The notes under the pieces: model-generated
The model's input: the letters and a program-made list of their open reading frames with translations, nothing else
Told to the model about the DNA's origin: nothing
Database searches by the model: none
In this document: piece after piece, positions 1 through 36,501 of the stretch
Position numbering within the stretch: position 1 is the first letter of the stretch
How the letters are laid out: the number at the start of each line of letters is the position of its first letter
Made by a program: the position numbers and the translations under genes
Assembly (NCBI RefSeq): GCF_024178385.1
Contig: NZ_JAMZMM010000015.1
Span: forward strand, 1 to 36,501
Reading direction: 5' to 3'
Origin: Limnofasciculus baicalensis BBK-W-15
Lineage (GTDB): Bacteria; Cyanobacteriota; Cyanobacteriia; Cyanobacteriales; Coleofasciculaceae
Length of the DNA: 36,501 nucleotides

Positions 1-22
1 AGGCGGCAGGGAGGAGAGTTTT

Positions 23-69
23 AACTCAAAACTCAAAACTCAAAACTCAAAACTCAAAACTCAAAACTC
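23..69. repeat. Heptanucleotide tandem array (STRR) at the tadA stop
   Basis: About six copies of the 7-bp unit CTCAAAA run from 25 to 66. Read on the minus strand, the unit supplies the last codons and the TGA stop of tadA (54-56). It is a short tandemly repeated repetitive sequence of the kind known from cyanobacteria. The 7-bp period is not a multiple of 3, so stops recur in every frame. Confidence 0.9.
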
Positions 70-513
70 CCCCTTCCCCGGCGATTGGCAAACCAGGATT
101 GAAGTTGTTTTCGACAGGTAGATTCCATTATTCCTGCAATGACGGGTAAACGATGGTTGGAGAAAGGGCTATCGGGAATATTGGTAACGGTGCGGATTGT
201 GCCAGTTTTGGGATCGTCCACAGCGTAGACTAGAAGTCCTAACCTTGCTAAAACGATCGCACCTGCACACATGGCACAGGGTTCTAATGTAACGTAGAGG
301 GTGCAATGGTTGAGATGCCAGGTTTGCAGGGTTGTACCTGCTGCGCGGAGGGCGAGTATTTCTGCATGGGCGGTGGGATCTTTATCTCTTTCCCGACGAT
401 TTTCGGCGGTGGCGATCAAGTTATCGTTATTATCAATAATTACTGCACCGACGGGTACTTCTCCGGATTCACCTGCGCTTTGGGCAAGTGCGATCGCTTC
501 CTTCATCCATTTT
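54..513 (-). CDS. tadA: tRNA-specific adenosine deaminase TadA, exon 2 (main body)
   Basis: This segment encodes almost all of TadA, the zinc enzyme that deaminates A34 to inosine in the anticodon of tRNA-Arg(ACG). Joined to exon 1 (2652-2695) the product is 167 residues, normal for the family. Zinc-site motifs are clear: H64-A-E66, with E66 the proton shuttle, and P93-C94-A-M-C97. The first ATG in this segment (504-506) would give a protein lacking the conserved N-terminal helix, which shows the gene is interrupted and not simply short. Exon 2 begins at 513, directly after a group II intron. The 44-nt and 460-nt exons together make 504 nt, exactly 168 codons including the stop, and the junction reads H-R-K-W-M, as expected for TadA. 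The C-terminus and stop fall in a heptamer array. Functional TadA probably depends on intron splicing; that is inference. Confidence 0.93.
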
Positions 514-533
514 GGTAGAGTCGAGGGAGGCGA

Positions 534-2105
534 TTATGCCTCGCCCCTCTCTGTTAGATCTGGGCGTGCAACTTTCACTGCACCCAGCTCCCGACAATCT
601 GTTTTGCTCTTATGGTGTATGTAGTCATGACAGCTTTCGTGAACAACCATTAGATTTTTGTCTTTCCAGTTGCTGTGATTGCCGTCAATGTGATGTAGAG
701 GCACTCTTTCTTCTCCCATGAGAAGATGACCACAGTGTCCACAAGTATGATTCTGCTTTTTTAGCAGTTTAGAGGTTTTACCGTCGTACAATGCGCTGTT
801 ACGCTTTGACCAGTAAAGGATATCTCCATCGAAAGGTGACTTATTCCCTTTGACATTTACGAATTTGTTTTCGTGATGGGGAACAGCGGGGAAAGCTTGG
901 TTTATCAAATCGGTGACTTGATCGCGATTTAGCTTACTTTCTTTGTTGAATACTTTCCAGGCTCTGTGATTGATGTGCCATAAACTAAAGCGTGACCCAT
1001 CTAATTTACAGAACTGGTGATAGTTTCTCCATCCTCTGACAATAGGTGCTAGCTTTTCTGCCTTTACCTTTGCCCCATAATTCGAGTTATTGACGATTTT
1101 TTTGACTTTATCTCGGAATTTTTTGAAGTTATCCACTGAGGGTTGACTTCTAAATTTTCCGTTTTTCTGCACTTTGAAGTGCCATCCTAGGAAGTCAAAT
1201 CCATCTGTCGTTGCGGTTACTTTTGTCTTCCTTTCACTAACATTCATCCCTCTGGATGCAAGGAACTGACGTATTTGGTCAAGTATTTTTTCAGCGTCAT
1301 CTTTCGGTTTGAGGATAATCACCATATCGTCGGCGTACCTGACCGATGGGTGTATAGCCTCGATACCATCTAGTGCTATGTTTGCCAGTAGTGGGCTAAC
1401 TACTCCCCCTTGTGGTGTCCCTTGTTCAGGGAATTCTGGGTTTACTCCTGCTTTAAGACAACGGAAGATTCCGTCTCTAATACCCATTGGGGCAATGAGT
1501 CTATCCATAATAGTAGTGTGGCTTATTCTGTCAAAGCACTTTTCGATATCTAATTCGATGACGCGATTGGTTATTCCATTCTTACCGGAGTTTAGGTTTT
1601 GGAACAGGTATTTCTGAGCGTCATGTGCCGCTCTACCTGTTCTAAATCCGTAACTCCGTTCGTGGAATAACGCTTCGTGTGCAGGTTCTATGGCGTATTT
1701 GACTAAGCATTGCCACGCTCTGTCGTACATTGTGGGCACTTTTAATATTCGGGTTGACCCATCCTTCTTTGGTATGGGAATTTCTCTTAGCCCTTGGTGC
1801 TTCCATCTGTTAACATTAGACTTGAGAGTGTTACTCAAATCAAAGCGTTCCTGATGCGTCAGGGATGCTTTGCCGTCTATACCCGGGGTTTTCTTGCCTG
1901 CGTTGAGTTGTGTTACTTGACGTATTGCCAGTAATCTTGCTGCTAGGGACTTCAGAATTAGCTTCTGTAATGACTTGGCTTTACGCATGTCATTGGCTCG
2001 AATAGCTTTATACACTCGTCTTTGTAGGCGGAACAGATTACGGCGGTATTGCTTCCACGGTAGTTTGTTCCATAATTCACTAGCTTTTATCCTGTGTCCA
2101 ATCAT
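534..2105 (-). CDS. Group II intron-encoded reverse transcriptase/maturase with HNH domain
   Basis: This 523-residue intron-encoded protein assists splicing (maturase) and mobility by target-primed reverse transcription. Visible domains are an N-terminal RT0-like region, the RT palm with G-T-P-Q-G-G near 229-234 and the catalytic Y-A-D-D at 257-260, a maturase domain X around 310-420 with the block R-G-W-R-N-Y-H, and a C-terminal HNH nuclease. The HNH part has two C-x-x-C pairs and the core L-H-H-I-D-G-N, so the enzyme looks able to cut the second DNA strand. No frameshift or internal stop is seen and all key residues are present, so it looks active. The last codons are read through domain V, and the stop (534-536) lies in domain VI. 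The start at 2105 is the first ATG of the open frame and could be slightly off. Confidence 0.93.
   Translation of the reverse strand: MIGHRIKASELWNKLPWKQYRRNLFRLQRRVYKAIRANDMRKAKSLQKLILKSLAARLLAIRQVTQLNAGKKTPGIDGKASLTHQERFDLSNTLKSNVNRWKHQGLREIPIPKKDGSTRILKVPTMYDRAWQCLVKYAIEPAHEALFHERSYGFRTGRAAHDAQKYLFQNLNSGKNGITNRVIELDIEKCFDRISHTTIMDRLIAPMGIRDGIFRCLKAGVNPEFPEQGTPQGGVVSPLLANIALDGIEAIHPSVRYADDMVIILKPKDDAEKILDQIRQFLASRGMNVSERKTKVTATTDGFDFLGWHFKVQKNGKFRSQPSVDNFKKFRDKVKKIVNNSNYGAKVKAEKLAPIVRGWRNYHQFCKLDGSRFSLWHINHRAWKVFNKESKLNRDQVTDLINQAFPAVPHHENKFVNVKGNKSPFDGDILYWSKRNSALYDGKTSKLLKKQNHTCGHCGHLLMGEERVPLHHIDGNHSNWKDKNLMVVHESCHDYIHHKSKTDCRELGAVKVARPDLTERGEA
557..590 (-). ncRNA. Group II intron domain V
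   Basis: The segment is exactly 34 nt, the canonical length. On the minus strand it has the catalytic AGC triad near its 5' end, a GAAA tetraloop and the two-base CG bulge before the descending strand. The base opposite the G of the triad is A (the 3' end reads CAGATC) where GTTC is usual, so the typical G-U wobble is replaced by G-A. Domain VI follows (about 516-553), with an unpaired A about seven bases before the 3' end. Confidence 0.8.
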
Positions 2106-2651
2106 GCTCTACATCCAATTTGTGTACTCTGATTGCCTTTGAGCAATTACGCTCAATCCTACCCGAATCCTTGGGGTTACTCGTCTCGTCTCGTCTACCA
2201 GGGGTTCGACCTTCCCTGGACCTTAGATTCGTTTTTATTCGTTCCCTCAAGCGATTTTCTTGTCCCTTTAGGTGGAACCAATTCAACCATTGGATACCCT
2301 TAGTACGGCTACTCTTTCATCGAGAAGGTAGCGGGTATAAACTCCAATAAAGTCAGGGGGGTTAATCTTTTGCGATCCTGCTTTCAGATAGGCTGCTTTT
2401 GTAGGTTCTGTTTTCACCGTGGGGACTCCCCTAGCGCCAGTGTGGTTTCGGTCAACCTCTGATTGCGCCCTGTTCCCAGCTTCAGCCTCTAGAATTCCGA
2501 GTCTAGTCACTGTGGGCAGATTAGGAGTCACACCCGTACTTGGTGGGAGGGACTTGCACCCTCATCATCTTGAGAGTTTTACAGTCTTTAGTGGCTGTAA
2601 GTGACGTTAGTTCGTGGGTTTAGCCACTGATTCGGTCACAACGAATCGCAC

Positions 2652-2695
2652 CGATGAATCTGATATCCTGCTTGATCTATTGGATGTAGTGTCAT
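2652..2695 (-). CDS. tadA: TadA exon 1 (N-terminal 14 codons plus 2 nt)
   Basis: This short exon is easily missed. It reads M-T-L-H-P-I-D-Q-A-G-Y-Q-I-H plus the first two bases of an Arg codon, then meets the GTGCG start of the intron at 2651. Joined to the A at 513 it gives H-R-K-W-M-K-E-A, the N-terminal helix typical of TadA. The ATG is at 2693-2695. No strong Shine-Dalgarno sequence is visible upstream, which is common in cyanobacteria. The last seven bases form the IBS1 site that pairs with the intron EBS1. Confidence 0.88.
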
Positions 2696-2718
2696 TGAGG
2701 GGAAATGGGGATAAATTG

Positions 2719-2773
2719 TAGGGTGCGTTACGCTACGCTATCGCGTTAGGTGCGTTAGCGTAGCGTAACGCAA
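2719..2773. repeat. Dispersed GTGCGTTA palindrome, copy A
   Basis: A perfect 17-bp inverted repeat, TGCGTTACGCTACGCTA (2724-2740), has its complement at 2756-2772, separated by 15 bases that include another GGTGCG. It lies between the divergent upstream end of tadA and the 3' end of grxC. Eight further copies of the family occur in the window (11214, 24679, 26970, 27040, 29621, 30521, 32410, 32464), all between genes. Confidence 0.85.
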
Positions 2774-2789
2774 GCAGATCGTAATAATA

Positions 2790-3122
2790 TCAAACAGCCT
2801 CCGGGCTAACAGGTTGTGCCAATAAGGGATCTAATTCACCTTTGCTGTCTAAGGCATGAAGATCGTCACAACCGCCGATATGCTGATTATTAATGAAAAT
2901 TTGCGGTACGCTGCGTCTTCCATTGGCGCGTTGAGCCATTTTAACTCTAGCAGCATCATCGCCGTCTATTTTATATTCGGTGAAGTCAACGCCTTTCCAT
3001 TTCAGCAGCATTTTGGCTCGGATGCAGAATGGGCAGGTTTGCCAGGTGTAGATTTCTACGTTGGCTTTGATGCGATCGGGATGTCGTCCTAGGATAGGGT
3101 TGAGGAAGTCTAGCATTGTCAT
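2790..3122 (-). CDS. grxC: Glutaredoxin 3 (GrxC-type, dithiol)
   Basis: A 110-residue cytosolic thiol-disulfide oxidoreductase that uses glutathione to reduce protein disulfides and mixed disulfides. The dithiol active site C30-P-F-C33 is present. So are the S-V-P-Q segment carrying the cis-proline and the G-G-C-D-D glutathione-binding motif, which covers the full thioredoxin-fold core. About 20 residues precede the core strand, slightly more than in the shortest GrxC proteins. An alternative start is the Met at residue 3. It stands alone, downstream of tadA on the same strand but separated by a palindromic repeat, so cotranscription is not evident. Confidence 0.93.
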   Translation of the reverse strand: MTMLDFLNPILGRHPDRIKANVEIYTWQTCPFCIRAKMLLKWKGVDFTEYKIDGDDAARVKMAQRANGRRSVPQIFINNQHIGGCDDLHALDSKGELDPLLAQPVSPEAV

Positions 3123-3199
3123 AAGGTTTTAGAGTTTCTCTTATATAGGGTAAATCATTTTTCGAGGAGAAAACTGATAGATTGTATTAGTTGCGACAA

Positions 3200-3360
3200 C
3201 CGACTTAAGCTATCAGCCACTGTCTAATAGCTTAAGTCGGTTTCAACCGACTCAAAAGATTATTTATAGCAGTCGCTTTCGTCGGTTAAGGCATTCTCAG
3301 CTACCAAATTTTAACAAGGGGCTTAAGCTCCTTGTCCTAACCGCTGTGGCGGTTGCTATA
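3200..3360. repeat. Cluster of hairpin repeats between grxC and Uma2
   Basis: The 348-bp spacer 3123-3470 holds no gene but several hairpins. CCGACTTAAGCTAT (3200-3213) pairs perfectly with 3227-3240. AGTCGGTTTCAACCGACT (3235-3252) is nested against it and is a partial copy of the element family at 29,536 and 34,409. A second unit runs from TATAGCA (3265-3271) to TGCTATA (3354-3360) with an internal hairpin at 3314-3335. These look like small non-coding mobile or structural repeats. Promoter elements of the next gene must lie after 3360 but none is distinctive. Confidence 0.75.
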
Positions 3361-3470
3361 TCAAGTATATTACTATATTTTTATGGTACATTGGTTCAAT
3401 AAATAGAATCCAAAGAGGAAATTGAAGTAAACCCACATATCGCCTAAAACCCAGAATAGGAGTTGACACG

Positions 3471-4064
3471 ATGATAGTAGCAACTAAGAAATTAACCTTT
3501 GATGAATATTTACACTACTCAGACGGAAGCGATACGCAATATGAATTAGTAAATGGAGAATTAATACCCATGAGTCTTGGTACTGGTAAACATGGAGGAA
3601 TTATCCGATTTTTGGAGCGAAGATTTGAAGCAGTAATTGAGGAATTAGGACATCCTTGGATTCCCTTAGCTACCCTAGTTGGTGTCCGTTCGCCTCGCGG
3701 GGGAAGATGGGACACATCTCGCATTCCAGACGTGACTGTTTTGCCAATTGAACAGTGGGAATCTCTTGCTAATCGAGAAGCGGTAATTGAACTTAATGAA
3801 GCGCCTCCAATCTTGGTAGTGGAAGTAGTTAGCGAGTCAACCAAAACTACAGACTATCGTAGCAAACGTTCTGAATATGCTGTACTTAATATTCAGGAAT
3901 ATTGGATTGTCGATCCCTTAGCAGAGGTGGTAATAGTATGCAGTTTAGCTGAGGGTTTTTACGATGCTGTGGAATTTCGAGGGAAAAATCCTATCGTCTC
4001 TAATGTATTCCCAGAGTTGAACTTGACAGCTAATCAAGTTTTGATGATTATTCTTAGTTGTTAG
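3471..4064 (+). CDS. Uma2 family (DUF820) putative endonuclease
   Basis: This 197-residue protein belongs to the Uma2/DUF820 family, a PD-(D/E)XK-fold family greatly expanded in cyanobacteria with no settled function. Family signatures are Y-E-L-V-N-G-E near the N-terminus, I-P-D-V-T-V-L in the middle, V-V-E-V-V-S-E-S, the K-R-S-E-Y helix and E-Y-W-I-V-D-P. These cover the catalytic Asp and Glu positions of the fold. The ATG is preceded by AGGAG at a suitable distance. The stop codon is the first TAG of a heptamer array (4054-4123), so the C-terminus is set by the repeat. It is one of six members in the window and is only distantly similar to the others. Confidence 0.88.
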   Translation: MIVATKKLTFDEYLHYSDGSDTQYELVNGELIPMSLGTGKHGGIIRFLERRFEAVIEELGHPWIPLATLVGVRSPRGGRWDTSRIPDVTVLPIEQWESLANREAVIELNEAPPILVVEVVSESTKTTDYRSKRSEYAVLNIQEYWIVDPLAEVVIVCSLAEGFYDAVEFRGKNPIVSNVFPELNLTANQVLMIILSC

Positions 4065-4123
4065 TTGTTAGTTGTTAGTTGTTTGTTGTTAGTTGTTTGT
4101 TGTTTGTTGTTTGTTGTTTGTTG
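4054..4123. repeat. Heptanucleotide array TT(A/T)GTTG, 10 copies
   Basis: Ten uninterrupted 7-bp units occupy 4054-4123, a mix of TTAGTTG and TTTGTTG. The array begins inside the last codons of the Uma2 gene and provides its stop (4062-4064). The remaining spacer to nirB (4124-4359) is AT-rich without a clear gene; no convincing NtcA site was found. Confidence 0.92.
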
Positions 4124-4359
4124 CTGGCAAATAACTAACAACAAATAATTCTCATCTTAATGTATATAAATAAAGCTATATAATTTGTTACAAATAAATT
4201 TGAGTATTTGTAGCAATGAACACTGATTTTTTGATAAAACTACAATTTACTAGGCAAAATGCGCAAACTGAATGATTAATTTGCATTTATTACATAAGGC
4301 TATTGGAATTTTTGCCAGAATTATCTAGGATCACCCCTAAGATAAGTTGGGGAAAACAC

Positions 4360-6897
4360 ATGACAGCCAAAAAGAACCTAGTTGTAATCGGGAATGGTAT
4401 GGTGGGTCATAAGTTCCTAGAGCTAATGGTTAGCAAAGGAGGAACGAATGATTGGAATTTAATTACTTTCTGTGAAGAAACCCGTGTTGCTTACGATCGC
4501 GTAAATCTCAGTGGCTATTTTTCGGGTAAGACTGCTGCTGACTTATCGCTGGTCGAACCTGGATTTTATCACGAAAACGGGATTAAGATTTATATCGGGG
4601 ATAAAGCTGTTTCTATTAATCGGGAAAATAAAACCGTCTCTTCAGCTAATGGTGTAGAAATTTCCTATGATAAAATAGTTTTGGCAACGGGTTCATATCC
4701 TTTTGTCCCGCCAATTAAGGGTAATGATGCACCGGGTACGTTTGTATATAGAACAATTGATGATTTAGAAGAAATTTCCGCTTATGGTAAAAAATCTAAA
4801 GTTGGCGTGGTTGTCGGTGGTGGATTATTAGGATTAGAATGCGCTAATGCTTTGAAAAATATGGGATTAGAAACCCATGTGGTTGAATTTGCACCGCGAC
4901 TAATGCCAGTCCAAATTGATGAAGTGGGCGGCAATATTCTGCGGGATAAGATAGAAGAATTAGGGGTAAAAGTCCATACCAGTAAATCCACAGTAGAAAT
5001 TGTCAGCGAAAACGGTAAATTAGTCAAAATGCTATTTGCTGACGGTTCCGAGTTAGCCACTGATACTATTGTATTTTCCGCTGGAATTCGTCCTCGCGAT
5101 GAATTGGCGAGAACTTCTGGACTAGCAGTGGGAGAAAGGGGCGGTATTGTCATTGACGATAATTGCCAAACCTCCGATCCTAATATATATGCTATTGGCG
5201 AATGTGCCCTCTATCAAAACCGGATTTATGGTTTAGTTGCTCCCGGTTATAATATGGCAGGTGTTGTTGCCGAGCGCTTTAGTAATAGTGGTGAGAGTAC
5301 CTTTACTGGTGCAGATATGTCCACTAAGCTGAAACTTTTAGGCGTGGATGTAGCCAGTTTTGGCGATAATTTTGGTAAGACACCTGGGGCTAAGGAAATT
5401 GCGATCGCAGATTCAGTGCAAGGCATTTACAAAAAATTAGTAGTTTCGGCAAATGGGAAGTATCTGTTAGGCGGAATTTTGATAGGAGATGCTTCCGCTT
5501 ACGGCACGTTACTGCAATTCGTGCAAAATAATATAGTATTACCTCCCCATCCCGAAGATTTACTATTACCACCGCGAGAAGGAAAAGCTCCTGTTGGGAT
5601 GGGGGTAGATAAATTACCAGATACAGCCCAAATTTGCTCCTGCAATAACGTCACAAAAGAACAGATTTGCGCTGCAATCCGCGATGAGAAGATAACAGAT
5701 GTTCCCAGTCTGAAAAAATGTACCAAAGCGGGAACAGGTTGCGGCGGTTGCGTACCATTGGTAACAGATTTACTGAAATCTGAATTAAAGAAAGCGGGAG
5801 TCGAGGTAAAAAATCATCTTTGCGAACATTTCCCCTATTCTCGTCAAGAACTTTATCACATCCTGCGAGTTAACCAGATTAAAACCTTTGACGAATTAAT
5901 CCAACAACATGGCAACGGGAAGGGATGTGAAATCTGTAAACCAGCAGTTGGTTCAATGTTAGCTTCCACATGGAATGACTATATATTAAATAGTGCCCAA
6001 GTCCAGTTACAGGATACCAACGATTACTTCCTAGCCAATATCCAACGCGATGGAACATACTCGATTGTACCACGGATTCCCGGTGGTGAAATTACACCAG
6101 AAAAACTAATTGTTTTAGGCGAAGTAGCCCAAGAATTCGGACTCTATACCAAGATAACTGGCGGACAACGAATCGATCTATTTGGCGCACGAGTGGATCA
6201 ATTACCATTAATTTGGCAACGATTAGTTGACGCAGGATTTGAATCAGGTCATGCTTATGGGAAAGCACTTCGGACAGTGAAATCCTGTGTAGGCAGTACC
6301 TGGTGTCGCTTCGGTGTCCAAGATTCCACAGCTTTAGCCATAGAAGTAGAACTACGATATCGCGGATTGCGATCGCCCCACAAACTGAAATCAGCAGTTT
6401 CCGGTTGCACCCGCGAATGTGCCGAAGCCCAAAGCAAAGATTTCGGCATCATCGCTACAGAAAAAGGTTGGAATTTATATATCTGTGGAAATGGTGGTAT
6501 GAAACCCCAACACGCCATTTTATTGGCAGCAGATATCGACAAAGAAACCCTAATTAAGTATATAGATCGTTTCTTAGTCTTCTACATCCGCACCGCAGAT
6601 CGACTAGAAAGAACCGCAACCTGGTTTAATAAACTAGAAGGAGGAATCGACTATCTGAAAGAAGTAATTATTGAAGATTCCTTGGGAATTTGCGCCGACT
6701 TAGAAGCACAAATGGAACACCTAGTCAAGAGCTACGAATGTGAATGGAAAGCCACAATCGAAGATCCCGAAAAAGTCAAACGCTTCCGCCACTTCATCAA
6801 CACAGACAAACCAGATCCAACATTAGTTTACATTGAAGAAAGAGGACAAAAACGTCCAGCAACTGAAGCGGAAAAAGAAATGGCAATTACTCATTAG
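4360..6897 (+). CDS. nirB: NAD(P)H-dependent nitrite reductase large subunit
   Basis: 845 residues, the usual NirB length. NirB catalyses the six-electron reduction of nitrite to ammonium in the cytoplasm, using NAD(P)H through FAD, an Fe-S cluster and siroheme. Domains in order: FAD-binding Rossmann fold (G-N-G-M-V-G near 11-16), NAD-binding site (G-G-G-L-L-G near 153-158), BFD-type [2Fe-2S] domain with C426, C428, C461 and C464, a second BFD-like segment (about 488-535), a ferredoxin-like half domain (about 555-625), then the siroheme/[4Fe-4S] domain with C643, C649, C683 and C687. All expected ligands are present. The frame could extend to a TTG at 4303, but the ATG at 4360 starts right before the FAD fold and is preferred. 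NirD follows after 214 bp. Most cyanobacteria use the ferredoxin enzyme NirA, so this gene may be acquired; that is inference. Confidence 0.93.
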   Translation: MTAKKNLVVIGNGMVGHKFLELMVSKGGTNDWNLITFCEETRVAYDRVNLSGYFSGKTAADLSLVEPGFYHENGIKIYIGDKAVSINRENKTVSSANGVEISYDKIVLATGSYPFVPPIKGNDAPGTFVYRTIDDLEEISAYGKKSKVGVVVGGGLLGLECANALKNMGLETHVVEFAPRLMPVQIDEVGGNILRDKIEELGVKVHTSKSTVEIVSENGKLVKMLFADGSELATDTIVFSAGIRPRDELARTSGLAVGERGGIVIDDNCQTSDPNIYAIGECALYQNRIYGLVAPGYNMAGVVAERFSNSGESTFTGADMSTKLKLLGVDVASFGDNFGKTPGAKEIAIADSVQGIYKKLVVSANGKYLLGGILIGDASAYGTLLQFVQNNIVLPPHPEDLLLPPREGKAPVGMGVDKLPDTAQICSCNNVTKEQICAAIRDEKITDVPSLKKCTKAGTGCGGCVPLVTDLLKSELKKAGVEVKNHLCEHFPYSRQELYHILRVNQIKTFDELIQQHGNGKGCEICKPAVGSMLASTWNDYILNSAQVQLQDTNDYFLANIQRDGTYSIVPRIPGGEITPEKLIVLGEVAQEFGLYTKITGGQRIDLFGARVDQLPLIWQRLVDAGFESGHAYGKALRTVKSCVGSTWCRFGVQDSTALAIEVELRYRGLRSPHKLKSAVSGCTRECAEAQSKDFGIIATEKGWNLYICGNGGMKPQHAILLAADIDKETLIKYIDRFLVFYIRTADRLERTATWFNKLEGGIDYLKEVIIEDSLGICADLEAQMEHLVKSYECEWKATIEDPEKVKRFRHFINTDKPDPTLVYIEERGQKRPATEAEKEMAITH

Positions 6898-6902
6898 GAA
6901 TG

Positions 6903-6930
6903 GCTAATGGCTAATTGCTAATTGCTAATT
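6903..6930. repeat. Heptanucleotide array GCTAAT(T/G), 4 copies
   Basis: One GCTAATG and three GCTAATT units start five bases after the nirB stop codon. The rest of the nirB-nirD spacer (6931-7111) is made of other low-complexity text, including repeated CCTCTG(C/T)G-like words around 7013-7053. Confidence 0.85.
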
Positions 6931-7111
6931 AACATTAAACCATCCGTTACATCCGTTACCACATCCGTTGCCACATTCATCATATCTTTGTAGGTAGCCT
7001 CGGCATCCTCAAAACCTCTGCGTACCTCTGTGAAAACCTCTGCGTACCTCTGTGTTAAAAAAAAGATACCGATGCCACCTCAATAATCACTTACAGATTA
7101 GGAAAAATAAA

Positions 7112-7474
7112 ATGGTTCAAGCATTATCAATTCGCGAAAGTATCCGCCAATGGGTAGATATTTGTAACCTATCAGATATTGTCCCCAATACAGGAGTATG
7201 CGCCCTAGTCCAAAACCAACAAATTGCGATATTCCGAGTGGGAAGTGGCACAGATATCTATGCCCTGAGTAATTACGATCCCTTTAGCAAGGCATTTGTA
7301 CTATCGCGAGGAATAATTGGCGATCGCAAAGGTATTATTAAGGTAGCTTCTCCGATTTACAAGCAGAATTTTAACCTAGCGACAGGAGAGTGTCTTGACG
7401 ATGCTAATGTGAAAATTCCTACCTTTCCTGTGCGGGTAATGGATGAAAGAGTAGAGATAGGAATCAGTAATTAG
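7112..7474 (+). CDS. nirD: NAD(P)H nitrite reductase small subunit (Rieske-fold, cluster-less)
   Basis: 120 residues, the size of NirD, the small subunit that accompanies NirB. The fold is Rieske-like, but the positions of the Fe-S ligands are occupied by N-Y-D-P-F and S-P-I-Y instead of C-x-H and C-x-x-H. It therefore cannot bind a Rieske cluster, as is usual for NirD. The frame is open from a GTG at 7052, but that GTG lies in low-complexity repeat text. The ATG at 7112 has an AGGA about nine bases upstream and begins at the conserved region, so it is chosen. It follows nirB in the same direction and ends at a strong terminator, so the two genes probably form one unit despite the 214-bp gap. 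Confidence 0.88.
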   Translation: MVQALSIRESIRQWVDICNLSDIVPNTGVCALVQNQQIAIFRVGSGTDIYALSNYDPFSKAFVLSRGIIGDRKGIIKVASPIYKQNFNLATGECLDDANVKIPTFPVRVMDERVEIGISN

Positions 7475-7491
7475 GAATTGTTTTTTGAGCC

Positions 7492-7527
7492 AAAAACCCG
7501 GTTTCTTGGAGAAACCGGGTTTTTTTG
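7492..7527 (+). terminator. Rho-independent terminator of nirBD
   Basis: AAACCCGGTTTC pairs with GAAACCGGGTTT around a TTGGA loop and is followed by a run of T. It starts about 18 bases after the nirD stop. The A run on the far side lets it also serve the convergent Uma2 gene at 7578. Confidence 0.92.
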
Positions 7528-7577
7528 TATTTCTATTGTTGAGAGAGTTTATTTTTTTAACGCAAAGAGCGGAAAGA

Positions 7578-8144
7578 TTATTTAAACAGAATTTCTACAG
7601 GACAACTAAACTCAGGTAAAAGAGGACTAGTTAGATTATCTTCCCTAAATAACGTAGCGGCTAATTTTAAAATACCATTTTCCCGCCGATAAACTTCTAC
7701 TTTTATCTGTTGGCGATTAAAAATCCAGTATTCTCGCACTCCTTGAATTGAGTAAAGTTTCAGTTTCACTTCCCTATCCCGCCTTTCCTGCTCCGCACCT
7801 GGAGATAGTACTTCCACGACTAATTCTGGCGCACCTGTTAAATGCCCAGCTTCATCCAAAATCTCGGCTAAACGTTCATTACTCGCCCAAACTACATCAG
7901 GAATTACATTATCAGCATCTGTAAAAATAATACCAGGACTAGTAGCTGCATCTCCTAACCCCGTGTTTCTTGACCAAATTTTCAATTCTGTGCAAACATT
8001 ATCAGCAACATTTTGATGTTTCCAGTCAGGCGCTCTTGTCACAAATAAGTCTCCATTAATAATCTCATAATGTTTGCCATCATTGGATAATAACTCCAAG
8101 TCAGCAGTTGTCCAGCGTATTTTATCTATTACTGTGGGGGACAT
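7578..8144 (-). CDS. Uma2 family (DUF820) protein, tandem copy 1
   Basis: 188 residues with the Uma2 core: Y-E-I-I-N-G-D-L near the N-terminus, V-I-P-D-V-V-W-A in the middle, E-L-V-V-E-V-L-S-P, the R-D-R-E-V-K helix and V-R-E-Y-W-I-F-N. It belongs to the PD-(D/E)XK-like group; its role is unknown. It is almost identical to the next gene (8268-8834). About 565 bp are shared with only four visible base differences in the coding part, giving a Ser/Pro difference near residue 20 and a changed C-terminus (V-E-I-L-F-K against V-E-L-L-F-R). The duplicated block begins at the shared TTCTACAGG (7593) and runs some 10-15 bp past the start codon. This points to a recent duplication or ongoing gene conversion. 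Confidence 0.88.
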   Translation of the reverse strand: MSPTVIDKIRWTTADLELLSNDGKHYEIINGDLFVTRAPDWKHQNVADNVCTELKIWSRNTGLGDAATSPGIIFTDADNVIPDVVWASNERLAEILDEAGHLTGAPELVVEVLSPGAEQERRDREVKLKLYSIQGVREYWIFNRQQIKVEVYRRENGILKLAATLFREDNLTSPLLPEFSCPVEILFK

Positions 8145-8267
8145 AGGTTAAATCTCGATTGAGCATCCTTGTAGTTTTTTAGTTTAGATACCAATGAACC
8201 AGGTATTCTTGCCTTTATGATAGCAGCGATCGCCAAGGGATTGGAGTAAGATAGAGGTATTAGGATA

Positions 8268-8834
8268 CTATCTAAATAAAAGTTCTACAGGACAACTAAA
8301 CTCAGGTAAAAGAGGACTAGTTAGATTATCTTCTCTAAATAACGTAGCGGCTAATTTTAAAATACCATTTTCCCGCCGATAAACTTCTACTTTTATCTGT
8401 TGGCGATTAAAAATCCAGTATTCTCGCACTCCTTGAATTGAGTAAAGTTTCAGTTTCACTTCCCTATCCCGCCTTTCCTGCTCCGCACCTGGAGATAGTA
8501 CTTCCACGACTAATTCTGGCGCACCTGTTAAATGCCCAGCTTCATCCAAAATCTCGGCTAAACGTTCATTACTCGCCCAAACTACATCAGGAATTACATT
8601 ATCAGCATCTGTAAAAATAATACCAGGACTAGTAGCTGCATCTCCTAACCCCGTGTTTCTTGACCAAATTTTCAATTCTGTGCAAACATTATCAGCAACA
8701 TTTTGATGTTTCCAGTCAGGCGCTCTTGTCACAAATAAGTCTCCATTAATAATCTCATAATGTTTGCCATCATTGGGTAATAACTCCAAATCGGCAGTTG
8801 TCCAGCGTATTTTATCTATTACTGTGGGGGACAT
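8268..8834 (-). CDS. Uma2 family (DUF820) protein, tandem copy 2
   Basis: 188 residues, the near-identical twin of the gene at 7578-8144 and in the same orientation, 123 bp upstream of it. The same Uma2 motifs are intact, so both copies look able to fold and neither is a visible pseudogene. The intergenic text differs between the copies outside the duplicated block. An AACGCAAAGAGCG(C/G)AAAG word lies on both outer sides of the pair (7559-7576 and 8935-8953), which may mark the recombination that produced the duplication; that is inference. Either copy could be the original. Confidence 0.88.
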   Translation of the reverse strand: MSPTVIDKIRWTTADLELLPNDGKHYEIINGDLFVTRAPDWKHQNVADNVCTELKIWSRNTGLGDAATSPGIIFTDADNVIPDVVWASNERLAEILDEAGHLTGAPELVVEVLSPGAEQERRDREVKLKLYSIQGVREYWIFNRQQIKVEVYRRENGILKLAATLFREDNLTSPLLPEFSCPVELLFR

Positions 8835-9042
8835 AGGTCAAATCTCAATTGGTCATGACAATCCGGCATCATTTCCAGTATAGCATTTGCTTAATTGTCA
8901 TTTTCATCTAGTAAATACTAAGGATTTATTTTTTTAACGCAAAGAGCGCAAAGTGTTGAAGTAAGATAGAGGTTGGTGATATTAAAATCTTGCTCCTACG
9001 ATCGTCTTTCGTAAGAGGTCTAATGTCACAACAGTACTCAAC

Positions 9043-9894
9043 TCAAATTAGATCCGGATCGATCCCTTGCGATCGCAAATATGCCGCTAATCGCTCTTTC
9101 TGTTGCTGTTCTCGATCCGCACGTTCTCGTTCTTGTTCGGCACGTTCTCGTTCTTGCTGGGCACGTTCTCGTTCCTGCTGGGCACGTTCTCGTTCTTGTT
9201 CGGCACGTTCTCGTTCCTGCTGGGCAATAGCCTCTACTTCTTGAACTTTCTCTACTGCCCAAGGTAGCATTGTCCCAGCTTCGTCCCACCAGCGCAACCA
9301 GTATCCTGTCCTTTCTTCTTTCTTGCCCCGCCAGGTTCCCAAAAATAACATCATTTCTGGAATCCAATGCCGTCCGTTTTCATCGGGCATTTGCAATTGA
9401 TAGGTGCTATTTTCCAGGACGTAAAACTCTAATAATCCACCCACAGGCTCAAAGATTATGTAATATGGGACTTGCAAAATTCGTTCGTAGAAGTGCCATT
9501 TTCCGGGTGGATAGGTTTGCTTGGAGGAATATTCTTCGCCTTCTGTTGCTGAGAGAAACTCCATCACAATTGTTGGGATATCTCCTTCTAAATTAGGTGT
9601 ATAGCTGCGACGTTCTTCTGTACCTTCGAGGGGCAATACAGCAGGCACGTACAACCAATCGGGCGCTTTCACCACCATCTGCTCGTCCACCGTAGCGCAC
9701 AAGCCAAAATTGGACACTACTAGCATTTCAGGACGAATCCAATTTGCTAGTTCCAGGCTTTCGCGCAATGCACCAGCCAGCAAAGGTTGAGCAGTATTTT
9801 CCACGGGATCGTCAGGGAGTTGATAATCGGCAGGCAAGGGTTCCCAGCGAATCTGAGATTGAATTCGAGGGGGTTTAACTGGAGTCACAGTCAT
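9043..9894 (-). CDS. Uma2 family protein with C-terminal coiled coil
   Basis: 283 residues in two parts. Residues 1-200 hold a Uma2-like domain (E-G-D-I-P-T-I-V-M-E-F-L-S as the strand with acidic residues, then Y-Y-I-I-F-E-P). Residues about 215-270 form a highly charged coiled coil of repeated R-E-R-A-(E/Q)-Q-E heptads ending in L-R-S-Q-G-I-D-P-D-L. The heptads come from five 21-bp direct repeats in the DNA (9119-9223). The last residues resemble those of the Uma2 gene at 35,443 (L-R-L-L-G-I-N-P-D-D-L), which marks a distinct Uma2 subtype with a coiled-coil tail. The ATG at 9892-9894 starts the first recognisable segment. Function is unknown; the tail suggests oligomerisation. Confidence 0.85.
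   Translation of the reverse strand: MTVTPVKPPRIQSQIRWEPLPADYQLPDDPVENTAQPLLAGALRESLELANWIRPEMLVVSNFGLCATVDEQMVVKAPDWLYVPAVLPLEGTEERRSYTPNLEGDIPTIVMEFLSATEGEEYSSKQTYPPGKWHFYERILQVPYYIIFEPVGGLLEFYVLENSTYQLQMPDENGRHWIPEMMLFLGTWRGKKEERTGYWLRWWDEAGTMLPWAVEKVQEVEAIAQQERERAEQERERAQQERERAQQERERAEQERERADREQQQKERLAAYLRSQGIDPDLI
9119..9223. repeat. Five 21-bp in-frame direct repeats
   Basis: Five consecutive units begin with GCACGTTCTCGTTC at 9119, 9140, 9161, 9182 and 9203. They lie in the coding strand of the Uma2 gene at 9043-9894 and each encodes one seven-residue heptad. Loss or gain of a unit would leave the frame intact and change the coil length. Confidence 0.93.
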
Positions 9895-10038
9895 AGTTGA
9901 GTGCCTCAGTTGGGAAGTTATTTGATAATTGTACTACTTATGGTGTTTGCTTAAGTCCTGATTAATAAAAAACTTAATCCGTTATACTATTAACCGCTGA
10001 ACTCTGTCTGGAATTTCCAGATTTACTGTAATTATCAA

Positions 10039-11214
10039 ATGTCCATTCTAATTTCTCGCATGACAGCGGTACAATCACCGCTAATTCCCATTGTCGGCGA
10101 ACTTATTCGCACTCATCCCGGCACTATATCTTTAGGACAAGGCGTAGTTTATTATAGTCCGCCACCAGAAGCGATCGCATCTTTATCCCAATTCCTCGCT
10201 GAACCCAATAATCATAAGTACCAAGCCGTTGTTGGTATTCCTCCCCTCATATCAGCAATTACCACTAAACTCAAAGTCGATAATCATATCGAAATTAACG
10301 ATAATAACTGTATCGTGGTGACGGCTGGAAGTAATATGGGATTTATGAATGCTATTCTCGCCATCACTAATCCTGGTGATGAGATTATTATTCAATCTCC
10401 TTATTATTTTAACCACGAAATGGCGATTAGGATGGCAAGTTGTCGTCCGATAGTTGTAGCAACGGATGATAATTATCAACTGCAACCTTTGGCGATCGCA
10501 AATGCTATTACTGATAAAACTAAAGCCATTGTAACTATCTCACCGAATAATCCCACAGGTGCAGTTTATTCAGAAGCCGCTTTAAGAGAAGTGAATAAAA
10601 TATGTCGCGATCGTGGAATTTACCATATTAGCGATGAAGCCTATGAATATTTTACCTACAACGGAGTAAAGCACGTTTCACCAGGTTCCTTTTCTGATAG
10701 TAGCGACTATACAATTTCCCTCTATTCCCTATCAAAAGCTTATGGATTTGCCAGTTGGCGGATTGGGTATATGGTAATTCCCAAACACTTACTAGGTGCA
10801 GTTGAAAAAGTACAGGATACAATCCTAATTTGTCCTCCGGTAATCTCTCAGTATGCTGCTTTAGGAGCATTGCAGGTAGGGAGGAAGTATTGTGAGGAAT
10901 ATGTGAGTGCGATGGCATCGGTACGAGAGTTAGTGCTAGAATCATTAAAAAACCTGGATGGCTTATGTACGATTGCACCTGCGGATGGGGCGTTTTACTT
11001 TTTTCTCAAGGTTAATACTAAATTAGATTCGTTTGAGTTAGTAAAACATTTAGTAAAAGAACATAGAGTTGCGGTTCTCCCCGGTACAACCTTTGGGATG
11101 GAAGATGGCTGTTATTTGCGAGTTGCTTATGGGGCTTTACAAGAAGAAACAGCAGTAGAGGGAATTGAAAGATTAGTACGGGGATTGGAAATTATTTTGT
11201 CACATAATATCTAG
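10039..11214 (+). CDS. PLP-dependent aminotransferase, class I/II fold
   Basis: 391 residues of the fold-type I aspartate aminotransferase superfamily. The enzyme would transfer an amino group between an amino acid and a 2-oxo acid; the substrate cannot be told from the sequence. Visible landmarks are S-P-N-N-P-T-G (168-174), D199-E-A-Y with the Asp that holds the pyridine nitrogen, the Schiff-base lysine K233 in S-L-S-K-A-Y-G, the following W-R-I-G-Y, and Y-L-R-V-A-Y-G-A near the C-terminus with the carboxylate-binding Arg. Length and motif spacing are complete. It stands alone, and a palindromic repeat overlaps its stop codon. Subgroup I-gamma enzymes are an alternative to true aspartate aminotransferases. 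Confidence 0.9.
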   Translation: MSILISRMTAVQSPLIPIVGELIRTHPGTISLGQGVVYYSPPPEAIASLSQFLAEPNNHKYQAVVGIPPLISAITTKLKVDNHIEINDNNCIVVTAGSNMGFMNAILAITNPGDEIIIQSPYYFNHEMAIRMASCRPIVVATDDNYQLQPLAIANAITDKTKAIVTISPNNPTGAVYSEAALREVNKICRDRGIYHISDEAYEYFTYNGVKHVSPGSFSDSSDYTISLYSLSKAYGFASWRIGYMVIPKHLLGAVEKVQDTILICPPVISQYAALGALQVGRKYCEEYVSAMASVRELVLESLKNLDGLCTIAPADGAFYFFLKVNTKLDSFELVKHLVKEHRVAVLPGTTFGMEDGCYLRVAYGALQEETAVEGIERLVRGLEIILSHNI

Positions 11215-11243
11215 TAGGGTGCGTTATATTTAACGCACCCTAC
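11214..11243. repeat. Dispersed GTGCGTTA palindrome, copy B (hairpin at gene end)
   Basis: GTAGGGTGCGTTA (11214-11226) is a perfect inverted repeat of TAACGCACCCTAC (11231-11243) with a 4-base loop. Its first base is the last base of the aminotransferase stop codon. It is not followed by a T run, so it is a stable hairpin but not a classical terminator. Confidence 0.88.
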
Positions 11244-11306
11244 TACTCTATCCCCTGACCATGCTATCATTGACCACGATGATTGCTACCCATAAGGAGA
11301 AACAAA

Positions 11307-11822
11307 ATGAACTTCAATCTTCGCAACATCCTAGTCGGTGCGGGAATTGCTGCTGTTGGTGCAGTTGGTACTAAAGTTGCAGTCGATTATTTCCGCAACC
11401 GTGGGAAAGAAGAAGTTATTGATGAAAGCCAAGGTGACGCTGAACCTACATCAGCACAAGAAGTGGCTTTTGTCAATGTAGAAAATAATTCCGTCCAGAC
11501 TTTCCTCGATGTTAGCTTTGGAAATCCTGGTCGTTATACCCCCACTCGTCCGCCCAAAATTTTCGATTATCAAGGTCAACAATACATGGTAATTTGGGCT
11601 TACGATAATCAAAAATCGAAAAATCAAATGTTGGCTTTCTTATACGCTCCAGATGGTCGTCACATGATTGCTAGTGTGGGATATACGGCTGAGGCAACTG
11701 ATTACAATATTAACTTAGAAAGTACACCATTTGCTGTGGAAGTTAATGGGACTAAAATTACATCTGGTCAAAGTCAAACTGGGGGAACCAATGAAGTAGA
11801 CTTTGTGCTAGCAGGTGCTTAA
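11307..11822 (+). CDS. Unknown membrane-anchored protein
   Basis: 171 residues, not recognised. The N-terminus has one hydrophobic stretch rich in Gly and Ala (residues about 8-30) followed by positively charged residues, so a single membrane anchor with a soluble remainder is likely. Then come an acidic linker (about 36-50) and a probably beta-rich domain (about 55-171). The ATG at 11307 follows AAGGAG at ideal spacing; a TTG 24 bases upstream in the same frame is not needed. No catalytic motif stands out. It is monocistronic as far as can be seen, between a hairpin repeat and the toxin-antitoxin region. Confidence 0.7.
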   Translation: MNFNLRNILVGAGIAAVGAVGTKVAVDYFRNRGKEEVIDESQGDAEPTSAQEVAFVNVENNSVQTFLDVSFGNPGRYTPTRPPKIFDYQGQQYMVIWAYDNQKSKNQMLAFLYAPDGRHMIASVGYTAEATDYNINLESTPFAVEVNGTKITSGQSQTGGTNEVDFVLAGA

Positions 11823-12114
11823 TTCCGCATGTTTGAAGTGGAGATGGTAGCAAAAATCGATAAAATGAAATCGATGTTTTGATTTTAGCAAAGATACAAT
11901 TGCCTGATAGAATACGCGATCGCTCTTGACTGAAGGAAAGGCGATCGCATTTTATTATAGCAGCGGAATGGCAGGCGCGATATCTGGGTTGGGCGTTAGC
12001 GTAGCGTCTCGCGGGGATACAAGAAAGGTGTAGCCTCTCGTAGAGAAGAGATCGCGTTTTTAGTGAGGGTGTTAAAATGTATTGGTATTTAGATTAGTCG
12101 AAGAGAAGGGCGAT
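11823..12114. other. Intergenic region with HIP1 sites and a degenerate palindrome
   Basis: No gene is seen. Two HIP1 octamers lie close together (about 11917 and 11941), and GCGTTAGCGTAGCGTCTCGCGGGG (near 11993-12016), written here as a degenerate relative, resembles the dispersed palindrome family. Transcription signals for the toxin-antitoxin pair should lie here but no strong promoter is evident. Confidence 0.6.
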
Positions 12115-12393
12115 ATGAAATTAGATGTTATGGTTAGCGTGAGTCCAGATGGTAAATTAGAAATTCCGGCAGAGATTGAAACTCAATTCAAACCTGGCGA
12201 TCAATATACAGTTACAATTACCGCAGATAGTATTATTTTTCAGAAGGTAAAAATAGGTTTCGACTGGGAGGAATGGGAACGGCGAGTAAAAGCAGCTAAC
12301 CCCGATCCTGATGAGTTAACCATGGAAGAAATTTGTGAACTTGTCAGGGAAGTGCGTCGCGAGAAACGTTTGGAAAGAGAGTCGCAACAATGA
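12115..12393 (+). CDS. AbrB/MazE-like antitoxin (partner of PIN toxin)
   Basis: 92 residues. Residues 1-45 resemble a SpoVT/AbrB swapped-hairpin DNA-binding domain (V-S-V-S-P-D-G-K-L-E-I-P-A-E-I). The C-terminal half is acidic to basic helical (about 50-90), as expected for a toxin-wrapping tail. The ATG at 12115 was chosen over the in-frame TTG at 12082; it has a purine-rich AGAGAAGGG upstream. The stop overlaps the next start by 4 nt (ATGA), the classic antitoxin-toxin arrangement. The antitoxin probably represses its own operon; that is inference from the family. Confidence 0.78.
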   Translation: MKLDVMVSVSPDGKLEIPAEIETQFKPGDQYTVTITADSIIFQKVKIGFDWEEWERRVKAANPDPDELTMEEICELVREVRREKRLERESQQ

Positions 12394-12812
12394 AAATTGT
12401 CGTGGATACAAATATCTTTGTGTCAGGTTGGCTATGGGGAGGTATCCCTGCTCGTTTATTCAGGTTAGCAAGAACTCATCAAGTCATAATTTGTGCTTGT
12501 GAGCCAATACTAGCAGAATTAGAGACTACCTTAGAGAAACAAAAACTACAAGCTAAATTACAATCTTTGGGTTTTACCGTTAATGGTTTAATGAGGGGGA
12601 CACGAGAGTTAGTGGAAGTTTACCCTATTTCTACTATAAACTTGCCTGAGTTAAGAGATCCTAATGATAATATGATTTTAGCAACTGCGATCGCTGCTGC
12701 TGTTGATGTAATTGTGACGGGCGATTTGGATTTGTTAGTCTTGCAGGAATATGAGGGGATTCTTATTGTTACGGCTAGGGAGTTTTTGGATCGTTATTTT
12801 CCAGAAAATTAG
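12390..12812 (+). CDS. PIN-domain toxin (putative VapC-like ribonuclease)
   Basis: 140 residues of the PIN-family toxins found in type II toxin-antitoxin systems, metal-dependent RNases. Acidic residues expected at the active site are present: D6 in V-V-D-T-N, a Glu in the E-P-I-L-A-E-L-E helix, D-P-N-D-N and T-G-D-L-D-L. It is translationally coupled to the upstream antitoxin by a 4-nt overlap. Length is complete. The RNA target cannot be predicted. Confidence 0.87.
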   Translation: MKIVVDTNIFVSGWLWGGIPARLFRLARTHQVIICACEPILAELETTLEKQKLQAKLQSLGFTVNGLMRGTRELVEVYPISTINLPELRDPNDNMILATAIAAAVDVIVTGDLDLLVLQEYEGILIVTAREFLDRYFPEN

Positions 12813-12909
12813 GAGGCGTTTGCACTTGGATCGAGGAAGAGAGATCGCTCTGGCTCTGACAGTGCTATGCTAGATAGCAGAACAATCAGATATTGGCGAG
12901 GAAAAAATA

Positions 12910-13389
12910 TTGTCAACTATCACCGATATAGGAACTTTAATTAGTTGCAATCCAGACATACACGATGGGTGTCCAATTATTGCCGGAACGAGTGTTACCG
13001 TTGGGCGCATTGCTATTTGGTATAAGCAAGGTTTTGCCGCAGAAGAAATTGCAGATCGCATCGGGTATTTAACTTTAACTCAAGTCTATGCAGCTTTGAC
13101 TTATTACCATGCTAACCGAGCTGAAATTGATGCAGAAATTGCAGCGAAAGCAGCCGAAGCAGAGCGAATAGAAGCCTTGATTTCTGAGGATCAGATTCAA
13201 AAGTTGCCCACCAATATAGCTTTAGAAATACCAACAATAGCTAACTATTCCAGTCGCCGAGAATTTATGCAATTGCCACTAGAAGAGAGGCGAAATATTT
13301 TAGCAAAACAAGCTGATGTAATGTTGCAACATTACCAGGAAGATAAAGAATGGCAAGAATTAGAAGGCGGAGATTTAATTGACTACTAA
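12910..13389 (+). CDS. DUF433-containing antitoxin-like fusion protein
   Basis: 159 residues in two parts. Residues about 5-80 are a DUF433 domain, a helix-turn-helix type of antitoxin module (G-C-P-I-I-A-G-T-S-V-T-V, then A-E-E-I-A-D-R-I). Residues about 110-159 carry the R-R-E-F-M-Q-L-P-L-E-E-R-R block and end in W-Q-E-L-E-G-G-D, a tail that in cyanobacteria commonly precedes a MazF/PemK toxin. The start is TTG with GAGGA about six bases upstream; no ATG is available near the domain. What remains after it is only the first twelve or so codons of a MazF-like protein (13379-13453), so the antitoxin seems orphaned. Partner assignments are inference from family context. Confidence 0.75.
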   Translation: MSTITDIGTLISCNPDIHDGCPIIAGTSVTVGRIAIWYKQGFAAEEIADRIGYLTLTQVYAALTYYHANRAEIDAEIAAKAAEAERIEALISEDQIQKLPTNIALEIPTIANYSSRREFMQLPLEERRNILAKQADVMLQHYQEDKEWQELEGGDLIDY

Positions 13390-13453
13390 CTCTCCTAAAC
13401 GAGGTGATATAGTGATGCAACCGAAACTGTTTTCACGATTCAACAGATATTAA
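13379..13453 (+). pseudogene. MazF/PemK-like toxin stub
   Basis: Overlapping the end of the preceding antitoxin in another frame, a TTG at 13379 opens a 24-codon reading T-T-N-S-P-K-R-G-D-I-V. That matches the beginning of MazF/PemK toxins (K-R-G-D-I/E-x-x-V-x). The next codons (M-Q-P-K-L-F-S-R) no longer resemble the family and a TAA stops the frame. Most of the toxin is absent. I read it as a deletion that removed the toxin and left the antitoxin. It could still be chance. Confidence 0.55.
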
Positions 13454-13513
13454 AAAAACATGTTAAAATGGTTATCTGCTAGTTTTAAAGATATAGCTAA
13501 ATGAAAGAAAACC

Positions 13514-14128
13514 ATGACCATAACACCAATCAAAACTAAGCAACTGCTCTCCTTTGAGCAATTTGTCAAGCAACTTCCAGATGAAGAAGGGCGCTACGAA
13601 CTAGTAAATGGAGAAATTGTGAGAATATTACCAATCAGACTGCATGAAACCCTCGCTGAATTTCTGTCAGATACTTTCAAAGACGAGGTAAAACGACTCA
13701 AGCTTAACTATTGGGTATCTGGCAGAATTGTGATAAGGACTTTCACTGCAAACGGTAAAGAACAAGGCAGACATCCTGATATCAGTGTAGTAGATAAAAC
13801 TCTTTGGGAATCACAACCTTTCGCCTACTCAGCGCTAACTGAACCCCCACAATTAGTCGTAGAAATAGTATCAACAAATTGGGAAGATGACTATATCGAC
13901 AAGCTGGATGAATATCAGCGGTTAGGCATTCCTGAATACTGGATTGTAGATTATTTAGCTTTGGGAAGTAGAAATTATTTGGGCAATCCCAAAGTGCCAA
14001 CAGTATTTGTTTACCTCATCGATGAAAATGGGGTTTATCAAATGACAGCTTACCAAGGAAATAACCGAATTATATCGCGCACTTTCCCAGAATTAGCGCT
14101 GACAGCAGAGCAAGTGTTAGATGTATAA
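13514..14128 (+). CDS. Uma2 family (DUF820) putative endonuclease
   Basis: 204 residues with the complete Uma2 pattern: F-E-Q-F-V near the N-terminus, Y-E-L-V-N-G-E, H-P-D-I-S-V-V, L-V-V-E-I-V-S-T-N, D-K-L-D-E-Y and E-Y-W-I-V-D-Y. These place the family's Asp/Glu residues as in the PD-(D/E)XK fold. The ATG follows GAAAGAAAACC. It is divergent from the other five copies. It lies between a decayed toxin-antitoxin locus and yjbQ and appears to be transcribed alone. Confidence 0.88.
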   Translation: MTITPIKTKQLLSFEQFVKQLPDEEGRYELVNGEIVRILPIRLHETLAEFLSDTFKDEVKRLKLNYWVSGRIVIRTFTANGKEQGRHPDISVVDKTLWESQPFAYSALTEPPQLVVEIVSTNWEDDYIDKLDEYQRLGIPEYWIVDYLALGSRNYLGNPKVPTVFVYLIDENGVYQMTAYQGNNRIISRTFPELALTAEQVLDV

Positions 14129-14184
14129 AAAATCGCGCTTGCTCTGGTGTTATCTTTTATATAAGACATCTATCAGGTGAAAAA

Positions 14185-14622
14185 ATGCCAATAGTTAACA
14201 AAATACTGGAAATACCAACAGAAACGGGAATTAATATATATAACGTCACTCCCCAAATCCAGGAATTAATTTCAGCGACATCGATTCAAAATGGACAAGC
14301 ATTAGTCTTTTCTCGCCACACGACTACAGCCTTGGCGATTAATGAGTATGAGGAACGATTATTTGAGGATATTAAGGTTTATTTGAGGAAACTAGCACCA
14401 GAGAGCGATCCCTATTTGCATAATGATTTACATTTGCGCATTGTACCCGATGATGAACCGATGAATGCACACTCTCACTTGATGGCAATGACACTGAGTA
14501 CCAGTGAAGTAATTCCGATAATAGATGGTAAATTAGCATTAGGCACTTGGCAATCTGTCTTATTTTTTGATTTAGATGGTCCTCGGAAACGGACTTTATT
14601 GGTGCAAATTTCTGGGGAATAG
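14185..14622 (+). CDS. YjbQ/UPF0047 family protein
   Basis: 145 residues of the conserved YjbQ family (UPF0047), sometimes called secondary thiamine-phosphate synthase because some members show weak activity of that kind; the true role is unsettled. Family signatures are intact: F-S-R-H-T-T-T-A-L with a His that may bind metal, N-A-H-S-H-L with two further His residues, and L-G-T-W-Q-S-V with the closing D-G-P-R-K-R. Length is standard. The ATG follows AGGTGAAAA. It is likely transcribed on its own. Confidence 0.9.
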   Translation: MPIVNKILEIPTETGINIYNVTPQIQELISATSIQNGQALVFSRHTTTALAINEYEERLFEDIKVYLRKLAPESDPYLHNDLHLRIVPDDEPMNAHSHLMAMTLSTSEVIPIIDGKLALGTWQSVLFFDLDGPRKRTLLVQISGE

Positions 14623-14644
14623 GAAGTGGGGAGTAGGTAAATGA

Positions 14645-15103
14645 CTAATGACTATTTTGCCAAAATATTTCTGTTAGTATGGCATCAACATCACGGTTGA
14701 AGTGCCAAAAGTTAGGAAACTCCACATTGGGGTAATCTTTCCTAACTTTTTCTAAAGAATACTGATAGCAATCATCAAACACTTTCAAGAAATAGCCCTG
14801 AAGACTAGGCGAATCATCAATACTTCTGCCTAACCGTCTACGTTGTTCTGCAATAGTGTTTTCCCAGCCACGATTATCGTATAAACTGTTAACATAACAG
14901 CGCTTCAGCAAATGTTCCAATAAAACATCCAAGCGACTCTCTAATTCGTGCCTTTCTGAACGCCCCAATGCTTCTATCTCGTCAATTAGATTCTCCCAGT
15001 CCAAATTTTTAACATCTCGTGTCTTGAGACAGGCGACTGTATCCTCAAGCCATAAGAGAAAGTCACTTTCATAAAGAGATGTCTGAGTAGCTGATTGTGC
15101 CAT
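14645..15103 (-). CDS. DUF29 family protein
   Basis: 152 residues of the DUF29 family, which is frequent in cyanobacteria and has no known function. The typical opening is present (S-L-Y-E-S-D-F-L-L-W), followed by D-W-E-N-L-I-D-E-I-E-A-L-G and a long helical region with L-E-H-L-L-K and W. The family is predicted to be all-helical and soluble. The gene converges on yjbQ, and 178 bp separate its start from the next gene on the other strand. Confidence 0.88.
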   Translation of the reverse strand: MAQSATQTSLYESDFLLWLEDTVACLKTRDVKNLDWENLIDEIEALGRSERHELESRLDVLLEHLLKRCYVNSLYDNRGWENTIAEQRRRLGRSIDDSPSLQGYFLKVFDDCYQYSLEKVRKDYPNVEFPNFWHFNRDVDAILTEIFWQNSH

Positions 15104-15281
15104 GGATCTCTTCCTTGTATATCATTTCTATAATATCACCCTTAACTGCTATGGCAAGCTAAGATACCCGATTTATTCAGCGGATGTAAGGAGGGTATAC
15201 TTAAATCGGAATGGTTATAAAATCGTTATATGAGTCCTATCAGCGACTGAGTAGCTAACTGAAGTAGCAGGAGGTACGATT

Positions 15282-16742
15282 TTGACTAATTCATCGCCTG
15301 AGTCTAACACCCAAAATCCTCTAGATCCCGATCTAGAATTAGATAATGCTGCCTTCAGCGTTGCCCAAATTCAGGCTGAACTTAATTACAAACAGGCACA
15401 AGATGCCCTCAGAGACTTGGTAGCTAATTTAGACTTAACCCCCCAAGAAAAAACAGGTTTAGAGTCGGATATTGAGGAATTAACTAATCTTCTAAATAAA
15501 CTTAACCAAACTTCTGTGCAAATTGCCGCATTTGGTATGGTTGGAAGGGGGAAATCTTCGGTACTTAATTCCTTATTAGGTCAACCTATATTTGAAACCG
15601 GACCTCTCCATGGTGTGACTCAAAACTCGCAAACTGCTAACTGGAAATTGAGTCAAGAAACCATCGGGGATTCGGATCGAGAAATCCTGCGGGTGGCGTT
15701 ACCGAGTATTGGTAATTCCCAAATTGAACTAATAGATACACCTGGGATTGATGAGGTAGATGGAGAAACTCGTGAAGCCTTAGCATTGACAGTAGCTAAA
15801 CATGCGGATCTAATTTTATTTGTGATTGCTGGTGATGTGACTAAAGTTGAATATGAGGCACTTTGTCAGTTGCGAGAATTTGGAAAGCCGATGTTATTGG
15901 TATTTAATAAAATTGACCAGTATCCCGAAGCTGATCGACTAGAAATTTACCATAAAATTAGAGACGATCGCGTTAAACAACTCCTATCTCCATCGGAAAT
16001 AGTAATGGTGGCTGCCTCTCCTTTAGTTGCTGTTGCAGTACGCCGCCCGGATGGAAGTAAGGCAATTAAACGGCATTCTGGCAAACCAGAAATAGATGAG
16101 TTAAAGTTAAAAATACTGGAAATATTACACCGTGAAGGTAAATCTTTGGTTGCCCTCAATACGATGTTATATGCAGGGGAAGTAAACGAGCAAATAGTTC
16201 AGCGAAAAATGATAATTAGGGAAGAAAGTGCGGATAAGATTATCTGGAGAGCAGTGAAAACCAAAGCAATTGCGATCGCACTCAACCCTGTTACCTTTGT
16301 GGACATCTTTACTGCCACAGTGGTTGATATAGTAATGATTTTAGCCTTATCTCACCTCTATGGCATTCCCATGACTCAACCAGGCGCGATCGCATTATTA
16401 CAAAAAATCGCCATTAGTATGGGTGGAATCAGTGCCAGCGAACTTTTAGCGACTCTAGGATTAAGTGGAATTAAAGGATTATTAGGTTTATCTGCACCTG
16501 CAACAGGTGGGATATCCTTAGCACCTTATATCTCTGTTGCTATTACCCAAGCTGGAGTTGCCGGGGTTTCATCTTATGCGATTGGGCAAGTAACTAAAAC
16601 CTATTTAGCTAATGGCGCATCTTGGGGAGAAGATGGCCCAAAAGCTGTTGTTAGTCGCATTCTTTCTTCTCTAGATGAAACCTCTATTTTAAATCGGATT
16701 AAAGGAGAATTGGCTGCAAAATTGGGGAAGGATGAAGGATGA
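15282..16742 (+). CDS. Dynamin/Era-like GTPase with hydrophobic C-terminus
   Basis: 486 residues. Residues 1-75 are helical and precede a G domain with G1 G-M-V-G-R-G-K-S (85-92), G3 D-T-P-G (152-155) and G4 N-K-I-D (209-212). After residue 300 comes a hydrophobic region, with strongly apolar stretches near 325-350 and 375-440, similar to DUF697-type tails that touch membranes. The start codon is TTG, chosen because AGGAGG lies seven bases upstream and no ATG precedes the G domain. Its stop codon runs into a heptamer array. A role in membrane dynamics or stress is possible for this class, but none is shown here. Confidence 0.85.
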   Translation: MTNSSPESNTQNPLDPDLELDNAAFSVAQIQAELNYKQAQDALRDLVANLDLTPQEKTGLESDIEELTNLLNKLNQTSVQIAAFGMVGRGKSSVLNSLLGQPIFETGPLHGVTQNSQTANWKLSQETIGDSDREILRVALPSIGNSQIELIDTPGIDEVDGETREALALTVAKHADLILFVIAGDVTKVEYEALCQLREFGKPMLLVFNKIDQYPEADRLEIYHKIRDDRVKQLLSPSEIVMVAASPLVAVAVRRPDGSKAIKRHSGKPEIDELKLKILEILHREGKSLVALNTMLYAGEVNEQIVQRKMIIREESADKIIWRAVKTKAIAIALNPVTFVDIFTATVVDIVMILALSHLYGIPMTQPGAIALLQKIAISMGGISASELLATLGLSGIKGLLGLSAPATGGISLAPYISVAITQAGVAGVSSYAIGQVTKTYLANGASWGEDGPKAVVSRILSSLDETSILNRIKGELAAKLGKDEG

Positions 16743-16775
16743 AGTATGAAGTATGAAGTATGAAGTATGAAGTAT
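16741..16775. repeat. Heptanucleotide array GAAGTAT, 5 copies
   Basis: Five perfect units, then one GAAATAT and a partial unit. The GTPase stop codon (16740-16742) is formed at the junction with the first unit. Confidence 0.92.
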
Positions 16776-16811
16776 GAAATATGAAGTGAAACTATTTTTT
16801 TACTCTTCACC

Positions 16812-16846
16812 CTACTCCCCACTCCCTACTCCCTACTCCCTACTCC
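16812..16846. repeat. Heptanucleotide array C(T/C)ACTCC, 5 copies
   Basis: Five 7-bp units (CTACTCC with one CCACTCC) end four bases before the stop codon of the minus-strand gene at 16851. The 108-bp spacer between the two convergent genes is thus mostly two unrelated heptamer arrays. Confidence 0.9.
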
Positions 16847-16850
16847 CCAT

Positions 16851-17429
16851 TCATCTTCCCATATTTCGTTTCATTCGCTCTAATTCTGCTTCTGTTTCCC
16901 AGTTAGTAAATTGTTCTTCTAGGGGATCATTTCCACTGGAAATATTGCGCTGGTAATTATGATTCCAGCCAGATGTTTGAGGAGGTGATTGAGATTTAGA
17001 ATTAGCATGAGTAGCTGCTACTTCTTTGGCTTTAGCTTTTACTTCAGCCCGACGAGTTTGAATCTGACGTTGCAATTCTTTAGTTTGAGCAAGTCGCTGC
17101 TTGACACCTTCCATTTTGCCCCAAATTTGGTTACCCTGATGTAAAAGATTCGCCTCTCTTTCTTGAGCAGCTTGAGCTAAATCTTGTCTGCCATTAGCCC
17201 TTGCCTTTTCCACTCGCCCATGCCAGAGCTGAATATCTTGGGCGATCCCTAAAATTTCATTTTGCAAGTTCTTTTCTTGAGTTTGTAAGTCAATAATTAA
17301 CCGCAGAGTATCTTCTTCTTGCTCTCGTAATTGTTCTTCTAGTGCTTGTAATTCTAGATGGGGATTGTTACGCAAAAATTCATCAAGGCGGTTTTCGAGA
17401 AAGCGATTTAGATCTTCAAATAAACTCAC
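16851..17429 (-). CDS. Coiled-coil protein of the TIGR04376 type
   Basis: 192 residues, highly helical and charged. The opening S-L-F-E-D-L-N-R-F-L-E-N-R-L and the L-E-L-Q-A-L-E-E-Q-L segment match what I recall of the cyanobacterial TIGR04376 family, which has no assigned function. Residues about 25-135 form a long coiled coil. Residues about 140-180 are Ser/Asn/Pro-rich and probably disordered. There is no signal peptide or membrane segment. It converges on the GTPase gene with two heptamer arrays between. Confidence 0.72.
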   Translation of the reverse strand: MSLFEDLNRFLENRLDEFLRNNPHLELQALEEQLREQEEDTLRLIIDLQTQEKNLQNEILGIAQDIQLWHGRVEKARANGRQDLAQAAQEREANLLHQGNQIWGKMEGVKQRLAQTKELQRQIQTRRAEVKAKAKEVAATHANSKSQSPPQTSGWNHNYQRNISSGNDPLEEQFTNWETEAELERMKRNMGR

Positions 17430-17959
17430 GATTGGTATTCCTTATAGTGCAGTATCTCCACTTCTGTTATATCTGATAATTTGCACTATTCCTAATTAGG
17501 CTGTTAAAACCCCTCCCTCAGCCCCTCCCCTGGAAGGAGAGGGGAGTAAGATTTTAGGCTATCCTTTCCCTGGAAGGAGAGAGAAGAAAAATTTCCTGCT
17601 CCCCCTTCCCGCACTGGGCTTCGCCGAGCTACGCTAATGCAGGGAAGCAGGGTTGTTTCATTCTCCTACAGCAACAGGTTAAAACCTTTTGCTATACTGG
17701 CTTTACCGCCCTTCGGCGGTTCAACTTATTTGTTAATCAGCTAGCAAGACTCGCTAACCTGCGAAGGCAGGTTTTGTCTGTGTAGCGACAGATTTCAATC
17801 TGTCGTCAAATTTGAGAATGAAACAGCCCTGTGCAGGGAAGGGGGCTGGGGGGTTAGGTTTTTCAACTTACCCCTAGCGATCGCGCATTCGATCGGGTTA
17901 CGATAACAGTTAGGCTTTTACAAAACTAAATCTCTCTCTAAGGAATTGGAATAACTGAT
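17430..17959. other. Repeat-rich intergenic region
   Basis: This 530-bp spacer between divergent genes has no convincing ORF. It holds two GGAAGGAGAG-type palindromic words (about 17530-17582), a CCTGC...GCAGG hairpin around a CTTCGCCGAGC loop (about 17595-17650) and the MITE-like element at 17648-17831. The promoter of the cassette starting at 17960 presumably lies in 17842-17950, which contains one HIP1 site (near 17877). Confidence 0.75.
17648..17831. mobile_element. MITE-like element with 18-bp terminal inverted repeats
   Basis: The ends CAGGGTTGTTTCATTCTC (17648-17665) and its complement at 17814-17831 match at 17 of 18 positions. The 10-bp word TGCAGGGAAG abuts both outer ends exactly (17638-17647 and 17832-17841), as a target duplication would. 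The 184-bp interior codes for nothing but contains small hairpins, such as CCGCCCTTCGGCGG and ACAGATTTCAATCTGT. No transposase is nearby. The left flank is itself part of a hairpin, so the duplication could be partly coincidental. Confidence 0.7.
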
Positions 17960-18658
17960 ATGACAACCAACCTCTCCAGCAATGCTGAAATTCTTTGTAA
18001 AGAAGTTCGCTTGCTCCTTTGTTTGTGGGATTTGGGCGGATTTGAAGTGAAAAAGGGTGACTTGAATCCGCGACTGAAACGGAAGAAGGAGACGGCTGGA
18101 GATTATCAGAATGCTTACACGAGTTTAGCAGAAGTAGGCGCGATCGCAATCTCGAAAAATAAGGTTTCTCTCCTGAAACCCAAGGGAATCGAGGTGTTGA
18201 GTGAGGGATTGAGAAGCGCGGATTTCCAATTTAATAGCCCGATTGGTGCGAAAATGGCGAATACACTATTGAAGTGGATTCGTGAGGAAGATACATCTGT
18301 GATGGGTGCGGTTGTTGATAGTGGGAAACTTGAAAAAAGTGGGGATGGCGCTTCAGCGCCTACTACTAACGGGGGTATTACATTGTATGACGAATTTAAG
18401 TCGGTGGCGTTAGACGTGTATGACAAGTTGAATCGGGATTATAACTTGGATAATCTCGTGCCAATTTATCGGATTCGGCGGGAAATAGGCGATCGAATTT
18501 CTCGTTCTCAGTTTAATGAATGGTTGTTGGAAATGCAAGCTGATGATATTTTACAGTTAATGGGGGGAGAAATGCCAGATATTACTTCTGATAAACGCGA
18601 AGATTCAATAACTATCCCTGGTGCTGGGTTGCGCTACTATGCCAAACGACTGAATTAA
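17960..18658 (+). CDS. Winged-helix-like protein, first gene of the nuclease cassette
   Basis: 232 residues, no named family recognised. Residues about 10-78 look like a winged helix (helix-rich start, then A-I-A-I-S-K-N-K-V-S-L-L-K-P-K-G-I-E-V-L as a beta-wing pattern). Residues about 110-135 are a Gly/Ser/Thr linker. Residues about 143-232 form a second winged-helix-like unit with L-V-P-I-Y-R-I-R-R-E-I-G and S-R-S-Q-F-N-E-W-L. Two such units suggest DNA or protein binding. It is followed after 50 bp by the ATPase in the same direction, so cotranscription is likely. It may be the specificity or regulatory subunit of the cassette; that is inference. Confidence 0.7.
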   Translation: MTTNLSSNAEILCKEVRLLLCLWDLGGFEVKKGDLNPRLKRKKETAGDYQNAYTSLAEVGAIAISKNKVSLLKPKGIEVLSEGLRSADFQFNSPIGAKMANTLLKWIREEDTSVMGAVVDSGKLEKSGDGASAPTTNGGITLYDEFKSVALDVYDKLNRDYNLDNLVPIYRIRREIGDRISRSQFNEWLLEMQADDILQLMGGEMPDITSDKREDSITIPGAGLRYYAKRLN

Positions 18659-18708
18659 TGAGATTACTGCAAATCCCTTTATAGTTCCTCACCTCACACT
18701 GAATCACG

Positions 18709-20673
18709 ATGGAAAATCCTCCTGTTTCTCCGATAGAAGTCCTCAACGCAGCCATCCAAAGTCATAATCCATTTATCAACGCGGGAATTGTCAAAGAACA
18801 AGATGTCTGGGGGAACAAATTTACCGATGTTCCTACTCTAAATTCCCACGCTTCTGATGCAGTTTTTCAAGCAATTAAGCAAGTGCGGACAAGTCAATCT
18901 AGCCAAGACAAGGTGACTTCAATCGCCATAACTGCACAACAGGGCGTAGGTAAAACCCACCTCCTCAGTCGCATTCGCCATCGGCTTGAACGCGAAGGTG
19001 GTGCTTTATTTGTTTATGCAGGTGTCAATAACTATACAGACTTAAATCTAGTTAAGTACCAATTCCAGCAAACATTGGCAGATAGTCTCAGCCACACTGC
19101 TAGTCAAGAAGTCATGCAGTGGCAGGAAGTGGCAGCAGCAATTGCAAACGAAGGCTTCAAAGCCATCAATCCTAATGCTCCAAACCTTTCTCCCCAAGAG
19201 TTGACCCACCGATTTGATAAAGTATCTGCAAGTTGGGTGGCGAAGAACAAGAGTTTAATGAACGTACTCACAAAGCAAGTTCTCAAAACAAAACAAAATG
19301 CAGATCCCTATATTATTAGGGCTATTTTGTGGACGCTTTCAGAAACTCAGTCATCATTTGCAATTAAATGGTTGTCAGGCGATGAACTAGCTCAATCTAA
19401 TGCTGAGGTACTGGGATTACCTAATCCTAGTAAAACTAGTCAAGATAGAGAAGCTGAAGCTCTAAAAAATGTTCAGCAAACATTAAATTTAGTGAGTTAT
19501 TATAACCCTGTAGTTATTTGTTTTGATGAAATAGATGTCAAAAATAACTCTACTGATGACGGCTTGCCAACAGAGCTGGTGATTGCTGATTTAGTCAAGC
19601 GTCTCCATGATACCCTTGAAAACTCTGAACTCAGTAAAGGGGTTGTTATTCTCACAGTTATGCTGCCTGATACATGGACACAAAAGGTAAATTTAATGCC
19701 TGGTGGTACACCAGATAGAGTATCTAAATATACACAACGAAAGCCGATTGACTTAAAATATATTAGTGGCAATTCAATGGTAGAGTTAGTCACACTTTGG
19801 CTGAAAGATTTTTATGAATCCAGGAATTTATTTCCACCTAATTCATGTTACCCATTTGAAGAAAGCGAACTGAAAAAATTTGGCAAAGGTAAACCAACTG
19901 TAAGGGAAGCATTACAATGGTGTGCAGAAAATTTTAAAGTTTATCAACCGCAACTTCCAACTAAACCACTTGATCGGTTTGAACTTGCATTAAAAAAAGA
20001 AATTGAGGCAGACATCGGAGATTATCTGGAGGATAACTCGCTAATCGCTGACTCTCTGCGTTTTGGATTTCAGACCTTGATAGGTAAGACTTTGGAAGGA
20101 GTAACGATTGAAGAAATTACTGAAGTTAAGCCTAAAGCAGAAAATAAGGGTTGGATCAACTTCAAGGTTATTGGTACAGAGGGGGGAAAAGTTGTCAAGA
20201 TTGGAGTAGCTGTGATTCAGTCTTCTCAATTCTCATTAGTGGCTGGATTAAAGCGCTTAAAGGAATATGAAATATTTGACCTGACTCGTGGATGTTTAGT
20301 ACGTTCCCAATCCAAGATAGAGCAGACCAAAAAGAATTCAGAAGCCTACAAATTACTTGACCAACTTATCTTAGAAAAGGGTGGAGAACATGTGCCTCTT
20401 ATAGAAGAGCAGATCAGACCACTAATCGCTGTTCATTCTGTTTATCAGAAGCGTGGAAATTATGATTTAACTGAGGAGCAAGTTTTTGATTTCATCTCTC
20501 AGCAGCAGCTAACTTTTGAGAATCCTTTATTGGCAGACATTTTGAGTGACCCTTCCGGTCGAATGCCCGCTGTCGATGAGCGGGACAGCATGGAACTCCT
20601 AGAAGACTTCCTAAATCCTTCCAATATAAACGAAACAGATGACTCAGACGATCTTGGTGAGTTGTTTAATTAA
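18709..20673 (+). CDS. AAA+-like ATPase of the nuclease cassette
   Basis: 654 residues. The ATPase domain spans about 20-420: Walker A A-Q-Q-G-V-G-K-T with K82, and Walker B V-V-I-C-F-D-E-I-D at 267-275 with D272-E273. The region after Walker B (P-T-V-R-E-A-L-Q-W-C) resembles the lid part of AAA+/ORC-type ATPases. Residues about 430-600 form a mixed alpha/beta domain containing I-G-V-A-V-I-Q where a nuclease strand would carry E-x-K; it could be a degenerate nuclease fold, which is speculative. The C-terminus (about 615-654) is acidic and probably flexible. The stop is 2 bp before the next ATG, so this gene and the nuclease are almost surely one operon. An energy-dependent role on DNA is likely; the substrate is unknown. 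Confidence 0.82.
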   Translation: MENPPVSPIEVLNAAIQSHNPFINAGIVKEQDVWGNKFTDVPTLNSHASDAVFQAIKQVRTSQSSQDKVTSIAITAQQGVGKTHLLSRIRHRLEREGGALFVYAGVNNYTDLNLVKYQFQQTLADSLSHTASQEVMQWQEVAAAIANEGFKAINPNAPNLSPQELTHRFDKVSASWVAKNKSLMNVLTKQVLKTKQNADPYIIRAILWTLSETQSSFAIKWLSGDELAQSNAEVLGLPNPSKTSQDREAEALKNVQQTLNLVSYYNPVVICFDEIDVKNNSTDDGLPTELVIADLVKRLHDTLENSELSKGVVILTVMLPDTWTQKVNLMPGGTPDRVSKYTQRKPIDLKYISGNSMVELVTLWLKDFYESRNLFPPNSCYPFEESELKKFGKGKPTVREALQWCAENFKVYQPQLPTKPLDRFELALKKEIEADIGDYLEDNSLIADSLRFGFQTLIGKTLEGVTIEEITEVKPKAENKGWINFKVIGTEGGKVVKIGVAVIQSSQFSLVAGLKRLKEYEIFDLTRGCLVRSQSKIEQTKKNSEAYKLLDQLILEKGGEHVPLIEEQIRPLIAVHSVYQKRGNYDLTEEQVFDFISQQQLTFENPLLADILSDPSGRMPAVDERDSMELLEDFLNPSNINETDDSDDLGELFN

Positions 20674-20675
20674 GT

Positions 20676-22118
20676 ATGAACGAATCAGTTTTGCTTCAAA
20701 CAGCCTTATGTCTACCAGCACCTGACATTGAAGCGTTAATCCAAGGACGAATGATTGCAGCAATGCCTCGAAAATTGATTAATTCGGGGCAGCAATTTGC
20801 TCTCTATCCAGATAATCCCTCAATTAAATTACTACCCCTTGATCAATACTACCACTCAAGTTTTTTGTCCATTGCCCAAAGGGTTTTTGCTAACTTAAAT
20901 TTGGAAAGAGTTTTGATTAAAGCTTGGGCTAGGTGCGAATTGTGCCAAATCCTGAATGATTCTGAAGCATTAGAAGTTCTATCACAGTTAACAGTGTGGA
21001 CGAAAGACTCATTACAACAAACGCTCCTACAAAAACCTTATATTTTTCTGGCTTACCTACGTGTCTATCTGCTACCTCAGCCCCTGGAAGTTCCAGTCCA
21101 TACTCAAATTCGTCACATTGTTCCTTTACCACAACAACTTAAAGTTTCTGAAGCAACCCCAGTATTAAGCGATCGCGCCTTCTCCCAACGCCGCCACCAA
21201 CTCGAACATCGCATACCACCCGAACATCCAGAATTAGAAGAATTACAAGGTAGAATCTCTATTCTCTCCACCAATAACTCAACCGCTGCTAAATTAGATC
21301 TCTATATCCAAACCTGCTTAGGTTGGAAAACTCCCCAACCCAATAAATTACCACCAGAATACAATTGGATTTATACTATTAAAGAGTTAGGCACTGCTAC
21401 CACAGGCGGTAACTATGAAAAAGGCACAGCATTTGAACAAATCGTTCACAAAAGTCTCACCTTTCTCGGTTTTGGTGTTGATCCTAATGCTAAAGGTGGT
21501 GCAGGTGGGATGGATTTATACTGCACCACACCCTATCCCCTAGTAGGCGAATGTAAAGCAGGTAAAAGTATCCCCGATGCCACAGTTGAACAGTTATCCA
21601 GAATCGGCAAACGACATCTCGGCAAATATGACTATGAACAAACTGTTAAATTAATTATCGGTCCTGGGGAACCAACTACATATTTACAAAAATCCGCTCA
21701 AGTATCTACAATTAGTATCATTCACCCTATGACACTGCAAAAATTAGTCGAACTCCACGCGAAACATCCCGGTTCAGTCAATTTAATGGAACTGAAACAG
21801 TATCTCACAGCCGGACAAATTGACGACAAGATAGATGAATATGTAGATAAAGTTGAGGAAACGATAAAATTGCGATCGCAAATTGTTACAGCAGTAAAAC
21901 AACTTGGCGAAGGGGAACCTGGAAGCAAACACCAAACCATGGTAATTCGCACCCACTATAATGCTGTATTCGCCAAGGAAACAAACGCTAAACTAGATGA
22001 TATATTAGTTCACGACTTACTAGTAGAACTTTCCTCACCCTTAACAGGTTATTTAGGGCGAGATAAAGGAAATGATTGGAAAAGCGATCGCTTTTATTTC
22101 CTCCGTGACTTATCCTAA
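20676..22118 (+). CDS. DUF1802-like/PD-(D/E)XK nuclease fusion
   Basis: 480 residues in three parts. Residues about 8-150 look like a DUF1802-type domain (P-A-P-D-I-E-A-L-I-Q-G, Q-F-A-L-Y-P, I-K-A-W-A-R-C with C87-x-x-C90, L-R-V-Y-L-L-P-Q-P); the family match is from memory. Residues about 245-375 are a restriction-like nuclease: E254 in the first helix, D280 in G-G-M-D-L-Y, and E292-C-K294 in V-G-E-C-K-A-G, the D...ExK motif of Mrr-like enzymes. Residues about 385-480 are helical and end in L-S-S-P-L-T-G-Y-L-G and R-F-Y-F-L-R-D-L. The start is 2 bp after the ATPase stop. The motif is complete, so it should be catalytically competent. A defence or DNA-processing role is inference from domains and context. 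Confidence 0.83.
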   Translation: MNESVLLQTALCLPAPDIEALIQGRMIAAMPRKLINSGQQFALYPDNPSIKLLPLDQYYHSSFLSIAQRVFANLNLERVLIKAWARCELCQILNDSEALEVLSQLTVWTKDSLQQTLLQKPYIFLAYLRVYLLPQPLEVPVHTQIRHIVPLPQQLKVSEATPVLSDRAFSQRRHQLEHRIPPEHPELEELQGRISILSTNNSTAAKLDLYIQTCLGWKTPQPNKLPPEYNWIYTIKELGTATTGGNYEKGTAFEQIVHKSLTFLGFGVDPNAKGGAGGMDLYCTTPYPLVGECKAGKSIPDATVEQLSRIGKRHLGKYDYEQTVKLIIGPGEPTTYLQKSAQVSTISIIHPMTLQKLVELHAKHPGSVNLMELKQYLTAGQIDDKIDEYVDKVEETIKLRSQIVTAVKQLGEGEPGSKHQTMVIRTHYNAVFAKETNAKLDDILVHDLLVELSSPLTGYLGRDKGNDWKSDRFYFLRDLS

Positions 22119-22132
22119 CTTGCGACTTTTAA

Positions 22133-22199
22133 GTTTGTAGTAGGCACTTTAGTGCCTAAAAATGCTATATGTATAAGCACTAAAGTCCTTACTACAAAC
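22133..22199. repeat. Long imperfect inverted repeat between the two paralogues
   Basis: A 23-base arm (22133-22155) pairs with 22177-22199 at 21 of 23 positions around a 21-base loop. The arms contain GTTTGTAGTA and CTTTAGTGC. It could form a strong RNA hairpin within the 241-bp gap and reduce expression of the downstream paralogue, or it may simply be a small mobile repeat. No T run follows. Confidence 0.88.
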
Positions 22200-22359
22200 A
22201 TCTAGTACAAGTCCAATAGCACCAGAGCCTATCTAACCTCTAGCCCCGAATCGCCCCTAACCCCAATAATATTAAATGATAATAGAGGTTTTCTAAATCC
22301 GCCAAAGCCGCAGGTTAAAATCAGTACCTATCCAAGAAAACAAGTAAGGCTGACTGATT

Positions 22360-23805
22360 ATGAGTACATTAGTTGTTATTAATACGGCATTTCCCTTCCC
22401 AGCCCCTGATATTGAAGCATTACTCCAAGGGCACAGCATCGTGGCAATGCCTCAGATTTTCATGAATCCGGGGAGGCAATTTGCTCTTTATCCGACAGAT
22501 ACCTCAATTAACTCCTTGCAAACAGAACAATATTATCGCTCTAATTTTCTTCCTACTGCTCGAAATACTCTCTCTGAAATTGAGGGTGATACAGTTTTAA
22601 TTAAAGCATGGGCGAGGTGCGAACATTGCCAAGTTATCGATCAACCAGATTATCTGAAAATGTTATCTCAGCTAACAGTATGGACTAAAGAAGCCTTATT
22701 GAAAACTCTCGCTCAACGCGGGCATATTTTTCTTACTTACCTACGGGTTTATCGACTACCTCAGCCATTAGAAATACCCGTGCATCCTAATCCCCGTTTC
22801 ATGCCTCTCCCAGAAACCCTTACTATTACAGAAGCAACACCTGTATTTGGCAATTTATTCTTTAAACAACGCTGTCTCCAAATGCAGCAGCGACAGTCAT
22901 CGCCCTATCCAGAATTGAAAGCATTGCAAAGTGCGATCGCATATCTCTCAGATCGTAACCTGGCAGCCAAGGAAATACAACGGGAAATCGCAAATTTTCT
23001 CATTGGTGTTAGCGCCCGCCCCCTTAAATCCATGGATTCCGATTTAATCTGGATTGAGAGAATCGCCAAAATTGCTAATTCTCACGATAGTAATGAGTTA
23101 AAAATCTTAGTAGAAAAAAGCTTCCACAAGCTAGGCTTTACTAATTCTCAAACTAACAAAGGAGGGAAAACAGAAACACCTGAAGGAATTAACCTTTATT
23201 TCGATGCGCCCTATCCACTAGTTGTCACCTCTCCAGTAATGCCCGATGAAACAGGAGAGACTTCAATCCTGGAAGAGGTAATTGAGGGCGTAAAAAAAAT
23301 TATTGGTGTATCGGATAACAATTGTGTCAAACTAATAGTAGCAGCAGGTGAACTAACACCTGATGAGATTCTAGAAGCCAAGCTCTATCAAATGAATGTA
23401 ATTCATCCAGAAACCCTGCAACGTCTCGTAGAAATACAAGCATATCACAAAGGCTCCATCGATTTGATAAAGCTGCAAAATTGCTGGCAAAATGTCTGGG
23501 GTTCAGCAGATGAAACTATTCAGCAATATTTAGCAGACATTCGCCAAATACTGGAATTACGATCGCTAATCGTGCAACTAGTCAAACATCACCTGCACAA
23601 TGCCGGATTAAAAGATACTGCCGTTGATGCCTTACATAGAGTATATGTAACATCTCAGTTTCCCGAATCATTAACTATCGAAGAAATTCATGAAATTTTG
23701 ATTGAATTGTCTTCCCCTTTAACAGGTTACTTAGGACGAATTAAAGGGAAAGATTGGCAAAGCGATCGTTTTTATTTCCTGAGAGATTTGCCACCTATGA
23801 GTTAG
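22360..23805 (+). CDS. Nuclease-dead paralogue of the DUF1802-like/nuclease fusion
   Basis: 481 residues, clearly homologous end to end to the preceding protein: the same opening (P-A-P-D-I-E-A-L), I-K-A-W-A-R-C-E-x-C, R-V-Y-R-L-P-Q-P-L-E-I-P and the same ending (L-S-S-P-L-T-G-Y-L-G-R, R-F-Y-F-L-R-D-L). In the nuclease region, however, D280 is replaced by Asn (G-I-N-L-Y) and E292-C-K294 by T-S-P (P-L-V-V-T-S-P), and the first-helix Glu aligns with Lys. The fold may remain but catalysis should not. The frame is fully open, and the N- and C-terminal domains are conserved, so it appears selected and not a pseudogene. It may act as a structural or regulatory partner of the active copy; that is inference. 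Confidence 0.82.
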   Translation: MSTLVVINTAFPFPAPDIEALLQGHSIVAMPQIFMNPGRQFALYPTDTSINSLQTEQYYRSNFLPTARNTLSEIEGDTVLIKAWARCEHCQVIDQPDYLKMLSQLTVWTKEALLKTLAQRGHIFLTYLRVYRLPQPLEIPVHPNPRFMPLPETLTITEATPVFGNLFFKQRCLQMQQRQSSPYPELKALQSAIAYLSDRNLAAKEIQREIANFLIGVSARPLKSMDSDLIWIERIAKIANSHDSNELKILVEKSFHKLGFTNSQTNKGGKTETPEGINLYFDAPYPLVVTSPVMPDETGETSILEEVIEGVKKIIGVSDNNCVKLIVAAGELTPDEILEAKLYQMNVIHPETLQRLVEIQAYHKGSIDLIKLQNCWQNVWGSADETIQQYLADIRQILELRSLIVQLVKHHLHNAGLKDTAVDALHRVYVTSQFPESLTIEEIHEILIELSSPLTGYLGRIKGKDWQSDRFYFLRDLPPMS

Positions 23806-23990
23806 GAGAATGGGGAGTGGGGAATGGAAGAAGTTAAATGCTGTTAGCGTAACTGTTTTCTCCCTTCCGAATTCCATGGTAATTATCAATTCCGGCTATG
23901 CTATAAATTTGTAACGATTGGGTGCAACCATCTCATCTGTAGGCATCTTGCCTGTTAATCGCTGTTTCCCCTGCTACTGACTGAAAATTA

Positions 23991-24668
23991 ATGACATTAA
24001 TCCTCACTAACGACGACGGGATAGACGCGCCAGGTATCCGCGCCCTAGAAAAAGCCATCAACGGGCAATATGCGATTGTTGCACCTAAAGATCACCAATC
24101 CGGTTGCGGACATCAAGTCACCACCCACAGCCCTATTTACGTTGAGCGCCGCTCCAATCTCGAATATGCAGTAGCCGGAACCCCCGCCGATTGCACACGT
24201 ATAGCCGTATCATATCTGCATACCGATGTCAAGTGGGTGCTGTCTGGCATCAATGCGGGCGGAAATCTCGGAGTTGATGTGTATATTTCCGGTACTGTCG
24301 CCGCTGTGCGAGAAGCCGCTATGCACGGGATTCCTGGAATTGCTATTTCCCAATGGATTAAACGTCCCCTCACTATAGACTGGGATGTGGCGACAAAATG
24401 GACGACTAAAGTATTAGCAGACTTATTCAATCGTCCCATCCGGAATGGTAGCTTTTGGAATGTCAACCTGCCTCATCTCGAACCAGGTTCCCCCGATCCA
24501 GATATCGTGTTTTGCCAACCAAGTACCCAATCCCTTCCTGTCAAATATCGAGTAGAAGGAGATGAGTATTATTATATCGGAGAATATGCAAAACGCGATC
24601 GCGAACCTGGTACTGATGTAGATGTTTGTTTTTCTGGAAATATTGCTGTTACTCAGCTAAAACTTTAA
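23991..24668 (+). CDS. surE: 5'/3'-nucleotidase SurE
   Basis: 225 residues. SurE is a metal-dependent phosphatase acting on nucleoside monophosphates, linked to stationary-phase survival in other bacteria. The N-terminus L-T-N-D-D-G-I-D-A-P-G with metal ligands D8 and D9 is intact. Also present are H-Q-S-G-C-G, G-T-P-A-D-C-T and the S-G-I-N-x-G-x-N-L-G block with G-T-V-A-A-A/V-R-E-A. It is slightly shorter than the common 250-260 residues, with no gap in the core. The ATG is close to the cluster of catalytic residues as expected. It converges on glyS across a palindromic repeat. Confidence 0.93.
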   Translation: MTLILTNDDGIDAPGIRALEKAINGQYAIVAPKDHQSGCGHQVTTHSPIYVERRSNLEYAVAGTPADCTRIAVSYLHTDVKWVLSGINAGGNLGVDVYISGTVAAVREAAMHGIPGIAISQWIKRPLTIDWDVATKWTTKVLADLFNRPIRNGSFWNVNLPHLEPGSPDPDIVFCQPSTQSLPVKYRVEGDEYYYIGEYAKRDREPGTDVDVCFSGNIAVTQLKL

Positions 24669-24678
24669 TGGTGTGTCT

Positions 24679-24704
24679 GGTGCGTTAGCAGAGCGTAACG
24701 CACC
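24679..24704. repeat. Dispersed GTGCGTTA palindrome, copy C
   Basis: GGTGCGTTA and TAACGCACC face each other across eight bases, in the short gap between the convergent surE and glyS genes, and are followed by CTACGG as in several other copies. Confidence 0.85.
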
Positions 24705-24723
24705 CTACGGATAGAATCTTTGC

Positions 24724-26868
24724 CTAACCCTTCACAATCCCCCCAAAATCTGCCAACACCCGCGCATGATTCCGCAATAACCCCAACAAATTCAACCGAT
24801 TCCGCCGAATATCTAAATTCTCATCCATCACCAATACACTATCTTCCCCATCAAAAAACGTACTAACTGTAGGTGTAATATCCGCCAAAGCATCCACTAA
24901 TTTTTGATAATTTCGCTCTGCTTTCGCCGCCTTAGTTTGCGGAACCAACTTGACAATAGCATCATAAAATGCTTGTTCGCTAGCTTTTTGAAAAAGTTCC
25001 GGATGGACAACTGCTGTTGGCTCTAACTCTTGCAAATCCAAATTACCTTGCAGCGATAAACGGGCGGAACGGTTAACAGTTTCGTAGATTTCATTAAGTT
25101 TACCGTTATTCCGGATCGCTTGGAGGAATAAAGCGCGATCGCGGACATCTAACAAATCCTTTAATGCCCGTTCCTGATATTCTACATCATTCTCACCCAA
25201 AACTGCATTGACCAAATCGTAATCTATATTAAGTTCTTCTTGCAATAGGGTGCGAATCCGTTGTAAGAAAAAGTCCTCTAACAGAGGAATCGGTGATATT
25301 TTATCGGGATAAATCTCTACAAAATTAGTACAAGCAATACTTAATAAACCTTGCAATTCAATACCTAAATCCGCATCCCAAGTAATATTAATTACTCCAT
25401 TAGCAGCACGGCGCAGAGCAAAAGGATCGGAGGAACCAGTTGGTAACATTCCCAAACCAAAGATACTGACTAATGTATCAATCCGATCTGCCAAACCTAC
25501 CACTCTACCTGTTAAACTTTTGGGTAGATTATCGTTTGCCCCTTTCGGTAAATAATGCTCAACAATTGCCGTCGCTACTGCTGTTGATTCCCCACTTTCC
25601 GCTGCATATTTTTGCCCCATTACCCCTTGTAATTCTGGGAATTCGTATACCATTTGGGTAACAAGATCTGCTTTGCAGAGTAAAGCCGCTCTCAGACAAT
25701 CATTACATTCTATTTCTGATACCCCTAATTGCTCAGTAATCGCGGCAGCAATTGTTTCAATCCGCCTTACTTTCTCCCGTACTGAACCCAATTTATCTTG
25801 AAAAGTGACCTTTTCCAACTGAGGCAAATAGCTTTCTAAAGGTGAAGCTAAGTCAGTTTTGTAGAAATACTGACCATCCGCCAACCTTGCCCGAATCACC
25901 CGCTCATTCCCAGCGGCAATAATTTCAGATTTATTTGGATCTCCATTAGAAATAGTAATAAAATAAGGAGTTAATTCCGTTGCCGTTTCATCTTTAAATA
26001 CAGGAAAATAGCGTTGGTGAGTTACCATCACAGTTGTGACTACTTCTGGCGGTAAAATCAGAAACTCCGAGTCAAACTTACCCACAATAGCAGTAGGCCA
26101 TTCTACCAAATTAGTAATTTCATCCCACAAATCCGGATAGAGAGGAACATAACCTGCCAACTTTTGGGCAGTTGACTTTACTTGTTCGCTAATTAGCCGA
26201 TGACGTTCCGTAGAATCTACCATAACGTAGGCAGATTCCAGCGCTGTGATATAATGATCGGGATGAGAAATTGCGATTGGTTCTGGAGATAAGATTCGAT
26301 GACCATAAGAAACGCGATCGCTCTTAATCGTTTCCGAACCATTTACTATCTCAATGGGCAATACTGCCTCATCTAATAATGATACCAACCACCGAATTGG
26401 TCGAGGAAACTTCAAATCCCCATCTCCCCAACACATAAACCGCCTACCTTCCAACCCAAAAATCCACTGAGGAATCAATTCAGTAAGAATATCAGTAACA
26501 GGGCGGCCAGATATTTTCTTGACAACAAAGACAAATTGCCCCTTATCAGTATCCCTCACTGCCAAAGAGTCCAATTCCACCCCCTGCTTCCGGGCAAAAC
26601 CCTCCGCCGCCTTAGTCGGTTTGCCATCCTTAAAAGCAGCTTGGGCGGGAGGTCCCTTAACTTCCTCTTCCCGATCTGATTGCTGTTTTGGCAATCCTTT
26701 AATTAAGATAGTCAGACGGCGAGGAGTCCCGTATACCTCAATCGCATCAGGGATTAGGAATTGTTCAGCCAGACTTTTAGGTAAACGAGACTGCCACTGT
26801 TTAATTGCGCTATCAACAAAATCGGCAGGGAGTTCTTCAGTTCCGACTTCTAGTAAAAATTCAGCCAT
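24724..26868 (-). CDS. glyS: Glycyl-tRNA synthetase beta subunit
   Basis: 714 residues, the typical length of the beta subunit of the bacterial alpha2-beta2 glycyl-tRNA synthetase, which charges tRNA-Gly in the cytoplasm. The opening [13 protein letters not shown] and the following blocks ([19 protein letters not shown]) are characteristic, as are [15 protein letters not shown] and the [11 protein letters not shown] motif. The C-terminal region (about 590-690) is the helical anticodon-binding part. The alpha subunit gene glyQ is not in the window; separation of the two is common in cyanobacteria. No anomalies are seen. Confidence 0.96.
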
Positions 26869-26969
26869 GATAATGATAAAGATATAACAGTTTCAAATAT
26901 CTTATCTTACCCTTTGCACCCTTTGCGTTAAAAAAAAATATGCCTCCATCACTTGGATATATTGAAAAT

Positions 26970-27067
26970 GGTGCGTTAGCGGAGCATAACGGACTACAAA
27001 AACTACGGATTTTAAATAATTATCGTAGTTATTAATTGTGGTGCGTTGTCGCGTAGCGCAACGCACC
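26970..27067. repeat. Dispersed GTGCGTTA palindromes, copies D and E
   Basis: Copy D (26970-26992) is degenerate: GGTGCGTTAGCGGAGCATAACGG-like, with the second arm incomplete. Copy E (27040-27067) is complete, GGTGCGTTG facing CAACGCACC. Both lie in the 208-bp spacer upstream of glyS, with CTACGGATTTTAAAT-type text between them. Confidence 0.8.
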
Positions 27068-27076
27068 AGATAAATC

Positions 27077-29368
27077 TCATTCCCCATTACCCAGTTTCAA
27101 AGGATTAGATGGCGCACCTATCCTAAACAAAATGGTAAAAATATCATTTCCTGTTTCTAATGAGTCTCCAAAAGCATCCTCACCGAAATCATAATGATCC
27201 CTACGCCATCCTAGCACGAGTGCGGGACTATTAGGACTAGAACCAAATTTATATTCCCCAATCGCACCATAACTTAACTGGTTATTAGATGGGGAAAGAT
27301 AGGCAGTAATCTTACCTTGAGTACCCAATCTCAGGGAAGCATCCACACCGAGGGCAGTATTAATCGAATCAGGTAATATATTGCCGAAATATTGAGTTAA
27401 ACCAAGAGAAAAATTACCAATATTTGCTCTTGCACCAACTGAGACAGAGTTATCGATGGGAGTATCTAAAGGATCGGCAGTTTGCTTGAAAGCATAGCGC
27501 AATCCTGTGGATAAAGTAATATTAGCATTTTTACTTAGTCTAAATCCGCGTGCTAGACTAGTTTGGACGTAGCTGAAATAATCTCGATCTGGATTAAGAT
27601 AACCGATAGCATTAATATTAAACACTAAATTATTAAATCTTCGGCTATAGTCACCGCCAATATAGGCTTTAATTGGATCTGAGGTAATGATACCCGTATA
27701 ATACCGGAAAAGTTGATTAGTGCTGGTGATATCTCCAGTCAAACTCAGATGGGGATAGTACGTGGTATCTTCGGTAAGTTTATCTTTGGTAATAAAGTTA
27801 ACGTCACGATTGAGGAAAGTTAGATAGATTTGAGTATAAAAGTCCTGTAAATTGGCTGAATTAATCTCTTCTCCGTTGGCATTACTAACAAAACTCACAT
27901 TATCATTTGCACCGCCCTCACCTCCCCCAGAGGCAATAATTCGTTCCGGACCCAATTCTTGATATTGTATAGTAGCGGCTCGATCCCGTTCCGTTACCGG
28001 AGAAAGCCCTAACCAAAGACTATTATAGGATGCACTAGGTAAATTTACCTCTCCTTCAGTGTTAGTTTCGGCGTGTTTGGCTTTACCAATCCCACCTTGA
28101 TAGACTGTCCAACTATTATCAGGAAGTCTAGCATTATTAGCCGCTTCAAATAAGTGGCGATTAATATTGGTATTGACTGGATTGGGGCTACCTTCTAGGT
28201 GAGGATTCGCATCGGGAAGCAATTCTGCTGCCAGGGAAACAGCACCATTTAGCAGAGTATTGTCATCGCCAATAATAACTCCAGTACCTCTAATTGTACG
28301 ACCAAGTACAGATTCGGTATCATTAGCTTTGAGGATTTGGCGAACTCTGGAATATCCTAATAATAAGCTAGTATCGATATTTTCAGAACGGGAAATTGTC
28401 GAGCGATTGCCTTGGGTATTTCCAGGAGTTGCCCCCAGATTAGGAAAGTATAAATCTAAACCAACAACTTCACCATTAACTCCACGATTCTGAAAGCCGG
28501 GTTGGGCTAAAATAGCCAGAGTTTCTGGAGATATGGCATCGCCGATATTGCCAAATTGATCGATACGAGTGGGGATAAAATATACTGGATCGATACTATT
28601 GCGATCCGTAACTAATGCAGGAGTAAATGTACATTGATCGTTGGGATTACTTGTTTGAGGATTTTGGTCAAAGCAGTTTCCTGTAAAACTTTCTTGGATA
28701 ATTAATCCTTGTAAAGTTTGAGGATCTGTTTGAGTTAATTCAATCTCCCGATGGGTTTTTACTGTTTGCAATTGTAGATAGCTGCCTCTTTGATCTGAAG
28801 TGAAAACATTATCATTAGTTAACTGTTGTTCTACTTCAGATGTAATTCTTAATATACCATTGACATCTAAATTACTAGAACGATTTTCACCGAAGGTATA
28901 GCCATCGTTAGTTTCCCATTCCGTGCGATTAGTAATGACATTGCCATTGAGGGGAATAGTAGTAGTTAAAGGATTAACTTTTTCTGGGGCGACTATTTGG
29001 GGTGGGATGATGTAATTGGGGTCTTTTTCTGGGGTAGATTCTTGGGAAGTATTTGGTTCGGGGTTTTCTGGTTTTGATTCACAGTAACTTGGTATTTCTG
29101 GGGGGATAGTATCTTGATTTGCTTCTGGATTGCTATTCGTTACAGAAATATGTTTTTTATCCTTTGGTGGTTTAAATTCACAATTCGGTATTATCTCTGG
29201 TGGGCTTACTGTTGGAATAGGTTTAGAGGTAATGTCTTCCTGATTTTGCTTTGGGGATTTATTGGAAGGGTTATTTTCCGGTGTTTGGGCGAGAATAGTT
29301 TGTTTTTCTGTAGCCGTTTTTAGCGCTGTAAGGGATAATACAGCTAAGGACAAATACTTAGGTTTCAT
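27077..29368 (-). CDS. Predicted outer-membrane beta-barrel protein, function unknown
   Basis: 763 residues, family not recognised. The N-terminus has a signal-peptide-like stretch ending near L-A-Q-T-P (residue about 30). Residues 30-125 are a Pro/Glu/Asn-rich linker with two Cys-containing repeats (P-P-E-I-I-P-N-C-E-F-K-P and P-P-E-I-P-S-Y-C-E-S-K-P). Residues 130-540 are a long polar region. Residues about 540-763 alternate polar and apolar residues with many Gly and aromatic positions (for example G-Y-L-N-P-D-R-D-Y-F, L-S-Y-G-A-I-G-E-Y-K-F-G), as in barrel strands, and a strand-like I-F-T-I-L-F-R-I-G lies near the end. It therefore probably sits in the outer membrane. The next gene upstream on the same strand (29772) also encodes a secreted protein, but a 403-bp repeat-rich gap separates them. 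A porin-like or export role is only a guess. Confidence 0.62.
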   Translation of the reverse strand: MKPKYLSLAVLSLTALKTATEKQTILAQTPENNPSNKSPKQNQEDITSKPIPTVSPPEIIPNCEFKPPKDKKHISVTNSNPEANQDTIPPEIPSYCESKPENPEPNTSQESTPEKDPNYIIPPQIVAPEKVNPLTTTIPLNGNVITNRTEWETNDGYTFGENRSSNLDVNGILRITSEVEQQLTNDNVFTSDQRGSYLQLQTVKTHREIELTQTDPQTLQGLIIQESFTGNCFDQNPQTSNPNDQCTFTPALVTDRNSIDPVYFIPTRIDQFGNIGDAISPETLAILAQPGFQNRGVNGEVVGLDLYFPNLGATPGNTQGNRSTISRSENIDTSLLLGYSRVRQILKANDTESVLGRTIRGTGVIIGDDNTLLNGAVSLAAELLPDANPHLEGSPNPVNTNINRHLFEAANNARLPDNSWTVYQGGIGKAKHAETNTEGEVNLPSASYNSLWLGLSPVTERDRAATIQYQELGPERIIASGGGEGGANDNVSFVSNANGEEINSANLQDFYTQIYLTFLNRDVNFITKDKLTEDTTYYPHLSLTGDITSTNQLFRYYTGIITSDPIKAYIGGDYSRRFNNLVFNINAIGYLNPDRDYFSYVQTSLARGFRLSKNANITLSTGLRYAFKQTADPLDTPIDNSVSVGARANIGNFSLGLTQYFGNILPDSINTALGVDASLRLGTQGKITAYLSPSNNQLSYGAIGEYKFGSSPNSPALVLGWRRDHYDFGEDAFGDSLETGNDIFTILFRIGAPSNPLKLGNGE

Positions 29369-29535
29369 CTGGGAAAAATTAACTGATTTCGGAGGGGCTT
29401 TATGTTAATTTTTACTTTTAAATATTTAGGACATCAGGATGAAGTTACTTGTATTTTTATGACTTAATTTTAATCGATCAAATAATAAATAGAAATAGTA
29501 AATATATTTACATTTAATAAATTACCAAATACCGC

Positions 29536-29731
29536 CAGGGAATAAATTCCCTGTCTCATAGCTTAAGTCGGTTAAAACCGACTAAAAGATATACATTTTT
29601 TAGTTTGTTTTATTGAGATTGGGTGCGTTAGCGCAGCATAACGCACCCAACAATTTATGTAATATCTCGACTTATTAGTCAGTTTTAACTGACTTAAGCT
29701 GTTAGACAGTGGTTTGAACCATTGTCGGGTT
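29536..29731. repeat. Cloverleaf hairpin element with an internal insertion
   Basis: Long-range arms at 29551-29573 and 29687-29709 pair at 19 of 23 positions. Local hairpins are CAGGGAATAAATTCCCTG (29536-29553), AGTCGGTTAAAACCGACT (29567-29584), AGTCAGTTTTAACTGACT (29677-29694) and a CAGTGGTT...AACCATTG stem (from 29704). The centre (29585-29676) is about 90 bases against 13 in the sister element at 34,409. Confidence 0.8.
29621..29648. repeat. Dispersed GTGCGTTA palindrome, copy F
   Basis: GGGTGCGTTA and TAACGCACCC are perfect inverted arms around GCGCAGCA. It sits in the centre of the cloverleaf element 29536-29731. Confidence 0.88.
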
Positions 29732-29771
29732 ATCGCGACTCCTGCAATATCTCAATTTTAACGGACTAAAG

Positions 29772-30155
29772 TTATGGCTGAATATCCACCAATGGACTAG
29801 TACTGTTGATATCGAGAGTCAGATTAGTTAGTGTGTTAGCTTGTTTTTTTTCCAGCCCAGTAGAACTTTCCTCGGAAATTATTGTGACATAATTGCTGTC
29901 GCCATCTACGACAATTCTGCCACCTGTACCAACTGCAAAAGCATCTATGTGGCCATGATTATTATTAGCACCAGCATAGGCTGCATTCTTACCAATTGCC
30001 GCCGCGACAGCAGCATCTGTAACTGCACCCCCTCTCAAATTAAAAGATGCAGCACCAGCAATACCACCTTCTCCAGCAAATGCAGCAGGAGCTAAACTCA
30101 CACCACCAGCGGTAACGGTTAGGATAGCGAGTAAAACTTTAGCGTTGAATTTCAT
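29772..30155 (-). CDS. Small secreted Gly/Ala-rich protein, function unknown
   Basis: 127 residues. A clear signal peptide (K-F-N-A-K-V, a hydrophobic core, then A-P-A-A-F-A-G) predicts cleavage after residue about 28. The mature part is about 99 residues, rich in Gly, Ala and Asn, with G-G-x-V-x-D-A-A-V-A-A-A-I-G and a segment G-G-R-I-V-V-D-G-D-S-N-Y-V. It has no Cys and no known domain. Export to the periplasm or beyond is likely. The gene lies upstream of the outer-membrane-like gene on the same strand, separated by repeats, so a functional link is possible but unproved. Confidence 0.72.
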   Translation of the reverse strand: MKFNAKVLLAILTVTAGGVSLAPAAFAGEGGIAGAASFNLRGGAVTDAAVAAAIGKNAAYAGANNNHGHIDAFAVGTGGRIVVDGDSNYVTIISEESSTGLEKKQANTLTNLTLDINSTSPLVDIQP

Positions 30156-30876
30156 GACTAGTCCTCAATTAGTTGATAGTAGTTGGCAGGATTGTCGGCG
30201 ATTAATTATTAAAAAATTACTGATTTATTTCGCTCTTTGTTCTTTTCAATCCCTTCTATAACTAAGATAACTATTCAGATTGAGGGTGTCAGTGAGAAAA
30301 GTGGTGAGAAAAGTGAGGTTTTTGGTGATATTTTATAGTTTTTCCAGATAAAAATAGTAAAGTGCCCTGTCGCACACCGCAACGTAACATCATCCCAAAT
30401 ATCCCAAATATCCGATAAAAGTGCGATACGCCCGCTTTGGGCATCGCTCAAGCACAACCCACCATCATCTTCAATATCCCATCCGACGGAAAATAATCTC
30501 GTCACGAAAATTATATTGAGGGGGTGCGTTGCGCTTCGCGATAACACACCCTACGGATTTTAGTTTTTTCTCTAAAATTTAGTATTTTCGCTACCCCAAA
30601 CTATCCGGATTGAGGATAAGATAGCTTGAATAAGCTAACATAAAAAAAAATAATAGTTTTTATTTTATTTTACCGCAGCGAAGGAATTGACACTGATCTG
30701 ATGGAGCTGCTTAGATCGTTCCTAAGATCTATCCCGTGTCAAAATATTCCATCTCATGTCTCTATAGCAGAGGCATCAGTTAGGATAGCTATATTATCCA
30801 GAGAAAAAATAAAGTCTCTGGCGATTCTCCCAACTTCAAAATGAGCAATTGAGTATTAGTAGGGTAGGTTGAAACA
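30156..30876. other. Intergenic region of about 720 bp
   Basis: No gene is supported. A minus-strand frame of 90 codons (30275-30547) has no family resemblance and overlaps a dispersed palindrome. Copy G of that family lies at 30521-30555. Near 30687 a TTGACA-like box and, 30 bases on, a TAGATC hairpin-like text may belong to the promoter of the NB-ARC gene; this is weak. Confidence 0.6.
30521..30555. repeat. Dispersed GTGCGTTA palindrome, copy G (degenerate)
   Basis: GGGGTGCGTT faces AACACACCC around a GCGCTTCGCGAT loop, and CTACGG follows as in copies C and H. Confidence 0.75.
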
Positions 30877-32361
30877 ATGAATCTGAAAAAAATGCCTGTC
30901 ACAATGACCAAAGGCGTAGTCCAAAATGCCATGGCTTCCGGAGAATACGATACAGGAATTGAAGCCAAAATACAACTATTGCAAATAGCTATAGCACCGA
31001 CAAAATTAACTACAGTTGAAGAATTAGTCCTCCGCTACGTTTTAGAGGGAGAATCTTACACAGAAATTGCCTTAAAACTAGGTTATAACTACGATTACAT
31101 CAAATCAATCGGCTCTAAGTTATGGCAATTGCTCTCCAAATCCTTGGGAGAACCTATCACCAAACGTAATCTTAATTCTGTAATCAAGCAAAAATTAGCA
31201 TCTGTCAAAATAGATAAGACTCCGCCAAAAAGTCAACTAAATCTACCTCCAAAAATACAAGACTGGGAGGAATCAATTGATACATCTTTTTGCTTCGGAC
31301 GTATTGAAGAAATCTCAATCCTCAAACAATGGATTCGGCAAGATAAATGCCGTCTAGTCTCAATTTTAGGGATGGGAGGGATGGGAAAAACTGCCCTCAC
31401 AGCACGGACAGTTGAACACCTACAAGGAGACTTTGACTATGTGATTTGGCGATCCGTCCGTCATCTACCCTCACTAGATGAACTTCTAACAGACATATTA
31501 CAAGTTTTCTTTGCAGCACGAGAAAATGACCTCGCAGACGATACCAATAGTCGGATCAATTGCTTGCTCGCTTATCTGAAAAATTACCGCTGTTTGCTAA
31601 TAATAGATAACTACGAATCATTTATTCTTAGCAGTAAAAACATAGAACATAAATTCACCTCTCCCCCTGCCCCTTCCCTGGAAGGGAAGGGAAGTCAAGT
31701 CCCCCCCTTCCCTTCCAGGGAAGAGGGGTTAGGGGGATTAAGTTTATCAATCGGTCAATACCTTCCAGATTATGAAGAATACAGTCAACTCCTCCGCCGA
31801 ATTGGAGAAGAGCGCCATCAAAGTTGTTTGCTGCTCACAAGTCGAGAAAAACCGACAAGATTAGCCGCAAAAGAAGGAGAAAAATTACCCATTCGCTCCT
31901 TAAACCTCAAAGGATTAGGTGTCCCTGAAGCCCAATCTATTTTCCAAAGCATCGGACTTTCTCTATCAGAATCCGCCGGAAAACAAATAGTTCACCGTTA
32001 CAGCGGTAATCCCCTGATATTAAAAACCGCTGCTACTGTGATTCGAGATTTATTCGAGCGAGATGTTAAGGAATTTTTAGCCCAAGATACGTTAATATTT
32101 AGTGAAATTGCTAGTTTATTAAACCAACAATTAGATCGATTATCAAGCTTAGAATGGCAAGTGATGGACAGACTAATCGTTTATCGAGAAGGAGTATCCT
32201 TAGAGCAATTACAAAACGATTTACATCACTCCGTCAGTAAGTCACAACTAATTGAAGCCCTCAAAGCGCTAAAATGGCGATCCCTCCTGGAAACAGCCAT
32301 GTCTCAATATAAGCTGCCTCATTTGGTTTCAAAGCATTTAGCCAAACATTCAGCTAGGTGA
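30877..32361 (+). CDS. NB-ARC STAND ATPase with VMAP-type N-terminus, no WD40 repeats
   Basis: 494 residues. Residues about 25-115 look like the helix-turn-helix domain found at the N-terminus of VMAP-type conflict proteins (S-Y-T-E-I-A-L-K-L-G-Y, Y-I-K). Residues 140-490 form the NB-ARC NTPase switch: P-loop G-M-G-G-M-G-K-T (165-172), Walker B L-L-I-I-D-N (240-245), T-S-R-E-K-P and G-N-P-L, ending in a winged helix. Related cyanobacterial proteins usually continue into WD40 or TPR repeats that sense a ligand; here the frame stops at a TGA after S-A-R, so the sensor part is missing. Residues about 257-291 are a Pro/Gly-rich insertion encoded by a palindromic repeat. It is probably a truncated or regulatory form of a programmed-response ATPase. 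Confidence 0.82.
   Translation: MNLKKMPVTMTKGVVQNAMASGEYDTGIEAKIQLLQIAIAPTKLTTVEELVLRYVLEGESYTEIALKLGYNYDYIKSIGSKLWQLLSKSLGEPITKRNLNSVIKQKLASVKIDKTPPKSQLNLPPKIQDWEESIDTSFCFGRIEEISILKQWIRQDKCRLVSILGMGGMGKTALTARTVEHLQGDFDYVIWRSVRHLPSLDELLTDILQVFFAARENDLADDTNSRINCLLAYLKNYRCLLIIDNYESFILSSKNIEHKFTSPPAPSLEGKGSQVPPFPSREEGLGGLSLSIGQYLPDYEEYSQLLRRIGEERHQSCLLLTSREKPTRLAAKEGEKLPIRSLNLKGLGVPEAQSIFQSIGLSLSESAGKQIVHRYSGNPLILKTAATVIRDLFERDVKEFLAQDTLIFSEIASLLNQQLDRLSSLEWQVMDRLIVYREGVSLEQLQNDLHHSVSKSQLIEALKALKWRSLLETAMSQYKLPHLVSKHLAKHSAR
31670..31728. repeat. Palindromic intergenic-type repeat inside a coding region
   Basis: CCCCTTCCCTGGAAGGG (from 31670) is followed to 31691 and reappears as its complement at 31705-31728 with one extra base. 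The surrounding text (31655-31742) encodes P-A-P-S-L-E-G-K and P-S-R-E-E-G-L-G-G in frame. Relatives of the GGAAGGAGAG palindrome occur between genes near 17,530. Confidence 0.88.
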
Positions 32362-32803
32362 CATAATCTGGGGATTTGAGATATTGTTTTTTTTTGCGAT
32401 CATGGATGTGGTGCGTTGCGCTACGCGACAACGCACCTTACGGATTTAAAATAATTCTAGAGCGTAGGGTGTGTTGTCCCCCAAGGGCAACGCACCAAAA
32501 TCTACGGATTTGAGATCGTTGTCTAGCGTAGCGCGATCCCTCCACCCTGATGCCAAAATTAAGAAATTTCACGAAACGTTAAGAATCATGTCACTAAAAC
32601 AACATCGATGTTGCTTTAGTCCTAAACTAAATCCCAGTCAGAATGTTTGGGCATTCGCCCCCAGCCCAAATCCCTCAGACGTGCCATGGTGCGTCTCTAC
32701 AAAAGAGCTGGTTTCTTGAGAAAATCAGAAACATTTCTAAATCGCCCATCTACTCATCCTAAAATTGGGCTACCTTTAATCGCGATAACGGAGAAAACTT
32801 GGT
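32362..32803. other. Intergenic region upstream of chlB
   Basis: The 442-bp spacer has two palindrome copies (H at 32410-32437 and I at 32464-32496), a TAGCGTAGCGCGATCC fragment near 32524, and no supported ORF. Frames of 60-80 codons in it are not family-like. The chlB promoter should lie after 32560; no regulatory box is distinctive. Confidence 0.7.
32410..32496. repeat. Dispersed GTGCGTTA palindromes, copies H and I
   Basis: Copy H pairs GGTGCGTTG (32410-32418) with CAACGCACC (32429-32437). Copy I pairs GTAGGGTGTGTTG with GCAACGCACC and is slightly degenerate. Both are followed by (C)TACGGATTT, a word also next to copies D and G. Confidence 0.82.
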
Positions 32804-34330
32804 ATGAAATTAGCTTACTGGATGTATGCAGGACCAGCACATATTGGCACTCTTCGCGTGGCTAGTTCATTTAAAAACGTCCACGCCATTATGCACGCAC
32901 CTCTAGGCGATGACTATTTTAATGTCATGCGTTCCATGTTAGAACGGGAGCGGAATTACACTCCAGTCACTGCTAGTATTGTAGACCGGAATGTTTTAGC
33001 ACGGGGTTCTCAAGAAAAAGTGGTGGATAATATCACCCGCAAAGATAAGGAAGAACACCCAGATTTAATCGTTTTAACTCCTACTTGTACTTCCAGTATC
33101 TTACAAGAAGATCTGAAAAATTTTGTCGAACGTGCCCAAATTGAAGCCAAGGCAGATGTGATCCTGGCTGATGTGAATCACTATCGGGCAAACGAATTAC
33201 AAGCAGCGGATCGCACTCTGGATCAAATCGTCCAATATTATATAGAGAAAGCCCGTAAAAAAGGTGAATTACCAGAAGGTAAGACGGAAAAACCTTCAGT
33301 GAATATTATCGGGATTTCTACCCTCGGCTTCCACAACCACCACGACTGTACTGAGTTAAAGCGGTTGATGGCAGATTTGGGAATTGAAGTGAACGAAGTT
33401 ATTCCCGAAGGTGCTTCTGTTAATAACCTGAAAAATCTGCCTCGCGCTTGGTTTAACTTAGTGCCCTATCGGGAAATTGGCATGATAAGTGCCCGTTATT
33501 TGGAAGAACAATTCGGAATGCCATTCGTGGATATTACCCCGATGGGTGTGGTGGAAACTGCCCGTTGTATCCGCAAGATGCAGCAGATTATTAATGCCCA
33601 AGGTGGGAATGTTGATTATGAGGAATTCATCCAAAACCAAACCTTATATGTTTCCCAAGCAGCTTGGTTTTCTCGTTCCATTGACTGTCAGAATTTAACT
33701 GGGAAAAAAGCTGTTGTATTTGGAGATAATACTCATGCCGCAGCAATGACAAAGATTCTGGCACGGGAGATGGGAATTCACGTTGTTTTAGCAGGAACTT
33801 ACTGCAAATATGATGCAGATTGGTTCCGGGAACAGGTGAGCGAATACTGCGATGAAGTTCTGATTAGCGATGATAATGGGGCAATTGGCGATGCCATCGC
33901 ACGTATCGAACCTTCTGCTATTTTCGGTACGCAAATGGAACGTCACGTTGGTAAGCGTTTGGATATTCCTTGTGGTGTAATTGCTGCGCCTATTCACATT
34001 CAAAACTTCCCTCTCGGTTATAAGCCATTTATGGGTTATGAAGGGACTAATCAACTTGCCGATTTGGTGTATAATTCCTTTACTTTGGGGATGGAAGATC
34101 ATCTGTTGGAAATATTCGGCGGACATGATACCAAGGAAGTGATTACTAAGGGAATTTCTGCTGGTTCCGACTTGGGTTGGAATAAGGAAGCACAGGGAGA
34201 ATTGAATAAAGTTCCTGGTTTTGTCCGGGGTAAGGTGAAGCGCAATACTGAGAAGTTTGCACGGGAACGTGGTTTTAGTGAAATTACTTTGGAGGTGATG
34301 TATGCGGCGAAGGAATCTGTGGGTGCTTAG
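32804..34330 (+). CDS. chlB: Light-independent protochlorophyllide reductase subunit B
   Basis: 508 residues, the usual ChlB length. With ChlN it forms the catalytic NB protein of dark-operative protochlorophyllide reductase, which reduces ring D of protochlorophyllide to chlorophyllide with electrons from the nitrogenase-like ChlL ATPase. The N-terminus [15 protein letters not shown] and the segment L-G-D36-D-Y-F-N are typical; D36 is the unusual Asp ligand of the NB [4Fe-4S] cluster, the other three coming from ChlN. T-P-T-C95-T-S-S is also conserved. A GGAG lies about ten bases before the ATG. chlL and chlN are not in the window, as is usual in cyanobacteria where chlB is separate. A cloverleaf repeat with a strong final hairpin and T run follows and may end transcription. 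Confidence 0.97.
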
Positions 34331-34408
34331 GTGAAGATTTAAGAGAAACCTTCAGAGATTAAATCTTTCTGTTGGTTTCAATTGAGATATTGTATCCCTT
34401 CGGCATCA

Positions 34409-34527
34409 CCCGACAGAGAATTAATTCTCTGTCTCATAGCTTAAGTCCATTGAAATGGACTGAGAATATTATTCAGTCCTCTTTAGAGGACTTTAGCTGT
34501 GAGACAGTGGTTTTAACCACTGTCGGG
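34409..34527. repeat. Complete cloverleaf hairpin element downstream of chlB
   Basis: The 8-bp ends CCCGACAG (34409-34416) and CTGTCGGG (34520-34527) are inverted. Inside, 34429-34448 pairs with 34488-34507 at 18 of 20 positions. Local hairpins are AGAGAATTAATTCTCT (near 34415-34430), AGTCCATTGAAATGGACT (34444-34461), AGTCCTCTTTAGAGGACT (34475-34492) and a GACAGTGGTT...AACCACTGTC stem (34503-34524), followed by T runs that could terminate chlB transcription. Confidence 0.85.
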
Positions 34528-34553
34528 TTTTTGGTTTTAGTAAGAATAAATTG

Positions 34554-34718
34554 ATGATAATACCAGCAAACTTAGTCATTCAAGATCAAAAGATTACCAA
34601 CTGCATACTTATTTACCAACCTAAAGACGATAAATCAGAATATTTAGCAAAAGCAGGATACATTCCTCAGAATTGGGAAATACTTAAAAGAGATATACTA
34701 GATGCTGTAATACGATGA
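34554..34718 (+). CDS. Small DUF6883-like protein (54 residues)
   Basis: An ATG at 34554 opens a 54-codon frame reading I-I-P-A-N-L-V-I, a middle with P-K-D-D-K-S-E-Y-L-A-K-A-G-Y, and L-K-R-D-I-L-D-A-V-I-R at the end. The order resembles short DUF6883 proteins (start, then D-K-S-x-x-L-x-x-x-G-Y/F, then an L-x-x-x-I/L helix), but this is from memory and the protein is short, so it may be a remnant. Its stop overlaps a further 14-codon ATG frame (34715-34759) by 4 nt, which is perhaps the remnant of a partner gene. It lies in an otherwise empty 440-bp gap between chlB and the toxin gene. Confidence 0.45.
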   Translation: MIIPANLVIQDQKITNCILIYQPKDDKSEYLAKAGYIPQNWEILKRDILDAVIR

Positions 34719-34769
34719 TTGGTTTGCGAGAAAGAGTACAAAAAGCACTAAATTCTTAGAAGAGGTAAG

Positions 34770-35030
34770 CTAATTGCGATATACCTCACGGCGATGACCC
34801 ACTTTGACAATTAGAACAATAAGCTGTTCATCAAGAATCTCGTAAACGATGCGGTAATTTTTCACACGCAATCGGTAGGTATTGTCCTCACCTTTCATTT
34901 TGGTGACACCATCAGGTCGGGGTTTTTGAGCTAATGCTGCAAGTGTAGCAAGCACCTGTATCTGAGTCTCTGAAGGCAGCTTTTTGATCTGGCGAGTGGC
35001 TAGGGAGGAAATTTCGATAGTGTAGTTCAC
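34770..35030 (-). CDS. RelE/ParE family toxin
   Basis: 86 residues with the RelE/ParE superfamily pattern: Y-T-I-E-I-S-S-L-A at the start, K-K-L-P helix, then the beta-sheet part K-M-K-G, Y-R-L-R-V-K-N-Y-R-I-V-Y and V-K-V-G-H-R-R-E-V-Y-R. RelE members cleave mRNA in the ribosome while ParE members inhibit gyrase; the basic Arg/His cluster at the end favours the RelE mode but does not settle it. The start overlaps the antitoxin stop by 4 nt on the minus strand, so the pair is cotranscribed. Confidence 0.88.
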   Translation of the reverse strand: MNYTIEISSLATRQIKKLPSETQIQVLATLAALAQKPRPDGVTKMKGEDNTYRLRVKNYRIVYEILDEQLIVLIVKVGHRREVYRN

Positions 35031-35239
35031 AACCCCAATTCCTGTGTGAGTTGTTCCAGAGAAATTGTGCGGTTGTTTTGGAGGTCTTCTCTGGCTAATT
35101 TTAGGTCTTCTATGTCTTGCTGTTCTTCCAGTTCATTGAGGTGTTTTTCAATCAGGTAATGGAGGTAGTTTAGAGCTTCTTGAAGAAGAGGCTCTGGGGC
35201 TTGTTCGATTGTTTGCAGGAGTTGCTCTTTGATAGTCAT
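35027..35239 (-). CDS. Antitoxin of the RelE/ParE pair
   Basis: 70 residues, almost wholly helical and acidic: K-E-Q-L-L-Q-T-I-E-Q-A-P-E-P-L, then L-N-Y-L-H-Y-L and a charged tail L-A-R-E-D-L-Q-N-N-R-T-I-S-L-E-Q-L-T. The pattern is that of DUF2281/RelB-like antitoxins that sit before RelE-type toxins in cyanobacteria. The first gene of a two-gene operon, overlapping the toxin start by 4 nt. Autoregulation is likely from the family; no operator is visible. The 200-bp region to the next gene (35240-35442) has a HIP1 site and no gene. Confidence 0.78.
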   Translation of the reverse strand: MTIKEQLLQTIEQAPEPLLQEALNYLHYLIEKHLNELEEQQDIEDLKLAREDLQNNRTISLEQLTQELGL

Positions 35240-35442
35240 GGCAGTCTTCTAGCCTTACTTTGCCAAATCCGATGATCTAATCTTTATGGTAACAAAGTTT
35301 TGCAGAAATTTGTCCATGAGCCAGGGCTTGGAGATTCCGCAGTATAAAATAGACTTTGACTAACATTTTGTAATTGCGATCGCATTTTTTGCCTGCTTTT
35401 TAAAACAAAAATCTTCATATCCTGATGCTTCACCGAAGCCCA

Positions 35443-36141
35443 TTATGACAAATCATCCGGATTTATCCCCAACAATCTTAACCTTTCCGCCAATATTTCA
35501 GCACGTCTTTCCGCTGAAATAGCCCGCATTTCCGCTGCGGAAATTCGTTCTTCTGGTGTGGAGAATCTTTGCCCATTCTCATCATACCAATACAACCATT
35601 CCCGCGTAATTCCTTGATAAGTTCCTCTTTCCCTACCAATTCCTAATCCTATCTCAGCTAACCAGACTGGATTACCTGATAGTAACTGATATTCATCATC
35701 AATTAATTGATAAACTTCTAAAGGTGGTTGGCGGCGGCGACGGGGATTGTAGATTATATAATATAGTATGCCCAATTCTCGATAATCTTCTTTATTTTTG
35801 GTGTATTCTCCTCGATAGGTTTGAGAAACTACTTCTAACACTAATCGCGGGAGAACTTTCTCTTCCCACAAGACATAACTTAAACGTAAATCTTCATCGA
35901 TAAATCGGTGTACTCCTAGACTCAAAAACCCATCTGGTACTATAGCTGCTTCGTTAGGATTAGCATAAATTCCCATGTCTACGCCAAAATACCAATCCCC
36001 ACGATTAGCCCACAATAGGGCTAATATTGCTTCTAATAAACCAGGAATGAGATGTTGTAGTTGATTATCCACAGGAGTTTCGTCTGAGTCGGGTAATTCT
36101 TCTGATGAAGGTAAGCAATAGAGTAGGTTGTAGTTTAACAT
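35443..36141 (-). CDS. Uma2 family protein with short helical tail
   Basis: 232 residues. The Uma2 domain is of the longer cyanobacterial subtype: E-A-A-I-V-P-D-G-F-L-S-L with the conserved Asp, L-P-R-L-V-L-E-V-V-S with the Glu, E-Y-T-K-N-K-E-D-Y and I-L-Y-Y-I-I-Y-N. The tail (about 195-232) is an Ala/Glu/Arg-rich helix ending in L-G-I-N-P-D-D-L, similar to the coiled-coil Uma2 at 9043 but without its long heptad run. Function is unknown. The ATG is the first in the frame. It is followed upstream by a TPR gene in the same direction, 75 bp away. Confidence 0.85.
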   Translation of the reverse strand: MLNYNLLYCLPSSEELPDSDETPVDNQLQHLIPGLLEAILALLWANRGDWYFGVDMGIYANPNEAAIVPDGFLSLGVHRFIDEDLRLSYVLWEEKVLPRLVLEVVSQTYRGEYTKNKEDYRELGILYYIIYNPRRRRQPPLEVYQLIDDEYQLLSGNPVWLAEIGLGIGRERGTYQGITREWLYWYDENGQRFSTPEERISAAEMRAISAERRAEILAERLRLLGINPDDLS

Positions 36142-36216
36142 GATCTGAATTCTATTTTTAGTTTTTGTCGGAATTAGATTAAATATGTGTAAGGATTAAA
36201 AGATTATTGAAGTTAT

Positions 36217-36501
36217 TTACTTCGCCTTTAATTCTTTGAGTCGCTTAAGGGCATTTTGATACCAATATTCATTACCATCTTTTTTCAACAACTCAGCCGC
36301 TTTCTCAAAATCTGCTATTGCATCTTTTGTATAGCCTAGTGCAGCACGGACATTACCCCTTCCGTAGTAAGCATAGGCATAGTTAGGATTAATCTCAATC
36401 GCTTTATTGTAATCTGCGATCGCACTCTGTTTATCTCCTAAATCAGAGCGGGCTACACCCCGGTTGTGGTAGGCATTGGCATAGTTAGGATTAATCTCAA
36501 T
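36217..36501 (-). CDS. TPR repeat protein, C-terminal fragment (gene leaves the window)
   Basis: Ninety-four codons and a TAA stop (36217-36219) are visible; the 5' part lies outside the window. It encodes tandem TPR units: (I-E-I-N-P-N-Y-A-N-A-Y-H-N-R-G), then (A-I-A-D-Y-N-K-A-I-E-I-N-P-N-Y-A-Y-A-Y), then a partial unit (A-I-A-D-F-E-K-A-A-E-L-L) and a basic C-terminal helix ending K-E-L-K-A-K. TPR solenoids mediate protein contacts. The repeated DNA of neighbouring units is nearly identical (AGTTAGGATTAATCTCAAT twice), which suggests recent unit duplication. The rest of the protein cannot be described. Confidence 0.85.
   Translation of the reverse strand: MEINPNYANAYHNRGVARSDLGDKQSAIADYNKAIEINPNYAYAYYGRGNVRAALGYTKDAIADFEKAAELLKKDGNEYWYQNALKRLKELKAK

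Follow-up and report, generated by a model that had tools for sequence, protein, structure and literature searches.

A gene for wobble inosine, tadA, is not where a bacterial group II intron would be expected, as these introns are usually located outside housekeeping genes. The 36,501-nucleotide stretch of Limnofasciculus baicalensis BBK-W-15 DNA that we analysed (hereafter the window) contains such an arrangement and raises the question of how full-length TadA could be made from it.

Structure of the interrupted tadA gene

Close to its beginning, tadA is clearly interrupted by a complete group II intron of a putatively mobile type, and this is the sole tadA copy that we found in the genome. 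The intron (514-2651, minus strand, 2138 nt) lies in sense with the gene and follows the second base of codon 15. Exon 1 (2652-2695, minus strand, 44 nt) holds codons 1-14 plus the first two bases of codon 15, and its start codon and frame align with those of the intron-free tadA of G001, a genome of the same genus, while exon 2 (54-513, minus strand) is an open frame of 460 nt including the stop codon. The initial annotation had described an exact in-frame join of 44 + 460 = 504 nt with the junction H-R-K-W-M. Joining the reverse complements of 2652-2695 and 54-513 reproduced this result and gave a 167-codon TadA frame with the translation MTLHPIDQAGYQIHR-KWMKEA...GSFEF*, and the frame is lost if the intron is made to end one or two bases earlier.

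Hallmarks of group II introns are an AGC triad in domain V and a bulged A near the 3' end in domain VI, and their ends are GTGYG on the 5' side and a pyrimidine after a conserved A on the 3' side. A search of 117 related genomes at the DNA level yielded many related introns, 19 of which were full-length, could be delimited at both ends and were aligned. The 5' sequence of the tadA intron is GTGCGATTCG, and both its GTGCG start and the domains V and VI at its 3' end, noted initially, were seen again, the domains through a match to Rfam RF00029 and a comparative fold. Domain V (557-591, minus strand, approximate edges) carries the AGC triad and a GAAA loop, and all 13 predicted pairs are kept in each of the 19 introns, several with compensatory changes. 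Domain VI (514-553, minus strand, approximate edge) has a consensus fold with compensatory pairs and a conserved UCGACUC motif; the likely branch point is A521, at a distance of eight bases from the 3' end. The intron thus runs from GTGCG to ACC and has the expected 5' and 3' ends, the strict AY terminus not being kept in the introns that end in ACC. We also sought the gamma-gamma' pair in the first 600 intron bases and found no column that covaried with both exceptions.

The contacts between the intron and its exons are all on the minus strand. EBS1 reads CGATGAA (2322-2316) and, as proposed in the initial annotation, is fully complementary to TTCATCG, the seven bases with which exon 1 ends (IBS1, 2652-2658); its conserved six bases (2317-2322, alignment columns 335-330) covary with exon positions -1 to -6. 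EBS2, TCTGA (2384-2388, columns 268-264), is the exact complement of exon positions -12 to -8 (IBS2, 2659-2663), with covariation in 14-16 of the 19 introns per column, and EBS3 (2281) pairs with the first base of exon 2 (IBS3, 513). Across the 19 introns, covariation with the flanks thus extends to six adjacent columns of EBS1, five of EBS2 and one of EBS3. On average, EBS1 and IBS1 form 5.2 of 6 pairs when an intron is matched with its own exon, versus 2.3 of 6 when exons are swapped. EBS1 pairing was poor in three introns, namely L052 and both copies at L037, possibly because of misalignment. At the L037 locus (G000:C724:5500-13500), which lies outside the window, two such introns are arranged in tandem, head to tail, and the second begins one base after the first ends. 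Because the EBS/IBS rules are obeyed at both edges of the tadA intron, we rejected an assembly chimera.

Reading of the 3' exon by EBS3-IBS3 is a feature of class IIB and is also found in class IIC. Here, EBS3 lies away from EBS1, EBS2 is present, domains V and VI are in place, and EBS1 (7/7), EBS2 (5/5) and EBS3 (1/1) all pair and covary. On these predicted structures, the intron is a group II intron that is IIB-like as judged from its exon contacts.

The 3' edge and the empty site

A covariance-model search, suggested earlier as a way to fix the 3' edge, was successful for domains V and VI, whereas the edge itself came out one base away: the RF00029 match extends from 592 to 515 (52.7 bits, gathering score 40) and not to 514. 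An end at 515 would frameshift tadA, and therefore we gave the 3' boundary an independent test using the 19 delimited introns. All 19 begin with GTGCG and end with TCGACTC[AT]A[ACT][CT], followed by a variable base. EBS3, at intron position 371, forms a Watson-Crick pair with the first base after this 3' end in 18 of the 19 introns and a G-U pair in the remaining one. The next best column reached 12 of 19, and none of 2000 shuffles reached 18 (maximum 15), a count that is not to be read as a probability since the introns are mutually related. For base 514 itself, no partner column like EBS3 was found among the first 600 intron positions. We conclude that the predicted EBS3-IBS3 contact fixes the 3' edge at 514 and that the Rfam end is one base short.

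When the same 3' rule was used to cut related introns out of other genes, removal of the L049 intron gave an Ap4A phosphorylase with a Pfam match continuous across the joint (E 2e-87), and removal of the L068 intron gave a frame with an LmeA domain. The predicted restoration of these two genes is a second, independent check of the rule.

The intron-free site offers a further comparison. A search for intron-free tadA in related genomes had been proposed with the initial annotation; in G001, tadA is uninterrupted, and its product is 91% identical to the protein predicted here. The site reads TTCATCGCAAATGG in G001 and TTCATCG-intron-AAAATGG in the present genome. If the true 3' splice site were at 515, where the RF00029 match ends, the spliced frame would be shifted and tadA would be dead, and the present gene would have a C at +1, as the empty site of G001 does. 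Such a cut requires exon 2 to have gained one A compared with the G001 gene, whereas a cut at 514 leaves the synonymous CGC/CGA difference alone; moreover, EBS3 covaries with the base after 514 and not with 514, the 19 introns share a common 3' end with variable bases beyond it, and two other genes are restored by an end of the 514 type. We therefore give a splice site at 515 almost no credence and retain 514. For this group of cyanobacterial introns, the end of an Rfam domain V/VI match can be one base off the splice site.

TadA matches were found in 92 of the 96 other relatives. Judged by tadA, Coleofasciculus and Moorena are the closest named relatives, which points to their part of the Cyanobacteria for the host. 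None of the strong matches is split at the same codon, as all begin at residue 13 or earlier (G086 has weak matches only). A search for the same-site pattern, in which the intron end is joined to TGGATG with the right spacing, recovered a single genome among 386 of the phylum, namely the present one. As the G001 site is empty and the pattern is unique, the intron would have been inserted after the split from G001, or lost in G001. A literature search that was not informative on subscription journals or annotation databases returned no report of a group II intron in tadA.

Proposed splicing and the supply of TadA

Taken together, these observations argue that a mobile-type group II intron lies in sense in tadA and is very probably spliced with its own maturase to give full-length TadA. 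Retrohoming is the most likely route by which the intron would have entered tadA, in the sense strand at ATATCAGATTCATCG^A. Once transcribed, it would fold, helped by its own maturase, and pair with both exons, and splicing would join CAT-CG to A-AAA-TGG-ATG. The resulting full-length TadA would then deaminate tRNA-Arg(ACG). We infer the occurrence of splicing in the cell, its efficiency and its necessity from the sequence.

The spliced protein scores 154.8 bits against the NCBIfam TadA equivalog NF008113 (cut-off 150) and matches the structure of E. coli TadA (1z3a, E 9e-36). It contains the zinc motifs HAE and PCAMC, and all catalytic motifs are encoded by exon 2. At the distal end of the gene, a heptamer repeat, (CAAAACT)n at window positions 20-66, overlaps tadA, and the last residues and the stop codon lie inside this simple repeat.

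The location of the catalytic motifs draws attention to the internal ATG at 504-506 (minus strand) that the initial annotation and its list of open reading frames had pointed out. The codon is present and in frame, lies 27 nt beyond the stop codon of the intron reading frame and eight bases into exon 2, and could start a 150-residue TadA that lacks 17 residues. Exon 2 alone, translated from this ATG, scores 147.6 bits against the TadA model, just under the cut-off of 150, and in four distant bacterial TadAs (L110, L126, L132 and L149) there is no in-frame ATG, GTG or TTG upstream of the corresponding Met. Splicing would be unneeded if initiation at this AUG of the unspliced transcript yielded a working short enzyme, perhaps through coupling to the end of the intron-protein frame. 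We regard this as unlikely, given that all 29 cyanobacterial tadA genes compared (L008-L036) begin at an in-frame start farther upstream and conserve an H..W immediately ahead of the Met, features that would be missing from the short form, and that no Shine-Dalgarno sequence was seen by eye before the ATG, which is itself preceded by an out-of-frame ATG four bases earlier. It is decidedly improbable, too, that the intron acts as a switch, with spliced RNA giving full-length TadA and unspliced RNA giving the shortened protein from the internal AUG. Were this so, a selfish intron would have turned into a control point for a decoding enzyme and, via TadA, for the translation of CGN codons. The split gene provides a natural test of how far TadA can be shortened. 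We think that full-length TadA made by splicing would be the main product.

Whether the cell would depend on this product, as the initial annotation held, is related to the other decoding components in the genome. A second intact tadA was not found in the draft assembly (99.26% complete). C527, a 398-residue frame with 35% identity, was considered as a second tadA and set aside, as its length and similarity suggest RibD. Arginine tRNAs that read CGN were found with the anticodons ACG (two genes) and CCG, and no GCG or TCG arginine tRNA was found in the draft genome; therefore, decoding of CGU, CGC and CGA would rest on the TadA-modified tRNA. The second tRNA-Arg(ACG) gene belongs to an array of 19 tRNA genes (L181, G000:C123:3400-7600), which also includes a tRNA-Leu(AAG), another possible inosine substrate. 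Elsewhere, tRNA models matched two stretches of 137 and 124 bases (G000:C637:16448-16584 and 17087-17210), neither of which is called by ARAGORN.

These data make a dependence of the cell on tadA splicing plausible. Bacillus subtilis, however, can do without TadA (PMC10454642), and growth in M9 minimal medium did not differ significantly for an E. coli TadA mutant that edits hardly any tRNA-Arg2 (PMC13170351). A broken tadA might be tolerated, either because unmodified tRNA-Arg(ACG) suffices, for which the B. subtilis result speaks, or because polyploid cells keep intron-free copies, cyanobacterial polyploidy having been proposed to allow introns in essential genes (PMC8919778). This we consider very improbable, since the genome yielded no tadA free of the intron and since both exons, every EBS/IBS pair and the frame of the maturase are intact. 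The intron may, however, have been inserted recently, so that the intact gene is not yet proof of selection for splicing. We also considered a feedback in which TadA edits UACG sites in the intron and dropped the idea, as eight TACG sites were counted and nothing further supported it. With splicing of tadA as the preferred reading, an in-sense intron in a single-copy tadA with all exon contacts intact represents a clean natural test of the efficiency of bacterial splicing for a core decoding function.

Possible intron mobility and comparison with known systems

The intron encodes an intact protein of 523 residues (534-2105, minus strand) with RVT_N, RVT_1 with YADD, and GIIM maturase domains (Pfam PF13655, PF00078 and PF08388). 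A C-terminal HNH-like motif was read by eye, and Pfam gave no HNH match. The nearest solved structure is 6me0_C (E 5e-69). Against the NCBIfam model for group II reverse transcriptase/maturases the protein scores 280.8, below the cut-off of 300, which we counted against our explanation although the main domains are present. Comparison with the copy in G090 gave a dN of 0.081 and a dS of 0.516 (dN/dS about 0.16), indicating that the intron protein evolves under purifying selection.

Further full copies of the intron were sought in the genome, and only 3' fragments without the 5' part were found: one of 291 nt at 99.7% identity (G000:C399:4940-5230) and one of 219 nt at 93% (G000:C239:5756-5974). 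The 99.7% fragment is a sign of recent activity or duplication of the intron. The C239 fragment adjoins a separate intron piece of 23 nt.

The window also contains two nearly identical Uma2-family genes in tandem (7578-8144 and 8268-8834) and a further Uma2 protein (9043-9894) with a long charged repeat at its end, Pfam having been examined for 7578-8144 and 9043-9894. Between 17960 and 23805, an unknown protein, a KAP/AAA ATPase-like protein and two paralogous DUF1802 proteins follow each other in a run that could be an uncharacterised system; this run gave no PADLOC match, and neither did an NB-ARC protein (PF00931) at 30877-32361.

With regard to known systems, the tadA intron is clearly a new case of a gene interruption whose kind is already known. 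In Trichodesmium erythraeum, 17 group II introns splice in vivo, many of them in protein-coding genes (PMC4649490). Both cases concern cyanobacterial group II introns in protein-coding genes with a frame restored by splicing, a restoration that is shown in vivo there and predicted from sequence here; in addition, many of the Trichodesmium introns have no protein of their own and one is a twintron, whereas the present intron carries its own maturase and resides in tadA. Cyanobacterial group IIB introns of the chloroplast-like (CL) type (PMC4424553, PMC8919778) share the host phylum, the protein domains and the EBS3-IBS3 recognition of the 3' exon, and we found no difference from them in a comparison that covered the protein by its domains and cyanobacterial host. 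Closest at hand are the related cyanobacterial introns L042 (85% identical, in G090), L049 and L068, which have boundaries and exon-pairing rules in common with the tadA intron. Like it, L049 and L068 lie within conserved genes, and all three differ from it in their target sites, with EBS1, EBS2 and EBS3 changed to match.

Follow-up and report, generated by a model that had tools for sequence, protein, structure and literature searches.

The window analyzed here is a stretch of 36,501 nucleotides from Limnofasciculus baicalensis BBK-W-15 (contig NZ_JAMZMM010000015.1). Between positions 17960 and 23805 it carries four open reading frames, all on the + strand and all where the original prediction had placed them, which encode proteins of 232 aa (WH), 654 aa (ATP), 480 aa (NUC), and 481 aa (NUCd). 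The features considered in the text are the following:

17960-18658, + strand: WH, winged-helix protein of 232 aa (profile matches), opens the cassette and is the first gene in 37/40 and 75/80 loci
18709-20673, + strand: ATP, AAA+ ATPase of the Orc1/Cdc6/TnsC/BrxC type, 654 aa, with conserved K82 and D273-E274
20035-20448, + strand: C-terminal domain of ATP, residues 443-580, whose elements are predicted to follow the order alpha-beta-beta-beta-alpha-beta, possibly like an inactive PD-(D/E)XK fold
20676-22118, + strand: NUC, nuclease bearing an active site, 480 aa
20679-21158, + strand: DUF1802 domain of NUC (residues 2-161), ASCH/PUA-like fold in the model, predicted modified-base reader
21342-21833, + strand: FokI-like PD-(D/E)XK domain of NUC (residues 223-386; model match), with D280, E292, and K294
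21864-22115, + strand: C-terminal winged helix of NUC (residues 397-480), of the Cdc6/Orc kind (Z 10.7)
22360-23805, + strand: NUCd, full-length paralogue of NUC with a dead catalytic site, 481 aa
23191-23235, + strand: dead catalytic site of NUCd, in which N278, T290, and P292 replace D, E, and K
18600-22350 (edges approximate), no strand: segment exchanged with respect to the congener locus L203, from sliding DNA identity and gene identities

The genes are separated by 50 bp (WH and ATP), 2 bp (ATP and NUC, as predicted), and 241 bp (NUC and NUCd). Elsewhere the window contains five putative nuclease genes of the Uma2 family (3471-4064, 7578-8144, 8268-8834, 9043-9894, and 13514-14128), a group II intron reverse transcriptase/maturase (534-2105, - strand), and a gene for a STAND-type ATPase with NB-ARC/NACHT (30877-32361, + strand).

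Family searches are only partly informative. The DUF1802 domain announced for both nuclease genes is found by Pfam in NUC (E 2.4e-33) and in NUCd (E 3.6e-31), together with weak matches to Mrr_cat in NUC and to AAA_16/KAP in ATP. The Pfam search of WH found no family, PADLOC and NCBIfam assign no name to any of the four proteins, and a PDB sequence search with NUC gave no relative. NUC and NUCd are the only two NUC-type genes of the genome. A solo DUF1802 protein of about 200 aa, likely a relative of the reader domain without the nuclease, is encoded elsewhere in the same genome (G000, contig C250:6342-6884); such solo proteins are widespread in cyanobacteria and occur in Deinobacterium chartae too.

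The predicted structure of NUC (mean pLDDT 91.6) comprises three parts. Residues 2-161 resemble ASCH/PUA-like structures with Z values near 9, which are moderate (6kir, Z 9.8, rmsd 3.6, 140 aligned residues; 5y7d, Z 9.1; 2dp9, Z 9.0), and Foldseek pairs this region with ZmASCH at a probability of 0.89-1.00. Judging from the model, the DUF1802 domain is probably an ASCH/PUA-like reader of modified bases. ASCH domains bind RNA as well, so that the NUC reader could sense RNA. Residues 223-386 are closest to the nuclease domains of FokI and Nt.BspD6I (Z 14.8 and 14.7), the structure matches being 2fok (Z 14.8), 6qnz (Z 14.7), and 2p14 (Z 12.5), and residues 397-480 match the winged helix of Cdc6/Orc proteins (Z 10.7). 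The nuclease site is intact in NUC (D280, E292-x-K294), its three residues being kept in 114/117 aligned homologues, and is altered in the paralogue NUCd (N278, T290-x-P292), as had been read from the sequence.

In the model of ATP (mean pLDDT 88.6), residues 10-414 find their top matches in Cdc6/Orc proteins (Z 14.8-14.0), followed by TnsC (13.7) and by the AAA+ domain of BrxC (Z 11.8; Foldseek probability 1.00). The Walker residues are conserved across ATP homologues according to the alignment columns; the Walker A lysine is K82, as proposed, and the Walker B acids are D273-E274, one position beyond the D272-E273 first assigned. Residues 443-580 show, in the predicted secondary structure, a PD-(D/E)XK-like order of elements without an obvious acid-x-lysine motif, and may resemble the inactive REase reported for a related Orc/Cdc6 family in the text of PMC10853773 on these operons. 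A profile match of ATP to a YTH domain (E 0.003 over about 75 residues) was discarded as chance, the region being covered by the AAA+ fold. With regard to WH, described initially as "double winged-helix-like", its winged-helix character is upheld by weak profile matches of the family to MarR, RIO2, and eS10 structures (E 0.004-0.1), which fall in one half of the protein. The identities of its C-terminal half track those of ATP (correlation 0.67-0.68), which suggests that this half contacts the ATPase.

Strong matches to ATP (E < 1e-40) are present in 52/242 cyanobacterial genomes. The order WH-ATP-NUC on one strand is kept in 37/40 extended loci; two of the remaining three run into the end of a contig, and L070 carries the ATPase only. 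A profile scan of the genome contigs with the NUC alignment retrieved 260 relatives, and the best 80 of these 260, examined as loci, are all cyanobacterial and all have ATP upstream of NUC, with WH in 75/80. The gene neighborhood is conserved across cyanobacteria. WH, ATP, and NUC thus belong together as a genuine unit, with the appearance of the ATP-driven DNA-processing or defense complex envisaged in the original prediction. The second nuclease gene is outside this core: in place of the four-gene unit supposed at first, the core consists of three genes, and the dead paralogue is known from five genomes, all belonging to a single family, with a tandem arrangement in three of them. In many Nostocaceae the cassette occupies a constant position between the malate dehydrogenase gene and a 528-aa gene. 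No relatives of the cassette were found in plasmid, phage, and viral-contig collections.

Some loci depart from the simple arrangement. Two full WH-ATP-NUC cassettes lie in tandem in L149, the cassette has beside it another, divergent member of the ATP family in L117/L216, L136/L220, L218, and L222, and a family that resembles Uma2 by eye stands between ATP and NUC in L078, L104, L209, and L217. In L074, L080, L083, L106, L110, L144, and other Nostocaceae loci, the cassette is followed immediately, before the 528-aa gene, by one to several copies of a gene pair on the minus strand that encodes 120 aa (with a retropepsin-like DTGFTG motif) and 105 aa. Fragments of the NUC 3′ end, of 30-98 bp, are repeated beyond NUC, as many as five times, in the oriented loci L045 and L049 and also in L035, L044, L048, L052, L074, L077, L080, L106, L110, L116, L127, and L144. 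They are spaced by small gene pairs, either toxin-antitoxin-like or the 120/105-aa pair, as if small modules had been inserted at the NUC 3′ end and had regenerated that end.

The most informative comparison for the window is with the congener locus L203 (UBA11153, the same record as L101). The upstream gene, NUCd, and SurE are 83%, 85%, and 80% identical in protein sequence between the two, but ATP only 42% and NUC 52%. At the DNA level, identity drops from about 0.8 to mostly 0.5-0.7 within about 18.6-22.3 kb, while the WH and NUCd sequences on either side mostly keep values of 0.68-0.93. The synonymous distance is raised as well (dS 1.92 for ATP and 0.93 for NUC, 0.37-0.70 for the neighbors), which points to replacement and not to loss of constraint. 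A rapid divergence in place of ATP and NUC was rejected for this reason, and also because the edges are sharp and the alleles concerned turn up again in other backgrounds.

The same pattern of diverged ATP and NUC is seen among Nostocaceae loci with shared neighbors. The identities of the flanking genes are mutually correlated (Spearman 0.78-0.93), and those of the WH N-terminus follow them (0.59-0.81), whereas ATP shows no correlation with the flanks (-0.14 to 0.21) and the NUC nuclease domain a weak one (0.03-0.38). Where the flanks are at least 90% identical, 81/89 pairs have at least one domain below 65% identity, these 89 close pairs not being independent events. As a control within genes, ATP segments intercorrelate at 0.70-0.76 and NUC segments at only 0.30-0.46; the allele classes agree with these segment correlations. 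Nuclease domains more than 85% identical occur in 171 pairs, in 125 of which the ATPases are less than 55% identical. In L108 and L113, the DNA is mostly 93-99% identical upstream of the 3′ part of WH and 98-100% downstream of NUC, while the 3′ part of WH together with ATP falls to about 45-65% and the NUC winged helix is exchanged too; the NUC reader and nuclease domains, between the exchanged parts, remain at about 86-98%. L075 differs from L135 in the nuclease domain and in a portion of the winged helix only. The DNA breakpoints are sharp in both pairs, and such breakpoints are also seen between the window and L203. These comparisons show that ATPase and nuclease domains have been swapped in Nostocaceae for distant alleles while the chromosomal site stays. 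The pairs L108/L113 and L075/L135 are natural domain-swap pairs, and the allele data lead to the prediction that specificity, for targets or for escape, resides in the segments that are exchanged.

NUCd shows a different behavior. The residues N278 and T290-x-P292 are shared by its orthologue in L101/L203, and the relatives in L203, L204, L205, and L207 are dead too, by differing residues (ECQ or EFQ in the orphans L205 and L207, KCQ in L204). The five dead paralogues form one clade with a support of 0.99 on the reader, the winged helix, or the full length, but scatter in the tree of the nuclease domain alone. In the window, L203, and L204 the dead paralogue lies between NUC and SurE, beside different ATP and NUC alleles, and between the window and L203 it persisted while ATP and NUC were replaced. 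L205 and L207 have it as an isolated gene, without an adjacent ATP, the cassette being elsewhere in both genomes. Three pairs of dead paralogues give an omega of 0.08-0.10 for the reader and winged helix and of 0.24-0.36 for the nuclease domain; the nuclease/reader ratio is about 3-4, against 0.55-1.3 in active NUC pairs, a small control of 4-6 pairs. According to these values, selection preserves the reader and the winged helix (strong purifying selection) and tolerates change in the cutter (relaxed selection). FokI-like domains pair to cut, so that a heteromeric nuclease of NUC and NUCd is possible. NUCd may sit, without cutting, in the complex or at the sites that NUC uses, or it may join NUC in a heterodimer that nicks, and it offers a natural case of a reader-without-cutter control.

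The gene set and its conservation, the modeled folds, the active sites kept or lost, the selection pattern, and the allele exchange are directly supported. From them we infer DNA loading, modification sensing, cleavage, defense, and the role of NUCd. The explanation that we favor, and regard as fairly probable on the basis of sequences and models, is that WH-ATP-NUC is a restriction-like anti-invader machine under diversifying selection, with NUCd as a reader-only modulator. WH would contact DNA, the Orc1/Cdc6-type AAA+ ATPase would assemble on it and recruit NUC, the ASCH-like domain of NUC would read a base modification or the absence of one, and NUC would cut by its FokI-like domain once two nuclease domains pair. 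NUCd, a reader only, would most likely pair with NUC or compete for its sites, and in this way tune or restrain cleavage. Recombination at the fixed site would swap ATPase, reader, nuclease, and winged-helix segments for distant alleles. Such allele swapping at a fixed site is expected if phages or plasmids favor variants with novel recognition or variants that evade inhibitors. A further version of the proposal, which we put forward tentatively as possible but not as probable, is that of a fixed chromosomal immune locus where a three-gene restriction machine is continually rebuilt from interchangeable domain alleles and where selection maintains the dead reader-only paralogue, either for regulation or because it makes up half of a heterodimer that nicks.

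Several observations fit less well with defense. The absence from plasmids, phages, and viral contigs and the stable synteny in Nostocaceae make the cassette less mobile than most defense systems. No DNA methylase was seen among the window neighbors scanned (part of the open reading frames), which leaves self-protection without an explanation in the restriction reading. PADLOC recognizes none of the window proteins as a known system. The absence from the plasmid, phage, and viral collections, the fixed place beside malate dehydrogenase, and the Orc/Cdc6-like ATPase would suit a housekeeping complex for DNA processing (repair, replication-associated, or chromosome maintenance), stably inherited and with fast-evolving parts. 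Housekeeping genes are seldom exchanged in the manner described above, and the uncoupling of ATP and nuclease identities from the flanking genes, the association of the same nuclease-domain alleles with unrelated ATPases (125/171 pairs), and the presence of strong ATP matches in only 52/242 genomes make this alternative unlikely. The possibility that NUCd is a functionless duplicate in decay would account for the lost catalytic residues, the higher omega of the nuclease domain (0.24-0.36), the restriction to one family, and the orphan copies without ATP in L205 and L207. It seems improbable for a gene with intact open reading frames in five genomes and 85% identity to the L203 orthologue at an omega of 0.158 overall (about 0.09 in the reader and winged helix), kept across the ATP and NUC replacement in the window and L203 and standing beside other alleles in L204.

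A further alternative concerns the substrate: the cassette might be specific to phosphorothioate DNA, and read or spare the mark of DndABCDE-type enzymes encoded elsewhere. The dndC gene (TIGR03183, over the cut-off) coincides with the cassette in 22 genomes where 9.2 are expected (p 1.4e-6), and the genome studied here carries dndC at C206. The association is not significant within the order (p 0.14) and modest outside it (p 0.014), so that it may be explained by shared ancestry or genome size. In addition, no physical linkage of dndC to the cassette was seen, and 30 cassette genomes are without dndC over the cut-off. The co-occurrence is a weak lead only, and specificity for phosphorothioate is very improbable. 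The restriction-like anti-invader machine accounts best for the cassette.

With respect to published systems, the set is not as undescribed as was first thought. One sentence in section 22 of PMC10853773 (NAR 2024) predicts operons of Orc/Cdc6, an ASCH-REase, and a DndG-like triple-wHTH, and assigns this combination to anti-selfish-element systems; the Orc/Cdc6 family there bears an inserted inactive REase. The cassette shares the three components, adjacent and on one strand: an Orc/Cdc6-clade AAA+ (Cdc6/Orc top structure matches, conserved Walker residues), a REase fused to ASCH (the reader and nuclease domain of NUC), and a wHTH protein. As far as that section goes, WH-ATP-NUC is this combination. 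The text of PMC10853773 on these operons does not include the dead-paralogue clade, the fixed locus, or the domain exchange, and calls the Orc/Cdc6 neighborhoods mobile, whereas the cassette site is fixed in Nostocaceae; cyanobacteria are not mentioned in its main text. In the literature searched, no name or experiment for the cassette was found beyond this one-sentence prediction, despite its being common in cyanobacteria, and DUF1802 turns up there in a single paper, an unrelated one. The HerA/FtsK capture systems with Orc/Cdc6 that PMC10853773 also describes fit distant relatives in our sample, in which WH and ATP homologues adjoin fusion proteins of 3′-5′ exonuclease, PD-(D/E)XK, and FtsK domains, the FtsK part matching SspH (E ~1e-65). 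These sister systems have PD-(D/E)XK and FtsK, some with the 3′-5′ exonuclease (L153, L155, L156, L160, L163, L168, and similar loci); L165 has an AbiLi-like ATPase instead.

The original statement that the set lies outside BREX, DISARM, Wadjet, Dnd, and the classic restriction systems is supported. DndFGH/SspFGH contain a HerA/FtsK translocase, of which Pfam, PADLOC, and NCBIfam show none in the cassette, whose nuclease has ASCH and FokI-like domains; FtsK/HerA appears only in the distant sister loci, and this identity was not supported. ATP resembles the AAA+ domain of BrxC in fold, but no PglZ, BrxX/PglX methylase, or protein of BrxC length occurs among the window neighbors scanned. McrBC (type IV) was not supported, the cassette proteins having no McrB/McrC match in the same three resources, nor was classical restriction-modification, as no methylase family was seen in the adjacent genes or in the further neighbors scanned (part of the open reading frames). 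Closer likenesses are found in single proteins. Modification-dependent enzymes of the PUA superfamily (EVE-HNH VcaM4I) fuse a PUA/ASCH-superfamily reader to a nuclease, as in NUC, and FokI/BspD6I supply the closest nuclease domains; enzymes of neither type are known to depend on an Orc/Cdc6 ATPase and a wHTH protein as dedicated partners. The large and small subunit pair of R.BspD6I is a model for NUC with NUCd. Finally, in the HsdS subunit of Type I restriction, recombination shuffles target-recognition domains at a fixed locus. Unlike HsdS, the cassette, with no methylase seen nearby, swaps ATPase, reader, nuclease, and winged-helix segments, and would likewise exchange specificity segments while its locus stays fixed.
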